A stretch of 64,000 nt of DNA from an uncultured Carboxylicivirga sp. (GTDB lineage: Bacteria; Bacteroidota; Bacteroidia; Bacteroidales; Marinilabiliaceae), in NCBI RefSeq assembly GCF_963668385.1, contig NZ_OY764327.1, positions 744,001 through 808,000 on the forward strand, read 5' to 3'. Below, one piece after another: positions 1 to 64,000 of the stretch. Both the position numbers and the translations under genes were made by a program. Each line of letters begins with the position of its first letter. Position 1 is the stretch's first letter. The notes beneath the pieces were generated by a model. That model was not told the origin of the DNA. It saw nothing but the letters and a program-made list of their open reading frames with translations, and made no database searches.

Positions 1-1507
1 ATTCTAAAAAGCCTAATGAGTCGGAAGACATCACCTTTAATCCATGTACGTACTTAAACTTCCATCGTAATGCAAGAGATGGAAAACCTCTTTTGAGGTA
101 GGCATACACCATGGGGTGAACCTTCAGGATCAACTTTTTCATTTTAAGCTCTTGCACAGCTTTTTTAACAGCATCTTCTATCACATTAGGATAGAATATT
201 GAAGGTTGAATTTTACCTGTCCCATTACAAGTTGGGCAACCTTCGGTGGTTTTCATATGCATTTCAGGTCTTACACGTTGACGTGTAATCTGCATTAAAC
301 CAAATTTACTCAATGGTAAAATATTGTGTTTGGTTCGATCAGACGCCATTGCCTGCTTCATTTTTTCAAAAACCTTTTGACGGTTTTCGTTATTCTGCAT
401 ATCGATAAAATCCACAACAATAATACCACCCATATCTCTTAACCTTAACTGACGAGCAATTTCATCAGCTGCAGCTAAATTTACCTCAAGGGCATTGTTC
501 TCTTGATTTGAGGCCGATTTAGAACGGTTTCCACTATTAACATCAATAACATGAAGGGCTTCGGTATGTTCAATTATGAGGTAAGCACCACTTTTAAACG
601 ATACTGTTGTACCGAACAATGCCTTTATCTGACGGTGGATTTGAAACTGGTCAAATAAAGGTGCCGCACCCTTATAGTGTTTAACAATTTTTTGTCGGTC
701 GGGAGCAATTAGCCCCACATAATTTTTTATTTCTCCACAGACCTCTTCATCGTTTACAAAAATAGAATTAAACGAAGGATTTAGAATATCCCTTAATAAT
801 GCTGAGGTTCTGCCAATTTCACCAACAACAAGTCCTGGAGCTTTTACGTCTTTTATTTTGGCTGTATTTTCTTCCCACCTTTTAACCAATGTACGTAATT
901 CCTTATCCAAATCGGCAGCTTGCTTACCTTCAGCCACTGTACGAATTATTACACCATAATTTTTTGGTTTGATACTCGTAACTAAATGCTTTAGGCGATT
1001 TCGCTCTTCAGAAGAGGAAATTTTTTGACTTACCGACACCTTATCGGAAAAAGGAAGCAATACCAGATTTCTTCCTGCTATTGATAGTTCTGATGTTAAT
1101 CGAGGCCCTTTTGTTGAAATGGGCTCTTTGGCCACTTGGACCAAAACATTTTGTCCAGCTGTTAAAACTTCCGGAATAGTACCGTTTTTATTAATATCCG
1201 GCTCCGGTTTTAGCTTGTGCAATGCTATAACTCCTTTTTTATTGGAAGCAATATTCAAGAATTTCTGTAGGGAACGAAATTGTGGTCCAAGATCTAGATA
1301 ATGTAAAAAGGCATCCTTTTCATATCCTACATCAATAAAAGCTGCATTAAGACCTGGCATAATTTTTTTTACCCGGCCTAGATAAATATCTCCAACAGCA
1401 AACTGAACATTACTTTTCTCCTTGCGGAGCTCAACCAATCGCTTATCTTCCAATAAAGCCATTGAAAGATGCTCAGGAGCAACATCTACAAACAGTTCTG
1501 CATTCAC
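1..1507 (-). CDS. rng: Ribonuclease G/E family endoribonuclease (3' end outside window)
   Basis: This is the N-terminal 502 codons of an RNase E/G family enzyme, which cleaves single-stranded A/U-rich RNA in rRNA maturation and mRNA turnover. The catalytic metal-binding aspartates are seen at residue 322 (motif IDVNSGN) and residue 366 (VVDFIDM), 44 residues apart as in the family, and the zinc-link motif CPTC is at 424-427. The chosen start is a GTG at 1507 giving MNAELFVDVAPEH, which fits the usual N-terminus of Bacteroidota members; no in-frame ATG lies just upstream. The gene runs off the left edge, probably only a few tens of residues before its end. It lies downstream of HU and a tiny ribosomal protein on the same strand, separated from them by a hairpin. 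Confidence 0.93.
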   Translation of the reverse strand, partial: MNAELFVDVAPEHLSMALLEDKRLVELRKEKSNVQFAVGDIYLGRVKKIMPGLNAAFIDVGYEKDAFLHYLDLGPQFRSLQKFLNIASNKKGVIALHKLKPEPDINKNGTIPEVLTAGQNVLVQVAKEPISTKGPRLTSELSIAGRNLVLLPFSDKVSVSQKISSSEERNRLKHLVTSIKPKNYGVIIRTVAEGKQAADLDKELRTLVKRWEENTAKIKDVKAPGLVVGEIGRTSALLRDILNPSFNSIFVNDEEVCGEIKNYVGLIAPDRQKIVKHYKGAAPLFDQFQIHRQIKALFGTTVSFKSGAYLIIEHTEALHVIDVNSGNRSKSASNQENNALEVNLAAADEIARQLRLRDMGGIIVVDFIDMQNNENRQKVFEKMKQAMASDRTKHNILPLSKFGLMQITRQRVRPEMHMKTTEGCPTCNGTGKIQPSIFYPNVIEDAVKKAVQELKMKKLILKVHPMVYAYLKRGFPSLALRWKFKYVHGLKVMSSDSLGFLE

Positions 1508-1556
1508 TATATGATCGCAATTTATTTCAAAGAACGTTGTATATAAATACAAACAA

Positions 1557-1585
1557 CAAACAGAAAGTGTAACACTTTCTGTTTG
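1557..1585 (-). terminator. Perfect 13-bp hairpin between the small ribosomal gene and RNase G
   Basis: Arms 1557-1569 and 1573-1585 are perfectly complementary with a 3-nt loop. On the minus strand the stem is followed by a T-rich tract, so it can terminate the HU/ribosomal-protein transcript or act as a processing site just upstream of the RNase G start. Confidence 0.65.
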
Positions 1586-1609
1586 CTAATTTTTTATAGA
1601 CTTAAGAAA

Positions 1610-1702
1610 TTATTTCTTCTTCTTATGACGGTTTTTTCTTAGTCTTTTCTTACGCTTGTGCGTAGCCATCTTATGTCTTTTACGTTTTTTTCCACTTGGC
1701 AT
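1610..1702 (-). CDS. Tiny basic ribosomal protein, AURKAIP1/COX24 (mS38/bS22-like) family
   Basis: A 30-codon gene begins MPSGKKRKRHKMATHKRKK and is almost entirely Lys, Arg and His. This matches the short AURKAIP1/COX24-domain proteins found throughout Bacteroidota, whose relatives are mitochondrial mS38 and mycobacterial bS22, small-subunit proteins near the decoding region. It starts with ATG at 1702 and ends with TAA at 1610, between the HU gene (25 nt upstream) and RNase G. Genes this short are often missed by automatic annotation. Ribosomal location is inferred from the family. Confidence 0.85.
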   Translation of the reverse strand: MPSGKKRKRHKMATHKRKKRLRKNRHKKKK

Positions 1703-1727
1703 GGTAATACGTTTTAATTGGTTATAC

Positions 1728-2012
1728 TTACTTTACGTTATTTTTCACTTTAGTCACAAAGCTTTTTGAAGGCTTGAATGATGGAATAAAGTGTTCTGGA
1801 ATGATAATGGTAGTATTTTTAGAAATATTACGTGCAGTTTTCTCTGCTCTTTTCTTCACTACGAAAGACCCAAAACCTCTCAAATACACATTTTTACCCT
1901 TCACCAATGAACCTTTAATAGTGTCCATGAAGGCTTCAACAGTCTTCTGAACAGTAACCTTCTCGATTCCAGTATTTTTCGAAATTTCGTTTACAATATC
2001 AGCCTTTGTCAT
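1728..2012 (-). CDS. HU/IHF family DNA-binding protein
   Basis: This 94-residue protein is a histone-like HU/IHF subunit that bends and compacts DNA. It has the helical dimerisation part (MTKADIVNEISKNTGI) and the beta-arm region around RGFGSFVVKKRAEKTARN, with the usual GFGSF core. Instead of the canonical RNP tip it has a variable IIIPEHFIPSFKPS segment, common in this phylum. It is the first gene of a leftward set leading to the tiny ribosomal protein and RNase G. A consensus Bacteroidota promoter lies about 60 nt upstream. Whether it works as a homodimer cannot be told from the sequence. Confidence 0.92.
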   Translation of the reverse strand: MTKADIVNEISKNTGIEKVTVQKTVEAFMDTIKGSLVKGKNVYLRGFGSFVVKKRAEKTARNISKNTTIIIPEHFIPSFKPSKSFVTKVKNNVK

Positions 2013-2072
2013 TTTCTCTTAAAATTATTTAATTATCAATTATTTACAGGCAATTCTCTAAAATTCAGATTG

Positions 2073-2080
2073 CAAAGATA
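2073..2080 (-). promoter_or_regulatory. Promoter -7 element (TAnnTTTG) for the HU gene
   Basis: On the minus strand this reads TATCTTTG, an exact match to the Bacteroidota -7 consensus. A TTTG (-33 like) lies upstream at 2104-2107 with a slightly long 23-nt spacer. It predicts a leader of about 50-55 nt. Confidence 0.6.
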
Positions 2081-2112
2081 AATGAAATCTCAATAAAAAA
2101 AAACAAAACCAT

Positions 2113-2120
2113 TATTTTTG
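2113..2120 (+). promoter_or_regulatory. Promoter -7 element (TAnnTTTG) for mutY
   Basis: TATTTTTG matches the phylum consensus exactly and lies 16 nt before the mutY ATG, predicting a very short leader. No clear -33 TTTG is visible because the upstream sequence is an A-tract shared with the divergent HU promoter. Confidence 0.5.
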
Positions 2121-2135
2121 CTTAAAATTTTAATA

Positions 2136-3182
2136 ATGACCGAATTCGGAATACGATTGCTTGAATGGTACCATAATAATTACAGAAACCTTCCCTGGCG
2201 TCAAACTACTGATCCTTATAAAATTTGGGTTTCTGAGATCATACTTCAACAAACGCGGGTAGCACAAGGAATAGATTACTATCATCGATTCATTAATGCG
2301 TTTCCTGATATACAATCACTTGCTAATGCTAACGAAGATCAAGTACTACGTCTTTGGCAGGGATTGGGCTACTACTCTCGGGCCCGCAACCTTCATCAGG
2401 CAGCTAAAACAATGGTTGATAAACACAAAGGACAATTTCCAGGATCTTACAAAGAGATATTAGCATTAAAAGGCATAGGTCCATATACAGCAGCAGCCAT
2501 TGCTTCTTTCGCATTTAATCTTCCTTATGCAGTATTAGATGGTAATGTATTTCGTTTTTTGGCCAGAGTAAAAGGCATTGATACACCTATTGATTCAACG
2601 GAGGGTAAGAAACGTTTTAGCGACTTAGCCCAAGACTTACTAAATAAAAAAGATCCTGCTCATCACAATCAGGCCATGATGGAAATGGGGGCAATACTTT
2701 GTAAAGCCCAATCTCCCGATTGCGATCAATGTCCTTTCCAATCCGATTGTGCAGCATTCCATACCGGGCAAATACAAAATTTGCCTGTAAAAAGTAAGAA
2801 GGTAAAACAACGTAAACGTTACTTTAATTACTTCTTGATATATCCCAATTCTGATACCTTATTAATACAACAACGAAATACTAAAGATATCTGGCAAAAT
2901 TTATATCAGCTTCCTTTGATAGAAACAGATAAAAAACAATCGACAGAATATTTCAAAAACATTTGTCAAAACAAAGTCGAATTTCTTTCTGAAACAAAGC
3001 ACATATTAAGTCATCAAATTATATATTCGCGTTTTTTTAAAACCGTAGCCGAAGCCCTACCATTATTAGAAATTAATAATTATCAAACCATCAAACAAAG
3101 CGAATGTATTACCTATGCATTTCCTAAACTGGTGGTTAATTTTTTAAGCGAACAAGCAATACCGGGCTACAAAACCACGTAA
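2136..3182 (+). CDS. mutY: A/G-specific adenine glycosylase MutY
   Basis: MutY removes adenine mispaired with 8-oxoguanine in base-excision repair. The 348-residue protein shows the catalytic Glu in SEIILQQTRV, the helix-hairpin-helix LKGIGPYTAAAI, the catalytic Asp in VLDGNVFR, and the four-cysteine 4Fe-4S ligand set spaced C-x6-C-x2-C-x5-C. A C-terminal NUDIX-like domain that recognises 8-oxoG follows from about residue 225. An ATG at 2136 (MTEFGIRLLEWY) is preferred over an in-frame TTG 18 nt upstream, because it gives the usual family N-terminus. It heads the conserved mutY-ssb-gldE-gldD order. Confidence 0.95.
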   Translation: MTEFGIRLLEWYHNNYRNLPWRQTTDPYKIWVSEIILQQTRVAQGIDYYHRFINAFPDIQSLANANEDQVLRLWQGLGYYSRARNLHQAAKTMVDKHKGQFPGSYKEILALKGIGPYTAAAIASFAFNLPYAVLDGNVFRFLARVKGIDTPIDSTEGKKRFSDLAQDLLNKKDPAHHNQAMMEMGAILCKAQSPDCDQCPFQSDCAAFHTGQIQNLPVKSKKVKQRKRYFNYFLIYPNSDTLLIQQRNTKDIWQNLYQLPLIETDKKQSTEYFKNICQNKVEFLSETKHILSHQIIYSRFFKTVAEALPLLEINNYQTIKQSECITYAFPKLVVNFLSEQAIPGYKTT

Positions 3183-3239
3183 CGTTTGTTTTCAATTGAA
3201 AGTTTTGTACTTTTAAATTCGTAAATTTAATTAACATAT

Positions 3240-3704
3240 ATGTCGGTTAACAAAGTAATTTTAATAGGAAACGTTGGTAAAGACCCAGAAGTTAGGCACT
3301 TCGAAAACGATGGTGCAGTAGCTAACTTTACTCTGGCAACAACTGAACGCGGATACACTACACGAAATGGACAGGAAATTCCGGATAGAACCGAGTGGCA
3401 TAATATTGTTGTATGGCGAGGTTTAGCTAAGGTAGTAGAAAATTACGTTAAAAAAGGAACTCAAGTTTATATCGAAGGAAAGCTAAGAACCAGATCGTGG
3501 GACGATAAGGATGGCAATAAACGATATACCACCGAGGTTTATGCAGATAATTTACAATTATTAGGAAGACGTGGTGACAACACAGGCAATGCTGATAATA
3601 CAGGTGGACAAACTTATTCAGCTCCTCAATCACAACCCATCTCTTCTCCTCCTAAAAACGATGATTTTTTGAGTGAGGATGAAACAGATGATCTTCCATT
3701 TTAG
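3240..3704 (+). CDS. ssb: Single-stranded DNA-binding protein
   Basis: This 154-residue protein coats single-stranded DNA in replication, recombination and repair. The OB-fold covers residues 1-110 (MSVNKVILIGNVGKDPEVR at the start, RTEWHNIVVW in the core). A Gly/Asn/Gln-rich linker follows, and the protein ends in the acidic tip DDLPF that docks partner proteins. It lies 57 nt after mutY and 21 nt before gldE. This mutY-ssb-gldE arrangement is common in Bacteroidota. Confidence 0.96.
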   Translation: MSVNKVILIGNVGKDPEVRHFENDGAVANFTLATTERGYTTRNGQEIPDRTEWHNIVVWRGLAKVVENYVKKGTQVYIEGKLRTRSWDDKDGNKRYTTEVYADNLQLLGRRGDNTGNADNTGGQTYSAPQSQPISSPPKNDDFLSEDETDDLPF

Positions 3705-3725
3705 TTCAATTTAAAATAGCATTGA

Positions 3726-5057
3726 TTGGAAGCAGATAGTATTCCCCTGATAATACAGGCAAACGTAGGAATTCAGTTTTTACCATTAACCATTGGCACT
3801 ACGTTTGCCATCATTTTAAATCTCTTTTTTCTTTTGTCTTCAGGCTTGATATCAGGCTCAGAAGTAGCATATTTCTCACTCGAACCTATCGATCTGGATC
3901 GTTTAAAAGAGAAGAAATCGAGAAAAAACAAACTTATCCTTGATCTTCTTAAGGATAAGGAAACCTTGCTGGCTACCATTTTAATTGGTAATAACTTTGT
4001 TAACGTTGCCATTGTTATTCTCACTTCATTTATTACCAGTCAAATAATTGTTTTTAATGGCAATAGTCTGGTTCAAATACTGGTAGAAATTGTTTTTATC
4101 ACATCCATCATTTTGTTTTTTGGAGAAATTTTGCCAAAAGTTTATGCATCCAAAACACCCTTAGGATTTGCTGGTATAATGGCTCTTCCGTTATGGATAT
4201 TAACTAAATTATTGAGCCCACTTAGTTTAATATTAACTAAATCAACTGGTTTTGTAAACCGCCAGTTAAGTAGTAGGTTAAACAATCTTTCTATGGATGA
4301 TATTTCGCATGCACTGGAACTAACGGGTGGAGATATTACTGATGAAAAAGAGATACTGCAAGGAATTGTAAAATTTGGCAACATCAATGTTGATGAAATA
4401 ATGACAGCTCGAGTCGATGTGATTGATGTTGAGATAAAAAGCGAATACAGCAAAGTTCTACAAACCATAATCGACTCTGGTTATTCGCGTATTCCCGTAT
4501 TTGAAGATACTCCGGATAATGTCAAAGGTGTTTTATATGTAAAAGATTTACTTTCACATCTAGATAATGACAATACATTTAAATGGCAGGAATTAATTCG
4601 AGAAGCTTACTACGTACCCGAAACAAAAATGCTTAATGATTTATTGGAGGAGTTTCAATCTAGAAAAATTCACATGGCCATTGTGGTTGATGAATATGGA
4701 GGCACATCGGGAATAGTAACCTTGGAAGATATACTCGAAGAAATAGTCGGAGATATTAACGATGAACTTGACGACGATGATGACTTTTATACCATCTTAC
4801 CCGATGGATCATATAGTTTTGAAGGCAAAACACAAATCAACGACTTTCATAAAGTAACAGATACCGACGAAGAATCGTTTGATGAAGTTAGAGGAGAAGC
4901 AGAAACTTTAGCCGGTTTAATTCTTGAACTAAAAGGAGAAATTCCACAGAAAAACGAAAAAGTAGAGTACAAAAATTTTATTTTTACCGTTTTATCGGTT
5001 GATAACCGACGAATTAAACGACTTAAGTTTGAGTTGAAAAAGGAGAAAAAGAAATGA
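3726..5057 (+). CDS. gldE: Gliding motility-associated protein GldE (CNNM/CBS/CorC-like)
   Basis: GldE is an inner-membrane protein needed for Bacteroidota gliding and linked to type IX secretion and GldD. The order is a DUF21/CNNM membrane domain (about 25-180, several hydrophobic helices), a CBS pair (about 205-325, with VDEYGGTSGIVTLEDILEE near the end) and a C-terminal CorC/HlyC transporter-associated domain (about 345-430). The start is a TTG at 3726 (MEADSIPLI), because no ATG precedes the first membrane helix; this unusual start is a choice, not proven. It overlaps gldD by 4 nt (ATGA), indicating translational coupling. Confidence 0.92.
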   Translation: MEADSIPLIIQANVGIQFLPLTIGTTFAIILNLFFLLSSGLISGSEVAYFSLEPIDLDRLKEKKSRKNKLILDLLKDKETLLATILIGNNFVNVAIVILTSFITSQIIVFNGNSLVQILVEIVFITSIILFFGEILPKVYASKTPLGFAGIMALPLWILTKLLSPLSLILTKSTGFVNRQLSSRLNNLSMDDISHALELTGGDITDEKEILQGIVKFGNINVDEIMTARVDVIDVEIKSEYSKVLQTIIDSGYSRIPVFEDTPDNVKGVLYVKDLLSHLDNDNTFKWQELIREAYYVPETKMLNDLLEEFQSRKIHMAIVVDEYGGTSGIVTLEDILEEIVGDINDELDDDDDFYTILPDGSYSFEGKTQINDFHKVTDTDEESFDEVRGEAETLAGLILELKGEIPQKNEKVEYKNFIFTVLSVDNRRIKRLKFELKKEKKK

Positions 5058-5644
5058 GAAGAAGTCGAATAGTATCATTTACACCTGTTTGGGTTATATT
5101 AATTTTTGCAACAATAATTGCTTCGTGTCGAGGACCGATCTCACCTAAACCTCGTGGTTATTTTAGAATTGAGTTTCCAGAGCACGGATATCAGGCATTT
5201 GACACAACTTATCCTTACAAATTTGAGTATCCGACTTATGCCAAAGTGGTACCCGACACCCTAAAAGATGCAGAAGCCTACTGGTGTAATGTTACCTTTC
5301 CATCGTTAAATGGCGAAATTCATTTAAGTTATAAAACGGTTGGTGATAATTTCTACGAACTTTTAGAAGACAGCAGGTCGCTTGCTTATAAACATGCCAT
5401 AAAGGCTGATGCCATCAACGAACGTTTTTACGAAGATTCGGCTAAACAAGTAATGGGCATCCTTTACGAAATTAAGGGAAATGCAGCCTCTCCGTTTCAA
5501 TTTTTTCTTACAGATAGTACAAACCACTTTTTGAGAGGTTCGCTATATTTTAATGCTGTTCCAAATAAAGACTCATTGGCGCCAGTAATAAAATTTGTAA
5601 AAGAAGACATAGAACATATGATCGAAAGTCTTGAATGGAAATAA
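5054..5644 (+). CDS. gldD: Gliding motility lipoprotein GldD
   Basis: GldD is a lipoprotein required for gliding in flavobacteria. The 196-residue protein has a hydrophobic signal segment (about 10-24) ending in a lipobox-like IIASC, so Cys25 is the likely lipidated residue. The mature part has the family features PKPRGYFRIEFPEH and TFPSLNGEIHLSY. Its start codon overlaps the gldE stop. GldD and GldE are known to act together, and overexpression of GldE suppresses a gldD point mutant in Flavobacterium, consistent with this fused operon order. Confidence 0.93.
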   Translation: MRRSRIVSFTPVWVILIFATIIASCRGPISPKPRGYFRIEFPEHGYQAFDTTYPYKFEYPTYAKVVPDTLKDAEAYWCNVTFPSLNGEIHLSYKTVGDNFYELLEDSRSLAYKHAIKADAINERFYEDSAKQVMGILYEIKGNAASPFQFFLTDSTNHFLRGSLYFNAVPNKDSLAPVIKFVKEDIEHMIESLEWK

Positions 5645-5650
5645 CAAACA

Positions 5651-6283
5651 ATGCCACTTCAAAGAATTATTAATAAATCGTCAAATGATTTGGTTGCAAT
5701 CTGGCAACTAGAAGAAAGCGTATCTGAATTAGAGAAGTTAATTGATTTATCACAAACTGACCAAAAAATTTACAATGGATTCAGGCTTGATAAAAGAAAG
5801 AAAGAATGGATTGGTTCAAGAATCCTTCTTCAAGAAATACTTAAAACCTATCCTCAAATTGAATATGGCGATAATGGAAAACCATTTCTTAAAGATCATT
5901 CGAAATACATAAGTATATCACATGCAAATGGATTTGTTGCAGTATGCACTTCAAATCATCCTACAGCTTTAGATATTGAAACTTGCTCACCACGAGTCGA
6001 AAAAATTGCTTCTCGCTTTGTTCATCCAAATGAATGGCTATACATAGGTAACGAAAACAAAATTAATTTCCTTACTTTGCTTTGGTCAGCCAAAGAAACA
6101 TTATATAAGTATTACGACGCCAAAGGAGTAGATTTCAAAGACCATTTTGAAATAAAAGCATTTGATATACAAAATATGGGTTGTATACAATCACACTGCT
6201 GCTACAATCAAATTGACAATACCTTACTACTCAATTACGAACTCACATCCGACTACGCATTGGTTTATTATTTAAGAAACTAA
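5651..6283 (+). CDS. 4'-phosphopantetheinyl transferase (Sfp/AcpT type)
   Basis: This enzyme moves phosphopantetheine from CoA to the active serine of carrier proteins. The 210-residue length and the motifs fit the Sfp superfamily: ISHANGFVAVC, the Mg-binding ALDIE with Asp near 108, and WSAKETLYKYY with Lys148/Glu149. It lies 6 nt after gldD, a frequent neighbour in this phylum, and 1 nt before the GGGP synthase gene. A possible client within the window is the ACP domain of the acyl-activating fusion at 38486-40954; that pairing is inference. Confidence 0.9.
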   Translation: MPLQRIINKSSNDLVAIWQLEESVSELEKLIDLSQTDQKIYNGFRLDKRKKEWIGSRILLQEILKTYPQIEYGDNGKPFLKDHSKYISISHANGFVAVCTSNHPTALDIETCSPRVEKIASRFVHPNEWLYIGNENKINFLTLLWSAKETLYKYYDAKGVDFKDHFEIKAFDIQNMGCIQSHCCYNQIDNTLLLNYELTSDYALVYYLRN

Positions 6284-6284
6284 A

Positions 6285-7016
6285 ATGATTTATAATCAGA
6301 TATTAAATACCTTCAAAGAAGGAAAAAAACAAATGGCATTACTAATCGATCCTGATAAACTTGGGAAAGAACAGATGCTATCATTATCCTCCTTACTTAA
6401 AAAGGTAACACCTGATATTCTGCTTGTTGGAGGCAGTCTTGTGAGCACCGATACTTATGTGTTTATCGAAGAATTAAAAAAACATATTCATCTACCTGTT
6501 GTTTTATACCCGGGATCTTCAACACAGTACTCTTCCAATGTCGACGCTGTTTTGTTCCTATCCTTATTGTCTGGCCGTAATCCTGAATTCTTAATTAGTC
6601 ATCATGTAGCAAGTGCTCCACTAATCAAGGCTAACAATACCGAAACAATCTCAACCGGTTATTTATTAATTGACGGAGGGTGTACCACTTCAGTACAGTA
6701 CATTAGTCAAACCCTGCCAATACCATCAGATAAAAATGATATTGCTATAGCCACAGCTTTAGCTGGTCAATACCTGGGTATGAAATTAATATACATGGAT
6801 GCCGGAAGCGGAGCGATAAATCCTATATCTCCAAATATGATTTCTGCAGTTAAGAGCCAATTAAATATTCCTTTAATGATTGGAGGGGGATTAAATACAG
6901 TATATAAAATTTCGGAGGCTTGTAAAGCAGGTGCAGATATTATTGTAATAGGTAATGCTCTTGAAAAAGACCAATCTCTTCTAGAAAAATTTTATCACAC
7001 AATCAAGTCATACTAA
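6285..7016 (+). CDS. Geranylgeranylglyceryl phosphate synthase family protein (GGGPS/PcrB-like)
   Basis: This family makes the ether bond between a polyprenyl diphosphate and glycerol-1-phosphate, the first committed step of archaeal lipids. The 243-residue TIM barrel has the family motifs LLIDPDK (about 20-26), VLYPGSS, YMDAGSGA and IGGGLNT followed by ADIIVIGNALEKD. Bacteroidota are known to carry active bacterial GGGPS of unknown cellular role. It is nearly contiguous with the PPTase gene and is the last gene of the mutY-gld run. The product and prenyl chain length cannot be decided from sequence. Confidence 0.88.
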   Translation: MIYNQILNTFKEGKKQMALLIDPDKLGKEQMLSLSSLLKKVTPDILLVGGSLVSTDTYVFIEELKKHIHLPVVLYPGSSTQYSSNVDAVLFLSLLSGRNPEFLISHHVASAPLIKANNTETISTGYLLIDGGCTTSVQYISQTLPIPSDKNDIAIATALAGQYLGMKLIYMDAGSGAINPISPNMISAVKSQLNIPLMIGGGLNTVYKISEACKAGADIIVIGNALEKDQSLLEKFYHTIKSY

Positions 7017-7079
7017 AATGTATGCCCCAAAGCACCCATCAATACATTTATATATTTCTATTTTTACAGGCGAATATTA

Positions 7080-7110
7080 GTTTTATGGTATTTTCCAGCT
7101 ACCATAAAAC
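7080..7110 (+). repeat. 11-bp inverted repeat after GGGPS
   Basis: Arms 7080-7090 (GTTTTATGGTA) and 7100-7110 are perfectly complementary around a 9-nt loop. There is no strong T-run after it, so it is either a weak terminator of the mutY-GGGPS transcript or a leader structure for the alcohol dehydrogenase gene. Confidence 0.45.
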
Positions 7111-7177
7111 ATAATCATAAAATATTTAATAAAAAATCTTGTAACTTAAACGCAATACGCAACGAAAATGTGTGAGC

Positions 7178-8326
7178 ATGAATTTAAGGAAGTACAGGAT
7201 ACCAGAGATTGTTTACGGCAATAATGCCATAAGCTTAGTTGCCAAATATGCAAAAAACTACTATGCCGAAAAAATTCTGATAGTTACTGATCCCGGAATC
7301 AAAAAAGCAGGCTGGTTAAGTTTAATAGAGAATCACTTATCAGAATACAATTTCGAATATGTAATTTACGATTCCATAACACCCAATCCCAAGGATTATG
7401 AAGTAAATGAAGGAGCCAAAATTTACATTAAAGAAAAATGTAACATTATTATAGCAATTGGTGGAGGAAGTGTTCAAGATTGTGCTAAAGGAATTGGAAT
7501 AGTATGTACAAATAAAAGAGACATTAATGAATTTGAAGGGGTAGATAATATACAAGTGCCAATGCCACCTCTTATTTGTATTCCCACCACGGCAGGATCA
7601 GCTGCAGATATATCTCAATTTGCCATTATTTTAAATACTAAAAAGCAGAAAAAAATTGCTATTATTAGCAAGGCATTAGTTCCAGACATTACACTCGTGG
7701 ATGGCATAACAACCACAACCATGAGTAAAGACTTAACCGCTAATACAGGGATCGACGCCTTAGTGCATGCAATTGAAGCATATGTTTCAAATGCCAGTTC
7801 ATTACCAACCAACATACACGCCATTGAAGCTATTAAATTAATTAGCAATAACCTTCTTACTGCAATTAATGAACCTCTTAATAGAAACGCAAGAGACAAT
7901 ATGATGATGGGTAGCACGTTAGCTGGAATTGCATTTTCAAATGCAAGTTTAGGTATCATACATGCTATGGCCCACAGTCTGGGTGGCTTAAAAGATTTAC
8001 CTCATGGAGAATGTAATGCCATTTTATTACAACACTGTATTGACTTTAATTACAATAGCTGTCCTAGCAAATACAAAGATATTTTTATTGCCATGGGAGG
8101 CGACATCAATACTAAAGATGAATTTATTAAGAAAAAACTATTAGATAAATTAAAACACCTAAGTAACGAAGCCGGAATAGCTGAATCTTTTGAGCATTAC
8201 AACATTAAAGATATTGATATAGAGCAGCTATCTTATAATGCATATAACGACCCTTGTATTGCGACTAATCCAAGAGACGCAAGTGTTGATGACATAAAAC
8301 AGATTTATAAAAAACTAATCCATTAA
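7178..8326 (+). CDS. Iron-containing alcohol dehydrogenase
   Basis: A group III (Fe-dependent) NAD(P)-linked dehydrogenase that interconverts alcohols and aldehydes. The NAD-binding loop is IIAIGGGSVQDCAKG. The metal ligands are visible as Asp and His in TGIDALVHAIEAYVS, then His in IIHAMAHSLGG and His in LPHGECNA. ATG at 7178 is preferred; an in-frame GTG lies 6 nt upstream. The substrate is not determined. It is followed after 18 nt by a histidine kinase, so it may be co-transcribed with the signalling genes. Confidence 0.9.
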   Translation: MNLRKYRIPEIVYGNNAISLVAKYAKNYYAEKILIVTDPGIKKAGWLSLIENHLSEYNFEYVIYDSITPNPKDYEVNEGAKIYIKEKCNIIIAIGGGSVQDCAKGIGIVCTNKRDINEFEGVDNIQVPMPPLICIPTTAGSAADISQFAIILNTKKQKKIAIISKALVPDITLVDGITTTTMSKDLTANTGIDALVHAIEAYVSNASSLPTNIHAIEAIKLISNNLLTAINEPLNRNARDNMMMGSTLAGIAFSNASLGIIHAMAHSLGGLKDLPHGECNAILLQHCIDFNYNSCPSKYKDIFIAMGGDINTKDEFIKKKLLDKLKHLSNEAGIAESFEHYNIKDIDIEQLSYNAYNDPCIATNPRDASVDDIKQIYKKLIH

Positions 8327-8344
8327 CAATAACCACCAGAAATT

Positions 8345-9577
8345 ATGAATGATAAAGAAGCAATTCGAAGAAAAGTTATTGGATTAGGAGACGAATCTGT
8401 CAATAAAAGCTATTACCCACAACTTCAACAATATATTCATGAATTAGAACATCAAAAAGAAGCTCTTGAGCTCAAAACAATAGAATTAAACAAATCCATT
8501 AAAGATTTACAAGAAACCAAGAATTTATTAGAAGCCAGTGAAAATAAATTCCGCGAACTGTTCGAAAATGCAAACGATGCAATCTTTATTTATACAATCG
8601 ATAATGTATGTATAGATTGTAATACAAAAGCTATTAAACTTACTCATTTTGAATCAAAACAAGAGCTACTAGGATTAACTCCAATTGATATTTCTCCAAA
8701 ATATCAAGCAAATGGCAGACTATCTATTAAAGAGTTAGAAAAGCTTCGGAATAGAGTGATAAATGGTAAACCGCAACTAGTTGAATGGATAATTAGAAAA
8801 AAGAATAATGATATAGTATACTGCGAAGTTTCTTTAAGCGAGATTACTATTGGTAGCGAACAGTTTGTTCAAGCAATTGTACGCGATATTACTGAGTTCA
8901 AAAAATTAGAACGCAACTTTAGTATGGCCACTATTCGAACAGAAGAAAAAGAAAGATTGCGCTTTGCAAAAGAACTTCATGATGGAATTGGTCCAATATT
9001 ATCAACTATCAAACTATATCTTCAATGGTTAAACGACACAGATAATGAAGAACACATACAAATAATTAAACAAAAAATAGGCGAGAGCATAACAGAAGCT
9101 ACTAAGGCTATAAAAGAGGTATCACATAATCTTAGTCCTCATGTACTAACAAACTACGGTTTGATTGAGGCTCTCGACATTTTTATCAAACGAATTAAAG
9201 ATACTGGTAAATTAAAAGTTGAACTCAAAAACAACTTATCAGAACGCTTGAATAAAGATTTAGAGATAATGTTTTATCGTGTATGTACAGAACTAATTAA
9301 CAACACCTTAAAACATGCGAATGCAACAAAAGCAATAATTAAAATCAAAATTGAAGATGATATAATTAATTTTACCTATTCTGATAATGGCATTGGCTTA
9401 CCTTCAGATTTCAACAAATTACACAATCCGGGTATGGGATTCAACAACATAATCAACCGAATAAAAAGTGTTGGTGGTGTTAGCAATTACAATCATCCTA
9501 ATCACAAAGGTTTTAAAATCAAAATTACTGTAGCCAATATCCCAAACCACTCTATTAATAACAACAGCAATGAATAA
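8345..9577 (+). CDS. PAS-domain sensor histidine kinase, NarL/DegS type (HisKA_3)
   Basis: The 410-residue cytoplasmic kinase has no membrane segment. It begins with a coiled coil (about 20-65, ELEHQKEALELKTIELNKS), followed by a PAS domain (about 66-185), a HisKA_3 phospho-acceptor with His212 in FAKELHDGIGP, and a HATPase domain (about 290-400) with the N-box TELINNTLKHA and the G-box SDNGIGLPSDF. Its last 8 nt overlap the next gene, a LuxR-type regulator, which is its expected partner. With no sensor helix, it probably senses a cytoplasmic cue through PAS. Confidence 0.9.
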   Translation: MNDKEAIRRKVIGLGDESVNKSYYPQLQQYIHELEHQKEALELKTIELNKSIKDLQETKNLLEASENKFRELFENANDAIFIYTIDNVCIDCNTKAIKLTHFESKQELLGLTPIDISPKYQANGRLSIKELEKLRNRVINGKPQLVEWIIRKKNNDIVYCEVSLSEITIGSEQFVQAIVRDITEFKKLERNFSMATIRTEEKERLRFAKELHDGIGPILSTIKLYLQWLNDTDNEEHIQIIKQKIGESITEATKAIKEVSHNLSPHVLTNYGLIEALDIFIKRIKDTGKLKVELKNNLSERLNKDLEIMFYRVCTELINNTLKHANATKAIIKIKIEDDIINFTYSDNGIGLPSDFNKLHNPGMGFNNIINRIKSVGGVSNYNHPNHKGFKIKITVANIPNHSINNNSNE

Positions 9578-10223
9578 ACTACCTAAGTTAATATTAGTCG
9601 ATGATCACGACTTATTTAGAGATGGCCTAAAAACCTTACTTGAACTTAATAATATAGGGCAAATAATTGCTGAAGCTTCTAATGGATTAGAATTTTTAGA
9701 TTTACTCAAAAGCCACTCTCCCGATCTGGTATTAATGGACATTGAAATGCCAAAGATGAATGGAATAGATGCTTTAAAACAAGCTCTAATCATAGATCCC
9801 GAAATTAAGATAGTAGCTATATCAATGTTTACAGATCATCAGTACTATTACGATATAATGACTTCTGGTGCAAAAGGTTTTGTATTTAAAACAGCAAATA
9901 AAGATGAACTTACCAATGCCATAAAGTCAGTTTTGAAAGGAGGCACTTATTTTTCATCTTCTTTATTACAGGAAATTATCATCAAATACCGTGCAGACCA
10001 AAAAGATGAGAATGGAATAGATAATATACAGCTTAACGAAAAAGAAATTGAAATCATAACCTATATGGCCGAAGGCTTATCGGCCAAAGAGATTGCTGAA
10101 AAAACCTACCTCTCTCCTAAAACAGTATCGAACTATAAAACATTAATGTTAGAAAAAACCCAAAGTAAAAATGCAGTCAACCTAGTTGTCTACGCAATAA
10201 AACACCATCTAATTGATGTTTAG
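9570..10223 (+). CDS. LuxR/NarL-family response regulator
   Basis: The 217-residue transcription factor has a receiver domain (1-125; acidic pair DD at 11-12, phospho-acceptor Asp57 in LVLMDIEMP) and a C-terminal LuxR helix-turn-helix (about 150-215; LNEKEIEIITYMAEGLSAKEIA, then LSPKTVSNYKTLM). It overlaps the preceding kinase by 8 nt, the normal sign of a cognate pair. Its targets may include the receiver and chemoreceptor genes just downstream. Confidence 0.92.
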   Translation: MNKLPKLILVDDHDLFRDGLKTLLELNNIGQIIAEASNGLEFLDLLKSHSPDLVLMDIEMPKMNGIDALKQALIIDPEIKIVAISMFTDHQYYYDIMTSGAKGFVFKTANKDELTNAIKSVLKGGTYFSSSLLQEIIIKYRADQKDENGIDNIQLNEKEIEIITYMAEGLSAKEIAEKTYLSPKTVSNYKTLMLEKTQSKNAVNLVVYAIKHHLIDV

Positions 10224-10399
10224 CTTTTTACACACTTTTCCAATTCATACTAAGGGAAAACCCTGAATGCTTTAGAGTAAAAACCCTTTCTCAATTCCTA
10301 CAAAACACCTCTTACAACAATTTCCCAATACCCCTACTTTTACAACCATAAAAAGGGAAACATGATAAGTGTATATTTATTTCTACAGATACTTATAAC

Positions 10400-10407
10400 A
10401 GGAGGGG
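10400..10407 (+). promoter_or_regulatory. Strong Shine-Dalgarno sequence (AGGAGGGG)
   Basis: A full AGGAGG core lies 5 nt before the ATG at 10411. Bacteroidota genes usually lack such sites because their ribosomes hide the anti-Shine-Dalgarno end. The next gene at 10842 has GAGGGGG at 10828-10834, 7 nt before its ATG. No other gene in this window that I examined has a comparable site. Confidence 0.7.
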
Positions 10408-10410
10408 AAG

Positions 10411-10815
10411 ATGAAATTAATAGTTGTTGACGATAATAAAAGTTTTCTGGAGGCGGTAACTTTCTTTCTTGAAGAGAAATTAAACTATATTGTTATTGAT
10501 AAGTTTAATACTGGAAAAGATCTCTTAGAAAGCTACAAGATAAACCAAGCTGACATCATTTTACTGGACATTGAAATGCCAGAAATGAATGGTTTTGAAG
10601 TAGCTAAAAGGTTACTATACAAATTTCATCATCTCAAACTGGTTGCAGTTACAAATCACTCCGACAAAGTTTTTTTAAATGATTTGATTGGATCTGGTTT
10701 TAAAGGTTTTGTCCCTAAAAACACAGTATTTGATCATATGTCGAGAGTATTAAACGAAGTTCTAAACAACGGATATTCATTTCCAAATTACCTAAAACTT
10801 AATAATTCACACTAA
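10411..10815 (+). CDS. Single-domain response regulator (receiver only)
   Basis: The 134 residues form one CheY-like receiver: DD at 7-8, phospho-acceptor Asp53 in ILLDIEMPEMNG, Thr in VAVTNHSD and the conserved Lys in GFVPKN. There is no output domain. It lies between a LuxR-type regulator and a methyl-accepting protein, and the methyl-accepting gene follows 26 nt downstream, so it probably relays signals for that receptor. A 187-nt gap separates it from the upstream regulator. Confidence 0.9.
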   Translation: MKLIVVDDNKSFLEAVTFFLEEKLNYIVIDKFNTGKDLLESYKINQADIILLDIEMPEMNGFEVAKRLLYKFHHLKLVAVTNHSDKVFLNDLIGSGFKGFVPKNTVFDHMSRVLNEVLNNGYSFPNYLKLNNSH

Positions 10816-10841
10816 CAACATCATAACGAGGGGGAAACATT

Positions 10842-12734
10842 ATGAAGTTTTTAAATAATATTAAAATCGGGACGAGACTCAATATAGTATTAGGTGCTGC
10901 TATGGTAACTATATTCATTGCACTTACTATATTCAACGTTACAAAAGAAAAAGAAGCAATACTTACGGATGCACACAGTAGGTTATCTGAACAAGTAGAC
11001 GATATCTCAGGTTTTTTAAAGAATGAAATCGAGCTAAATCAAGGACAGGTAGATATTGGTCTTCACTATATGGAGTGTTACTTCAGTAACTTGGGAGAAT
11101 TAAAAATCGATCCTTCAAAAAAAATTGATTTTCAAGCTACCAATCAAATTACGAAAGCTCAAAAAGAGATACAATTGTCAAACTGGACTTTGAATGGAGA
11201 AACCATGCAAGGATCAAAAACAATTGTTGATGCAATTAAAGATAAAATAGGTGGTACTGCTACCATTTTTCAACGCATCGACGACGGATACCTAAGAATC
11301 TCTACAAATGTAATTGATAATAATGGAAATAGAGCAGTAGGTACATACATTCCAAACGCTTCACCTGTGGCACAAGCCATTAACAAAGGTGAAACATTTT
11401 TTGGTCGCGCCTTTGTTGTTAACGCATGGTATCTAACCGGTTACAGTCCTATTATAGTAGACAATAAAATTGAAGGAATCTTATATTTTGGGGTTGATGA
11501 AAAAGATTTAGACGGCCTAAAGAATATTTTCTATTCGAAGACATACTACGATAACGGTTATCCTTTTCTTTTAGAAGCTGATGGGGAAATTCTAATCCAT
11601 AAAACAGACGAAGGAAAAAACATTGCCGATTATCCAGCCTTTAAACAAATTAAAGAAATGGGTAATAAGGTTGGTAAGGTAATAACAACCTGGGAAGATA
11701 AAGATGTGGAAATGTATTACGAATATGTCGAAATCGTTGATTCATATATTGTAGCACTAGTGTACCATGATGATTTAATGAAGCCAGTTAGAGAAGCACG
11801 ACGAGCCATTTTAACAGCAATGTTTGTGGCCATTATTATTTTCTTCTTAATTAACACATACTTAAGCCGAAATATTAGTTCAGCATTAAATAAGGGTGTA
11901 CAATTTGCACAGGCACTATCTGCAGGAGATTTAACTTATCAGATAGAAATCGACCAAAAAGATGAAATTGGGGTATTAGCCAGTGCTTTAAGTACAATGT
12001 CATACAAACTCAAAGAAATTATTACCAGCGTACAGCAAGGTGCGAATAACGTCTCCGAAGCAAGTCAGCAGTTAAGTACAGCCTCGGAACAAATTTCACA
12101 GGGAGCATCAGAACAAGCTTCATCTTCCGAGGAAGTATCTTCATCAATGGAAGAAATGACATCAAACATTGAGCAAAATAATTTTAATTCGAAACAAGCC
12201 GAACAAATTGTGCAACAAACGGCTACAAGCATTCAAACTGGCTATGAAACTGCCACGGATGCTACCATATCTATGAATGATATTGCTGAAAAAATTCAAA
12301 TAATCAATGATATAGCAATGCAAACAAACATTCTCGCCCTTAATGCAGCTGTTGAATCTGCAAGAGCAGGCGAACATGGACGAGGATTTGCAGTAGTTGC
12401 TGCAGAAGTTCGCAAACTAGCCGAACGAAGTAAAGTTGCTGCTGAAGAAATATTAACCGTTTCTAGTAACGGAGTAACCAAAGCTAAGATTGCAGGCGAA
12501 CAACTTAGTATGGTTATACCAGAAATGGAAAAGACTGTTAATCTGGTAAAAGAAATAGCTGCTTCTTCACTTGAACAAAATCAAGGAGCAGAGCAAATTA
12601 ATACCGCCATACAAGAGCTAAGTAATGTAACACAACAAAATGCAGCTGCCAGTGAGGAGATGGCTACTAGTTCGGAAGAATTAGCCAGTCAGGCTGAACA
12701 GTTAAGCGAAATTATATCATTCTTTAAAATTTAA
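10842..12734 (+). CDS. Methyl-accepting chemotaxis protein with periplasmic Cache domain
   Basis: The 630-residue transmembrane receptor has TM1 at about 11-30, a long periplasmic Cache-type sensor (Cache_3/Cache_2-like, about 35-320, including [20 protein letters not shown]), TM2 at about 327-348 and a HAMP domain. A coiled-coil signalling domain follows, whose hairpin tip, starting near residue 494, carries [18 protein letters not shown]. It lacks a C-terminal CheR-binding pentapeptide and ends IISFFKI. No cheA, cheW, cheR or cheB is in the window, and Bacteroidota of this kind have no flagella, so the output pathway is unclear. It has a Shine-Dalgarno-like site. Confidence 0.93.
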
Positions 12735-12817
12735 TATATCTGAATCTATAAATTTCTACAGTTAGGCACTTTGAGACTCGCCTATTACTGGGCAAGGGGA
12801 GAATGAGGGGGAAGAGG

Positions 12818-12855
12818 AAATGGCCGTTGCAGCTTTGCAATGGCCATTTTATTCA
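12818..12855 (+). terminator. Terminator after the chemoreceptor gene
   Basis: Arms 12818-12831 and 12836-12849 pair over 14 positions with one G-T wobble and a GCTT loop, followed by TATT. It lies 84 nt after the methyl-accepting gene and closes the signalling operon. Confidence 0.75.
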
Positions 12856-12926
12856 TCGTAATAATAGTATGATTCTAAAACGAATGTTTATTTTTATACA
12901 ATCAGTAGCCCTTAAATCCACTTATA

Positions 12927-13808
12927 ATGTCAATTAAAAAACTATTTTATCTTCTAATTATCTCCCTAGTATGCAACCACATATCGGCTAAAGTAACCGA
13001 AATACCCTATACACAATTACCTACCGGTCAATTAGTAATTGAGCTTTATTTGGATAATATTGAATCACCTCAACTGTTTATTGTCGAAACATCTGGTGGT
13101 AACTTCATACGAAACGACATTAATTTTCGTCTTAATACTTTAGGTATAGATACCTTAAAGTCAAATTACACCTTCAATAAGGTAAATATTGGAGGCAGAG
13201 AATTCAAAAAAATCAACTTCAAGTCAAAATTAACACTTGGCAAAAGAAGTAAATTTGCATTTCCAGATGCTATTATAGGAACAGTTGGTCCAGAACTGTT
13301 TAAAGATAGAATTGTTCAATTTGATTTTAATAAACAAATAATCAAAATTGCTGATTCAAAAACAGACCTAAATTTATCTGAAACAACTCCAATAGTACAT
13401 TTTAGTAATAGCTTTATTAATAAAATGCCCGTTTTTGATATAAAACCAATTAATCACGAACGACAGTTAGTCGATATTGAAGTTTCGATACCTTTAGGTA
13501 TTAACCTGGCATGGATTGGAGAGGCGCAAAGGCTTAAATATACCAACTTAACGGACATGACTCCTTATCGGATAAAGCTTGATGATATTCAAACCATTGA
13601 TGTATTTGAGATGACAATAAAGGAGCTATACTTCGAAAACAGCATAGTTTTTTATAATGTACCTATTTCTTATTGCAATGAAATACGCCCTATAATTGGC
13701 TATCAATTTTTACGCAATTATATAACTACTTTTGACTTTAAAAACAACTTACTTTATCTTCAACCCAACACTCTTATAGGAACAAATTGGCTTTCTGAAA
13801 ATCAATAA
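12927..13808 (+). CDS. Secreted retropepsin-like (aspartyl protease fold) protein with degenerate active sites
   Basis: The 293-residue protein has a signal peptide (about 1-21) and two repeats resembling retropepsin-like lobes. Each lobe ends in the fold's closing strand pattern: IIGTVGPELFKDRIVQFDF in the first and IIGYQFLRNYITTFDF in the second. The expected catalytic triads are not conserved: the first site reads FIVETSGGNF (51-60) where the family has DTGA/S, and the second reads VDIEVSIPLG. It may therefore be a non-catalytic binding protein. Function is unknown. It stands alone, convergent with the next gene. Assignment to this fold rests on pattern recognition. Confidence 0.55.
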   Translation: MSIKKLFYLLIISLVCNHISAKVTEIPYTQLPTGQLVIELYLDNIESPQLFIVETSGGNFIRNDINFRLNTLGIDTLKSNYTFNKVNIGGREFKKINFKSKLTLGKRSKFAFPDAIIGTVGPELFKDRIVQFDFNKQIIKIADSKTDLNLSETTPIVHFSNSFINKMPVFDIKPINHERQLVDIEVSIPLGINLAWIGEAQRLKYTNLTDMTPYRIKLDDIQTIDVFEMTIKELYFENSIVFYNVPISYCNEIRPIIGYQFLRNYITTFDFKNNLLYLQPNTLIGTNWLSENQ

Positions 13809-13813
13809 CAAAA

Positions 13814-15409
13814 TTAAGGTAATACCTCTTTTAAAGGTTTACCTTCACAACCATTGGGAAATGGTATTTCAAGAAAAGAAGAAATAGTTGGTGCTACATC
13901 AGCCATTGATATCTTTTCGTATATATTACGACGCCCTATCTTCCATCCATAAAAAACCAGCGGCACTGAAGATGATGTCCAATGGCGATGAACCGGATCA
14001 CTCCCTAGAATATCCTCATTCCATCCTGGCTGTAGACGAATTAAAATATCACCAGATCGTTTGGGATGATAATTCAATTTCAAACTTTCAAGAGCAGATA
14101 AATCAGAAGTTGAAGCCATCAACTCATCAGCAGGAAGAGCATAAGCAACACCTTCAACCTGCATTAAAAACTTAGCTGATTGAGCCAAAATTTCTTTCTT
14201 CGATATTTTGGATTGTTCCAATAACTCGTGATTTAGGTACACCTGACCATCATGATATGCTTTTACCCAATTTCCTTGTCCATGCAAAGCCATTAAATAC
14301 AAATTGAGCAATGAAGCTGCTTTTTTACCACTAAACAAACCAGTTGGTATATGAGCTCGCCCATTATCTTCAACCGAACGTACAGGAGCTGCAATTGCTG
14401 TTGTAATAATCAACGTATTTTCTAAGCCAACCTCCTTGTCAAGTATTTTAAGCATATCCGCAATTTCGGTATCCAAACGCAAAAGCATATCTTCTGTCTC
14501 TGCCTCAAAAGCTGATGCTCCAGAGCGATGAATAGATTGCGATGTAAACTGAACTGTTAAAATATCTGTGACATCATCTTTTCCGTAATTACCATTAAGA
14601 ATTTGACTTACAGTAAAGTCTCTTATCAATTTATTTCCATACGGAGATTCCAATACTCCTGCATAAGCATTGGCTCCTTTACCTTTTTTCATCGAATACA
14701 AAAAGGTATGATTTTGGGGCAATTCATTTTTAAAATATTGTAATTGGTGATAGGTGTTAAGATCTGCCAATGGTCCCCATTGACGTTCTGCATAAACATC
14801 TAAGAGTTTCTTACTATTAAAATCTTTAACCCATACTGGCATAGGTTGCAATACAGTATCGGCATTCAAAACCATCTCACCCGTAGCTTCACTCGGATAA
14901 TAAACATGATCGGGTGAATGTCCTCCTGTCCAGACTAAAAAATCGGGATTAAAACCGATGGAAGTCACCTTCGAATAGCCGTTATACATCCACTTAAGTT
15001 CATCTACAAAAGTGCTGGCCAACATGTTTTTAGCAGAAGGAAGAACACCGTTTTCCTTATCTGCCGCATCAGCCCTTACTTCATCACTTTTTAGTTGACT
15101 ATACCATTTATCAGAAATAATACCATGTGTTGACGGATAAGCCCCACTATAAAGCGTAGCCAAATTACATCCGGCATAAACAGATCCGGCAGGAAAAGAG
15201 GCATTCCTATAAAATGCGCCTCCATCAATTAATCGATTAAATCCATCGTTAGAAAACTTATCTCTAAAAGCAACCAATTGATCGGTACTTAATTCATCCA
15301 CCAAAAAGAAAACAACCAATTTGGGTTTGGGCGAAGCTATCCGATGTTGTGCTTTAGCAGATATCTGGAAACTGATTAATAAGAATAAAATAAGGCGTAT
15401 TTTTGACAT
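13814..15409 (-). CDS. Alkaline phosphatase family (PafA-like) protein, probably catalytically inactive
   Basis: The 531-residue secreted protein (signal peptide about 1-20, ending near SAKAQ) has the alkaline-phosphatase fold of PafA-like monoesterases: LVVFFLVDEL at 31-40, YPSTHGIISDKWY at 91-103, then LRLDTEIADMLKILDKEVG and VPLVFYGWKIG near the C-terminus. The catalytic residues are replaced: the nucleophile loop is GSVYAGCN instead of a Thr-bearing loop, the metal motif TADHG is TAIAAP, and STDxxGH is TSQSIHR. Start chosen at ATG 15409 because it begins a signal peptide; longer in-frame starts overlap the DUF190 gene. Role unknown, possibly substrate binding. Confidence 0.75.
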   Translation of the reverse strand: MSKIRLILFLLISFQISAKAQHRIASPKPKLVVFFLVDELSTDQLVAFRDKFSNDGFNRLIDGGAFYRNASFPAGSVYAGCNLATLYSGAYPSTHGIISDKWYSQLKSDEVRADAADKENGVLPSAKNMLASTFVDELKWMYNGYSKVTSIGFNPDFLVWTGGHSPDHVYYPSEATGEMVLNADTVLQPMPVWVKDFNSKKLLDVYAERQWGPLADLNTYHQLQYFKNELPQNHTFLYSMKKGKGANAYAGVLESPYGNKLIRDFTVSQILNGNYGKDDVTDILTVQFTSQSIHRSGASAFEAETEDMLLRLDTEIADMLKILDKEVGLENTLIITTAIAAPVRSVEDNGRAHIPTGLFSGKKAASLLNLYLMALHGQGNWVKAYHDGQVYLNHELLEQSKISKKEILAQSAKFLMQVEGVAYALPADELMASTSDLSALESLKLNYHPKRSGDILIRLQPGWNEDILGSDPVHRHWTSSSVPLVFYGWKIGRRNIYEKISMADVAPTISSFLEIPFPNGCEGKPLKEVLP

Positions 15410-15470
15410 TATGATTTTATTTGGAGCCCAAATATAACCATACCAAAAACATAATAAAAAGGAATAATCC

Positions 15471-15821
15471 CTAGCTAACGCTTTTTTTATAGGATACAAC
15501 GTCCACGCTTTCGACATAGATAATACCAGCACAACCCGCTTTATCGATAAGCTTTGAAATAATCTCTGCAAAATCGTAAATACGAGCCTCCCGATCAACC
15601 ATCTCTATAATAATAGGTGACCTATCGGAAAAACTAAATACCTTTGAATTATTTACTATATCATCGGCCCCATACGACATAATACCTTTATACATCGTAG
15701 CACCTGCAATTTTATATTTTTTTGCTGCAAATATAATCGCTTCGTGTAGTGAACGTTGGTACACCATCCCTTCTTCACTAACAATAATCTTGAGCTTTCT
15801 GGCTTCTCCATCTAGTACCAT
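15471..15821 (-). CDS. DUF190 family PII-like protein
   Basis: The 116-residue protein starts MVLDGEARKLKIIVSEEG and contains LHEAIIFAAKKYKIAGATMYKG and a PIIIEMVD strand, the pattern of DUF190, a PII-like trimeric fold of unknown ligand. It lies 61 nt upstream of the degenerate phosphatase gene on the same strand. The 273 nt between it and the divergent EF-G2 gene contain AT-rich sequence and a small 6-bp hairpin at 16017-16037; I see no other feature there. Confidence 0.8.
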   Translation of the reverse strand: MVLDGEARKLKIIVSEEGMVYQRSLHEAIIFAAKKYKIAGATMYKGIMSYGADDIVNNSKVFSFSDRSPIIIEMVDREARIYDFAEIISKLIDKAGCAGIIYVESVDVVSYKKSVS

Positions 15822-16094
15822 AAGTGTGCTTGGTTTGTTTTATGAATAAAGTCAAATTACAATATTATCATTACAAATTCAATATAAATTACAAGATGTA
15901 ATTTAATGAACAGATAAATCAAAAGCGAATCTCGATTACTTAATCAACAAATCTTCTTTTTTAAAAGAAAATAAATAAGATATACGACTTTCAGATTATT
16001 ACCTATTCTCTTGCCTAATTAGTAAATATTGCTAATTTTACAATCACCCTTTTAAGTTACCTCAAAAATTAGTTAAACTTTTAAATCAAGTTTT

Positions 16095-18251
16095 ATGAAA
16101 GTATATCAAGCTGATCAAATCAAAAACCTGGCGCTGCTTGGTAGCAGCGGCTCGGGTAAAACCACCCTTGCAGAAGCAATGCTTTTCGAAGGTGGTGTCG
16201 TTAGCAGACGCGGCGACGTTGAAAGTAACAATACAGTATCAGATTATCACCGGGTGGAACATGAATATGGCTACTCGGTTTTTTCGTCGGTATTGTTTAC
16301 CGAATACCTCGAGCGTAAATTTAACTTTATTGACTGCCCTGGATCCGATGATTTTATTGGAGGAGCAGTTACTTCTTTAAATGTTACAGATACAGCTTTA
16401 ATGCTGTTGAATACAACTCAAGGCGTTGAAGTAGGAACTGAAAACCTATTTAGATACACTGAGCAATACAACAAGCCTGTAATTTTTGTAATGAATCAGC
16501 TTGACCATGAGAAAGCCAATTACGAACAAACGCTTGAAAATACAATTGAAGTTTTTGGAAAAAAGGTGGTTGTAGTACAATACCCAATCAGTGTAGGAGC
16601 CAACTTCAATGCCGTTGTTGACGTTCTAAAAATGAAAATGTACCAATGGGGACCCGATGGTGGAGAACCTCAAATTATAGATATACCGGACGATCAGAAA
16701 GAGAAAGCAAGCGAGCTACATAATGCCTTAGTTGAAGCAGCTGCCGAAAATGATGAATCGTTAATGGAATTATATTTCGAAGAAGGAACTCTTAACGAGG
16801 ATCAAATGCGACAAGGAATTCGTTGCGGTTTAATAGCACGAGATATGTTCCCCGTATTTTGTGTATCGGCTAAAAAAGACATGGGAGGACGAAGACTGAT
16901 GGAATTTCTTGGGAATGTTGTTCCTAATGTATCAGAGATGCCTGCACCCAAAACCAAAGATGGAACTGAAGTTGCATGTGATGTAAATGGACCAACTTCT
17001 TTATTTGTTTTTAAAACTTCAGTTGAACCTCATTTAGGTGAAGTTTCCTTCTTTAAAGTAATGTCGGGTAAAGTTACCGAAGGAATGGACCTGATCAATG
17101 CAAATAAAAATGCAAAAGAACGCATTGCTCAGCTAAATTGCGTGGCAGGAAACAATCGTCATAAAGTAACTGAATTAGTTGCCGGAGATATTGGTGTAAC
17201 TGTAAAATTAAAAGAAACACATACCGACCATACATTAAACGAAAAAGGTTGCGATTATATATTCGATCCAATACATTATCCAAATCCTAAATTTCGCACG
17301 GCTATTAAAGCTCATAGCGAAAGCGATGATGAAAAATTAGGGGAAGTTTTACAACGCATGCACGAAGAAGATCCTACAATTGTTGTAGAATATTCAAAAG
17401 AATTAAAACAAATCATTGTTTTCGGTCAGGGTGAATTCCATCTCAATACCATGAAATGGAGAATTGAGAACAATGACAAAATAAATATCGAATTTCTTCG
17501 CCCGCGTATTCCTTATCGCGAAACCATTACAAAAGTTGCCAAAGCCGATTATCGACACAAAAAACAATCCGGTGGTGCAGGACAGTTTGGTGAAGTTCAT
17601 ATGATAATTGAACCATACTACGAAGGAATGGAAACTCCTTCAACCATGAAAATTGATGGTCAGGAAATTAAATTAAATGTTCGCGATACCGACGAAATTA
17701 AACTTCCATGGGGTGGTAAACTTGTATATCACAATTGCATTGTAGGTGGTGCAATTGATGCGCGTTTTATGCCTGCTATTCTCAAAGGGATAATGGAGAA
17801 AATGGAAGAGGGTCCTTTAACTGGTTCGTACGCCCGCGATATTCGGGTATTTGTTTACGATGGTAAAATGCACCCCGTTGATTCCAATGAAATATCATTC
17901 AAATTAGCTGGACGTAATGCATTTAGCCAGGCATTTAAAGAAGCTGCACCTAAAATTCTGGAACCAGTGTACAATGTTGAAGTAAAAGTACCAAGTGACA
18001 GAATGGGAGATGTAATGAGCGACTTACAAGGAAGACGCGCCATGATTGAAGGCATGTCGAGCGAAAAAGGATTTGAAGTAATCAAAGCCAAAGTCCCTCT
18101 AAAAGAAATGAATAAATATTCGACATCACTTAGCAGTATTACAGGAGGTCGCGCATATTATACAATGGAATTTGCACAATACGATAAAGTTCCGCCAGAA
18201 GTACAGGTCGAATTAATCAGATCGTTCGAAACAGTTGCAATTGAAGATTAG
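16095..18251 (+). CDS. Elongation factor G paralogue (EF-G2 type)
   Basis: The 718-residue protein has all five EF-G domains but a divergent GTPase site. The P-loop is GSSGSGKTT (16-24), and the switch II motif, normally DTPGH, is DCPGS (80-84), so the catalytic His is Ser. The NKxD motif reads NQLD. Domain IV keeps RETITKVAKADYRHKKQSGGAGQFG-like features, and domain V ends with TGGRAYYTMEF. This is the Bacteroidota EF-G2 class; Bacteroides EF-G2 is reported to support translocation without GTP hydrolysis and to matter under nutrient limitation. Whether this protein behaves the same way is inference. It stands alone with a terminator behind it. Confidence 0.88.
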   Translation: MKVYQADQIKNLALLGSSGSGKTTLAEAMLFEGGVVSRRGDVESNNTVSDYHRVEHEYGYSVFSSVLFTEYLERKFNFIDCPGSDDFIGGAVTSLNVTDTALMLLNTTQGVEVGTENLFRYTEQYNKPVIFVMNQLDHEKANYEQTLENTIEVFGKKVVVVQYPISVGANFNAVVDVLKMKMYQWGPDGGEPQIIDIPDDQKEKASELHNALVEAAAENDESLMELYFEEGTLNEDQMRQGIRCGLIARDMFPVFCVSAKKDMGGRRLMEFLGNVVPNVSEMPAPKTKDGTEVACDVNGPTSLFVFKTSVEPHLGEVSFFKVMSGKVTEGMDLINANKNAKERIAQLNCVAGNNRHKVTELVAGDIGVTVKLKETHTDHTLNEKGCDYIFDPIHYPNPKFRTAIKAHSESDDEKLGEVLQRMHEEDPTIVVEYSKELKQIIVFGQGEFHLNTMKWRIENNDKINIEFLRPRIPYRETITKVAKADYRHKKQSGGAGQFGEVHMIIEPYYEGMETPSTMKIDGQEIKLNVRDTDEIKLPWGGKLVYHNCIVGGAIDARFMPAILKGIMEKMEEGPLTGSYARDIRVFVYDGKMHPVDSNEISFKLAGRNAFSQAFKEAAPKILEPVYNVEVKVPSDRMGDVMSDLQGRRAMIEGMSSEKGFEVIKAKVPLKEMNKYSTSLSSITGGRAYYTMEFAQYDKVPPEVQVELIRSFETVAIED

Positions 18252-18273
18252 TAGTTAAATTAATAAATAGCAG

Positions 18274-18306
18274 AAAGAGGTTGTTCCAATGGGAGCAACC
18301 TCTTTT
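18274..18306. terminator. Bidirectional terminator between EF-G2 and the T9SS cargo gene
   Basis: Arms 18274-18287 and 18292-18305 pair over 14 positions with one wobble and an AATG loop, with T-rich tails on both strands. It sits between two convergent genes. Confidence 0.75.
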
Positions 18307-18327
18307 AATATCTTCATATATTACTTT

Positions 18328-19533
18328 TTAGTTATTAGTGATAATGAGGTGAACAGCTCCTTCTCTTTTTTCTTTTTCACCCTGAAAACCTTCGGCTTCT
18401 ATATTGTAAAAATAAACACCAGGTTCCGCTTTTCTGCTACCAATTCGACCATCCCATCCTTGGGCAGGATCTGTACTTGTATAAACTCGGCGTCCCCAAC
18501 GGTTATAAATAACGATCTTATAATTTTTAATGGATCGATACAACACTTTAAACTCATCGTTTTCACCAGGACTACTAAATGGTGTAAAAGCAGATGGTAC
18601 TTTTAATACAATTTCTTTTACTGTAAATGTTTCAATGTTGCTTGTAGCTTCGCAACCAGTTTCGGAATTCATCACCCAAAGAGAAACATCGTAATCTCCA
18701 GCATTTTGAAAGGTAAAAATCGGATCAGCAACATAATCCTTTCCTGCATCACCAAAGGTCCATTCCCAATCGGTTACGTTACCCAACGACTCATCTGTGA
18801 AACGTACCACCATAGGCGCCGAACCTTCTTTAGCTTCATTTTTAGCAGGATCTTCATTTTCGAAACTAAAAACAGCAGATACCGCAATAGCATTATAATC
18901 TAGTGATGTTGAAGCTGTAGGTATACCTGCGACAAATTTTTGCCCAACAACAACTGTATAGGTAGTGTTTTCAACAGGAGCCGATATCAATTTAGACACA
19001 ACTTCTGTTCCATCCATATCACCGGTCGGTATAGAAGTCCAATTATAACCATAATCTATTAACTGCGAATCGCCATTTCCTTTATGGTTATAATACACTA
19101 ACATTTTAGAATTAGGATAAGCTGTTAAGCGAAGATTCGAACATGTCTCCGACTCTTTAGGGATACTAATTGAGTCCACAGCGGCTTCGGGAACAAAATT
19201 CCAACAATAATAGGAATTTGTTTCGCTACCTGTTATCACATCCACCTTATAACCTTTTTCAGAAACAGCCATTAATACTTCTCCCCCACTCTGCTCCAAT
19301 ACATCAAATGCGCCTGTTACAGTATTAAAAGAGTACCAATTGTAACTAGCACCAACTATAGCTGGAGCAGTTAAACGTGCATTTGACATTGACGAATAGA
19401 AAAAAACCGGATCATTGTCTCCTTCAGGATATTCAGTATTTTCGGTATAAAACCCATTAGAAGTAATTTGACCTATCAACATTTTCGGCAACAAGCAAAC
19501 TACTATTATTAAAAAGCGATATATATTATTCAT
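18328..19533 (-). CDS. PKD-domain secreted protein with type B T9SS sorting domain
   Basis: The 401-residue protein has a signal peptide (about 1-21), an N-terminal region with Ig-like beta-sandwich character, a PKD domain (about 225-305; VRFTDESLGNVTDWEWTFGD, then FQNAGDYDVSLWV) and a C-terminal gliding-associated (CHU_C, type B) sorting domain (about 310-401; VPSAFTPFSSPGENDEF, IYNRWGRRVYTS, GVYFYNIEAEG). Such proteins leave through the type IX secretion system, consistent with gldD and gldE in the window. Its target at the surface is unknown. It has no obvious operon partner. Confidence 0.88.
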   Translation of the reverse strand: MNNIYRFLIIVVCLLPKMLIGQITSNGFYTENTEYPEGDNDPVFFYSSMSNARLTAPAIVGASYNWYSFNTVTGAFDVLEQSGGEVLMAVSEKGYKVDVITGSETNSYYCWNFVPEAAVDSISIPKESETCSNLRLTAYPNSKMLVYYNHKGNGDSQLIDYGYNWTSIPTGDMDGTEVVSKLISAPVENTTYTVVVGQKFVAGIPTASTSLDYNAIAVSAVFSFENEDPAKNEAKEGSAPMVVRFTDESLGNVTDWEWTFGDAGKDYVADPIFTFQNAGDYDVSLWVMNSETGCEATSNIETFTVKEIVLKVPSAFTPFSSPGENDEFKVLYRSIKNYKIVIYNRWGRRVYTSTDPAQGWDGRIGSRKAEPGVYFYNIEAEGFQGEKEKREGAVHLIITNN

Positions 19534-19684
19534 TTTTGGAACCTAATTCAACAATTCAAAACTATAACAATTCTTTTAAACGATAAAAAGTATCAACTTA
19601 TTACCTAAAATGATCCGTTTCAACAAACTCATCTGAATATTCTTAAAAATAACTATATCTCCCTATATTTATGAAATGATCTTA

Positions 19685-19692
19685 TATTTTTG
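19685..19692 (+). promoter_or_regulatory. Promoter -7 element (TAnnTTTG) for pcrA/uvrD
   Basis: TATTTTTG in the common TATATTTTTGC context lies 30 nt before the GTG start of the helicase gene, giving a predicted leader of about 20-25 nt. No exact -33 TTTG is visible. Confidence 0.55.
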
Positions 19693-19722
19693 CAAAATCA
19701 TCAATCATCATAAAGCGTAGTA

Positions 19723-22011
19723 GTGCAAAATTATTTGGAAGAATTAAACGAAGCTCAGCGTTCAGCAGTAGTCGAAATAGACGGACCTTCGTTAGTAATT
19801 GCAGGTGCAGGATCGGGAAAGACCAGAGTTTTAACTTATAGAATTGCTCATTTATTAAAGCAAGATGTTAAGCCATACCGAATATTAGCCCTTACTTTTA
19901 CTAATAAAGCTGCTCGTGAGATGAAAGAACGTATTGCTACTGTTGTGGGGCAGCATAATGCTTCCAGTCTGTGGATGGGCACGTTTCACTCTATCTTTGC
20001 TCGTATTTTACGTTTCGAGTCCAAACAGTTAGGCTATCCTTCATCATTTACCATTTACGACTCCACAGATTCGAAGAATCTGGTAAAGAGCATTGTTAAA
20101 AAAATGAAATTGAATGAAAAAGCCTACAAACCAGGCAGTGTTTTATCGCGTATTTCAGCAGCAAAAAATGATTTAGTTACTCCTGTTGCATATGCCAGAG
20201 ATGTTAATCGTATTTCGGCAGATAGAGCTTCGCAAATGCCAATGGTACATGAAATTTATGCCCAATATATGCGCGAATGCTATAAATCAGGAGTGATGGA
20301 TTTTGATGATCTTCTTTTAAATACAAATATTCTTTTTCGCGATTTCCCGGAAGTATTGCAAAAATATCAAAATCAATACGATTATATTTTGGTTGATGAG
20401 TACCAGGATACTAACTTTTCACAATACTTAATAATTAAGAAGCTGGCCGAAAATCATAAAAATATTTGTGTGGTTGGTGATGATGCTCAAAGTATTTACA
20501 GCTTTAGAGGTGCAAAAATTGAAAACATCCTAAACTTCAGAAACGATTATCCAGGATATAAAATATTTAAACTGGAACAAAACTATCGTTCATCGCAAAA
20601 CATTGTAAATGCAGCCAACAGCATTATCGATAAAAACCAAGGTCAAATTAAGAAAAATGTTTTTTCCGAAAATCCTGTTGGTAATCCCATTAGAGTTTTA
20701 AAAGCTTACTCTGATATTGAAGAAGGCTTTATTATTACAAATGATATTTTTGAACGCAGAATGAAACTCCATCAGGAGTTTAAAGACTTTGCCATTTTAT
20801 ATCGGACCAATGCTCAATCAAGGGTTTTTGAGGAAGCATTGCGCAAAAAAAATCTCCCTTATAAAATATATGGTGGTTTATCCTTTTATCAACGAAAAGA
20901 AATTAAAGATCTTATCGCTTATTTTAGGTTAACAGTAAATCCGGCCGATCAGGAAGCCCTGAAAAGAGTAATTAATTATCCAGCACGTGGTATTGGTAAA
21001 ACAACCATGGATAAAATTACAGCAGTGGCAGATTCTTCAGGACGAACAATATGGGATATTCTGCTTAATGCCAGCGCTGCTCAATTAGGAGTAAATGCAG
21101 GCACTTTAAAAAAACTCCACACTTTTGTGGCGCTTATCGCACGTTTTACGGTTCAGCTAGAACAACTTTCAGCTTATGAACTAGCAGCTGAAATAGCATC
21201 TGCCAGTGGAATTATGCATGATTTACACGGTGATAAATCAATTGAAGGCCAGGGTCGCATCGACAACATCAACGAATTATTAAACGGTATTAAAGATTTT
21301 AGCACCACCAAACAAGAAGAAGGTATAACACCAAGTTTGGTTAATTTCCTTGAAGAAGTGTCTCTTTTAACTGATCAGGACAACGAAGGTGTAGATGACA
21401 TTAATAAAATCACTTTAATGACCATACACTCAGCTAAAGGACTGGAGTTTAAAAATGTTTACATTGTAGGTGTTGAAGAAGGATTATTTCCTTCGTTGCA
21501 ATCAGTTGACAGTGAAAAAGGTTTGGAAGAAGAACGTCGCCTATTTTACGTAGCTGTTACACGTGCCGAAGAAAATGCAACCATTTCGTTTGCACGATCA
21601 AGATATAAATATGGAGAATTAACTTACAGTCGTCCGAGTAGATTTATTGGTGATATCGATCAAAGTTATCTAGAACTTAATGCAGATGATATTATCACAA
21701 ACCAGCCGCAGTCTAAACAACCTTCTATCCCTTCAAATTTTCGTCGTGTTGGCAGTCAACCTGCATCGTCACCTCAAATTAAGATGAATTACAATGGAAA
21801 TCAATCTAAACCTAAAATTAGTCTTAATTTTAATGCAGCTACTCCTGATCAGATAGTAACAGGTGCGCTGGTTGAACACGAACGGTTCGGAAAAGGAAAA
21901 GTAATTGATATTGAAGGAACAGACCCTAATAAAAAAGCAACTGTTTTATTCGAGAATGCAGGGCAAAAACAATTATTACTCAAATTTGCCAAACTTAAAA
22001 TTTTGACTTAG
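19723..22011 (+). CDS. ATP-dependent DNA helicase, UvrD/PcrA family
   Basis: A 762-residue superfamily 1A 3'-5' helicase for repair and clearing of replication conflicts. Motifs in order: Q-motif LNEAQRSAV, Walker A AGAGSGKTR, Ia ALTFTNKAAREM, II VDEYQDTNFSQY, III VVGDDAQSIYSFRGA, IV YRSSQNIV, V TIHSAKGLEF, VI LFYVAVTRAEEN. The C-terminus carries the PcrA-type Tudor-like tail (GALVEHERFGKGKVIDIEG) that binds RNA polymerase in relatives. The start is GTG at 19723 (MQNYLEELNEAQ). Distinguishing uvrD from pcrA by name is not possible here. Confidence 0.94.
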   Translation: MQNYLEELNEAQRSAVVEIDGPSLVIAGAGSGKTRVLTYRIAHLLKQDVKPYRILALTFTNKAAREMKERIATVVGQHNASSLWMGTFHSIFARILRFESKQLGYPSSFTIYDSTDSKNLVKSIVKKMKLNEKAYKPGSVLSRISAAKNDLVTPVAYARDVNRISADRASQMPMVHEIYAQYMRECYKSGVMDFDDLLLNTNILFRDFPEVLQKYQNQYDYILVDEYQDTNFSQYLIIKKLAENHKNICVVGDDAQSIYSFRGAKIENILNFRNDYPGYKIFKLEQNYRSSQNIVNAANSIIDKNQGQIKKNVFSENPVGNPIRVLKAYSDIEEGFIITNDIFERRMKLHQEFKDFAILYRTNAQSRVFEEALRKKNLPYKIYGGLSFYQRKEIKDLIAYFRLTVNPADQEALKRVINYPARGIGKTTMDKITAVADSSGRTIWDILLNASAAQLGVNAGTLKKLHTFVALIARFTVQLEQLSAYELAAEIASASGIMHDLHGDKSIEGQGRIDNINELLNGIKDFSTTKQEEGITPSLVNFLEEVSLLTDQDNEGVDDINKITLMTIHSAKGLEFKNVYIVGVEEGLFPSLQSVDSEKGLEEERRLFYVAVTRAEENATISFARSRYKYGELTYSRPSRFIGDIDQSYLELNADDIITNQPQSKQPSIPSNFRRVGSQPASSPQIKMNYNGNQSKPKISLNFNAATPDQIVTGALVEHERFGKGKVIDIEGTDPNKKATVLFENAGQKQLLLKFAKLKILT

Positions 22012-22143
22012 CTTTGCATTATCAGTTACCTGTCACTTAGATAATAGTGTAACCTACCTCCAAAAAGGAACGATTAAGAACTTTTCCTTGAAACAACCAC
22101 CATTTGGGGGGTATAAAAAAATTGTAGAAGAATTTCAGAATAA

Positions 22144-22752
22144 ATGGATTACAATTCAAATCGTAAAACCCTGGCTATGCCGGAATACGGACGTCATATT
22201 CAAAAGATGATTGACCATGCCGTTACAATTGAAGATCGTGAAGAACGCAGCAAATGTGCCAAAACAATCATCGGCATCATGGGCAATATGTTTCCACATC
22301 TGAGAGACATCAACGATTTCAAACATAAACTTTGGGATCACTTAGCTATCATGTCCAATTTTCAATTAGACATCGACTTTCCTTACGATTTACCCGAAAA
22401 GGAGTCGCTAAATGCTAAACCTGATAAAATTCCATACAAAAACAGCAAAATCAGTTATATGCATTATGGCGAACTGGTTGAGCAAATGATTGCCAAAGCA
22501 ATTGACTTTGAAGATGAAGAGCAGAAGCAAAAGTTGATTCTGTTAATTGCGGGTCATATGAAAAAATCATTATCACACTGGAATCAGGATTCTGTTACTG
22601 ATGATCGTATTTTCAATGATCTTGCTCGTTTATCAGGTGGAAAACTCACTCTAAGTGAAGGCACTAAACTTCCTGAAATACGCGAAAATTATCAGAACAA
22701 GAACCGAAACAATAAGAAACGCAATACCAAACGTAATAACGACAGAAAATAA
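22144..22752 (+). CDS. DUF4290 domain protein
   Basis: A 202-residue soluble protein of a family restricted largely to Bacteroidota. It begins MDYNSNRKTLAMPEYGRHIQ and contains the paired elements MPEYGRHIQKMIDHAVTIED and MHYGELVEQMIAKAIDFED, which look like an internal helical duplication. The last 25 residues are Asn/Lys/Arg-rich, suggesting a nucleic-acid-binding tail. It sits 32 nt upstream of murA in the same direction, a neighbour seen in this phylum. Function unknown. Confidence 0.8.
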   Translation: MDYNSNRKTLAMPEYGRHIQKMIDHAVTIEDREERSKCAKTIIGIMGNMFPHLRDINDFKHKLWDHLAIMSNFQLDIDFPYDLPEKESLNAKPDKIPYKNSKISYMHYGELVEQMIAKAIDFEDEEQKQKLILLIAGHMKKSLSHWNQDSVTDDRIFNDLARLSGGKLTLSEGTKLPEIRENYQNKNRNNKKRNTKRNNDRK

Positions 22753-22784
22753 GCTATTTTGTTACGTATTAAAACTTCCCTTAA

Positions 22785-24098
22785 ATGAACTGCTTTGAAA
22801 TTGAGGGTGGCGTGCGCTTACAAGGCGAAATCACTCCCCAAGGTGCGAAAAATGAAGCCTTACAGGTTATTTGTGCCGTATTACTGACTTCCGAAAAAGT
22901 TACTATTACTAATATTCCGGACATTGTTGACGTTAACAATCTTATTGATTTACTACATGAAATGGGTGTTAAAATCAAGAGAACCTCGCGCAACGAATGT
23001 GATTTTCAAGCTGATGACATCAACTTAGAATTTCTTCAAAGTAAAGAATTTAAAAAACGTGCTTCATCATTACGCGGATCCATTATGATTATGGGACCTC
23101 TATTATCGCGTTTTGGTAAAGCCTACTTCCCAAAACCAGGAGGAGATAAAATTGGTCGTCGTCGTTTAGATACACACTTTATAGGTTTCGAAAAACTAGG
23201 AGCTAAATTTAATTTTGATGCACAAGATATTTTCTATACTGTCGAAGCATCAGAAATGAAAGGTACCTACATGCTTCTTGATGAAGCATCGGTTACAGGA
23301 ACAGCTAACATTGTCATGGCTGCAGCTTTAACCCCTGGCAAAACAACCATTTACAATGCAGCGTGCGAGCCTTACCTACAGCAATTATGCCGTATGCTTG
23401 TTTCTATGGGGGCAAAAATCGACGGAATAGGCTCCAATCTATTATATATTGATGGAGTTAAAGAAATGAAGGGATGCATCCATAAAATACTTCCTGACAT
23501 GATAGAGGTGGGAAGTTTTATTGGCATGGCTGCAATGACTGGTTCCGACATAACTATTAAAGATGCAGGTGTTGAACATTTAGGAGTTATTCCAATGGCA
23601 TTTCAACGCATGGGAATTCAAATGGAAATAAAAGGAGATGATATTCATATTCCTGCACAGGAATCATATGAAATCGAAACCTTTATTGATGGTTCGATAA
23701 TGACAATTGCAGATGCTCCATGGCCCGGATTAACCCCCGACTTATTAAGTGTATTTTTGGTAATCGCAACTCAAGCAAAAGGAAGCGTTCTTATTCACCA
23801 AAAAATGTTCGAAAGCCGCTTATTCTTTGTTGATAAACTAATTGACATGGGAGCGCGTATAATTCTTTGTGACCCACACAGAGCAACTGTAATTGGTTTA
23901 AACAAAGAAAACATGTTACGCGGTGCTAAATTAACATCACCCGATATCAGAGCTGGAGTTGCCTTATTAATCGCAGCATTGTCTGCTAAAGGTAAGAGCA
24001 CAATCCAAAATATAGAACAAATTGACAGAGGTTATCAGAACATTGATATCCGCCTCCAAAAACTTGGAGCTAAAATAAAAAGAGTACCTGCTCAGTAA
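22785..24098 (+). CDS. murA: UDP-N-acetylglucosamine 1-carboxyvinyltransferase MurA (Asp active-site variant)
   Basis: MurA transfers enolpyruvate from PEP to UDP-GlcNAc, the first committed step of peptidoglycan synthesis. The 437-residue protein has the PEP/UDP-sugar sites GAKNEALQ and RASSLRGSIMIMGPLL. The active loop is KPGGDKIGRRRLDTH, where Asp121 stands at the position of Cys115 of the E. coli enzyme. The Cys-to-Asp form is known from mycobacteria, Chlamydia and Borrelia; it remains active but is not alkylated by fosfomycin. So natural fosfomycin insensitivity of this target is predicted. The gene follows DUF4290. Confidence 0.95.
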   Translation: MNCFEIEGGVRLQGEITPQGAKNEALQVICAVLLTSEKVTITNIPDIVDVNNLIDLLHEMGVKIKRTSRNECDFQADDINLEFLQSKEFKKRASSLRGSIMIMGPLLSRFGKAYFPKPGGDKIGRRRLDTHFIGFEKLGAKFNFDAQDIFYTVEASEMKGTYMLLDEASVTGTANIVMAAALTPGKTTIYNAACEPYLQQLCRMLVSMGAKIDGIGSNLLYIDGVKEMKGCIHKILPDMIEVGSFIGMAAMTGSDITIKDAGVEHLGVIPMAFQRMGIQMEIKGDDIHIPAQESYEIETFIDGSIMTIADAPWPGLTPDLLSVFLVIATQAKGSVLIHQKMFESRLFFVDKLIDMGARIILCDPHRATVIGLNKENMLRGAKLTSPDIRAGVALLIAALSAKGKSTIQNIEQIDRGYQNIDIRLQKLGAKIKRVPAQ

Positions 24099-24446
24099 CT
24101 TTTTAGACAGACTAAATCATCTGTTTTTAACATTTTTTAGATATGAAATATTTGTAAAATCACCTTATTTAGACTGATTCTATTAATGTTTCATATCTAA
24201 AATAGACTTTTACACCACCCCTATCCATCTGAACTACTTATATTTAACAAATGCAAGTTGCATAATATAAAAATATAAACCTTATATCCTAGCGAAAATT
24301 TCTTGCCCATTTTTGTAACCCCACATAACTTTGCATCCGCATTTAAGCCACTAATCACATTTAACTGCATGTTCATCTAAAAACCACAACATCGCATTCA
24401 TTTTTTTTTGAAACTTTAACTCGATTTTAATCAAAAAACAATTCAT
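24099..24446. other. 348-nt intergenic region with a 14-bp inverted repeat
   Basis: This AT-rich gap has no credible ORF. It holds a perfect inverted repeat, TTTTAGATATGAAA at 24135-24148 and its complement at 24189-24202, 40 nt apart, which may be a long hairpin ending murA or a pair of protein-binding sites. A consensus promoter element for the thioredoxin pair lies at 24326-24333, leaving a long leader of about 105 nt with an T-tract near 24400. Confidence 0.6.
24326..24333 (+). promoter_or_regulatory. Promoter -7 element (TAnnTTTG) for the thioredoxin pair
   Basis: TAACTTTG is an exact consensus match, followed by GCATCCGCATT. It predicts a leader of roughly 105 nt before the ATG at 24447. 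Confidence 0.5.
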
Positions 24447-24977
24447 ATGAAGCAGCTAAAATTAATATTAGCTACTGTGTTTGTGAGCGTTTCATTCTTG
24501 TCTTTTATTGATGATAAGAATCAAACGGAGATAGGATTGGAAATTGGAAACCAAGCTCCAGCCATCGAATCACAAACCCTTAATGGAGCAAATTTTGATC
24601 TGAGTAATTTAAAAGGTAAGATGGTAATTCTAAACTTTTGGGCATCATACAATGCACAATCGCGCATGAATAATTATCAACTAACACAGATCTATGAACA
24701 ATTTAAAAACACGTCTTTTCACAACGGACAAGACCTGGCGATTATTAACATCTCTTTAGATCGTTTTAAATCTCCACTAAATCTAGCAATTCTACAAGAT
24801 GAAATTGCCGATTTTACTCAAATCTGCGACTATGCTGGTAAAGAAGGCAATATCGCAAGAGAATACCACATCAACACTCCGGTTACCATCTTATTGGATG
24901 GCGAAGGACGAATTCTGGCCAAAGATGCCGGATTGTCGAAAATAGAAAAATCGCTTAACTTCCTATCGGCGATTTAA
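24447..24977 (+). CDS. Thioredoxin-fold (TlpA/AhpC-TSA like) protein lacking the CxxC motif
   Basis: The 176-residue exported protein (signal segment about 1-20) has a TlpA-like fold: GNQAPAIESQTLNG, LKGKMVILNFWAS, and the cis-Pro region NTPVTILLDGEG. At the position where relatives have WCxxC it reads SYNAQSR, with Asn69 and Ser72 in place of both cysteines, so it cannot do thiol-disulfide chemistry. It is followed 20 nt later by a canonical WCKPC paralogue. It may bind or regulate the partner, but that is inference. Confidence 0.8.
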   Translation: MKQLKLILATVFVSVSFLSFIDDKNQTEIGLEIGNQAPAIESQTLNGANFDLSNLKGKMVILNFWASYNAQSRMNNYQLTQIYEQFKNTSFHNGQDLAIINISLDRFKSPLNLAILQDEIADFTQICDYAGKEGNIAREYHINTPVTILLDGEGRILAKDAGLSKIEKSLNFLSAI

Positions 24978-24997
24978 AGCTTTTAAACTTTACTTTT

Positions 24998-25525
24998 ATG
25001 GCACGAAGATTAACACACTCCATTGGAGCGGTAATTGTATTGGCTATACTTTTCTGTTTTGATTTATCAGCACAAAAAAAAGGAACAAGTATGGGTAATA
25101 TAGCGCCAGCTATCAAAATGAAGAATCAGGATGGAGAAACCATCTCTCTTTCAGATTTGAAAGGAAAAATGGTTCTAATTGATTTCTGGGCTAGCTGGTG
25201 CAAACCATGTAGATACGAAAATCCAACAGTTGTTGCTGCTTACACTAAGTACAAAAACGAATCGTTCAAAGAAGGTGAAGGTTTTACTGTTTTTAGTATT
25301 TCGCTAGATAAAAGTGCTGATGCATGGAAAGAAGCCATTAAAACAGATCAATTACAATGGCCATACCATGTATGCGACTTTAAGGGATGGCAAACCCGTA
25401 CAGCAGTCATCTACGGTGTAAGAGGTATACCTAACAATGTTTTAATTAACGGACAAGGAATAATTGTTGCCAAAAACCTAAGAGGACCAGCATTAGAGGC
25501 TCATCTAAAGACTATGCTCAAATAA
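24998..25525 (+). CDS. TlpA-family thiol-disulfide oxidoreductase
   Basis: The 175-residue protein has a signal segment (about 8-25) and a thioredoxin domain with WASWCKPCRYENP, active cysteines 68 and 71. The cis-Pro loop is RGIPNNVLINGQG. It reduces or oxidises disulfides of envelope proteins. It is a paralogue of the Cys-less protein just upstream (shared LKGKMV, the FWAS segment and GQG near the end), showing a tandem duplication in which one copy lost its active site. A terminator follows. Confidence 0.9.
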   Translation: MARRLTHSIGAVIVLAILFCFDLSAQKKGTSMGNIAPAIKMKNQDGETISLSDLKGKMVLIDFWASWCKPCRYENPTVVAAYTKYKNESFKEGEGFTVFSISLDKSADAWKEAIKTDQLQWPYHVCDFKGWQTRTAVIYGVRGIPNNVLINGQGIIVAKNLRGPALEAHLKTMLK

Positions 25526-25545
25526 AGCTGACAACATAACACTTT

Positions 25546-25583
25546 AAAGGGCAACCCTTAATCATCTGGGGTTGCCTTTTTTG
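25546..25583 (+). terminator. Rho-independent terminator after the thioredoxin pair
   Basis: Arms around 25550-25557 (GGCAACCC) and 25569-25576 pair, flanked by A and T tracts; six Ts follow. A second hairpin with 9-bp arms, 25587-25595 and 25600-25608, lies just downstream. Confidence 0.85.
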
Positions 25584-25665
25584 TCATTATTACAGCAGAC
25601 TGTAATAACATCCTTTAAAAAACTGTCATTTTGACTAATAAAAAGGTGTTGGCAGAATATTTGTG

Positions 25666-25673
25666 TAAATTTG
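25666..25673 (+). promoter_or_regulatory. Promoter -7 element (TAnnTTTG) for grpE-dnaJ
   Basis: TAAATTTG matches the consensus and lies 61 nt before the grpE ATG. No CIRCE element (heat-shock HrcA operator) was seen in the leader. Confidence 0.5.
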
Positions 25674-25734
25674 CCCGCGAATACATTCGATATGAATGAT
25701 TCACCTCAATATAGAACAAATAAAAAATACATAA

Positions 25735-26349
25735 ATGGTAAAGAAGTCATCAAATAAACAGGATGCAGAGCAAGCTAAAGAAGTAGAAGAAACTGTTGAA
25801 CCTACAAACGAGCAGGCTCAGCCTACAGAACAAACTGTTGATGAAGAAAGTGCTTCAGAGAAAACTGAAGATCAAAACAATGAAGCAAGTACAGAACAAA
25901 CGGAAGAAGAAAAACTGGCAGGAAAAATTGCTGAGATAAATGACAAATACGTTCGTTTAAGTGCCGAATTTGACAACTACCGCCGACGCACTCTGAAAGA
26001 GAAAATGGAATTAAGTAAATCGGCAGGTGAAGGTTTACTGTTAGCAATGCTTCCGGTTGTAGATGATTTTGATCGCGCATTAGCTCATATTGATGAAGCA
26101 AAAGACATTGATGCTCTTAAAGAAGGTATCAAATTGATTTACAATAAATTCAGCGAATATCTTAAACAACAAGGTATTAAAGAAATTGAAGCCAAAGAAA
26201 AAGATTTTGATACCGACCTACACGAAGCAATCACTAAAATTCCAGCTCCTACCGAAGAGCTAAAAGGGAAAGTTATTGATTGTGTTGAAAAAGGATATAC
26301 CCTTAACGAAAAAGTTATTCGTTTTTCGAAAGTTGTTGTTGGTGAATAA
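25735..26349 (+). CDS. grpE: Nucleotide exchange factor GrpE
   Basis: GrpE releases ADP from DnaK in the Hsp70 cycle. The 204-residue protein has a long acidic, Gln/Glu-rich disordered N-terminus (1-60), then the coiled coil (about 60-115, [17 protein letters not shown], then [18 protein letters not shown]) and the C-terminal beta domain ending [18 protein letters not shown]. It is followed 11 nt later by dnaJ, a standard pair; dnaK is not in the window. Confidence 0.96.
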
Positions 26350-26360
26350 AGAAAAAGCAA

Positions 26361-27518
26361 ATGTCAAAAAGAGATTATTACGAAATACTGGAAGTATCTA
26401 AAAATGCCACTCAGGAGGAAATAAAAAAAGCCTACCGCAAAAAGGCAATTAAATACCATCCGGATAAAAACCAAGGAGACAAAGCTGCTGAGGAGAAGTT
26501 CAAAGAAGCTGCCGAAGCGTATGAAGTATTGTCGAATGCTGAAAAACGTCAACGGTACGATCAGTTTGGTCACGCAGGAGTAGGTGGTGCTGCCGGTGGT
26601 GGATTTGGTGGCGGAGGAATGTCAATGGATGACATCTTCTCACACTTTGGAGATATCTTTGGCGGTGGTTTTGGCGGCTTTAGTGGTTTTGGCGGCTTTG
26701 GCGGTTCATCAAGAGGAGGTAGACGTGTTAACAAAGGCTCAAATCTTCGTGTAAAAGTCAAACTCAACCTTGAAGAAATTGCCAACGGTGCAGAGAAAAA
26801 AATCAAGGTAAAAAAATACGTACAATGTAAATCATGTACAGGTACAGGCGCTGCTGACAGCTCGTCGTACAGTACTTGTTCTACTTGTCATGGATCAGGT
26901 CAGGTTACTCGTGTAAGTAACACTATTCTTGGTCAGATGCAAACTTCATCAACATGTCCTACTTGTGGTGGTGATGGTAAAATCATAACCAACAAATGTA
27001 CTTCTTGTGCAGGAGAAGGAATTGTACGCGATGATGAAGTAATCACTCTTAATATTCCGGCTGGAGTTGAAGAAGGAATGCAACTTTCAGTATCTGGTAA
27101 AGGTAATGCTGCCCGAAGAGGTGGTGTTAACGGTGATTTATTAGTGCTTATCGAAGAAGAAAAGCATCCAGAATTGATTCGCGATGGTCATAATTTAATT
27201 TACAATCTAAACGTAAGTATTCCAGATGCGATTCTGGGAACTCCTATTGAAATACCAACAATTGAAGGTAAAGTTAAAGTTAAAATTGAACCGGGCACTC
27301 AGCCAGGTAAAATTTTGCGTTTAAGAGGTAAAGGCCTACCTGAAGTCAATAGTTATGGAAGAGGTGATCTTTTGGTACAAATTCAGGTTTTTATACCTAA
27401 AAACCTATCCAAAGATGATCGTAAGATTGTTGAAAAATTACAATCTTCTGAAAGCTTTGATCCATCCAACGGAAATGGAGAGAGCTTTTTTAGCAGAATG
27501 AAAAACATGTTCGAATAA
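26361..27518 (+). CDS. dnaJ: Molecular chaperone DnaJ
   Basis: DnaJ delivers unfolded proteins to DnaK and stimulates its ATPase. The 385-residue protein has a J domain (1-65; [10 protein letters not shown] with the HPD motif), a Gly/Phe-rich linker (about 70-125), and four zinc-binding repeats ([32 protein letters not shown]). The C-terminal substrate-binding domains follow. It is a complete type A DnaJ, co-transcribed with grpE and ended by a strong terminator. Confidence 0.97.
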
Positions 27519-27530
27519 CACACATATCAT

Positions 27531-27565
27531 TGCAAAAAGAGTCCATAAGGGCTCTTTTTTTTTGC
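27531..27565 (+). terminator. Terminator after dnaJ
   Basis: AAAAAGAGTCC at 27534-27544 pairs with the sequence from 27549 onward around an ATAA loop, and nine Ts follow. The stem can extend through TGC/GCA at its base. Confidence 0.85.
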
Positions 27566-27657
27566 ATATCAAGTAACTCTCACCCAAGCTTTAGCCAAAT
27601 TAACGGAAAAAGGAATAAATTATTTGATAGGATCAGCTCAAATATTTAATTTTAAGT

Positions 27658-28602
27658 ATGATCAAAAAACTATTAAAAAGAATTCCATACGAAGCCCGCT
27701 TATCTCTCACATTCCTTATGCTAGGAATTGTTTGGTTACTTGCATCTGACCAACTGGCTTTTATACTATTCGAAAAAGAATCGATTCTTATATTGGTATT
27801 CTTATACAAAGAATGGTTTTTTGTTATTACCTGTTCCCTTATTATTTATCTCCTCACTAAATATTTAATTAAAAAAATTAAGAAAGCCCATGCCAAGGCT
27901 CAAAAGCATGAATTACTTCAAACCGAATTCATTAAGAATATCTCTCACGAACTTCGTACTCCCATGAACGCCATTATTGGTTTTTCGGAGTTAACTGCTT
28001 CATTGGAAAATACAAGTGATGAAACTAAAGATTATTTGAAAATAATTGAAAAAAGTTCGAAACAATTACTCACAGTAGTTACTGATTTAGTTGACACTTC
28101 GCTTTTAACTTCCGGAGCAATGATTGTTTCACCTAGTACGATTGAATTGGTTCCTTTTATCAAAAATGTATATAGCTACTTTATTCCACTAATGAATGAT
28201 AATGTAAAATTGTCATTATCCATTCCTGAAAATTCAGATGAGTTAACTATTTTATCCGATGAAGAAAAGCTACGACGCATCTTTCATAACCTGATTAATA
28301 ATGCAATCAAATATACTTACAAAGGAAAAATTACAATCGGCTTTGAAGTTAAAGATAAAGAAATCGTTTTTCACGTTGAAGATACCGGTGTAGGAATTAA
28401 AAAAAACCTTCATAAAAATCTATTTAAAAAATTTAAGCAAATAGAAATTGAAATGCTCAATTATTCAGGAGGAAGTGGTTTAGGCCTTTCAATTTGTAAA
28501 GAAATGGTTCAACTTTTAAATGGTCATATTTGGCTTGAATCGCAGCCAGGTAGAGGCAGTACATTCTTCTTTTCGGTACCACGCAAATATCAAGATGATT
28601 AA
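27658..28602 (+). CDS. Membrane-bound sensor histidine kinase (HisKA)
   Basis: The 314-residue kinase has two hydrophobic helices (about 15-36 and 50-72) with almost no periplasmic loop. A HisKA domain follows with His97 in ISHELRTPMNAII, then a HATPase domain with N-box LINNAIKYT, G1 EDTGVGI and G2 GGSGLGLSICKEMV. The absence of a large sensor domain suggests membrane-linked or cytoplasmic cues. It has no adjacent response regulator, so its partner is unknown. The following FAD oxidoreductase starts 66 nt downstream. Confidence 0.9.
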   Translation: MIKKLLKRIPYEARLSLTFLMLGIVWLLASDQLAFILFEKESILILVFLYKEWFFVITCSLIIYLLTKYLIKKIKKAHAKAQKHELLQTEFIKNISHELRTPMNAIIGFSELTASLENTSDETKDYLKIIEKSSKQLLTVVTDLVDTSLLTSGAMIVSPSTIELVPFIKNVYSYFIPLMNDNVKLSLSIPENSDELTILSDEEKLRRIFHNLINNAIKYTYKGKITIGFEVKDKEIVFHVEDTGVGIKKNLHKNLFKKFKQIEIEMLNYSGGSGLGLSICKEMVQLLNGHIWLESQPGRGSTFFFSVPRKYQDD

Positions 28603-28668
28603 AGATTTGAACAAAAAATAATTTTTCACCTTTTGTTGTTAACAACTATCAATTCAGGCAAAAGGTAC

Positions 28669-29724
28669 ATGACCAAACACACAGACATTCTAATTATTGG
28701 ACAGGGTCTAGCAGGGACAGTTCTTTCTTATCAACTTGTTAAAAAAAACATTAATCATTTGGTTATTGACATACCTCTAACCAATACTGCAACAAAAGTA
28801 GCTGCTGGTTTAATTAACCCAATAGGTATTAAACGAATGGTAAAATCGTGGAATGTAGATATACTCCTACCATACGCCAAAGAGTTTTATTCCGAAATAG
28901 AGTCATTTTTGAAACATCGCTTTTTTTATCCTACTGTGATGGATAAAATATATGGTGAAACAGATCTTGATTTTTGGACACACAGATACCAAAAAGCTCA
29001 ATTACATGCCTATATTGAAACGAATCCCACTTCACAACCCTTACCTAAAGAAATTAAAGCTCCATATGGATTTGGGCGAATAACAGAAGGCGCACGCCTT
29101 GATATGCAAGAGTTCCTAAAAGCGTACAGATCTTTTCTAATCTCATCGAACCTTTTGATTGAGGATGAATTCAGCGAAAAGGATCTTTATATCAAAAATA
29201 AAATAATTGAATGGAAAGATATTCGGGCAAATAAAATCATTTTTTGTAGAGGGGAAGCTGATGCTAGAAGTTCATTTTTTGATACTCTGAACTTCCGTAA
29301 TACAAAAGGAGAACTATTAGATGTTGAAATTCCAGGCTTGAAACTGAATAATATTCTACTAAAAGGATTATTTGTTTTACCTACCGAAAAACATCGATTT
29401 AAAATAGGCGCCACATTTCAACACGAATGGAACAATCTTTTACCAACAATGTCTAAAAAAGAAGAACTACTTGATAAATGGGCTCTCATTTCGGACTTAC
29501 CCCTCAATATCAATAAACAACTAACAGGTATTCGCCCAACCATGCACGACAGACGACCTGTTATTGGCTTTTTACCTCATCAAACCAATATTGGAATTTT
29601 TAACGGTTTAGGATCAAGAGGAGGATTACTGGCTCCATATCTTGCCCATCAGTTTGTAAATGAAATAATACATCACACCTCCACACTTTTTAAAGAAGTC
29701 AAAATCGACAGATATTTTAAATAG
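28669..29724 (+). CDS. FAD-dependent oxidoreductase (DAO family)
   Basis: The 351-residue flavoprotein has an N-terminal Rossmann motif ILIIGQGLAGTVLSYQL and a C-terminal FAD-contact region GIRPTMHDRRPVIGFL with LGSRGGLLAPYLA, the pattern of D-amino-acid-oxidase-like enzymes. ATG at 28669 (MTKHTDIL) is chosen over an in-frame TTG 36 nt upstream because the dinucleotide fold begins right there. The substrate is unknown; relatives oxidise amino acids or modify tRNA nucleosides, and nothing in the sequence decides between these. Confidence 0.82.
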   Translation: MTKHTDILIIGQGLAGTVLSYQLVKKNINHLVIDIPLTNTATKVAAGLINPIGIKRMVKSWNVDILLPYAKEFYSEIESFLKHRFFYPTVMDKIYGETDLDFWTHRYQKAQLHAYIETNPTSQPLPKEIKAPYGFGRITEGARLDMQEFLKAYRSFLISSNLLIEDEFSEKDLYIKNKIIEWKDIRANKIIFCRGEADARSSFFDTLNFRNTKGELLDVEIPGLKLNNILLKGLFVLPTEKHRFKIGATFQHEWNNLLPTMSKKEELLDKWALISDLPLNINKQLTGIRPTMHDRRPVIGFLPHQTNIGIFNGLGSRGGLLAPYLAHQFVNEIIHHTSTLFKEVKIDRYFK

Positions 29725-29822
29725 TATCTCAAACTAGGAGCCCATTTTTTATTATGAATAGCAGAAAATCCAGCCTTTAGATTAATACCATTAAATCCCT
29801 TTTCTTACTGCTAATCTTTTTA

Positions 29823-29830
29823 TATATTTG
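29823..29830 (+). promoter_or_regulatory. Promoter -7 element (TAnnTTTG) for the PspA-polyamine cluster
   Basis: TATATTTG matches the consensus and lies 36 nt upstream of the first gene of the cluster (29866). It is the only obvious promoter for the whole eight-gene run. Confidence 0.6.
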
Positions 29831-29865
29831 ATTTGTCCCGTAACCAATAATATAAAAACGTAAAC

Positions 29866-30261
29866 ATGAGTGAACATTTTAACAAGGTTAAAGACTACCT
29901 CCTTGACCTTGAGTACAGAATTGTGTCGGAAGACGCTGCTGAAGAATTATTTGTCGTTGAAAAAGAAGAAGACGGCATCTCAAATGTAATTGTCGATTGT
30001 GAAGATTCGATCCTTATTATTGAAGGTTTACTTTTCGAATTAGCCAAAGGCTCAGAAGATATCTACAAGTCATTATTGGTGATGAATCGCCAAATTGTGC
30101 ATGGAGCCTTTGTTTTAGACGAAGAAGGTAAAAAAGTGATTTTTCGCGACACCCTTCAACTCGAAAATCTTGATTTAAACGAGCTCGAAGGAAGTTTAAA
30201 CTCACTTAAACTATTATTATCTGAATACTCAGATCAATTAATCGAATTTTCAAAAGCCTAA
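29866..30261 (+). CDS. YbjN/CesT-like small protein, first gene of the PspA cluster
   Basis: The 131-residue acidic soluble protein begins MSEHFNKVKDYLLDLEYRI and alternates strands and helices in the manner of the CesT/YbjN chaperone-like fold (VIVDCEDSILIIEG, then KSLLVMNRQIVHGAFVLDEEGKKVIFRD). It starts the cluster 14 nt before the PspA gene. In other bacteria a CesT-like gene is often placed next to PspA, and in E. coli yjfI fills the comparable slot before the PspA homologue yjfJ. It may help load or hold PspA; that is inference. Confidence 0.65.
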   Translation: MSEHFNKVKDYLLDLEYRIVSEDAAEELFVVEKEEDGISNVIVDCEDSILIIEGLLFELAKGSEDIYKSLLVMNRQIVHGAFVLDEEGKKVIFRDTLQLENLDLNELEGSLNSLKLLLSEYSDQLIEFSKA

Positions 30262-30275
30262 AAACAAATTTAGAA

Positions 30276-30983
30276 ATGGGAATTTTCAACAGAATATTTA
30301 ATGTAGGAAAAGCAGAAGCCCATGCAATTGTCGATAAATTGGAAGATCCAATTAAAATGACAGAGCAAGGGATTCGCGACTTAAAACAGGACTTAGATAA
30401 AAGTTTGCAAGCTTTGGCCGAGGTAAAAGCAATGGCAATAAGAAGCAAAAAAGACTTAAACGATAGCAAATCGTTAGCTCAAAACTATGAGCAAAAAGCA
30501 ATTCTTCTCATTCAGAAAGCTGAAAAAGGAGAATTAGATGTTGCCGAAGCCGATCGCCTAGCTACTGAATCATTATCAAAGAAAGAAGAAGCTTTAGACG
30601 CTGCCAAAAGAGCACAGGAAGAAGTAACTCGATTTGATAATAATATTGCCACTCTTGACAAGAATGTTAAGAAGTTAAAAAGTACTATTTCAAGCTACGA
30701 AAACGAATTACGAACACTTAAAGCTCGTGCCCGAGTTAGCAGTGCTACTCAAAAAATTAACAAACAGTTAAGCGGCATTGATAGCTCAGGAACGGTTTCG
30801 ATGCTTGAAAAAATGAAAGAAAAAGTAGCTCAACAAGAGGCTTTATCTGAAGCTTATGGCGAAATAAGTCTTGAAAACCGAAGCCTTGATGATGAAATAG
30901 ACGATGTTCTTTCTGAGAAAAATGTTAAAGCGTCTAATTCCTTAGAGGAGTTAAAAGCCAAATTAAAGAACAAAACGGAGTAA
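30276..30983 (+). CDS. PspA/IM30 family membrane-stress protein
   Basis: PspA-family proteins form oligomeric ESCRT-III-like coats that stabilise damaged inner membranes. The 235-residue protein is almost entirely coiled coil, starting MGIFNRIFNVGKAEAHAIVDKLEDP with the family's LEDP motif and continuing with heptad-rich helices to about 185. It lacks PspF-, PspB- and PspC-type partners nearby; the neighbours are DUF4178, DUF350, polyamine and K+ channel genes. This matches the E. coli yjfIJKL-type layout rather than the classical psp operon. Confidence 0.93.
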   Translation: MGIFNRIFNVGKAEAHAIVDKLEDPIKMTEQGIRDLKQDLDKSLQALAEVKAMAIRSKKDLNDSKSLAQNYEQKAILLIQKAEKGELDVAEADRLATESLSKKEEALDAAKRAQEEVTRFDNNIATLDKNVKKLKSTISSYENELRTLKARARVSSATQKINKQLSGIDSSGTVSMLEKMKEKVAQQEALSEAYGEISLENRSLDDEIDDVLSEKNVKASNSLEELKAKLKNKTE

Positions 30984-31004
30984 CACCTCCCCTTTTTAAG
31001 CATT

Positions 31005-31550
31005 ATGGGATTATTTGATATTTTCAAAAAGAAGCAAGAATCACATTACGATAGCACTAACATCCGGATTCAGGATCTGGATGTTGGTTTTGTTTTCGAA
31101 TACGATTTATCAACATGGATGGTAGAAGCCATTATGGAATACGATTGGGGAAACAACTTTTTCACTCGCGAATTTCAAATTAATAATGGGGCTGAAACCC
31201 GCTATCTTGGGATAGAAGAAGATGATGAATTGGAAATCTCATTTATGGAGAAAGTAAAAGTAAGAGCTTTACAAGACGATCTTACTGACACCCTAATTGC
31301 TCGTCAACAACCGCCTAAAAAAATTACGTACAAAGGAATTACGTATCATCTCGAAAAAGAGTCTCCTGGATATTTCCACAACATAACTAAAGGTACTGAG
31401 TGGGAAGAATTCCGTTCATGGGATTTTGAAGATACTACTGGCGAACATCTTTTATGCATCGAACAATGGGATGAAAAAGAATTTGAAGCCGCAATTGGCA
31501 AGAGTGTTAAAACGTTCGAAATATCAAACATCTTACCGGGAGAAAATTAA
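31005..31550 (+). CDS. DUF4178 domain protein
   Basis: The 181-residue soluble protein has the DUF4178 pattern: KKITYKGITYHLEKESPGYF in the middle and a final LLCIEQWDEKEFEAAIGKSV segment, with strand-rich content and many Trp and Tyr. It begins MGLFDIFKKKQ, a basic-amphipathic start like that of the PspA gene next door, which may favour membrane binding. DUF4178 genes commonly accompany DUF350 and polyamine genes. Function unknown. Confidence 0.75.
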   Translation: MGLFDIFKKKQESHYDSTNIRIQDLDVGFVFEYDLSTWMVEAIMEYDWGNNFFTREFQINNGAETRYLGIEEDDELEISFMEKVKVRALQDDLTDTLIARQQPPKKITYKGITYHLEKESPGYFHNITKGTEWEEFRSWDFEDTTGEHLLCIEQWDEKEFEAAIGKSVKTFEISNILPGEN

Positions 31551-31568
31551 CCCCAAACTATTTAAATC

Positions 31569-32381
31569 ATGAACAACGGAATTGCAAAAGTTATAATCAT
31601 CGTTATTCTGGGTTTTATTGTGCTGCGATCGTGCAATAATTGCACACGTTCCAGAAGAATTGACTCCTCAGTCAGCACCTGGCAGAAAACACCGGTTGAT
31701 AAACTAATTACAAAATACAATAACGAACAAAATTACTCGATCATATTACTGGATATGGATTACAGGGGTAGTAATTACTATCACATGTACAATGTTATTA
31801 TTGAACACCCCGATACCGTATTATCCACAACTACTGATTGGGAAGAAGTACCTGATGTTTTCTTCGACGCCAATGTTGATAACATGGGAATGGAAATTGT
31901 AACCAAAAAAGATGGTAAACTAAGTAAAAAAGCCAGTCCTGCCGGATACAATCATTACGTTGGTAATCCTAAATACGGCCATTGGCAAGAGCGAAATGGT
32001 GGATCGTTTTGGGAATTCTATGGACGTTATGCCTTTATGTCTTCAATGTTTAATATGATGACATATCCTGCACGTCGTTCCTATTGGAATGACTATTATG
32101 GTGGGGGATACTACGGATCGCGTGCATATTACGGACCAAGTGGACGAACAGTATACGGAACCAATACTTACACTTCATCCGGTACTGGTAAAAGTAGCAC
32201 TTGGGGTAACAAACCTTCTTCATTCAAACAAAGCGTACGAAGTGAAGTTAAACGTTCGGCAACAGCCACTAAATCCCGTAGCTATTCTTCTAGCTCCAGT
32301 TATTCAAATAAAAAAAGCCGTAGTTCAAGCCGTTACAGCAGTTCTTCATCACGCAGCCGCAGTGGAGGGTTTGGTAAATAA
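31569..32381 (+). CDS. Membrane-anchored protein with Ser/Arg/Tyr-rich tail
   Basis: The 270-residue protein starts with a hydrophobic helix (about 5-22) followed by a Cys pair and a basic patch. A folded middle follows (about 40-160, DKLITKYNNEQNYSIILLDMDY), then a low-complexity region rich in Gly/Tyr and finally Ser/Arg repeats ending GGFGK. The tail resembles those of YgiB/YjfM-like (DUF1190) proteins, which occupy the same slot in the E. coli yjf operon, but sequence identity is not obvious to me. Function unknown; it lies between DUF4178 and DUF350. Confidence 0.6.
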   Translation: MNNGIAKVIIIVILGFIVLRSCNNCTRSRRIDSSVSTWQKTPVDKLITKYNNEQNYSIILLDMDYRGSNYYHMYNVIIEHPDTVLSTTTDWEEVPDVFFDANVDNMGMEIVTKKDGKLSKKASPAGYNHYVGNPKYGHWQERNGGSFWEFYGRYAFMSSMFNMMTYPARRSYWNDYYGGGYYGSRAYYGPSGRTVYGTNTYTSSGTGKSSTWGNKPSSFKQSVRSEVKRSATATKSRSYSSSSSYSNKKSRSSSRYSSSSSRSRSGGFGK

Positions 32382-32403
32382 TAATCATTCAACCTATTAA
32401 GAT

Positions 32404-33273
32404 ATGACATTAACAGAAATTTCATCCATCTTATACGATGCCGTAATATACATTGCTGTTGGCTTTGCCATTTTCTTTATCGGAAAAATGGTATATCAAC
32501 TAGTTAACAGAAGTTTTAATGTTAAAGAAGAACTAGTTGAAAAAGACAACCTTGCTTTCTCATTTGCTCATGTTGGCTACTTTATTGGCCTTTTAGCAGC
32601 CATTGGTAGTGCTATTGTTGGACCTTCGCGAGGATTATTACTGGATATTCAAGACATAGCTATCTACGGGGTACTAGCAATTGTTCTACTTAATATTTCA
32701 ATTTGGTTGAATGATAAAATCATTTTACGAAAGTTTTCTGTCAAAAAAGAAATTATTGAAGACCGAAACTCTGGTTCTGGTGTAATTGAAGGAGCTATTT
32801 CGGTGGCTTCCGGATTGATTATTTTTGGTGCCGTTACTGGCGAAAGTGGAACCCTTATACAAGGAGTTACTTCTGCAACTGTATTTTGGTTAGCCGGGCA
32901 AGTTGCACTCTTTATTACCGCTGCAGTTTATCAATTCATTACTCCATACGATGTACATGAGCATATTGAAAAAGACAATGTTGCTGTAGGAGTAGGTTTT
33001 GCGGGTGCCTTAATTGCAATTGCCAATTTAATTCGTCATGCATTGATGGGCGATTTTGAAGGCTGGGCCTATACATTTTCAGAAGCTGGATTCGAATTAG
33101 CCATAGGTATAATTTTACTTCCGGTAATGCGCTTCCTTACTGATAAAATTTTATTACCAGGACAACGATTAACTGACGAAATTGTCAACCAGGAACATCC
33201 TAACGTTGGAGCCGCCATCATCGAAGCTTTTGCATATATAGGAGGATCAATTTTGATTACCTGGTGTTTATAA
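32404..33273 (+). CDS. DUF350 (YjfL-type) membrane protein
   Basis: The 289-residue integral membrane protein has about eight helices in two similar halves: ELVEKDNLAFSFAHVGYFIGL in the first and HIEKDNVAVGVGFAGALIAI in the second. This internal duplication is typical of DUF350, a family often found with PspA, DUF4178 and spermidine synthase. A transport or membrane-organising role has been suggested for the family but is unproven. A strong terminator hairpin begins 17 nt after its stop. Confidence 0.85.
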   Translation: MTLTEISSILYDAVIYIAVGFAIFFIGKMVYQLVNRSFNVKEELVEKDNLAFSFAHVGYFIGLLAAIGSAIVGPSRGLLLDIQDIAIYGVLAIVLLNISIWLNDKIILRKFSVKKEIIEDRNSGSGVIEGAISVASGLIIFGAVTGESGTLIQGVTSATVFWLAGQVALFITAAVYQFITPYDVHEHIEKDNVAVGVGFAGALIAIANLIRHALMGDFEGWAYTFSEAGFELAIGIILLPVMRFLTDKILLPGQRLTDEIVNQEHPNVGAAIIEAFAYIGGSILITWCL

Positions 33274-33290
33274 TACTACAATTCTGATAT

Positions 33291-33334
33291 AAAAACACGG
33301 AGATCAGACACTGTCATGTTCTCCGTGTTTTTGT
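33291..33334 (+). terminator. Intrinsic terminator inside the PspA-polyamine cluster
   Basis: Arms AAAAACACGGAGA at 33291-33303 and 33320-33332 pair perfectly over 13 bp with a 16-nt loop and end in five Ts. Only 17 nt separate it from the spermidine synthase ATG, and no promoter fits in that gap, so downstream genes must be expressed by read-through, antitermination or a promoter upstream of the hairpin. Confidence 0.85.
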
Positions 33335-33349
33335 GTTTATCTTATTTTC

Positions 33350-34903
33350 ATGTTTAAAATTCGAAATAAATACTCTGCCATTTTAATGGCAGCCATCTTT
33401 GCTACAGGTTTTAGCGGAATCATTGCTGAATATCTATTATCAACCTTAGCCACCTATTTTTTGGGTGATTCCATTCTTCAGTGGACAATGATTGTATCCA
33501 CAATGATGTTTTCGATGGGATTAGGAAGCCGCATTAGTAAATCATTTAAAGTTAACCTTACCGAGAAATTCCTAATTCTTGAATTTGCACTTTCATTAGT
33601 AGTGTCTTTTGCTCCAATGATAGTTTATACAACCTCGGCATTCACCAACTCACTGGCAATTGTTATTTACGCATTTTCCATCCTTATTGGTACTTTAATT
33701 GGTATGGAAATTCCACTTGTAATGCGAATCAATAACGAATATGAGTCGCTTCGAGTTAACATCTCTAACGTACTTGAAAAGGATTATTACGGAAGTTTAA
33801 TTGGAGGTATATTCTTTGTCGTAGTAGGTCTTCCCTTCTTAGGTCTAACTTATTTACCTTTCTTTTTAGGTACTGTTAATTTTGGCGTTGCTGTAGTTGT
33901 TTATTTTATGCTCAACATCCTAATCGATAAAAAGTATAAAACATACCTCAATACTTCAATTGCTTTGGTAACAGTTACTATTATTGCCGGAGTAATCTTT
34001 TCTGATCCTATTATCAAATACGGTGAACAGATCAAATACAAAGACAAAGTAGTTTACTCAGAACAAAGCCAATATCAAAAAATCGTAATCACTCAATGGC
34101 AAGATAATTACTGGCTTTATCTTAATAGTAACGAACAGCTATGTACTATGGACGAAATGATGTACCACGAACCATTAGTCCACCCTGTTATGTCACTTCA
34201 TCCTCATCCTCAAAACGTATTAATATTAGGAGGTGGTGACGGTTGTGCAGCCCGTGAAGTATTAAAATATCTGTCTGTTAAAAGTATTCGTTTAATTGAT
34301 CTTGATCCAGCCATGACTAAGCTGGGACAAGAACATCCAATTCTTACCAACCTTAACAAAGGAGCTCTTAACAATCCCAAGGTTGAAATAATTAATTCGG
34401 ATGGATACCATTATCTTACCCAAAATAAAGACTTCTATGATGTAATAATAATTGATTTACCCGATCCACGAACCGTTGAATTAGGCAGATTGTATTCGAT
34501 GGAATTTTACAGTGTTTGCTATAGACATCTTCGCCCTGAAGGTTTAATCATCACACAAGCCGGAAGCCCATATTTTGCCACCAAAGCATTTAAATGCATT
34601 ATTGAAACCATGCGCGAAGCTGGATTCAAAACCATTCCTCTGCATAATCAGGTATTATCTCTAGGAGAATGGGGATGGTCATTAGGAATGAAAACACAAA
34701 GAGAAGTAAATCTAAAAAAAGCAATTCAATCATTACACTTTCATAATATTGAAACCCAATGGCTAAATAATGATGCAATGCAATTGATTACTTCCTTTGG
34801 AAAGGATATTTTTCCAGGTCAAAACGATTCTGTGAAAGTAAATCGAATTCATGATCCGGTCTTGTATAAATACTATTTAAAAGGAAACTGGGATTTATAT
34901 TAA
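33350..34903 (+). CDS. Polyamine aminopropyltransferase (spermidine synthase) with N-terminal membrane domain
   Basis: The 517-residue protein fuses about seven transmembrane helices (1-215) to a soluble spermidine synthase domain (about 225-500). The AdoMet-type site LILGGGDGCAAREVLK is near 292, and the acidic catalytic strand is VIIIDLPDPRTVELGRLYS. The enzyme transfers aminopropyl groups from decarboxylated AdoMet to a diamine. The next gene makes that donor. Membrane fusion of spermidine synthase is known but unusual, and suggests coupling of synthesis to the membrane or to export. Confidence 0.9.
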   Translation: MFKIRNKYSAILMAAIFATGFSGIIAEYLLSTLATYFLGDSILQWTMIVSTMMFSMGLGSRISKSFKVNLTEKFLILEFALSLVVSFAPMIVYTTSAFTNSLAIVIYAFSILIGTLIGMEIPLVMRINNEYESLRVNISNVLEKDYYGSLIGGIFFVVVGLPFLGLTYLPFFLGTVNFGVAVVVYFMLNILIDKKYKTYLNTSIALVTVTIIAGVIFSDPIIKYGEQIKYKDKVVYSEQSQYQKIVITQWQDNYWLYLNSNEQLCTMDEMMYHEPLVHPVMSLHPHPQNVLILGGGDGCAAREVLKYLSVKSIRLIDLDPAMTKLGQEHPILTNLNKGALNNPKVEIINSDGYHYLTQNKDFYDVIIIDLPDPRTVELGRLYSMEFYSVCYRHLRPEGLIITQAGSPYFATKAFKCIIETMREAGFKTIPLHNQVLSLGEWGWSLGMKTQREVNLKKAIQSLHFHNIETQWLNNDAMQLITSFGKDIFPGQNDSVKVNRIHDPVLYKYYLKGNWDLY

Positions 34904-34914
34904 ATAACTCAACA

Positions 34915-35280
34915 ATGACTAAAATAAATGCAGTTAATCTGCCTCCCAAAATATTCAACATAAAAGGATGGATCGAGCTTTATGAGCCCATAAAGCTTAA
35001 AGAGCAATTTGATACCGCTTTAAATAAAAGTGGTTTTAAGGTTTTACAATTTACCGATCATAAATTTCCAGAAAACGGATACACCGCTTTTTGGTTACTG
35101 GCCGAATCACACTTCGCAGTTCACACATTTGATCAGGATGGTTGCTCATATATCGAGCTTAGTAGTTGCAATAAGGAAAAAGCCCTTAATTTTATAACTT
35201 TATGCAAACAATTCAATTTTACTTTTCAATGGGAAAATGATTTAGAGGAATTGAATTGCAATAAAAATGCGAACGCATAA
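34915..35280 (+). CDS. S-adenosylmethionine decarboxylase (SpeH-like small form)
   Basis: AdoMet decarboxylase supplies the aminopropyl donor for spermidine. The 121-residue protein carries the self-cleavage motif LAESHFAVHTF with Ser65 as the predicted pyruvoyl precursor after Glu64, followed by His66, His70 and a later Cys85 as possible proton donor. It lies 11 nt after the spermidine synthase gene, its metabolic partner, and 12 nt before the potassium channel gene. The usual HTWPE is HTFDQ here, a modest divergence. Confidence 0.85.
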   Translation: MTKINAVNLPPKIFNIKGWIELYEPIKLKEQFDTALNKSGFKVLQFTDHKFPENGYTAFWLLAESHFAVHTFDQDGCSYIELSSCNKEKALNFITLCKQFNFTFQWENDLEELNCNKNANA

Positions 35281-35292
35281 ACCACACGAAAC

Positions 35293-36318
35293 ATGAAGAA
35301 AAAAGCAGGACTTGCCATTGGTTTAATAGTATATCTGTTTTTAATCTATCTGATATCAATAGTTGAGAGCAGTGACCCTAACTCCAATATCAAATCGCTG
35401 ACTGATGCTTTATGGTATGCTATTGTTACCTTAACAACGGTTGGCTATGGTGACTTCTACCCAGTTACCGCACTTGGTAAAATAATTGGACTTTTTGTAA
35501 TTTTAGGTAGTCTGGGGGTTATTGGCTACTTTATTGGTGAAATCAGCAGTAGAATAAGTACTTATATGGAAAAGAAGAAAAACGGTTTTTTCGGAACAGA
35601 TTTCGAAAACCATTATATGATAATAGGTTGGAGTGGATTTGGCAAAAAAGTAGCTGATCAAATTTTCCCAACAGGACATAACATTGCATTTATAACAAAC
35701 TCCAAAGGTGATTTAGAACTTATTAAAGATTTATATCAACATAATCAGTGTTTTGCCATGTTTGCCGATTACAACAATATGGATGCCTATCGTAAAGCAA
35801 ACATCGAAAAAACAAAGGCTGTCTTTATCAACTTTGTAGACGATACCGAAACTTTAGTTTTTGTATTAAATCTCAAACGAGAATTTCCAGATATTAATAT
35901 CATTGTTAACTGTAGTAATCCTGATTTAAAAGAAACCCTAATTAACACAGGTATCAAACATGTTGTCTCTCGAAGTGAAGTTGCATCAAGATTAGTAGCA
36001 AGCTATTTATTTGAACCCCATGTTGCAGAATATACCGAGGATTTGATATCTACAAGTGTTGAAATGGACGACCAAGATATTCAACAATACAAGGTTACGC
36101 GGCAAAATCCATATATTGAGTCTACTTATTTTGATGCTTTTGTCAAAATGAAGAAAGATCTCAATGTTATTTTAATTGGATTAGTAATTAACAATAAGAT
36201 TGAAAAGAATCCTTCTGATGAACAACTTATTAAAGAAAGTCAATATTTGATTATTATTTCGGTAGGAAAAGAAAAGCTTGAACTCGAACAAGTATTTGGA
36301 GTAAAAGAAGGATTATAA
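35293..36318 (+). CDS. Two-TM potassium channel with RCK (TrkA-N) domain
   Basis: The 341-residue protein has TM1 (about 5-22), a pore loop with the selectivity filter TVGYGD (49-54), TM2 (about 65-87) and a regulatory RCK domain from about 105 (YMIIGWSGFGKKVADQI Rossmann motif) plus a TrkA-C-like tail. This is the MthK/Kch-like design of K+ channels gated by cytoplasmic ligands. Polyamines block many K+ channels, so its place beside the spermidine genes is notable; a functional link is inference. It ends the cluster. Confidence 0.92.
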   Translation: MKKKAGLAIGLIVYLFLIYLISIVESSDPNSNIKSLTDALWYAIVTLTTVGYGDFYPVTALGKIIGLFVILGSLGVIGYFIGEISSRISTYMEKKKNGFFGTDFENHYMIIGWSGFGKKVADQIFPTGHNIAFITNSKGDLELIKDLYQHNQCFAMFADYNNMDAYRKANIEKTKAVFINFVDDTETLVFVLNLKREFPDINIIVNCSNPDLKETLINTGIKHVVSRSEVASRLVASYLFEPHVAEYTEDLISTSVEMDDQDIQQYKVTRQNPYIESTYFDAFVKMKKDLNVILIGLVINNKIEKNPSDEQLIKESQYLIIISVGKEKLELEQVFGVKEGL

Positions 36319-36658
36319 GAAGATTACCTTGTTAATCAACGTAAGAAATACTCTCGTGAAGCATAAAAAGTTGATATGATTATGAGTTTTACTCAATAAT
36401 TACATCAACTTTCTTTTTACATACACTAAATTGTAAATCTCCTACACTTATAGTGTGATTTTAGACAAATTACTTTTCAAAAGCTATCGAGTCAAACCGA
36501 CAACGCATATTACTATAGATCTGATCATTACACACACCAAAGCACTATTAAACATTGATGTATATAATTGTTTAAAATCTGTTTTTTTAAAAAAAAGTGT
36601 TACGAATTGATAGTTCTGCAATTAACAAGTAGAATAATGAACTACAAACTACAAAACT
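36319..36658. other. 340-nt gap between the K+ channel and a small hypothetical gene
   Basis: The gap begins with the terminator at 36367-36418. The rest is AT-rich with no convincing promoter motif. I found no RNA gene or repeat in it. One short overlapping frame from 36568 is judged non-coding. Confidence 0.6.
36367..36418 (+). terminator. Terminator of the PspA-polyamine-channel operon
   Basis: AAAGTTGAT at 36367-36375 pairs with ATCAACTTT at 36404-36412, followed by CTTTTT. The loop contains a second short stem (TGAGT/ACTCA at 36383-36395), giving a branched structure. Confidence 0.7.
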
Positions 36659-37012
36659 ATGAATATTCGCAACGAAGTATTAGACAAATTGATCGAAAAT
36701 GGAACAAAAGCGTGGACAGACATAGAATTAAACATCTCAAAAAAAATTAAGGTACTTCAGAGTATTAATAATCGCTTGTCCTATTTAGCTAAACCTGAAG
36801 AAGAAAACAATGTAAAAATTGAAATTATCCGCCAGAGCTGTAAAAAAATAAAAAATAGATATCCCGGTTATGCCAATGAAGTTGATCATATAATTAATCA
36901 ATTTGAACACCATCTTCGATTTGATAATATGGCAATCTTACCCTTCAAACAACTTGATGCTCTAACCTATCGAATTTTCATAAGGCAAAACATATATGCT
37001 TTTACGGGTTAA
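36659..37012 (+). CDS. Hypothetical 117-residue protein
   Basis: A soluble, mainly helical protein beginning MNIRNEVLDKLIENGTKAWTD, with a basic middle (CKKIKNRYPGYANEVDHIINQF). No family is recognised. It starts with ATG and is followed by a small terminator-like hairpin, which supports a real stand-alone gene. Codon usage resembles neighbours. Function unknown. Confidence 0.55.
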   Translation: MNIRNEVLDKLIENGTKAWTDIELNISKKIKVLQSINNRLSYLAKPEEENNVKIEIIRQSCKKIKNRYPGYANEVDHIINQFEHHLRFDNMAILPFKQLDALTYRIFIRQNIYAFTG

Positions 37013-37040
37013 CAATATAACAGATAACCATTTGAAAAGG

Positions 37041-37063
37041 AGGAAGTAAAGTTCTTCCTTTTT
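37041..37063 (+). terminator. Small terminator after the hypothetical gene
   Basis: AGGAAG at 37041-37046 pairs with CTTCCT at 37054-37059 and is followed by TTTT. Confidence 0.55.
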
Positions 37064-37136
37064 AATTTCGTTCACACTCCTTCCATATTTCTTCTATGAA
37101 GAAACTTTCATTCTGTAACTTATTATATAATTAACC

Positions 37137-37144
37137 TACCTTTG
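37137..37144 (+). promoter_or_regulatory. Promoter -7 element (TAnnTTTG) for hydF
   Basis: TACCTTTG matches the consensus exactly, followed by GCATG, 18 nt before the hydF start codon, giving a leader of about 12 nt. Confidence 0.6.
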
Positions 37145-37162
37145 CATGTAACATTTTAACTA

Positions 37163-38386
37163 ATGAGCAAAGATCGAAAACCACATATTGGAATTTTTGG
37201 ACGTCGTAACAATGGCAAAAGTTCAATTATAAATAAATTATCAGGACAAGACACAGCTATTGTATCAGAGATAGCAGGAACAACTACTGATCCTGTTAAA
37301 AAATCATTTGAGATCACTGGTTTTGGTCCGGTAATTTTAATTGATACGGCTGGCATTGATGACTTCGGGGAATTGGGAGAACAAAGAGTTAAGAAATCAA
37401 CACAAATCATCAACCAAGTTGATTTAGCCATCTTAGTTGTAACCAATAATCAATGGGATCAATCAGAAGCATCACTCATTAAGGCTTTTAACAAACAAGA
37501 TACTCCATTCATCATCATCCATAACAAAACTGATCTTACACCACCATCAATAGATTGGTTAAACACTACTTCACAAATCAATGCATCGGCTATTATTCCA
37601 TTTTCTGTTATCTCATCAGATATCGATCTATTAATTAAGGAGATTAGAAAAGCTATTCCTGAATCGGCTTACACAACTCCCTCTTTAGTTGGGGATTTAA
37701 TTTCGTATGGTGATATTGTTTTGCTTATTACCCCCATTGATATTGAAGCTCCGGAAGGAAGACTCATTTTACCCCAAATTCAAGCTATCAGAGATATTTT
37801 AGATAATGATGCCATATGCATTGTATTGAAAGAAAAAGAAGTTGACTCATTTTTAAAACGTACTGGCATTAGACCCGCATTGGCCATTACAGATAGTCAA
37901 ATATTTTTAAAAGCCGATGCTTCTGTTCCCAAAAATATACCATTAACAGGATTCAGTATATTATTAGCTCATTTCAAAGGAGATTTCGAAAGTTATTTGC
38001 AAGGCACACCTAAAATTGATGAGTTAAAAGATGGTGATCGAATCTTATTATTAGAGTCGTGTTCTCATCATGTATCATGCGATGACATAGGAAGAGTTAA
38101 AATACCAAGGTGGCTAACAGCATATACTGGTAAAAACCTGAATTTTGATGTAGTTTCTGGTCTCAACCAAATAGAGAAACCGATTGAACAATACGCCTTA
38201 GTAATTCAATGTGGAGGCTGCATGATTACTAGAAAACAATTGAACAATAGACTCAACCTTGCTAAAACAACAAAAATACCCATAACTAATTATGGCATGA
38301 CTATTGCCTATGTTCAAGGGATATATCAACGAGCTATCGCTCCCTTTGTAGATAATAGCCAAATGGTTAAACCAGACTATTTATAA
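37163..38386 (+). CDS. hydF: [FeFe]-hydrogenase H-cluster maturation GTPase HydF
   Basis: HydF is the scaffold on which the 2Fe subcluster of [FeFe]-hydrogenase is built by HydE and HydG, then transferred to HydA. The 407-residue protein has a Ras-like GTPase domain (G1 GRRNNGKSS, G3 DTAG, G4 NKTD), a dimerisation domain, and the C-terminal Fe-S site with CSHHVSCDD followed at spacing by CGGCM. HydE, HydG and HydA are not in this window. An aspartate ammonia-lyase, a gene often near hydEFG in anaerobes, is 5 kb downstream on the other strand. Confidence 0.95.
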   Translation: MSKDRKPHIGIFGRRNNGKSSIINKLSGQDTAIVSEIAGTTTDPVKKSFEITGFGPVILIDTAGIDDFGELGEQRVKKSTQIINQVDLAILVVTNNQWDQSEASLIKAFNKQDTPFIIIHNKTDLTPPSIDWLNTTSQINASAIIPFSVISSDIDLLIKEIRKAIPESAYTTPSLVGDLISYGDIVLLITPIDIEAPEGRLILPQIQAIRDILDNDAICIVLKEKEVDSFLKRTGIRPALAITDSQIFLKADASVPKNIPLTGFSILLAHFKGDFESYLQGTPKIDELKDGDRILLLESCSHHVSCDDIGRVKIPRWLTAYTGKNLNFDVVSGLNQIEKPIEQYALVIQCGGCMITRKQLNNRLNLAKTTKIPITNYGMTIAYVQGIYQRAIAPFVDNSQMVKPDYL

Positions 38387-38451
38387 CGATAGCTGTATAT
38401 AACTATGTTGAATTTAAAGATGAAGAAACATTAATACCAAGTTGTTTTTTC

Positions 38452-38459
38452 TATATTTG
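38452..38459 (+). promoter_or_regulatory. Promoter -7 element (TAnnTTTG) for the acyl-activating fusion gene
   Basis: TATATTTG matches the consensus and lies 27 nt before the ATG at 38486. Confidence 0.5.
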
Positions 38460-38485
38460 TTCAATTACAACGCAATTGTGAAGTT

Positions 38486-40954
38486 ATGATTTGTAATGTA
38501 GGAGATAAAACAGCGATTGTATGTGGTAGCACTTCAATCAGCTATAATCAGTTAAATAAAGAAATTTCCAATTTCGCTTATCAAATTAAAGATATTAACG
38601 CCAAGCGTGTAGCTATCTATTCCGAAAATCAAGTCGGATGGATCTACGCATTTTATGCAGCTTGGTATCAAAAAGCTACTACTGTTCCAATTGACTTTAT
38701 GGCAACGACGAATGAAGTTGCATATATCTTAAAAGATTGTTATCCAGAAATAATTTTCACATCAAAAGATAAAAAAGTTCAGTTGGAGGAAGCCGTTTTA
38801 AAATCAGGAATAAAAACACAAATATTCGTGATTGAGGAATGTGTTGAAAAGAAAATGCCAAGTAGTTTTTCGGTTGGTACAATGGAAACACCAGAAAACA
38901 GCAACGCTGTTATTATATACACATCTGGTACAACTGGTAGTCCAAAGGGAGTAATGTTATCTTTTAAAAACCTACTAGCAAACATTGATGCAGTATCAGA
39001 AGGTGTTAAAATCTACTCGAAAGATGAAGTAGTAATGATGCTGTTACCTCTACATCATATATTCCCATTAATGGGTACAATGTTGGTACCTTTATATGTT
39101 GGCTCTAAAATAGCAATGGCTCCATCAATGGCTTCTGACGATATTATCAAAACTTTGCAAGATAATAAAGTAAGTATCATTATTGGGGTACCACGTTTAT
39201 ATGCAGCAATTAGAAAAGGCATAAAAACCAAGATAGAAGATAGTTTTATAGCTAAAAGCTTATTTAGTTTAGCACAAAACATTAACTCTAAATCTTTTTC
39301 TAGAACTGTTTTTAAATCTGTACACAACAAATTTGGAGGTGCTGTAAAATACATGGTATCGGGTGGAGCCGCCCTTGATCCGGAAGTTGGAAACGATTAC
39401 AAAACTTTAGGCTTTGAAGTACTTGAGGGTTATGGTATGACAGAAACAGCTCCGATGATAAGCTTTACCCGTCCTGGAAAAGTTCGGATTGGTAGCCCCG
39501 GTGAAATATTACCTTGTGCGACTGTTGACATTAAAGATGGTGAAATTGCTGTTCAAGGAGATAATGTAATGCTGGGATATTTTAATCGACCAGAAGAAAC
39601 TGCCGAAGTTTTAAAAGATGGTTGGTTATATACCGGAGATCTTGGACATATTGACGAGCAAGGCTATCTATTTATAACAGGTCGTAAGAAGGAAATTATT
39701 GTTTTATCGAATGGTAAAAACATTAATCCATCTGAGATTGAAGCAAAAATAGAAAACATGGCTGCATGTGTGGCTGAAATTGGAGTATTTGCAGATAAAG
39801 ATCAATTAAGAGCTATTATTGTTCCAAATAAAGCCGAATTGCAAGGGCAAGATGAGGACGCTATTTATAATACAATTAAATGGGAAGTGGTTGATAAGTA
39901 CAATCAATCAGTAGCACCCTATAAAAAGATCACTGCATTTTCGATAACTAATGTTGAACTACCTCGCACACGCCTTAGTAAGTTACAACGCTTTATGTTA
40001 CCTGATTTAGCAAATCAGATCACACATACAACAAAAGAAGAAGCAGAAGAAGAAGTAACCTTAAAAGAATATCAGGTAATAAGTGATTTTATTGCAAATG
40101 AAAAGAATTGCACTGTCCGCCCTGGAAATCATCTTGAAATGGACTTAGGGATGGATTCGCTTGATAAAGTTGGTTTACAAGTATTTTTACAATCTACTTT
40201 TGGTGTAGATATTGACGTAAATGAAATGGTTGCCTTTCCATCTGTTCTGAAGCTTAGTGAATTTGTTGCTTCTAAACGCACACGTATATCTATTGAAAAA
40301 ATCAATTGGGCGAAAATATTAAAAGAGAACATTAATTTGCAATTACCTCGAACATGGTTAACAGGTACTATTTTTGTTAAATTTTCAAAATATTTTTTCC
40401 GCCTTTATTTCCGTTTTAAAGGTAAAGGAATGAAAAACATACCAGATGGACCATGCATTATTGCACCCAATCATCAGAGCTTTTTCGATGGGCTATTTGT
40501 GGCATCTTTCTTACGTAAAAACACCATTAGAAATACATATTTCTATGCAAAAGAAAAACATGTTAGCTCAAAGTTTTTAAAATTTATTGCCAATCGCCAT
40601 CATGTTATCATTATGGATCTGAATAAAGATTTAAAAGAATCTATTCAAAAGATGGGTGAAGCTCTGAAAAAGAAGAAAAACTTAATTATTTTTCCAGAAG
40701 GAACACGTTCGTTTGATGGTACACTAGGAGAATTTAAAAAGACTTTCGCCATTTTAAGTAAAGAGCTTAATGTTCCGATTGTACCCGTTTCGATCAAAGG
40801 AGCGAACCGTGCACTACCACGTGGTTCCAAATTTCCTAAACCTTGGAGAAAAGTGAGTGTTGAGTTTCTAAAACCAGTTTATCCAGAACAATCATCCTAT
40901 GAGAAGTTAACGAATATGGTTTACCAAAAAATTGCAATGAATCAGAAAGCATAA
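38486..40954 (+). CDS. Fusion: AMP-dependent acyl ligase - acyl carrier protein - PlsC acyltransferase
   Basis: The 822-residue protein has three modules. An adenylate-forming ligase (about 10-515; YTSGTTGSPKGVMLS, GYGMTETAPM, TGRKKEIIVLSNGKN) activates a fatty acid. A carrier domain (about 525-605) has the phosphopantetheine site LGMDSLDK with Ser558. A lysophospholipid acyltransferase (about 635-815) has NHQSFFD near 662 and FPEGTRS near 736. Together they would activate a fatty acid, hold it on the internal ACP and acylate a glycerolipid. This resembles Aas with an added ACP. The PPTase at 5651 could prime it. Chain specificity is unknown. Confidence 0.92.
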   Translation: MICNVGDKTAIVCGSTSISYNQLNKEISNFAYQIKDINAKRVAIYSENQVGWIYAFYAAWYQKATTVPIDFMATTNEVAYILKDCYPEIIFTSKDKKVQLEEAVLKSGIKTQIFVIEECVEKKMPSSFSVGTMETPENSNAVIIYTSGTTGSPKGVMLSFKNLLANIDAVSEGVKIYSKDEVVMMLLPLHHIFPLMGTMLVPLYVGSKIAMAPSMASDDIIKTLQDNKVSIIIGVPRLYAAIRKGIKTKIEDSFIAKSLFSLAQNINSKSFSRTVFKSVHNKFGGAVKYMVSGGAALDPEVGNDYKTLGFEVLEGYGMTETAPMISFTRPGKVRIGSPGEILPCATVDIKDGEIAVQGDNVMLGYFNRPEETAEVLKDGWLYTGDLGHIDEQGYLFITGRKKEIIVLSNGKNINPSEIEAKIENMAACVAEIGVFADKDQLRAIIVPNKAELQGQDEDAIYNTIKWEVVDKYNQSVAPYKKITAFSITNVELPRTRLSKLQRFMLPDLANQITHTTKEEAEEEVTLKEYQVISDFIANEKNCTVRPGNHLEMDLGMDSLDKVGLQVFLQSTFGVDIDVNEMVAFPSVLKLSEFVASKRTRISIEKINWAKILKENINLQLPRTWLTGTIFVKFSKYFFRLYFRFKGKGMKNIPDGPCIIAPNHQSFFDGLFVASFLRKNTIRNTYFYAKEKHVSSKFLKFIANRHHVIIMDLNKDLKESIQKMGEALKKKKNLIIFPEGTRSFDGTLGEFKKTFAILSKELNVPIVPVSIKGANRALPRGSKFPKPWRKVSVEFLKPVYPEQSSYEKLTNMVYQKIAMNQKA

Positions 40955-40959
40955 TATAC

Positions 40960-40990
40960 AAAGAACTGGCCAGGAGGTCAGTTCTTTTTT
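40960..40990. terminator. Convergent terminator at the fusion gene/kinase junction
   Basis: Arms 40960-40971 and 40976-40987 pair over 12 positions with one mismatch, followed by a run of Ts on the plus strand. The 3' arm lies inside the last codons and stop of the minus-strand kinase gene. Confidence 0.75.
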
Positions 40991-42540
40991 TGTTTCGTTG
41001 GAATAATAAATTCAAATTTAGCTCCTTCATTTTCAAGCGAATTCACCCAAATATCCCCACCCATAATTTCAACCAAACGTTTACATATTGACAACCCCAA
41101 TCCGGTACCTTTTTGCTTAAGCTGGTCCGAATATTCAGCTTGTAAAAAGCGATCAAATACCTTATTCACAAAATCTTGGGGTATACCAATACCATTATCT
41201 TCTACAACAAACCTAATATATTCTCGCTCTATAACATAGCCAATTTGAACCTTACCATTCAATGTAAACTTAAGAGCATTATTAACCAAATTGGTTAATA
41301 TTTGTCTCAATTTTGGTTCATCAGCGTATAACGTAATTTGATCAGATTGATTGGGTAAAATGAGTTCTATTTCATTATGATTTTGACGGGATAAAGGCTG
41401 AAAAAATATCTGAATATCATGAAGTAATTCATTAAGTTTAATAACCGATTTCTGAATATTGATCTGTCCCGTTTCAATTCTTGAAATTTCTAATACATCA
41501 TTAATAATATCCAATAATTGATGTCCACTGCTAATAATAACATCCAGATACTCATCTCGAGTCTTATTATCACAATTTTCTGCTCTTACTAATTCAGCAA
41601 ATCCAAGGATACCATTCATGGGTGTTCGAATCTCGTGACTCATATTCGCTAAAAAAGAGCTTTTCAAACGATCACTTTCTTCTGCCTTTTCTTTTGCATG
41701 TAATAATTCTTTATTCTTACGTTGCAACTCATTTGCCACTCGATGTCGCTCTCGTAAGTCTCTTATAATAGACAAATAATAGTTAGCATGTGGACGTTTA
41801 GAATTCATCTCCACAGGAATTAATTGCCCATCTTTTCCAATCAAATTACGCTCAAGAATTAAGGACTTACCTTCATTTAAGATATCAAACCGAAGAGGTT
41901 TTTTTGTCAAGATATCAGCTGGAAAAATCTTCTTAATGTGGTTTCCCAGAATGTCCTTTCGTTCGAAACCAGTCATCTTTAAAAAAGCTTCATTTGCTTC
42001 AATTATTTCTCCTTTAAGATTACCAATTAGGATTCCATCACCAGCATTTTCAAATACTTCCCGAAATTTACTTTCACTATCTTTTAAAGCCTGTTCTGCT
42101 TTTTTTCTTTCTGTAACATCGCGAATAACGGCAACTCGAACCTGTTTCCCTTTATATACACAATTCTCACCTGTAACTTCTGCATCAAAGGTTGATCCAT
42201 CTTTTCGTAAACCAATTACTTCGTAAGGATGCGTAATACCTGCTTTGATATTCTTCATTACAGTAATAACCGATTCTCGGGTAAAGATTTGCTTGGCATG
42301 CATTCCGATAAGCTCACCTGGCTCATAGCCAAATAACTTACATCCAACATTATTCACCACAATTCCATATCCTTGGTCATGAATAAAGATCCCTTCGTGA
42401 GCAGAGTCCGATAATATTTTAAACCGTGTTTCGCTTTCCTTTAGTTCACGGAATAAATCATGCTGTGATTTTTCTTCTAACAAGGCCTTTAACCTTTCAA
42501 CCTCCTCATTCAATTCTTCGTATGTAGGCATATTTTCCAT
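40978..42540 (-). CDS. Sensor histidine kinase with two PAS domains
   Basis: The 520-residue cytoplasmic kinase starts with a short coiled coil, then two PAS domains (about 37-150 and 158-275; FDAEVTGENCVYKGKQVRVAV closes the first and LSIIRDLRERHR the second), a HisKA domain with His302 in MSHEIRTPMNGILGF, and a HATPase domain (N-box LVNNALKFT, G1 EDNGIGIP, G2 GTGLGLSICKRLVE). No membrane segment, no receiver, and no adjacent regulator, so it is an orphan. PAS domains suggest redox, light or ligand sensing. Confidence 0.92.
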   Translation of the reverse strand: MENMPTYEELNEEVERLKALLEEKSQHDLFRELKESETRFKILSDSAHEGIFIHDQGYGIVVNNVGCKLFGYEPGELIGMHAKQIFTRESVITVMKNIKAGITHPYEVIGLRKDGSTFDAEVTGENCVYKGKQVRVAVIRDVTERKKAEQALKDSESKFREVFENAGDGILIGNLKGEIIEANEAFLKMTGFERKDILGNHIKKIFPADILTKKPLRFDILNEGKSLILERNLIGKDGQLIPVEMNSKRPHANYYLSIIRDLRERHRVANELQRKNKELLHAKEKAEESDRLKSSFLANMSHEIRTPMNGILGFAELVRAENCDNKTRDEYLDVIISSGHQLLDIINDVLEISRIETGQINIQKSVIKLNELLHDIQIFFQPLSRQNHNEIELILPNQSDQITLYADEPKLRQILTNLVNNALKFTLNGKVQIGYVIEREYIRFVVEDNGIGIPQDFVNKVFDRFLQAEYSDQLKQKGTGLGLSICKRLVEIMGGDIWVNSLENEGAKFEFIIPTKQKKN

Positions 42541-42630
42541 TCAGGTCAGAAAAAATTTAACGTTATCTCTAAGGTATGAAAATTTAGTATGTTTTAATAG
42601 CAATACTGTAAGATAACGGCTCATTCTTCT

Positions 42631-43233
42631 TTACGCCATTAAAAAATCTAACTCATCACTTAATGATCCGACTTTTTCATTAGTAGGAATCCAGCATCCT
42701 TTTTCAATTAAGTATTTTTTAAGTAATAGGAAATACGTTAATGGGAATTCATCTTTTTGCCAACTTTGCTCATAGTTCAATAACCCTAATCTCTTAATGA
42801 ACTTATCCAATTTATGAATGATAGCATAATAAAACTGCGGCATATCCATTGTTCCTTCAACCAACAATTTCCCTGTTGATTCATCAAAAACATCTTCGTA
42901 TTGTATCAGTTTTATGGTAACATTAACACCATCTTCGGTACCAATTACCCACCGTAAACAACCTAATTCATCGTACCAATCAACCCAACTAATGTTATCT
43001 TCACCCCAAATATGCGAAGGCTCAAAAATTAAACTTGCCATTCCTTTTAAAAGCTCAAATAGAGGATTACCGCTATTGGAAACATCAAACGTAATTTTTT
43101 TCTCATTAAAAATTACCACTCCCATTGCTTTTCCCCCCGATCTTAGTTCGTAACTAAAATCAAATGACATCAGTTTACTATTATCATAGCTACTGCTGTT
43201 CTTCGATTGATGATTAGTTAGGTTAGTTTTCAC
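42631..43233 (-). CDS. Hypothetical 200-residue protein
   Basis: A soluble protein rich in aromatic residues (PSHIWGEDNISWVDWYDELGC, then LRWVIGT) with a beta-rich first half and helical second half (PQFYYAIIHKLDKFIKRLG). No family is recognised. It lies alone, upstream of the orphan kinase on the same strand, with about 90 nt between them. Function unknown. Confidence 0.6.
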   Translation of the reverse strand: MKTNLTNHQSKNSSSYDNSKLMSFDFSYELRSGGKAMGVVIFNEKKITFDVSNSGNPLFELLKGMASLIFEPSHIWGEDNISWVDWYDELGCLRWVIGTEDGVNVTIKLIQYEDVFDESTGKLLVEGTMDMPQFYYAIIHKLDKFIKRLGLLNYEQSWQKDEFPLTYFLLLKKYLIEKGCWIPTNEKVGSLSDELDFLMA

Positions 43234-43334
43234 AATAAAATTGAATTATTTGGGTGTTTATAGATAGAAATTGAGGTTAAATATAAAAAAGATGTTTGAA
43301 AAACAATGCTTATCGCTTCATTTTTAATACATAA

Positions 43335-44768
43335 CTACAAGATATCACCCAAACTATACCCTTGCCGAATAAGAGCTTCGGGACGCATTAAATCATCAAG
43401 AATTTTCCCATCAACCAATTTTAGCTTTTGATTGGCTTCAAAAACAGTTAATTTTTCCTTCTTCATTAAATTAGCCAAATTAGTAGCCTGATGATACCCA
43501 ACATAGGGTATTAAAGCTGTACTAATAGCGGGATTATTATAGATTCTCGCATCAATACCTTTAACTCTAAGATCATTCATCATATTGGCTAACAAACTTT
43601 TGTTGGCATTTATTAAAAGCTGTATTGATTCAAGCATTGCATCCCCAATAACTGGTAAATATGCATTTAGCTCCAGGCAACCTTGTCCACAAAGGTTAGA
43701 TATTAGCATATCGTTGGTATAAACTTTGTGTACAGAGCTTATAATAAATTCTGGAATAACCGGATTAATCTTACCTGGCATAATAGAACTCCCCACCTGT
43801 CGTTGTGGTAACTCAAGCAAACTATTGGATGCGATATCAGAAGCTAACAAGCGGAGATCGTTAACCTGCTTTTCTAAATTTACAGCATGTGCTTTTAATG
43901 TTGCATGAACTTCAACAAAACTATCAAGATTTGATGTGGCATCGCATAAATTTTCACCACGCGTTACTGGCAGTCCTGTTATATGCTGTAATTCACTAAC
44001 AACGTTCATAATAAAGAAACGCGGAATACTTAATCCTGTTCCAGTAGCTCCACCTCCAAGATTAACTTCTTTAATTCGCTCCGAACATTTTGAAATACGC
44101 CACCAATCGCGCGATAATGCATTATTATAGGTACTAAATAACTTATCGTAAGTAGAAGGAATTGCCCTTTGCATTTGAGTATAACCATGCCGTAAAACAT
44201 TACGATATTGATTTTCAAGTATCTCAATCTGGTGACGATGATCATTAATAGCTTCTTCTAACTCATCAAGAAGAGTCATCACTGCTACCTTAAGAGCTGT
44301 AGGTACCGTATCGTTGGTTGACTGAAAAACATTTGCATGTTCAAAAGGATCGATACATTGGTAATCTCCTGGATTATTACCCAACTGCAATAAAGCAAGG
44401 TTGGAAATAATCTCATTGATATTCATATTAATAGACGTACCTGCACCTCCTTGAATTGCAGGCACAATAAACTCATTAAAGTATTTACCAGAAGAAACTT
44501 GAGTAGCGGCTTCAATCAAAGCATTAGTAATTGATGACTCAAAAAATGTGATTGGTAATTCGTTTGAATCATACTTAGCCACAGCAGCTTCTCGAAAACG
44601 GGAATAAGTACGGTAACAGGCCAATTTAACTTTACCCATTGCTTTGAACCATTCAAATTGAAATGGCTTTTGATTTGGAAAATTTTCTTTAGCTCTCAAG
44701 GAATTAATTCCATAGAGAGCTTCTGACGGCAGAGTCAGTTCACCAAGAAAATCTTTTTCCTTTCTCAT
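43335..44768 (-). CDS. aspA: Aspartate ammonia-lyase
   Basis: Aspartase splits L-aspartate to fumarate and ammonia. The 477-residue protein has the superfamily signature GSSIMPGKINPVIPE, the substrate-binding GGAGTSINMNINE and the QSTNDTVPTALK region. It is the last gene of a tight operon: 12 nt after a sigma54-type regulator, itself 9 nt after a Ppx/GppA gene. Fumarate could feed anaerobic respiration. This subclass is often found beside hydrogenase maturation genes, and hydF lies 5 kb away. A role in either pathway is inference. Confidence 0.9.
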   Translation of the reverse strand: MRKEKDFLGELTLPSEALYGINSLRAKENFPNQKPFQFEWFKAMGKVKLACYRTYSRFREAAVAKYDSNELPITFFESSITNALIEAATQVSSGKYFNEFIVPAIQGGAGTSINMNINEIISNLALLQLGNNPGDYQCIDPFEHANVFQSTNDTVPTALKVAVMTLLDELEEAINDHRHQIEILENQYRNVLRHGYTQMQRAIPSTYDKLFSTYNNALSRDWWRISKCSERIKEVNLGGGATGTGLSIPRFFIMNVVSELQHITGLPVTRGENLCDATSNLDSFVEVHATLKAHAVNLEKQVNDLRLLASDIASNSLLELPQRQVGSSIMPGKINPVIPEFIISSVHKVYTNDMLISNLCGQGCLELNAYLPVIGDAMLESIQLLINANKSLLANMMNDLRVKGIDARIYNNPAISTALIPYVGYHQATNLANLMKKEKLTVFEANQKLKLVDGKILDDLMRPEALIRQGYSLGDIL

Positions 44769-44780
44769 ATCAGATACTAA

Positions 44781-45941
44781 TTACATAGGGCGAGCATATG
44801 CCTTAACATCTTCTTTGGTAATTTCGGTTTGGCCCAAAATTATCAAACGCTCAATTACATTGCGAAATTCGCGAATGTTTCCTGTCCAGTTAATATCCAT
44901 CAATTCTTTAACCGCCTCGTCGGTATATGTTTTTAATGGCATTCCTAATTCGGCACAAATAATATTATTAAAGTGTTCAGTTAACAATGGGATATCTTCT
45001 TTTCGATCATTCAAAGAAGGAACATGAATTAATATCACACTTAATCGGTGATATAAATCCTCGCGAAAATTACTATTAGCAATCTCTTCTTTTAGATTTT
45101 TATTAGTTGCTGCCAATACGCGCACATCAACTTTTATATCTTTATCACTTCCAACCCGACTGATAATATTCTCTTGCAAAGCACGCAGTACCTTAGCCTG
45201 AGCAGGCAAACTCATATCTCCAATCTCATCCAAAAAGATAGTTCCTCCATTAGCCTGTTCAAATTTACCTTTACGTTGTTTATGTGCCGATGTAAAAGCT
45301 CCTTTTTCATGACCAAACAACTCACTCTCAATCAATTCAGATGGTATAGCTGCACAATTAACTTCAATAAATGGTTGTGATGCACGATTACTTTTTTCGT
45401 GTAACCAACGAGCTACCAATTCCTTACCAGTACCGTTCCCTCCAGTTATAAGCACTCGAGCATCGGTTGGAGCAACCTTTTCAATCATATCTTTGACCTT
45501 TGCAATGGGTTCTGATTCTCCAATCATATCAAAGGTTTTACTCACCTTACGTTTCAGTACTTTAGTTTCGGTTACTAAATCTTTCTTCTCAATAGCATTG
45601 CGAATAGTTACCAACAATCGATTTAAATCAAGAGGTTTTTCTATAAAATCGTATGCTCCTTTTTTTATGGCCTCAACTGCAGTATCAATATTTCCATGAC
45701 CAGAGATCATAATAACAGGAGCATCATTCTGGTGGTTAATAATTTTATCTAATACCTCCATCCCATCCATGTTGGGCATTTTAATATCGCATAGCACTAC
45801 ATCGTACTTGTTAGCCCCATACATTTCAACTCCCTCTTCTCCATTCTCAGCCAGCTCAACGGTATGACTTTCGTACTCTAATATATCTTTAAGTGTATTT
45901 CTAATGCTTCGTTGATCGTCGATCACTAATATTTTGGCCAT
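44781..45941 (-). CDS. NtrC-type sigma54 activator response regulator lacking a DNA-binding domain
   Basis: The 386-residue protein has a receiver domain (1-120; phospho-acceptor Asp in VVLCDIKMPNMDG) and a full AAA+ sigma54-activation domain (about 135-370; Walker A GGNGTGKEL, GAFTSA in place of the usual GAFTGA, Walker B GGTIFLDEIGD, arginine finger region FREDLYHRL). It ends shortly after the AAA+ lid (KAYARPM) and has no C-terminal Fis-type helix-turn-helix, so it may act on sigma54 from solution. It is co-transcribed with ppx upstream and aspA downstream. Confidence 0.92.
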   Translation of the reverse strand: MAKILVIDDQRSIRNTLKDILEYESHTVELAENGEEGVEMYGANKYDVVLCDIKMPNMDGMEVLDKIINHQNDAPVIMISGHGNIDTAVEAIKKGAYDFIEKPLDLNRLLVTIRNAIEKKDLVTETKVLKRKVSKTFDMIGESEPIAKVKDMIEKVAPTDARVLITGGNGTGKELVARWLHEKSNRASQPFIEVNCAAIPSELIESELFGHEKGAFTSAHKQRKGKFEQANGGTIFLDEIGDMSLPAQAKVLRALQENIISRVGSDKDIKVDVRVLAATNKNLKEEIANSNFREDLYHRLSVILIHVPSLNDRKEDIPLLTEHFNNIICAELGMPLKTYTDEAVKELMDINWTGNIREFRNVIERLIILGQTEITKEDVKAYARPM

Positions 45942-45950
45942 TCTAATTAA

Positions 45951-46883
45951 TTATAACTGATTTCGTAATATCTGATAAATTGTTCCCTCTTTGAGTGCAA
46001 AAGCACACTGATGAAATGAATTTATATTAAACTCACGCACGATGAAGTTAATAAAAATACTTGCTAAAACAATCATTTCAACCCGATGCAAATCCATTCG
46101 TTCCATCTTTTCTCTCTCAGCATGTGATGATTTCAAAAACTTATAATGTAACTCTTCAACATACTCCATCGGCACATGATAGGTTAATAACTTTTTCATA
46201 TCTAAATGCGGATGATGAATAGCAGCTATCATGCCAGCAATAGTATCAAACGAGCCTGATGAACCGATTAATGTATGAGTAGGAAATTTCTCAAAGGCTT
46301 CGTAAAGCAGAGTCAATTCACCCTTAATGTAGTTTTCAACCACATTAACTTCCTCCATGGTAATGGGGTCAGATGGCTGAAAACGATCAAGTAAACGAGC
46401 CATTCCTAAATCAAAACTATGTTTCCATAAAACACCATCTTTATTGGCAATAATAAACTCATTTGAACCTCCACCAATATCCAAAATCATCACTCTGTCG
46501 TCTCCAATAGGAACTACTTGCTTAACTCCATCAAAAATAAGTTCAGCCTCTTTTTGACCATCAATGACATTGATATCCAAACCACATTCGTTCTTTGCTC
46601 TTTGTACAAATTCTTTACCATTAGAAGCACTCCGAATTGCAGCAGTTGCCATACAAACCACTTTATCGACACCATATGGTTTCATTGTTTCCAGATGCGT
46701 TTTTAAGGCTGTAATACCACGATCCATCGCTTCGGGCAATATCCGTTTATCGTTTATACCACCCTTTCCTAATTTTGCCGGGTATTTACTTTCATGCAAA
46801 ATCTGATATGATTCCCGTCCATCTTGCTCCGCAATCAGCAGGTTTATTGTGTTCGTTCCTAAATCGAGTATTGCTATTCGCAT
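45951..46883 (-). CDS. Ppx/GppA phosphatase family protein
   Basis: The 310-residue protein belongs to the sugar-kinase/actin-like exopolyphosphatase-guanosine pentaphosphatase family: LDLGTNTINLLIAE phosphate loop at the start, VMILDIGGGSNEFII in the middle and IGSSGSFDTIAGM later. It trims polyphosphate or pppGpp. It is a short form without the C-terminal HD-like domain of E. coli Ppx. It heads a three-gene operon with a sigma54 activator and aspartase. Another polyphosphate-linked gene, a CHAD protein, occurs at 52746. Confidence 0.88.
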   Translation of the reverse strand: MRIAILDLGTNTINLLIAEQDGRESYQILHESKYPAKLGKGGINDKRILPEAMDRGITALKTHLETMKPYGVDKVVCMATAAIRSASNGKEFVQRAKNECGLDINVIDGQKEAELIFDGVKQVVPIGDDRVMILDIGGGSNEFIIANKDGVLWKHSFDLGMARLLDRFQPSDPITMEEVNVVENYIKGELTLLYEAFEKFPTHTLIGSSGSFDTIAGMIAAIHHPHLDMKKLLTYHVPMEYVEELHYKFLKSSHAEREKMERMDLHRVEMIVLASIFINFIVREFNINSFHQCAFALKEGTIYQILRNQL

Positions 46884-46916
46884 AAATAAGAAATTGAGCA
46901 GGCTAATTTACTAAAT

Positions 46917-46946
46917 TGAAAGAAAAAAGCCGGGCTAACCCGGCTT
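46917..46946 (-). terminator. Terminator of the ABC transporter operon
   Basis: AAGCCGGG at 46927-46934 and its complement at 46939-46946 form an 8-bp stem with a CTAA loop. On the minus strand it is followed by a T-run (TTTTTTCTTTC), just downstream of the permease gene. Confidence 0.85.
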
Positions 46947-46956
46947 ATCTCAATAA

Positions 46957-48306
46957 TTATTTTCCTGAATATCTAAACCACTTCCAAAGTTCACCATACG
47001 AAACTTTCTTACCGTACATCAATATTCCTGTGCGATAAATTCTTCCAGCAAACCAGGTAGTAAAAATAAAGGTTGCAATTAAAATGATCATCGATACCGC
47101 TAACTCCCAAATTGGGGGTTCGAAAGGCATACGTGCCATCATAACAATAGGAGAGGTAAATGGAATCATCGAAAACCAGAATGCCAAATCACCGGTGGGA
47201 TTTCGAAAAGCTGCCATGGCTATGTAAATCGATAATATCAACGGCATCATAACCGGCATCACAAACTGCTGACTATCTGTTTCGCTATCCAACGCAGCTC
47301 CTAGTGCAGCAAACAAACTGGCATACAAAAAGTATCCTCCAATAAAATAAAAAACAAAAGCAAAAATGATTCCCGCCAAATTAATGGCTTTAATCTTAGT
47401 AGTGATATCAGTAAAACTTTTCTGAAACTCTGTCATCTCGGCTTGCGAATCGGCCCCGTTAATGGATTGTACACTTTCAATCTGATCATCCATTCGTGTT
47501 GGAACGTGACCACCATTAAACACAAATGCCGAAATTCCAAAATAGAGCATAACAGTTAAAACCACCCAAATAGTAAACTGAGTAAGTGCTACCATTGCAA
47601 TACCGACAATTTTACCCATCATTAATTGAAATGGCTTTACAGATGAAACTATCACTTCAACAATGCGGTTTGTCTTTTCTTCCATTACACCACGCATTAC
47701 CTGCGTACCATACATCAAAACGAAGAAATACACCAACATTGCAAACACAACTGCCGCAATGATAGTTACTACTTGTGAGCTTTCTTTTTCGGATCCATCA
47801 TCACCCAACTTAATGGTTTTAACATCAATTCTAACATTATTAACTTCTTTAATAATAGCATCTAATCCACTAATATTGTAACTAGTTAGTTTCTGATCTT
47901 CGACTAAACTCTTTAACTGACGTCTGATATTTTCTTTTACATCAATAGTGATTTGATTCTCAGAATAAATAGTAACAGCATCGGGATGCAACAACAAATC
48001 ATCTTCAATAAAGAGATAAGCATAGTATCCTTCCTGCTTGTATTCTGATGACATTTGTTGTTGTGATCGATTTTGCAACCAATCAAATTTTATCAACTCC
48101 GTACTCTCAATATGTGAAGCATATCGTCCGGTTTGATCAACTATTGCAACTTTTTTCTCATTTGTATCTTCCATTGATGAGAACCAGGTAGGTAACACCA
48201 TCATGGCACCAAACAAAATGGGGCCAAGGATACTCATTACCACAAAACTTTTTTTCCGAACCCTCGAAAGGTACTCTCGTTGTATAATTAATGATACTTT
48301 ACTCAT
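46957..48306 (-). CDS. ABC-2 type transporter permease (NatB-like)
   Basis: The 449-residue protein has one N-terminal transmembrane helix (about 20-42), a large extracytoplasmic domain (about 45-180), then five more helices including FAMLVYFFVLMYGTQVMRGVMEEK, the conserved EEK region after the second helix. It is paired with the ATPase gene 2 nt upstream. The design resembles NatB Na+ exporter or bacteriocin/lipid exporters; the substrate cannot be assigned. Confidence 0.88.
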   Translation of the reverse strand: MSKVSLIIQREYLSRVRKKSFVVMSILGPILFGAMMVLPTWFSSMEDTNEKKVAIVDQTGRYASHIESTELIKFDWLQNRSQQQMSSEYKQEGYYAYLFIEDDLLLHPDAVTIYSENQITIDVKENIRRQLKSLVEDQKLTSYNISGLDAIIKEVNNVRIDVKTIKLGDDGSEKESSQVVTIIAAVVFAMLVYFFVLMYGTQVMRGVMEEKTNRIVEVIVSSVKPFQLMMGKIVGIAMVALTQFTIWVVLTVMLYFGISAFVFNGGHVPTRMDDQIESVQSINGADSQAEMTEFQKSFTDITTKIKAINLAGIIFAFVFYFIGGYFLYASLFAALGAALDSETDSQQFVMPVMMPLILSIYIAMAAFRNPTGDLAFWFSMIPFTSPIVMMARMPFEPPIWELAVSMIILIATFIFTTWFAGRIYRTGILMYGKKVSYGELWKWFRYSGK

Positions 48307-48308
48307 GG

Positions 48309-49247
48309 CTATTTGTTAACGGGTTTAGATTGGTTACTTTGCTCAACTACTTTAATAAAAATATCATTCATCGATGGTAAAATTTCCTGAATACCATGAA
48401 TCTGAACATGATCAACAAGTTTTCCAATCATCTTATTAACAGATCCTTCTTCAGGCATTTGAATTACAGCTGTACTTGTTCGATGATTTTGAACCACATT
48501 TTGAATTTGGTAATTCGTTGCTAAATGTTGATCCAATACATCTGCATCACCCGAAAAGTCAAACTGTATCAGATTGTCTTTATATTGTTGCTTAATTTCA
48601 TCAACTTGTCCGGTAAGTATAGTTTTTGACTTATTAATTAAAGTAATATGATCACAAATTTCTTCAACCGATCCCATATTATGAGTACTAAAAAGAATGG
48701 TTGCACCTTTTTCTTTCTGAGCAATAATTTCTTGTTTCAGAATATTAGCATTAATAGGATCGAATCCACTAAACGGTTCATCAAATATAAGTAGTTTAGG
48801 CTCATGCAAAACAGTAACCACAAACTGTATTTTTTGCTGCATTCCTTTCGATAATTCCTCAACCTTCTTATCCCACCAGGCTTGAATTTCGAATTTCTCA
48901 AACCAGTACTTAAGTTTTTTAATAGCATCGTTACGCGAAAGCCCTTTTAAACGAGCCAAATAGATGGCTTGTTCTCCCACTTTCATCTTCTTATATAATC
49001 CTCTCTCTTCTGGCAAATAACCAATACGACTCACATCTTGTGGTTTCAGAAGTTGACCGTTAATAAGAATCTCTCCAGCATCAGGTCCGGTAATCTGATT
49101 AATAATACGAATAAGTGTTGTTTTACCGGCACCGTTTGGCCCTAGTAAACCATAAATCGACCCTTCAGGAACCTGAAGGTCAACATGATCTAGCGCAAGG
49201 TGTGCTGCATATTGCTTTACCACCTTCTTAGCTTCTAAGAACATCAT
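48309..49247 (-). CDS. ABC transporter ATP-binding protein (NatA-like)
   Basis: The 312-residue ATPase has Walker A GPNGAGKTT, signature LSKGMQQK, Walker B LLIFDEPFSGFD and a C-terminal extension (about 220-312) typical of ABC-2 export ATPases (DUF4162). Start may be either of two adjacent ATGs, 49247 or 49244. It is followed almost without a gap by its permease. The 270 nt upstream are AT-rich with no other feature seen. Confidence 0.93.
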   Translation of the reverse strand: MMFLEAKKVVKQYAAHLALDHVDLQVPEGSIYGLLGPNGAGKTTLIRIINQITGPDAGEILINGQLLKPQDVSRIGYLPEERGLYKKMKVGEQAIYLARLKGLSRNDAIKKLKYWFEKFEIQAWWDKKVEELSKGMQQKIQFVVTVLHEPKLLIFDEPFSGFDPINANILKQEIIAQKEKGATILFSTHNMGSVEEICDHITLINKSKTILTGQVDEIKQQYKDNLIQFDFSGDADVLDQHLATNYQIQNVVQNHRTSTAVIQMPEEGSVNKMIGKLVDHVQIHGIQEILPSMNDIFIKVVEQSNQSKPVNK

Positions 49248-49517
49248 AGGTTATTGTTAAGTTATTATTTAAACCAGATGTGAAGATACATTTTTTAAAG
49301 AGTTAATAAAACAGTTACGTTATCATCAACAAACCATACTCAATTATTGGAAAGAAATAAGATTTTCAAACAAAGCGCTATACTAACTCTCAAGGTTAGC
49401 CTCTTTCGGATTGCATTATTTTTTATTAAATTACATACTGCATCTTAACTTATAAGACAAAACTTATAAAAACACCATATGCCATAAAGAATATAGCTAC
49501 CTTTAAAACAATAAGAC

Positions 49518-49844
49518 ATGAAATCCAAATACATTTTTTATCCAATTGCTGGTATTTTATTTTTGCTGATTGCGATTTTTGTGAACTACTGCATTAATGA
49601 CTGTGGTATATATAACAAAAGCACCACAATTGCAGTTGTTTTAGAATTAATTATTCTATTAATTCTTGGGCTCATGTATCCATTAATGCTAATTATCAAA
49701 TGTTCAATTGAAAAAATTACCACATATATGGCAATGAAAAATTGTAGCAACAGCGAATTTACAGTAAAAGAATTAGTATTCACCCTCTTTTCAACATATG
49801 GAGTTTATATATTTTCCCGTATTGTACTTTTACTCTTTGATTAA
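49518..49844 (+). CDS. Small hypothetical membrane protein
   Basis: The 108-residue protein has three hydrophobic helices (about 5-25, 38-60, 87-106) and a small Lys/Cys-containing loop. No family is recognised. It stands alone, convergent with the cytochrome-like gene that ends 10 nt away. Function unknown. Confidence 0.55.
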   Translation: MKSKYIFYPIAGILFLLIAIFVNYCINDCGIYNKSTTIAVVLELIILLILGLMYPLMLIIKCSIEKITTYMAMKNCSNSEFTVKELVFTLFSTYGVYIFSRIVLLLFD

Positions 49845-49853
49845 GTACTTTAG

Positions 49854-50294
49854 TTAAAACCAGCCAGCTCCTAATTGCTCTCTAAAAGGCCATGGAATTG
49901 AAATCATTATAAGTATAAAACCTATTAAATTAGCCCAGAAAATACGTTTATGACTTTTATAATTGGTGAAAGATTTTGAACGTACCTGGCCTATGGTTAT
50001 TACGGCTATTGCTACCAACATTAATAACGGATGTTCAAGTGTAAAAAACCTAATAATAGCTCCTCCAAATAAGTCATTATCGAATACTACTTTGGGACTA
50101 ATAAAGAATAAAACTGCTCCAATCAAAAGCTGTACATGTAGCAACGACATTGAAATGACCGATACTTTTCGATGTATATTATTAAACTTTCGCTTTCGAG
50201 TCCAGCCAATAAAGCTTTGAATAAGTACTGTAAGTAATAAAAGAATGACTATATATCTTAGTCCACTATGTGCATGTAACAGTCCGTTATACAT
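49854..50294 (-). CDS. Four-helix membrane protein, cytochrome b-like
   Basis: The 146-residue protein has four transmembrane helices with histidines at helix ends (LLHAHSGLRY at the start, HVQLLIGA, LEHPLLM, SHKRIFWAN), positions that could bind haem. Homologues in Bacteroidota are commonly called cytochrome b family. No CxxCH is present. Haem binding is inference. It is divergent from the membrane protein/regulator operon at 50398. Confidence 0.6.
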   Translation of the reverse strand: MYNGLLHAHSGLRYIVILLLLTVLIQSFIGWTRKRKFNNIHRKVSVISMSLLHVQLLIGAVLFFISPKVVFDNDLFGGAIIRFFTLEHPLLMLVAIAVITIGQVRSKSFTNYKSHKRIFWANLIGFILIMISIPWPFREQLGAGWF

Positions 50295-50372
50295 ATTATC
50301 AAGTTTTAATGATAAACATATTCATGATTGAAAAGTTTATGAACCTATTGCAATCTTTATAAAAATTATTTT

Positions 50373-50389
50373 ACTTTGCATTTCAAAGT
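50373..50389. promoter_or_regulatory. Palindromic operator copy 1 (ACTTTG-N5-CAAAGT)
   Basis: A 17-bp palindrome with 6-bp arms overlaps a TTnnTTTG -7-like promoter element and lies 8 nt before the membrane-protein start. The same palindrome with the same spacer length recurs at 51344 before creD. Likely bound by the winged-helix regulator encoded between the two. Confidence 0.65.
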
Positions 50390-50397
50390 TCTATGTA

Positions 50398-51033
50398 ATG
50401 ACAGATAAAAATCCTACAATACAGGACATAAGAGCCATAAGACAGATGATGGAAGATTCATCTAAATTTCTATCGTTAAGTGGGCTATCAGGAGTGGCTG
50501 CTGGATTAACCGCCATTATCGGAGCTATCATTGCTTACTTTTTTGTACTAGATACTGGTACTATCAAATACAACGAATACATGGTTAATTTAAGCCATGG
50601 CAACACCTTTACAATCCGACTACAACTCTTAGGAGTAGCCATTGGAGTACTAGTGATTGCAGTAACTCTTGCCTGGTGGTTAAGTTTTAGAAAAGCTAAA
50701 AAAGTAAACCTTCCGTTTTGGACACATACAGCCAAAAAGATGATATGGAGCATGCTCAGCGTACTAGTAGTTGGTGGGCTGTTTAGTTTAATACTTATCT
50801 ATCAACAAGATATTAGACTAGTAGCTTCTGTTATGCTCATATTTTACGGATTATCATTGCTTATGGCATCGAGATATACACAGCGCGACATTGAATATTT
50901 AGGTTATATAGAAATAATACTAGGTTTGGCAGCAGGTTTATTTCTTAATTATGGATTATTGTTCTGGACCTTAGGCTTTGGAGTTTTTCATATAATTTAC
51001 GGAATAGTAATGTACATTAAGTACGATCGATGA
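50398..51033 (+). CDS. Four-plus-helix membrane protein upstream of a winged-helix regulator
   Basis: The 211-residue protein starts with a soluble helix (MTDKNPTIQDIRAIRQMMEDSSKFLSLSG-like region) and has about five transmembrane helices. The stop overlaps the regulator's start by 4 nt, so they are translationally coupled, suggesting a membrane-sensor/regulator pair. Similar membrane protein-regulator-CreD arrangements occur in Bacteroidota. Function unknown. Confidence 0.7.
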   Translation: MTDKNPTIQDIRAIRQMMEDSSKFLSLSGLSGVAAGLTAIIGAIIAYFFVLDTGTIKYNEYMVNLSHGNTFTIRLQLLGVAIGVLVIAVTLAWWLSFRKAKKVNLPFWTHTAKKMIWSMLSVLVVGGLFSLILIYQQDIRLVASVMLIFYGLSLLMASRYTQRDIEYLGYIEIILGLAAGLFLNYGLLFWTLGFGVFHIIYGIVMYIKYDR

Positions 51034-51326
51034 AAGAAATTATAGCAGGACTAAATAAAAATTTTGAAAATCGTATTAGGTTGGGTATCATGTCTGCTCT
51101 GATGGTAAACGAAATGCTTGATTTCAATGCATTAAAAGATTTATTGGGAGTTACTGATGGCAATTTAGCCAGTCATTTAAAAGCATTGGAAAAACACGAA
51201 TTGATACAGTTTACAAAACGTTTTATTGGACGAAAACCCAATACAACATATAGTGCAACCGACTATGGTCGCTTAGCCTTTAAAAAACATTTGGCAGCAC
51301 TGGAACAGCTATTAGGCAACACCTAA
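51030..51326 (+). CDS. Winged-helix transcriptional regulator (ArsR/MarR-like, HTH_27 type)
   Basis: The 98-residue protein is a single winged-helix domain: RLGIMSALMVNEMLDFNALK, the recognition-helix region LLGVTDGNLASHLKALEKHEL, and the wing around GRKPNTTYSATDYG. Small regulators of this type bind palindromes as dimers. It is coupled to the upstream membrane-protein gene and precedes creD by 51 nt. Identical-spaced 17-bp palindromes stand before both transcription starts, making autoregulation and control of creD likely. Confidence 0.88.
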   Translation: MKEIIAGLNKNFENRIRLGIMSALMVNEMLDFNALKDLLGVTDGNLASHLKALEKHELIQFTKRFIGRKPNTTYSATDYGRLAFKKHLAALEQLLGNT

Positions 51327-51343
51327 ATTTTTTTTAATATTTC

Positions 51344-51360
51344 ACTTTGTTTTTCAAAGT
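51344..51360. promoter_or_regulatory. Palindromic operator copy 2 (ACTTTG-N5-CAAAGT)
   Basis: Same 6-bp arms and 5-nt spacer as the site at 50373-50389, placed 17 nt before the creD ATG and 17 nt after the regulator stop. Confidence 0.65.
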
Positions 51361-51377
51361 ACTTTTATCTTATAACT

Positions 51378-52709
51378 ATGGAAGTAAAATTAAAAACCAC
51401 AGGCAGTGAACAATGGTATCAAACCATAACGTTCAAATTAGTTACAGTTGGCATACTAGTATTAGTATTGCTCATTCCTCTAAGCATGGTTAAATCAGTA
51501 ATTCGTGAAAGAGAAGACACTGATCACCAAGTTGAAACTGAAATTATGCAACAATGGGGTGGCCCACAGGTAATATCAGGCCCAATTCTTCATGTTCCGG
51601 TATACTACACCTCACAGGATAAAGATGGCCATGTAACTAAAATAAAACGGTGGCTTCACATCATGCCCAATAATTTAAACACACAAGGTGTAATAGAGCC
51701 TGAAAAACGACATCGCGGAATATACGAAACTGTATTATACAATACCAACCTATCAATCAATGGAAACTTTGATTCGCTAATTAATTTAAATACCGAAGCT
51801 GATCAAATAGATTGGAAAAAGGCTTGCATTTCTCTTGCAATTACGGATAACAGAGGAATCAAAGGCAATGTAGATATCAATGTTAATGGTCAAACATTTG
51901 AACCTGAAGCCGGGTTGGCGACAAATGATCTGGCAACCTCAGGTATGACTGTAAAATATCCTTTAACTCCTGAATTATTAGCGAATAAAATCAATTTTGA
52001 TATTAAAATTGGCATTAGCGGAGCAAAAGCTATTGCCTTTAATCCTATAGGTAAGAAAACAAACATTAGACTTTCTTCAAATTGGAAAGATCCAAGCTTT
52101 ACTGGCTCATTCCTTCCAACACAGAGTAATATTACTAATGATGGTTTTCAGGCTCAATGGACTATTACTAACCTGAATCGTAATTTCCCCCAATACTGGA
52201 CTGGATCAAAACACTCAATTAGCAAACATCAATTGGGCGTGGAATTATTTGTACCAGTTAATCACTATCAGAAATCCTTAAGATCTGCAAAATATGGAAT
52301 CCTCATCATCTGTCTTACATTATTGGTTTTTCTTTTTATTGAATTGGTTAAAAAGAAAACAATCCAACTTTTACAATATTTGCTGGTGGGCTTGGCTTTG
52401 GTGTTGTTTTTTTCGATTTTAACAGCTTTGAGCGAATTTATAGGTTTTGCATGGGCATATATGATCGCTTCTGGCTCAATCATTATGATGGTTTCTCTTT
52501 ATTCTTTTGGAGTATTAAAAGATAAAGTTCAGGCAACATGGGTAGCTGCTCTCTTGATAATTCTTTACTCTTTCTTATTTGTACTACTCCAACTAAACGA
52601 TTTTGCTTTCCTTGCCGGCAATATTGGATTATTTGTAGCTCTTGGTTTTATAATGAAAGCATCCACAAAAATAAAAAGCACCAGTTTGGATGAACATACC
52701 GGCGCTTAA
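51378..52709 (+). CDS. creD: Cell envelope integrity protein CreD
   Basis: The 443-residue inner-membrane protein has an N-terminal transmembrane helix (about 20-40), a large periplasmic domain (about 45-305; GPILHVPVYYT and NFPQYWTGSKHSI are family features) and five or six C-terminal helices. CreD in enterobacteria is linked to envelope integrity and colicin tolerance; the biochemical role is unknown. It shares a predicted operator with the regulator operon immediately upstream. Confidence 0.9.
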   Translation: MEVKLKTTGSEQWYQTITFKLVTVGILVLVLLIPLSMVKSVIREREDTDHQVETEIMQQWGGPQVISGPILHVPVYYTSQDKDGHVTKIKRWLHIMPNNLNTQGVIEPEKRHRGIYETVLYNTNLSINGNFDSLINLNTEADQIDWKKACISLAITDNRGIKGNVDINVNGQTFEPEAGLATNDLATSGMTVKYPLTPELLANKINFDIKIGISGAKAIAFNPIGKKTNIRLSSNWKDPSFTGSFLPTQSNITNDGFQAQWTITNLNRNFPQYWTGSKHSISKHQLGVELFVPVNHYQKSLRSAKYGILIICLTLLVFLFIELVKKKTIQLLQYLLVGLALVLFFSILTALSEFIGFAWAYMIASGSIIMMVSLYSFGVLKDKVQATWVAALLIILYSFLFVLLQLNDFAFLAGNIGLFVALGFIMKASTKIKSTSLDEHTGA

Positions 52710-52728
52710 CTTCATTAAATCTTAAACT

Positions 52729-52750
52729 AATAGGCTCTACGGAGCCTATT
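52729..52750. terminator. Convergent hairpin between creD and the CHAD gene
   Basis: AATAGGCTC at 52729-52737 pairs with 52742-52750 around a TACG loop. The 3' arm includes the stop codon of the minus-strand CHAD gene. T-runs are short. Confidence 0.55.
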
Positions 52751-53699
52751 CTCTACTAATTAACCAATACGACTTAACTCTTTTTGCGAATGCTTCTGAA
52801 CTTTCTGCAAATATTTTACCTAGTAGTGGCCATAAATCACGAGTTATATGTTTACGTTCATTATCTATGCTTTTAATCAAACTTTGTTTTTCATCACCAC
52901 TCAATATTTCATATGGAGTTTCTTCTATTATTGAAATCGCTTCAGCTAAATCATGATCATTACCCAACGATTCAGAAGCTGCACTTAGCGATGATGAATA
53001 ATTTATAAAATACTCGGGCCATACAGCCTGCATCAACAGCATCTGATTTGATAAATATTTAACCTTTTTTCGAAGCTGATGTAATGTAGCATCATCTAGC
53101 TGTAGTTGGGCCGCTTCCATTTTATCAAGGCATTTTTTATAGGCATGTATTACACCATTATGTATCGTTTGTGGTCCTAAATCCTGAACCGGTATATCGC
53201 CTATCACTTTAATTTGTTCTTTACATTGCTTAATAAGCAAATCCATTACAGCCTCATCTGTCAATCTTTTCATCACGCTTTCTTTCTGCTCATTCAGGTA
53301 ACCTATAAAACGGATAAAGCTTTCTTCACTGATAATAAGTTCCTGAGCTTCGAAGCAGTTAGCTAGATACGATATAATAACATGTAAATCACGCAATCGG
53401 GACAATGCTGCCCCAGATTTTTTATACTTGGCATTTTCGACTAAAAAAAGTTCTTCACCAATATCATATCGGATTAGTCGAAGTAATGCCCGAAGTCGTT
53501 TATAAGACTTTCTAATTTCGTGAACAGATGTATCAATACTTGAAGGAATCCGTGCTTGTTGCTTAATGTAGTTCAACTGCTCAATAACAACTCGAACTAC
53601 ACCATCGCCAAATTCTTCTTCATTATCTATAATAAAACGATAGGTTGTCATAGGCTTCATTTTACTATTCAAACTACTAATTAATTTATTGAATTTCAA
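52746..53699 (-). CDS. CHAD domain protein
   Basis: The 317-residue helical protein has the CHAD signature VHEIRKSYKRLRALLRLIR (conserved His and Arg/Lys) with a second set, LHQLRKKVKYLSNQM, in the C-terminal half. CHAD domains bind polyphosphate; in other bacteria they localise to polyphosphate granules. There is no CYTH/adenylate cyclase partner next to it. The Ppx/GppA gene lies 6 kb away. Function here is unproven. Confidence 0.88.
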   Translation of the reverse strand: MKFNKLISSLNSKMKPMTTYRFIIDNEEEFGDGVVRVVIEQLNYIKQQARIPSSIDTSVHEIRKSYKRLRALLRLIRYDIGEELFLVENAKYKKSGAALSRLRDLHVIISYLANCFEAQELIISEESFIRFIGYLNEQKESVMKRLTDEAVMDLLIKQCKEQIKVIGDIPVQDLGPQTIHNGVIHAYKKCLDKMEAAQLQLDDATLHQLRKKVKYLSNQMLLMQAVWPEYFINYSSSLSAASESLGNDHDLAEAISIIEETPYEILSGDEKQSLIKSIDNERKHITRDLWPLLGKIFAESSEAFAKRVKSYWLISRE

Positions 53700-53784
53700 C
53701 TACAATTTTACATCTACAGTAAAATTCATAACTTTCACATATAAAAAGTGTAATTAGTCTGCCCTTAATTGAAAATAATTAAGC

Positions 53785-54828
53785 ATGAATAAACTGATAG
53801 TCTTCGTCTTACTTATCATTCTAAATCACACTCATTTTTTTGCACAATCAACCAGAAATAGTGGAAATAGTATTTTATTTGATGAAACCAGCCTTTTGAA
53901 AATCACCTTAAAAAGCGATTTTACTCAACTAATCAGAAACAAAAACAACGAAGAAATTTATTATAACGGTGAATGTACAATTCATTGGTCTGATACTTTC
54001 ATTGATGAAAAGAATATAAGGATAAAGGCCAGAGGATATTTTAGAAGATTAAACTGCTATTTTCCACCTCTAATGCTCAACTTCAAGCCCGATTCCTTAA
54101 AAACCGCTGACGGAACTTACGCAAAAGTTAAACTGGTTACTCATTGCCAAAAATCAAAAATCTATATAGACTATATTTTTAAAGAGTATCTAATCTATAG
54201 AATCTATGAATTATTAAGTCCCTATGCCTTAAAAACAAGGTTAGTTCAAGTTAATTACATCGATAGAGGAAAACGAACCCGACACGCACAAAGCATTGGA
54301 TTTTTAATTGAACCAATTGATGTACTTTGCCAACGCACCAATTCAATAGAACTAAAAAGCAAGAATTTTAACTTAAGCGAGGTTAATAATTTAGAAGCTG
54401 ATAGAGTCGCACTTTTCATGTACATGATTGGAAATACAGACTGGAGAATAAAAAGCGGCCACAATATAAAATTTATCAAACCCAACAATTTTAAAATCCT
54501 GAAAGTTACACCTGTACCATACGATTTTGATTTGTCAGGTTTGATCAATGCTTCTTATGCACATCCATCAGAATGGTCGGTGGCCGAAAGTGTTACAGAA
54601 CGTGATTTTTTAGGAAAATGTCGTATCAATGAAGATAATTATTATGAGCTCATCTCTGATTTTATAGACAATAAAGATCTCATTTATCAAACCATACTAG
54701 ATTTTGAATGGCTTGAACAAAAAAAGAGAAAATCACTTTTAAAATATATAGATTCGTTTTTTGATGAACTAGATAAACCCGACCGTTTTATAAAAAAACT
54801 CAATAGTACATGTATGGAGGATTATTAA
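53785..54828 (+). CDS. Secreted CotH-like protein
   Basis: The 347-residue protein has a signal peptide (about 1-20). Its C-terminal half has GNTDWRIKSGHNIKFI and VPYDFDLSG, which resemble the catalytic and metal-binding motifs (N-D-W...HN and DFD) of CotH-type atypical protein kinases. The middle has IRIKARGYFRRLNCYFPPL, also CotH-like (RGxSR region). Kinase activity is inference. It is followed 3 nt later by an epimerase gene, suggesting co-transcription. Confidence 0.6.
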   Translation: MNKLIVFVLLIILNHTHFFAQSTRNSGNSILFDETSLLKITLKSDFTQLIRNKNNEEIYYNGECTIHWSDTFIDEKNIRIKARGYFRRLNCYFPPLMLNFKPDSLKTADGTYAKVKLVTHCQKSKIYIDYIFKEYLIYRIYELLSPYALKTRLVQVNYIDRGKRTRHAQSIGFLIEPIDVLCQRTNSIELKSKNFNLSEVNNLEADRVALFMYMIGNTDWRIKSGHNIKFIKPNNFKILKVTPVPYDFDLSGLINASYAHPSEWSVAESVTERDFLGKCRINEDNYYELISDFIDNKDLIYQTILDFEWLEQKKRKSLLKYIDSFFDELDKPDRFIKKLNSTCMEDY

Positions 54829-54831
54829 AAT

Positions 54832-55647
54832 ATGGCAGCAAAAACTATTAGTATACTTGGATGCGGATGGCTTGGTCTTCCATTAGGACGAGAACTTGCT
54901 ATGCTTGGTTGGACCGTTAACGGATCGACAACAAATAAAAGTAAATTTAATCACTTACAAGAAAGCCATATCATACCTTATTTAATAGATTTAAACAAAC
55001 ATGAAACTAATGATGTAGCCTCATTCTTTCAAGCGGAATACCTACTAATTAACTTACCTCCTTCAAAATTAAATGATGTTTTTTTACAATACGCCAAACT
55101 GAAAAATTACATTGACAATGGTAACTGTAACAAGATAATTTTCATCAGTTCAACATCAGCCTATGGCAATATGGACGGCATCGCTACTGAAGAAACAACT
55201 GAGAATACAAATAACGAATTAAATTCCACTTTAAAACTCGAGCAGATTATATTGAGCCTCAATAAAAGTACAACCATCGTAAGGTTTGCAGGTTTGATAG
55301 GACCTGGGAGACATCCGGGACGCTTCTTTTCTGCCGAAAGAGAAATTAAAAATCCCAATTTTCCGGTTAACCTTATCCATTTAGATGATTGCATTGGAGT
55401 TATCACTACAATTTTGCAAAAAGAAGAGTGGAACCAAATATTCAATGCCTGTGCTGATAATCATCCTACCAAAAAAGAATTTTATACCAAAGCTTGCTTA
55501 AAACTAAATGGGAAAGCACCTTTATTTGACGATACAAAAACTAATGTATCAGGAAAATCAATCAGCAATGGCAAAATTAAAAAACTGCTTGGATACAAAT
55601 TTAAACATCCTGATTTACTACAATTACTAGATCAGGATCTTTTTTAA
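54832..55647 (+). CDS. NAD(P)-binding epimerase/dehydratase family protein (YeeZ-like)
   Basis: The 271-residue Rossmann protein has the dinucleotide motif ILGCGWLGLPLG, the SSTSAYG active-site strand and VRFAGLIGPGRHPG further on. It belongs to the atypical extended SDR group of which E. coli YeeZ is a member; substrates are unknown. It lies 3 nt after the CotH-like gene. The following 64 nt lead into the SAM riboswitch. Confidence 0.78.
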   Translation: MAAKTISILGCGWLGLPLGRELAMLGWTVNGSTTNKSKFNHLQESHIIPYLIDLNKHETNDVASFFQAEYLLINLPPSKLNDVFLQYAKLKNYIDNGNCNKIIFISSTSAYGNMDGIATEETTENTNNELNSTLKLEQIILSLNKSTTIVRFAGLIGPGRHPGRFFSAEREIKNPNFPVNLIHLDDCIGVITTILQKEEWNQIFNACADNHPTKKEFYTKACLKLNGKAPLFDDTKTNVSGKSISNGKIKKLLGYKFKHPDLLQLLDQDLF

Positions 55648-55711
55648 CTTTTGGTAAATCGACCAACTTCATCTAGCTTTGCACCTATTCACGGTGTGTG
55701 AATCAGTTTGA

Positions 55712-55802
55712 GTTTATTAAGAAGAAGGGAGAGACAGGCTCTATGAACTTCTGGCAACCACGAAAGCAGGTGCCAAAACCTGATCCATTTTTGGATGATA
55801 AT
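55712..55802 (+). ncRNA. SAM-I riboswitch upstream of aspartokinase
   Basis: The sequence follows the S-box consensus: a P1 helix (TTATTA near 55714 with GATAA ending at 55801), a GGGAGAGACAGGCTCTATGA P2/K-turn block, then GGCAACC at 55753-55759 pairing with GGTGCC at 55769-55774 (P3), the conserved AAAACC, and a P4 hairpin (ATCCA at 55783-55787, TGGAT at 55792-55796). It would bind S-adenosylmethionine. No clear rho-independent terminator follows, so control may act on translation or through a non-obvious expression platform between 55803 and 55926. Confidence 0.9.
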
Positions 55803-55926
55803 GAATTTAAACCTTTTATAGATTTTACTGCAATTATCCGCATTGCCTCTACGGCACAATAAACTTCGACTCTTTACAACTGGAATAACATTTTTGTACA
55901 GTGTAGTACCTTTTAATTCGAATGAA

Positions 55927-57297
55927 ATGAGGAAAGTGGTTGCCAAATTTGGCGGATCGAACTTGAAGCGTAAAGAAGATATTCAAAAACTTGTCAGAGT
56001 TATTAAAGCCTACGACAGGCCAATGGTCATTGTAGTTTCTGCTTTTTACGGAATAACAAATCACTTGATAAGATCACTAGCTGAAGTGAAAAAAGACGAG
56101 TCGCAGATCAACCTGTTAAAACAGTTTTTACGAGACATAAAAGAAGAAAGCATCTTCGAAAATTTTGAAGATGAAAACTGGCGCAAATCAACCATGATTA
56201 AAGTTGAAGAGCGCATTAATCAACTCGGACGTTACCTTACCGGAGTTCACTACATTGGAGATGTTCCAAAATTTGTTGAAGATGTTGTACTAAGCTATGG
56301 TGAGAGACTAAGTTCCTTAGTCTTAACTTCTATTTTGCAAGCCAATGGCATTAATGCAGAAGAAGCCTTACCGGAAGAAATGCCATTAATAACCGATGGT
56401 GAATTCGGAAATGCAACTGTCAATTACGAAGAAGCAGCACCTCATGTTCAAAATCGATTGAAGGAGGACAAAATCTATATCGTTCCAGGCTTTTACGGAG
56501 TTTCTACCGAAGGTAAAGTCACTTTATTAGGTCGAGGAGGTAGTGACTATTCAGCAGCAGCCATCGCACGTTGTCTTAATGCAGACTCTCTTGATGTTTG
56601 GAAAGACGTAGATGGTTTCATGAGTGCCGATCCTAAATTGGTTTCAAAGCCGAAGAAAATTACAAAATTATCATACTCTGAGGCAGCAGAGCTTTCCTAT
56701 TTTGGCGCTGGAATTTTACATCCCAGAACTGTCGAACCACTAAAGGAAGTTCGTATACCTATTAATATTAGCAATATTGATACCTTTTCTTCCGAAATAA
56801 TTGCTGGAACTACGGTATGCGAATCACACGAGATTAGTGATAACATTATCAAGAGCGTTACTTACAGTAACGACTTCTGCATCTTGAAATTACGTGGCGC
56901 CGGAGTCGGTTTAAAACAAGGTGTTTTGGCTAAAGTTACGTCAGCCCTTGATCGGGCCGGGATTAATATCAAATCGGTTGTAACCTCACAAATTGTAATC
57001 AACCTGTTGGTTTCTGTTGAAAACATTCAAAAAGCTCACCATGTAGTTGAAGAGTTAAACTTATCTGCCATTACTGAAATAATTGCTACAAACCACATAT
57101 CAACCATTGCAGTTGTTGGAGAAGGAATGCTTGATCAACCAGGAGTCTCAGGAAGGTTATTTATGGCATTAGCACGACAAAATATTAATGTATTAATGAT
57201 TATTTCTGGCGCATCTGCTGTAGCCAGTTATTTTATTGTCTCGGCCGATGATAGAGAAAAAGCAATCTCTGCAATTCATGAAGAGTTTTTTAAATAA
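55927..57297 (+). CDS. Aspartate kinase, monofunctional, SAM-riboswitch controlled
   Basis: Aspartokinase phosphorylates aspartate, opening the pathway to lysine, threonine and methionine. The 456-residue protein begins MRKVVAKFGGSN (KFGGSN kinase motif), has GRGGSDYSAAAIA and GILHPRT, and two ACT domains at the C-terminus (about 325-455; GVLAKVTSALDRAGINIKSV and QPGVSGRLFMALARQNINV). ATG at 55927 is chosen; a longer frame upstream to 55843 is leader. The SAM-I riboswitch in its leader ties it to methionine/SAM supply. The gene is followed by a strong bidirectional terminator. Confidence 0.93.
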   Translation: MRKVVAKFGGSNLKRKEDIQKLVRVIKAYDRPMVIVVSAFYGITNHLIRSLAEVKKDESQINLLKQFLRDIKEESIFENFEDENWRKSTMIKVEERINQLGRYLTGVHYIGDVPKFVEDVVLSYGERLSSLVLTSILQANGINAEEALPEEMPLITDGEFGNATVNYEEAAPHVQNRLKEDKIYIVPGFYGVSTEGKVTLLGRGGSDYSAAAIARCLNADSLDVWKDVDGFMSADPKLVSKPKKITKLSYSEAAELSYFGAGILHPRTVEPLKEVRIPINISNIDTFSSEIIAGTTVCESHEISDNIIKSVTYSNDFCILKLRGAGVGLKQGVLAKVTSALDRAGINIKSVVTSQIVINLLVSVENIQKAHHVVEELNLSAITEIIATNHISTIAVVGEGMLDQPGVSGRLFMALARQNINVLMIISGASAVASYFIVSADDREKAISAIHEEFFK

Positions 57298-57302
57298 AAA
57301 AG

Positions 57303-57330
57303 GGCTGCATCTCGTTAGATGCAGCCTCTT
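57303..57330. terminator. Bidirectional terminator between aspartokinase and amt
   Basis: GGCTGCATCT at 57303-57312 pairs perfectly with 57317-57326 around a CGTT loop. The plus strand continues TCTTTCCCTTT and the minus strand has six Ts, serving both convergent genes. Confidence 0.88.
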
Positions 57331-57362
57331 TCCCTTTCAATTATAGTAAAACAACGCAACGT

Positions 57363-58553
57363 CTAGTAATTGTATGAGCTTTGACCATGCTCATGAATAT
57401 CAAGTCCTTCACGTTCTTCCAACTCTGAAACACGAAGCCCCATTGTTGCTTTAAGAACCTGGAACAAGATTAATCCTAATCCGAATGCCCATGCTCCAAT
57501 AGATAAAACTCCTAAGGCCTGAATTCCTAACAATGAAAATCCACCACCATAAACAAGTCCACCTTCTTTAGCAAATACACCCACTAACAATGTGCCTAAA
57601 GCACCTGTAACACCATGTACCGATACAGCACCTACTGGATCATCCACTTTTAATACTTTATCAATAAATTCAATTGAGAATACTACTACAATACCTGAAA
57701 TAATACCAATTGCGATGGCTCCTTCAGGAGAAACTGCATCACAACCAGCTGTAATACCAACTAAACCTGCCAAAGCACCGTTTAATGTCATCGACAAATC
57801 AGGTTTTCCATAGCGGAACCAAGTAACAAACATAGTTGCTGCCGAACCTGCTGCTGCTGCAAGGTTAGTTGTAATGAAAATCGAAGCTACAGCATAAGCG
57901 TTATCACCACTTATAGCTAACTGTGATCCTGGGTTAAAACCAAACCATCCTAACCAAAGAATAAATACACCTAAAGCACCTAACACCATGTTATGTCCAG
58001 GGATAGCATTTGCTTTTCCATTGTATTTACCAATACGAGGTCCAATAGTCCAGGCTCCAGCTAAAGCAGCCCATCCACCAACAGAGTGTACTACTGTAGA
58101 TCCTGCGAAATCGTGGAAACCAAGCTCACTTAGCCATCCACCACCCCATACCCAGTGACCTGAGATAGGATAAATTACTAAGGTAATAATTAATGAAAAC
58201 ACAAGGTAAGTACTAAACTTCGTTCTTTCAGCCATAGCACCTGAAACAATTGTAGCCGCAGTTGCTGCAAAAACTGTCTGAAAGAATAAATTGTGTAAAT
58301 CATCAGGTTTATCGTAAAATAAATCAAATGCACCAAAGAAAGCTCCCTCTCCACCGTACATGATACTGTATCCAATAATGTAGAAAACCAATGAACCAAT
58401 TGAAAAGTCCATAAAGTTCTTCATAATAATGTTACCAACGTTTTTAGCTCTGGTAAAACCAGCTTCAACCATAGCAAATCCAGCCTGCATAAAAAATACT
58501 AATATACCGGCTACCAGGATCCATAATATATCTAATGCTCCGTTTGCGTCCAT
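57363..58553 (-). CDS. amt: Ammonium transporter
   Basis: The 396-residue membrane protein carries the Amt/Rh signatures: FFMQAGFAMVEAGF near the start, SGHWVWGGGW, and the twin-His region VHSVGGWAALAGAW with VSVHGVTGALGTLL. It conducts ammonium into the cell. It is preceded by glnK 35 nt upstream, the classical regulatory pair, and by a porin gene farther up; gltB is divergent. This indicates a nitrogen-scavenging block. Confidence 0.95.
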   Translation of the reverse strand: MDANGALDILWILVAGILVFFMQAGFAMVEAGFTRAKNVGNIIMKNFMDFSIGSLVFYIIGYSIMYGGEGAFFGAFDLFYDKPDDLHNLFFQTVFAATAATIVSGAMAERTKFSTYLVFSLIITLVIYPISGHWVWGGGWLSELGFHDFAGSTVVHSVGGWAALAGAWTIGPRIGKYNGKANAIPGHNMVLGALGVFILWLGWFGFNPGSQLAISGDNAYAVASIFITTNLAAAAGSAATMFVTWFRYGKPDLSMTLNGALAGLVGITAGCDAVSPEGAIAIGIISGIVVVFSIEFIDKVLKVDDPVGAVSVHGVTGALGTLLVGVFAKEGGLVYGGGFSLLGIQALGVLSIGAWAFGLGLILFQVLKATMGLRVSELEEREGLDIHEHGQSSYNY

Positions 58554-58588
58554 AATTTCTTCGTTTTAATGTGTTCGTTTTAGGTTAA

Positions 58589-58933
58589 TTACTTTTCATA
58601 AAGAGTTTCAGGTCCTGATTCGCCTGTTCTGATACGGAAGGTATCTTCTACATCGAAAACAAATACTCGTCCATCACCTATTTCACCTGTTTTAGCAGCT
58701 GAAATAATAGCTTGCACAGTTTTATCAGCATTTTCGTCTCTTACAATGATCGATAGTATACGACGCTCAATAATACTTGTGTCATAAAGGGTACCTCGGT
58801 ATAAATGTCCTTCACGAGCTACACCGGTACCTCTAACATCCCAATATGAGAAAAAAGTAATATCCTGTTCCTCTAGAGCAGACTTAACTGCCTCAAAACG
58901 AGACAAACGGATAACTGCTTCAATTTTTTTCAT
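58589..58933 (-). CDS. glnK: Nitrogen regulatory protein P-II
   Basis: The 114-residue P-II protein binds ATP/ADP and 2-oxoglutarate and gates the Amt channel. It begins MKKIEAVIRLSRFEAVKSAL; the T-loop has GVAREGHLYRGTLYD with the Tyr at the position that is uridylylated in other phyla, and the C-terminal GEIGDGRVFVFDVED is the B-loop region. It shares an operon with amt. An intrinsic terminator-like hairpin sits just upstream of its start, so its expression may depend on read-through from the porin gene. Confidence 0.94.
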   Translation of the reverse strand: MKKIEAVIRLSRFEAVKSALEEQDITFFSYWDVRGTGVAREGHLYRGTLYDTSIIERRILSIIVRDENADKTVQAIISAAKTGEIGDGRVFVFDVEDTFRIRTGESGPETLYEK

Positions 58934-58964
58934 GGCGTTATTTTTTATGGTTCATGTTTGTCTT

Positions 58965-59039
58965 AAAAAAAGGAATAGAGCACCGTAATGGCGTGATAAA
59001 GGTGTAGTTGTTTAAACTATTTCCTGACAGGTGCTCTAT
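58965..59039 (-). terminator. Terminator/attenuator between the porin gene and glnK
   Basis: Arms 58975-58984 and 59030-59039 are perfectly complementary over 10 bp. On the minus strand the stem is followed by TCC and seven Ts. It lies 32 nt upstream of the glnK start, leaving no room for a promoter. The 45-nt loop contains a smaller stem. Confidence 0.65.
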
Positions 59040-59110
59040 AACTTTTATAGATTTGGATTATGATATTTTATAGCAATTAATCAATTATATACTAACTGCT
59101 TTGTTTTATA

Positions 59111-60112
59111 TTAAAATGAATAAATTGCTGCTAACAAGAACTGTGTTGCCGATTTAGTAGGATTTCCATCTCCGTTTGTAAACACCTCATCCTTCGCCGA
59201 ATCCATTCTCAATTCAGTAGAGAAAGTTAATGGACCAGCATAATAATTTAGCGTAAATGTATTTGAGAAAACACTCTCTCCAACTGGCATCCAATCACTT
59301 TCTTTATCCATGAAGTATTCACCCCTATAACCTAAAGCTACTTTATCACTAAAGCTGTATTGTGGGTATAATGCAAAGCCTGTATAACCAGAATCTCCAT
59401 ATTTATCTGACACACTATAGTCTGCTACATTTAAACCCAAATAGAAAGCATCAGCTAATTGATAACCAGCTGTTAAATCTATAATTGTTCCAGATTCTGG
59501 ACCTGTACAAAAATTAATATACACATCCAAACCATCAACAGGAGACAATGACAATTGTGCACCAAAATCAGTAATATCAGTTTCATCTGTGTAAACATTC
59601 CAATCATTGAAAAGTCCAACCATTAAGCCAACCTTTTCACTAATTGCCCAGTCTACTTTTAAACCAGCATTTTGAAATGGACCAGCAGAAAACAGGTATG
59701 ATGTTGAGTAGTTGAAGTTACCCACAGGTGAAATAACTTCATATCCAACAAATGTTCCCATGTAACCGGCAGTTAAAGAAACTGCATCAGATAAAGCATA
59801 GTTTACATACAGATTCTGAATATTAACACCTTCAACAGGTAAAGATTGTGAACCTCTTGGGCCAAAAGATAACTCACCTACGAAAGAAGCTTTCCCAACT
59901 GTTTGTGAAAACCCTAAGTCAATCATACCTATAGAAACAGAGTTTTGATCTGATGCAAAACTTGTTGGTATTTGTGATTCACCTGAGAAATCATACTTAA
60001 AATAAGTATCGACCGAACCAGAGATCTCTAAACCTGTTTTTTCTTCTTCTTGAGCTGTAGCCAATAAACTTATTGACAGCCCCAATACAATTGCGCTAAA
60101 AAATTTTTTCAT
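59111..60112 (-). CDS. Outer-membrane beta-barrel protein (porin-like)
   Basis: The 333-residue protein has a signal peptide (about 1-20, ending LLATAQ) and alternating beta strands ending in aromatic YSF at the C-terminus, typical of outer-membrane barrels of the BBP2/porin type. Its place directly before glnK-amt and opposite gltB suggests a channel for small nitrogen compounds. Substrate is unknown. Similar barrel genes accompany amt in other Bacteroidota. Confidence 0.82.
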   Translation of the reverse strand: MKKFFSAIVLGLSISLLATAQEEEKTGLEISGSVDTYFKYDFSGESQIPTSFASDQNSVSIGMIDLGFSQTVGKASFVGELSFGPRGSQSLPVEGVNIQNLYVNYALSDAVSLTAGYMGTFVGYEVISPVGNFNYSTSYLFSAGPFQNAGLKVDWAISEKVGLMVGLFNDWNVYTDETDITDFGAQLSLSPVDGLDVYINFCTGPESGTIIDLTAGYQLADAFYLGLNVADYSVSDKYGDSGYTGFALYPQYSFSDKVALGYRGEYFMDKESDWMPVGESVFSNTFTLNYYAGPLTFSTELRMDSAKDEVFTNGDGNPTKSATQFLLAAIYSF

Positions 60113-60278
60113 CGGAATGTGGTTAATAAATAGTTAATATTTGCCTTATTAATTATTTGTTGATTGGGGGAGCAAAACAATAAAAAGTACTTTTTTTCAT
60201 TTCAACCCTCACTTCTGAGGGGTGTGCTATGCAAATATATCTGAAAAAAAATTTCATATCCTAATTTTTTGCGAGGTA

Positions 60279-60302
60279 TTTTTTCATTTTTTCATTTTTT
60301 CA
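60279..60302 (+). repeat. Tandem repeat of TTTTTTCA, three copies
   Basis: Three perfect 8-bp units follow each other in the porin-gltB control region. Such a repeat is prone to slippage and could alter promoter spacing. Confidence 0.8.
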
Positions 60303-60506
60303 CAGGTTTTACTATGAATTTATAGGGGGTAGAAGCAAAATACTATCAATTTATTTTTTCACACCCCCTCACCAATGGGGTGTCATTCAAATATTACTAG
60401 TTTTTTATTTGACATTGTAATCATAAGCACATCAAAAAAACCTGCTAAATGTCATAAAATTAGCACCACACAACCCCAAATAGTTGGAATTTGATGTTGA
60501 AATTTA

Positions 60507-60514
60507 TATTTTTG
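60507..60514 (+). promoter_or_regulatory. Promoter -7 element (TAnnTTTG) for gltB
   Basis: TATTTTTG, in the common TATATTTTTGC context, lies 131 nt before the gltB ATG. A TTTG occurs at 60490-60493 but with only a 13-nt spacer. The leader is long and contains small hairpins. Confidence 0.55.
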
Positions 60515-60645
60515 CTTACGATTATTCACAAGGAAATGCTTGTCACTTTCTAAATGTAAGATGTTTTGATGAGCACAACGGCAGAGAGATTAAATTACCG
60601 TTCAGGGAATAAGTAGTTGAGTAACTCTCCATAATTGATGATAGT

Positions 60646-63600
60646 ATGATGCAGAAAAGATTTCCAAAACCTCAGGGGTTGTACGACCCAGCCAACGAAC
60701 GTGACAATTGTGGAATTGGTTTTGTTGCCAATATAAAAGGACAACAAACCAACGACATTGTAAAACGTGGCTTAGAGGTATTAACCAATATGACTCACCG
60801 TGGTGCAGAAAGTTCCGATAATAAATCGGGCGACGGTGCAGGAATATTGATGCAGGTACCACACGACTTTTGTAAAACCTGTGGATTTAATTTACCTGAA
60901 AAAGGTAAGTATGGAACCGGCTTGGTTTTTTTACCTACTAATGAAAAAGAGGCACATAAGTGTCTTGAAACTCTGGATAAATTTTTTCTCACGGAAGGCC
61001 TTGAATTAATTGGTTATAGAGATGTACCTGTAGACAGTAGTGTTATTGGCGAAATTGCCCAAAGCACCGAACCTACTATTCGCCAAGTATTTGTCAAAGG
61101 AAATTACGAACAAGATTTATTAGAAAGAAAACTTTACCTAGCACGTAAGCAAGCTGAGAATGCTATTCGCCAATCAGACATGAGCGAAAAAGAAGCATTT
61201 TATCTTCCAAGTTTATCTTCAAAAATATTTATATATAAAGGTATGCTTACCCCTGAGCAATTAGGACAGTATTACCTTGATTTAAAAGATCCGAATGTAA
61301 AAAGTGCGATTTCGTTAGTTCACTCACGTTTTAGTACTAATACATTCCCAACCTGGGATCTGGCTCAGCCATTCCGTATTTTAGCTCATAACGGTGAAAT
61401 CAATACAGTTAAAGGAAACCGTTTATGGATGCAGGCTAGAGAGAGCCTACTTGAATCAGACTTATTTGGCGATGATCTAAAAAAGATATTCCCGGTTATA
61501 GAACCCGACAAGAGTGATTCTGCTTCGTTAGATAACGTTTTGGAGTTCCTTTTCTTAACAGGAAGAACACTTCCGCATGCGTTAAGTATGATGATTCCGG
61601 AATCGTGGAATAGCAAAAATCCAATTCCAAAAAGTTTAAAGGCTTACTACGAATATCATTCAACCATTATGGAGCCATGGGACGGTCCTGCTTCAATCGT
61701 ATTTTCTGATGGTAGATTTATTGGAGGTACGCTTGACCGTAACGGTTTACGTCCATCAAGATATATTATTACTAAAGATGATATGATTGTAATGGGCTCT
61801 GAAGTAGGTGTTCAAACATTCCCTGCCGAAGCCATTAAAGAGAAAGGACGCTTAAGACCGGGTAAACTATTATTGGTTGATACGCAATTAGGAATTATTA
61901 TTCCTGATGAAGAAATAAAATTACAATTATCGAAACGTCATCCTTACGAAAATTGGTTAAAAGAAAATCGTATTCGATTACGTGAGATTGAATCTCACAA
62001 TCCGGTTAAATCCAATTTAGGAGATAAGTACGATACCTATATTAAAGCCTTTGGTTATAATAAAGAAGATTTTGACCATATCATAAAACCAATGGCAACT
62101 ACTGCGGGCGAACCGATCGGATCAATGGGGAACGATACTCCAATTGCCGCCTTATCGGACAAACCGCAACGCTTATTTTCTTATTTCCGTCAATTATTTG
62201 CTCAGGTAACCAATCCTCCTATTGATCCAATTCGTGAAGGATTGGTAATGGCACTAACTAACTATATTGGTTCTGTATCTAAAAATTTACTTAGCGAAGA
62301 ACCATCCCAATGTCGCTCGATTAAATTCGAGAGTCCAATCATGACAAACAATGATTTGGCTAAGATTAAGGATTTCCGTCGTGAAGAATTTACCCACATT
62401 ACCATTCCAATGGTATATAAGGTAAAAGATGGAAAAAAAGGCCTTGAAAAGGCAATTGATGCAATTTGCACAGCTGCAGAAAAAGCAGTTGACGAAGGAA
62501 AAAATTATATCATTTTAAGCGATAAGGATATTGATGCAGAACATGCAGCTATACCATCTTTACTTGCCACTGCGGCAACACATCACCACTTGATTAAAGC
62601 TAAAAAGCGTATGCAGGTGGGATTAGTTGTTGAAACAGGTGAGGCCAGAGAGGTGATGCACTTTGCATTGTTATTAGGATATGGTGCTTCTGTAATCAAT
62701 CCTTATGTATGCTTTGCTGTATTAGACGAATTAACTTCTTCGGGTAAAATTGATATTGACTTCCCAGAAGCTCGTCGAAACTATATCAAAGCTGTTGATA
62801 AAGGTCTGCTTAAGATCTTCTCAAAAATGGGAATCAGCACCTTGAGAAGTTATCATGGATCGCAAATTTTCGAAGCATTAGGTATTTCTGACGAAGTTAT
62901 CAACAAATGCTTTATTGGTACACCTTCTAAAATTGGTGGTATCGGATTCGAAGAGATTGCTAAAGAAAGTGCAATAGATCATGCAAAAGCTTTTGCCCCC
63001 ACTTTCAATAAAAATCCATTTGACTCCAAAGGAAGCTATGCTTATCGCAAATACGGTGAGAAGCACGGATGGAACCCTGAAACCATTGGTTTATTGCAAT
63101 GGGCAACATCGCAAAACGATTATTCTAAATACAAAGAATATAGCCAACGCGTTGATAAGGATAATCAAACCCCTCTATTTTTAAGAGGTTTGATGAAATT
63201 CCGCAAAGGAAAATCAATCGATATCAACGAGGTAGAACCTGTAGAAGCAATTATGAAACGCTTCGTAACAGGAGCCATGTCGTATGGTTCGATTTCAAAA
63301 GAAGCACACGAGGCAATGGCAAGAGCCATGAATACTGTTGGCGGACGAAGCAACACCGGAGAAGGTGGTGAGGATGCCGAAAGATTCAAAAGCGATGCCC
63401 GTAGTTCAATCAAACAAATTGCGAGTGGTAGATTTGGTGTTACTAATAACTACCTCGTAAATGCCGATGAACTTCAAATTAAAATTGCACAGGGTGCTAA
63501 GCCAGGTGAAGGTGGTCAGTTACCAGGATTTAAAGTAGATAAGATTATAGCCCGTTTACGTAATTCAACACCGGGTATTACATTAATATCGCCTCCTCCT

Positions 63601-64000
63601 CACCACGATATTTATTCTATTGAGGATTTGGCTCAGTTAATCTACGACCTTAAAAACACCAATCCGTCGGCACGAATCAGTGTAAAACTGGTATCGGAAA
63701 ATGGAGTTGGAACAGTTGCTGCAGGTGTAGCTAAAGCTCATGCCGATCTTATTGTTATTAGTGGAACTGAAGGAGGTACAGGTGCCAGCCCAACAAGTTC
63801 GATTAAACATGCAGGTCTGCCTGTTGAAATAGGTTTGGCTGAAACACAACAAACATTGGTAATGAATAACCTTCGTGGAAGGGTTAAAATTCAAACTGAT
63901 GGACAGTTAAAAACTGGTTTAGATGTTGTTAAAATGGCCATGTTAGGAGCCGAAGAGTACGGTTTTGCAACTTCAGCATTAGTTACCTTAGGATGTATCA
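60646..64000 (+). CDS. gltB: Glutamate synthase large subunit (3' end outside window)
   Basis: GltB transfers the amide of glutamine to 2-oxoglutarate, making glutamate in the GS-GOGAT path. The 1118 codons present cover a short propeptide, the class II glutaminase domain with its catalytic Cys at residue 22 (DNCGIGF), the central domain and most of the FMN barrel ([28 protein letters not shown]). It is cut just at the first cysteine of the 3Fe-4S site (LVTLGCI). ATG at 60646 is chosen; the next codon is also ATG. It is divergent from the porin-glnK-amt operon. Confidence 0.96.

What the first reader, a model, noticed from the sequence alone, without database searches (positions are those of the whole stretch)
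29866..36318. PspA-polyamine-potassium channel locus with eight co-directional genes
Genes for a YbjN/CesT-like protein, PspA, DUF4178, a Ser/Arg-rich membrane-anchored protein, DUF350, membrane-fused spermidine synthase, AdoMet decarboxylase and an RCK K+ channel lie head to tail with gaps of 11-76 nt. The first five parallel the E. coli yjfIJKLM order; the last three add polyamine synthesis and a channel type often blocked by polyamines. The arrangement suggests a membrane-damage response that adjusts polyamine and K+ levels. Parts of this association have been noted in comparative studies of PspA, but the combined function is not established. All three linked activities are predicted from families; the joint role is inference.
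Basis: partly seen in the sequence, partly recalled or inferred. Interest (0 to 1): 0.75.

Follow-up and report, generated by a model that had tools for sequence, protein, structure and literature searches.

The report
Enzyme operon with lysine-tipped lipoprotein partner
This bacterial membrane-stress gene cluster carries a spermidine-making-type enzyme that probably does not make spermidine but may add a spermidine-like tip to the last amino acid, nearly always a lysine, of a partner protein in the same cluster; that would answer an open question about what this enzyme family acts on.

Summary
The eight genes are real, head to tail, gaps 11-76 nt, and in the same order in 9 of 9 Marinilabiliaceae relatives. 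The operon class is in print (Ravi 2024, PMC11237479, passages). New here: the Ser/Arg-rich ORF4 ends in Gly-Lys in 42 of 43 homologues; a distant clade of the fused enzyme has instead a small membrane peptide ending in Lys (17 of 21 loci with DUF350). Beside YjfC-type peptide-spermidine ligases the partner ends in Gly (15 of 15, 14 GG; five chosen by position and tail), including three loci with both enzymes. The fused enzyme keeps its dcAdoMet-side residues but has lost the acceptor-side Glu in 77 of 77. The host has a carboxyspermidine-type route; its only AdoMet decarboxylase lies here. Best reading: aminopropylation of a protein's C-terminal lysine, making a spermidine-like cap. Confidence 0.55; no biochemistry. 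Against: 7 of 18 order genomes with the enzyme lack a detectable AdoMet decarboxylase; 8 of 36 distant or plasmid loci show no partner. The K+ channel is accessory.

The parts
29866..30261 (+). CesT_Tir_1 / YbjN-like protein, 131 aa; probable chaperone-like partner of PspA
   Evidence: found in 13 of 33 non-Marinilabiliaceae near-clade copies
30276..30983 (+). PspA/IM30 family protein, 235 aa
   Evidence: 148 bits; a second PspA lies at G000:C1:4266792
31005..31550 (+). DUF4178 protein, 181 aa
   Evidence: DUF4178 also matched in 4 proteins of distant operons; found in 22 of 33 near-clade copies
31569..32381 (+). ORF4: membrane-anchored (lipoprotein-like in many homologues) protein, 270 aa, globular part plus Ser/Arg/Lys-rich tail; proposed acceptor protein
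   Evidence: no Pfam or NCBIfam match; profile A2 found in 31 of 36 tested genomes with the fused synthase and 2 of 42 without
32364..32378 (+). ORF4 C-terminus, the last five residues, ending in Gly-Lys; proposed site of aminopropylation is the last Lys (32376-32378)
   Evidence: Gly-Lys in 42 of 43 homologues; no other Lys of the last 40 residues is conserved
32404..33273 (+). DUF350 membrane protein, two DUF350 stretches, 289 aa
33350..34903 (+). Fused 7-TM + spermidine-synthase-like enzyme, 517 aa; proposed protein aminopropyltransferase
34562..34564 (+). Gly405: place of the acceptor-side Glu of canonical spermidine synthases (Q-x-E-S-P); Gly, Thr or Val in all 77 fused enzymes aligned
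34661..34663 (+). Leu438: place of the acceptor-side Tyr of canonical enzymes; Leu, Met or Phe in all 77 fused enzymes aligned
34915..35280 (+). AdoMet decarboxylase, divergent short form, 121 aa; pyruvoyl-forming Ser65 in the E-S-H motif and Cys85 kept
   Evidence: sole copy found in the genome
35293..36318 (+). K+ channel pore (TVGYGD) with TrkA_N/RCK domain, 341 aa; accessory
   Evidence: found in 9 of 33 near-clade copies

Best explanation
A PspA/CesT/DUF350 envelope module whose dedicated enzymes build a spermidine-like cap on a protein. Step 1: AdoMet decarboxylase makes decarboxylated AdoMet (inferred from family and kept active-site residues). Step 2: the membrane-fused synthase transfers the aminopropyl group not to putrescine but to the side-chain amine of the C-terminal lysine of ORF4 (in the distant clade, of a small membrane peptide), giving -Gly-NH-CH(COOH)-(CH2)4-NH-(CH2)3-NH2. 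This resembles the end that YjfC/YgiC-type peptide-spermidine ligases would make if they join spermidine to the C-terminal Gly of their neighbour (also an inference). The two enzyme types thus lie in related gene groups and would make the same kind of end by different chemistry; in the three loci that have both enzymes the partner ends in GG, and the synthase could there extend a ligated amine. Step 3 (speculative): the cationic tip on a disordered tail acts at the membrane with PspA, DUF350 and, where present, the K+ channel. Shown: gene content, residue patterns, co-occurrence. Inferred: reaction, site, function.
For: C-terminal Gly-Lys in 42 of 43 ORF4 homologues; 33 of them form 18 clusters at 60% identity. 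Background in the same loci without ORF4: 122 of 741 ORFs of 150+ aa end in K, 7 of 741 in GK. In five genomes ORF4 lies on another contig than the synthase and still ends in GK. The one exception, ending RRR, is L196, with no DUF350 after it, from a genome in which no synthase was detected (genome 61% complete). Distant clade: 20 of 29 loci have a Lys-ended partner; 17 are small ORFs with a hydrophobic stretch upstream of DUF350, 3 were noticed by their end (L078, L087, L125). Plasmid loci outside the phylum: 5 of 7. Ligase loci: 12 of 12 partners end in Gly, 11 in GG (7 annotated DUF1190, 5 chosen by position and tail; none found in 2 further loci). A ligase was found in 3 of 76 fused-synthase loci, the three whose partner ends in GG; on the quick tree they group with the Lys-ended Ensifer locus. 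dcAdoMet-side residues kept; acceptor-side Glu and Tyr lost in 77 of 77. ORF4 in 31 of 36 tested synthase-positive genomes against 2 of 42 negatives, Fisher p 3e-14; 4 of the 5 misses carry the small peptide or a GGGGK-ended protein.
Against: No biochemistry or mass data. C-terminal Lys is common in these genomes (16%), and PspA (8 of 23), DUF4178 (13 of 28) and CesT (6 of 22) of these loci also often end in K. 6 of 29 distant Bacteroidota loci (4 of them one family) and 2 of 7 plasmid loci have no partner found. In 9 of the 17 small-peptide loci the listing also holds another short, mostly overlapping ORF that does not end in K. 7 of 18 order genomes with the fused synthase have no detectable AdoMet decarboxylase, five of them at least 90% complete, so either it is too divergent or AdoMet itself is the donor. 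In three genomes the decarboxylase lies beside a non-fused synthase, not with the fused one. Loop charges put the catalytic domain outside the cytoplasm, where dcAdoMet is not known to occur. Relatedness was not removed from the counts beyond the identity clusters. The genomes were picked by me: 36 of 61 positives known then (the 25 left out are of the distant clade) and 42 of the order's negatives.
Confidence: 0.55

Rival explanations
1. The operon makes a free polyamine (spermidine or a relative) that stabilises membranes or blocks the K+ channel.
For: Families are those of spermidine synthesis; the dcAdoMet-side residues are kept; the sole AdoMet decarboxylase is here.
Against: Acceptor-side Glu and Tyr lost in 77 of 77; a carboxyspermidine-type route is encoded elsewhere; three genomes carry a decarboxylase beside a non-fused synthase besides the fused one; does not explain the Lys/Gly end switch. 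The 2019 paper of Li et al. (recalled, not held) reported no complementation of a spermidine synthase mutant.
Confidence: 0.13
2. The synthase aminopropylates a lipid head group (such as the amine of phosphatidylethanolamine), an MprF-like membrane domain plus transferase that makes the membrane more cationic; the Lys end of ORF4 is a separate feature.
For: Seven predicted TM segments fused to the transferase; association with PspA, which acts on membranes (recalled); acceptor site changed.
Against: Gives no reason for the partner's terminal Lys, for its switch to GG with a ligase, or for co-occurrence of ORF4 and the synthase.
Confidence: 0.12
3. The C-terminal Lys is an unmodified sorting or interaction signal read by another operon protein (DUF350 or DUF4178), and the enzyme acts on something unknown.
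For: DUF4178 and DUF350 are also frequent partners (22 and 19 of 33); ORF4 ends in GK in one fragment where the synthase is not seen (L184, genome 70% complete).
Against: The terminal residue follows the enzyme type (Lys without ligase, Gly with it) while DUF350 is annotated in ligase loci too.
Confidence: 0.15
4. The enzyme uses AdoMet itself and transfers a 3-amino-3-carboxypropyl group to the terminal Lys.
For: 7 of 18 order genomes with the fused synthase lack a detectable AdoMet decarboxylase.
Against: In the window and its nine close relatives a decarboxylase with kept active-site residues is adjacent, and the dcAdoMet-side residues are unchanged.
Confidence: 0.05

Closest known systems
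Second CesT/Tir-PspA operon group of Ravi et al. 2024 (PMC11237479; passages; e.g. AAN56744.1, AAN56746.1, AAN56747.1)
   Same: CesT/Tir, PspA, DUF4178, novel lipoprotein (Ctha_1186 domain; that this equals ORF4 is my inference), 8-TM DUF350, 7-TM-fused spermidine-synthase-like protein; this window is a member with AdoMetDC and a K+ channel added
   Different: The passages I read do not mention a C-terminal Lys (the word lysine does not occur in the main text), an acceptor protein, or a link between partner terminus and enzyme type
E. coli yjfIJKLMC and ygiBC (compare third group of Ravi; ligases YjfC/YgiC)
   Same: CesT-like, PspA, DUF350, a membrane-anchored protein with an S/R/G-rich tail, and an enzyme with peptide-polyamine activity
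   Different: ATP-grasp ligase instead of decarboxylase plus synthase; partner is DUF1190 and ends in GG instead of GK; DUF2491 in place of DUF4178
AdoMetDC linked to a membrane-fused spermidine-synthase homologue (Li et al. 2019, Biochem J 476:2579; title and citations seen, content recalled)
   Same: Same enzyme pair and DUF350; the proposal that it aminopropylates something other than putrescine
   Different: The acceptor was unknown there (recalled); here a specific acceptor residue is proposed
Deoxyhypusine on eIF5A; silaffin lysine polyamines (recalled)
   Same: Polyamine-type extension of a protein lysine
   Different: Internal lysines, other enzymes and donors; here a C-terminal lysine and dcAdoMet

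Membership tests
Ravi group-2 CesT-PspA operon | CesT/Tir-PspA pair with DUF4178, lipoprotein, DUF350 and TM-fused spermidine synthase in one run | tested here: met
   the window's ORF4 has an atypical lipobox (LRSC)
Spermidine synthase (SpeE) | dcAdoMet-side and catalytic residues (Tyr272, Asp351, Asp369, Asp372, Gln403, Asp297) | tested here: met
   77 of 77 fused enzymes for the first five, Asp297 in 74 of 77, Glu in 3; roles of these residues are recalled
Spermidine synthase (SpeE) | putrescine-side Glu (Q-x-E-S-P) and Tyr | tested here: not met
   Glu in 15 of 16 canonical, 0 of 77 fused; Tyr in 14 of 16 canonical (Phe in 2), 0 of 77 fused; roles recalled; the 16 canonical rows were picked by me
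Spermidine synthase (SpeE) | makes spermidine from putrescine | not testable with these tools
   needs an assay
AdoMet decarboxylase class 1 | pyruvoyl-forming Ser, His and Cys | tested here: met
   E-S-H...H in the window protein and its nine close relatives; Cys at Ser+20 aligned with that of 1tlu
yjfIJKLMC-type operon | ATP-grasp peptide-spermidine ligase and DUF1190 protein | tested here: not met
   no DUF1190 or GSP_synth among the eight genes; ligase profile negative in the nine close-relative loci
K+ channel with RCK domain | TVGYGD filter and TrkA_N domain | tested here: met
Classic Psp system (PspABC/PspF) | PspB, PspC, PspF beside PspA | tested here: inconclusive
   no such match among the eight genes and four flanking genes scanned; other flanking genes and the rest of the genome were not searched for them

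The most novel reading that the evidence does not exclude
A two-way code for putting a polyamine tip on membrane proteins: partners of the ATP-grasp ligase end in Gly-Gly and receive preformed spermidine on the C-terminal carboxylate; partners of the membrane-fused synthase end in Lys and receive an aminopropyl group on its side-chain amine, making nearly the same cationic end. The tip would be a tethered polyamine, a possible ball-and-chain for the K+ channel or anchor for PspA, made outside the cytoplasm if the predicted topology is right. N6-aminopropyl-lysine at a protein C-terminus would be a new protein modification.
Probability: 0.45. Interest if true: 0.92.

Novelty: new variant of a known kind. 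Interest (0 to 1): 0.8.

Why it matters
Membrane-fused spermidine-synthase homologues are spread over several phyla, and what they aminopropylate has been an open question (recalled from Li 2019; Ravi 2024 speaks of 'aminopropylation of other substrates'). A named acceptor residue on a named neighbour turns that into one mass-spectrometry experiment. If right, it defines a new protein modification, gives a shared purpose to two enzyme types seen in PspA-linked operons, and warns against annotating these genes as spermidine synthesis.

Tried and rejected
Spermidine supply: rejected as main role. Second spermidine-synthase hit in the genome is an RsmD-like rRNA methyltransferase (114.6 bits, just under that model's cut-off of 117.5). 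Structure of the fused enzyme: model poor (pLDDT 52), used only for its seven long helices, not searched. ORF4 globular part: pLDDT 62, no PDB match at E <= 0.001. Topology of the small peptides by flanking charge: 13 of 21 have more K/R before the hydrophobic stretch, so inconclusive. Promoter and terminator scans: 32 and 4 sites against 27.3 and 4.5 in shuffles. Arg374 as a carboxylate binder for the terminal Lys: R or K in 27 of 35, not universal, left as a lead. The careful tree did not finish; the quick tree was used. Literature: of ten searches only 95 and 114 asked for an aminopropylated protein or C-terminal lysine; one listed two papers by other terms, 114 none. The library holds only CC-licensed papers, so this is not proof of absence.
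Full report
What is there. The window lies in a 6.27 Mb single-contig genome whose closest named relatives found are Carboxylicivirga linearis and other Marinilabiliaceae (nine loci, 71-86% identity of the synthase). Eight ORFs run head to tail from 29866 to 36318: CesT_Tir_1, PspA, DUF4178, an unassigned Ser/Arg-rich protein (ORF4), a double DUF350, a membrane-fused spermidine-synthase-like protein, an AdoMet decarboxylase and a K+ channel with TrkA_N domain. Gaps are 11-76 nt. All nine relatives keep all eight genes in this order and strand.

How far it reaches. NCBIfam PRK03612 (the fused form) scores over its cut-off in 8 of 118 phylum genomes, 19 of 247 order genomes and 39 of 395 class genomes (the sets overlap). 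Among 33 near-clade copies outside the nine Marinilabiliaceae loci (6 lie near contig ends), profiles built from Marinilabiliaceae found within 6 kb DUF4178 in 22, ORF4 in 24, DUF350 in 19, PspA in 14, CesT in 13, AdoMet decarboxylase in 13 and the K+ channel in 9; these are lower bounds. The commonest partners are ORF4, DUF4178 and DUF350; PspA-CesT, decarboxylase and channel come and go.

It is probably not spermidine supply. The operon's decarboxylase is the only one found in the genome, and the only other Spermine_synth hit is RsmD-like. The genome separately encodes a full-score NspC-type carboxynorspermidine decarboxylase (506 bits, cut-off 409) with a carboxynorspermidine-synthase-like gene 2.5 kb away (422 bits, below that model's cut-off of 800). 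Of the 8 genomes over the cut-off, five have a single decarboxylase within about 3 kb of the fused synthase; in the other three the decarboxylase lies beside a non-fused synthase elsewhere. Among the fused enzymes the residues that I recall as dcAdoMet-binding or catalytic are kept (Tyr272, Asp351, Asp369, Asp372, Gln403 in 77 of 77; Asp297 in 74), while the Glu of canonical Q-x-E-S-P (15 of 16) is Gly, Thr or Val in 77 of 77 and the canonical Tyr (14 of 16) is Leu, Met or Phe in 77 of 77 (first seen on 35). The 77 leave out two high-GC plasmid loci (L155, L159). The 16 canonical rows were picked by me; one (L107) is an odd ORF and accounts for several exceptions; two canonical rows also have Phe at the Tyr place.

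The terminal lysine. ORF4 homologues share an N-terminal anchor (a plain lipobox in many; LRSC in the window), a globular part and a fast-changing Ser/Arg/Lys-rich tail. Counted from the stop codon, the last residue is Lys and the one before Gly in 34 of 34 (window and 33 homologues from the fetched synthase loci); within the last 40 residues no other lysine is conserved, the best place being 11 of 34. Nine further homologues came from a whole-genome profile search: eight end in GK, five of them from genomes where the synthase lies on another contig and one (L184) from a genome 70% complete in which no synthase was detected; the ninth (L196) ends in RRR, has no DUF350 after it, and is from a genome 61% complete with no synthase detected. 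Total 42 of 43. Background in the same Bacteroidota loci without ORF4: 122 of 741 ORFs of 150 or more aa end in K, 7 of 741 in GK. The 33 homologues form 18 clusters at 60% identity. ORF4 was found in 31 of 36 synthase-positive genomes tested and in 2 of 42 negatives (Fisher p 3e-14). I chose these genomes: 36 of the 61 positives known then (the 25 left out belong to the distant clade, in whose loci one search had found no ORF4) and 42 of the order's negatives, so the p-value speaks for the near clade only.

A second partner with the same end. Four of the five positives without ORF4 (G153, G172, G201, G207) belong to a distant clade of the synthase; the fifth, G653, is 77% complete. In 29 Bacteroidota loci of that clade, 20 have a Lys-ended partner. 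Seventeen are small ORFs (50-94 aa as called, with a hydrophobic stretch, 7-260 nt upstream of DUF350), seen in a listing that did not select on the last residue (17 of 21 loci with a DUF350 hit; nine of these listings also hold another short, mostly overlapping ORF not ending in K). Three were noticed by their end: L087, a DUF4178 protein ending GGGGK; L078, a 464-aa protein ending SHK; L125, a short, apparently frame-damaged ORF ending NHK. Three loci have GG-ended partners (below) and six none (L126, L127, L136, L144, L151, L153; four are one family). Outside the phylum, 5 of 7 plasmid loci show a Lys-ended partner (Ensifer, Tritonibacter, two Novosphingobium, Alteromonas); Burkholderia stagnalis and Gemmatirosa showed none.

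The switch with the ligase. E. coli YjfC and YgiC are annotated as peptide-spermidine ligases (Pederick 2023, seen only as a cited title and in one passage of PMC12568646). Their neighbours YjfM and YgiB end in GG. Of 12 plasmid ligase loci fetched (of 40 listed and 147 found), 10 have a partner and all end in Gly, nine in GG (Asticcacaulis ends CG); in 2 none was seen on the strand and stretch listed. Five of the ten are annotated DUF1190; the other five I chose by position and tail, so they are weaker evidence. A ligase profile run over 76 loci with the fused synthase found three ligases, confirmed as GSP_synth by Pfam: L080, L147 and L150, which also have a decarboxylase with the E-S-H motif. 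Beside the ligase, divergent from the synthase, lies a protein with a hydrophobic stretch that ends in GG, not Lys. On the quick tree these three group with the Lys-ended Ensifer locus, in which no ligase was found. The partner's last residue thus follows the enzyme able to use it.

Mechanism. The simplest reading is that the fused synthase transfers aminopropyl to the amine of the terminal lysine. Lysine's side chain is an aminobutyl group, like putrescine with the far amine replaced by the peptide carbon and carboxylate, which fits loss of the acceptor-side Glu. The product resembles a Gly-spermidine end. In the hybrid loci the synthase might extend a ligated diamine. These chemical steps are inference.

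Side of the membrane. K/R residues averaged over 35 fused enzymes mark four cytoplasmic stretches and leave seven TM segments, which puts the catalytic domain outside; a low-confidence AlphaFold model also begins with seven long helices. Several distant loci contain a ~545-aa protein with a twin-Arg-like start; the two tested match flavin amine oxidase, which would fit an outside substrate. The charge flanks of the small peptides are inconclusive, 13 of 21. A periplasmic supply of dcAdoMet is not known to me, so this remains open.

What weakens it. 7 of 18 order genomes with the fused synthase have no detectable AdoMet decarboxylase, five of them at least 90% complete. Lys ends are common in these genomes and also in PspA, DUF4178 and CesT of these loci. 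There is no assay.

What is known. Ravi et al. 2024 (PMC11237479, passages) describe this operon class, including a novel lipoprotein and the idea of aminopropylation of other substrates; the ligase class with a K+ channel is their third group. Li et al. 2019 is not held. yjfIJKL up-regulation in heat-evolved E. coli (PMC12492005, passages) and the P. aeruginosa bac operon (PMC10948618, passages) support an envelope role for related operons. Of ten literature searches, the two that asked for it found no report of an aminopropylated protein lysine in the library.

Noticed in passing
G000:C1:4266385-4270453 (L084:6385-10453): A second CesT-PspA pair followed by a protein with a sub-threshold YqiJ_N match and a 711-aa protein without Pfam or NCBIfam match; that this is the flotillin-type operon of Ravi et al. 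is a guess.
   Followed up: partly
L077:9296-10951, L122:9483-11120 (tested); L119:9748-11391 and others (not tested): Next to the distant-clade synthase lies a ~545-aa protein, flavin amine oxidase-like in the two tested, that often starts with a twin-Arg-like motif: a possible exported second enzyme acting on the modified tail.
   Followed up: partly
AdoMet decarboxylases of L077, L119, L122, L130, L132, L134, L135, L137, L140, L142, L148: The conserved Cys about 20 residues after the pyruvoyl Ser is Ser in these decarboxylases (FLSN), unlike the window's (SSC).
   Followed up: no
L121 and L139: Two fused synthases in opposite orientation a few kb apart in one genome, only one of them beside ORF4 on its strand.
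   Followed up: no
L126, L127, L136, L144, L151, L153: Fused synthases without any Lys- or Gly-ended partner recognised nearby; L127, L136, L151 and L153 are one family and share a ~715-747-aa upstream protein.
   Followed up: partly
L120:10079-11410, L138:816-2147, L143:10297-11586: DUF4178-like and ORF4 parts in one frame, still ending in GK, which suggests the two act together.
   Followed up: no
window 37163-38386: HydF-type [FeFe] hydrogenase maturation GTPase (495.6 bits, cut-off 325.55), the second ORF downstream of the operon.
   Followed up: no
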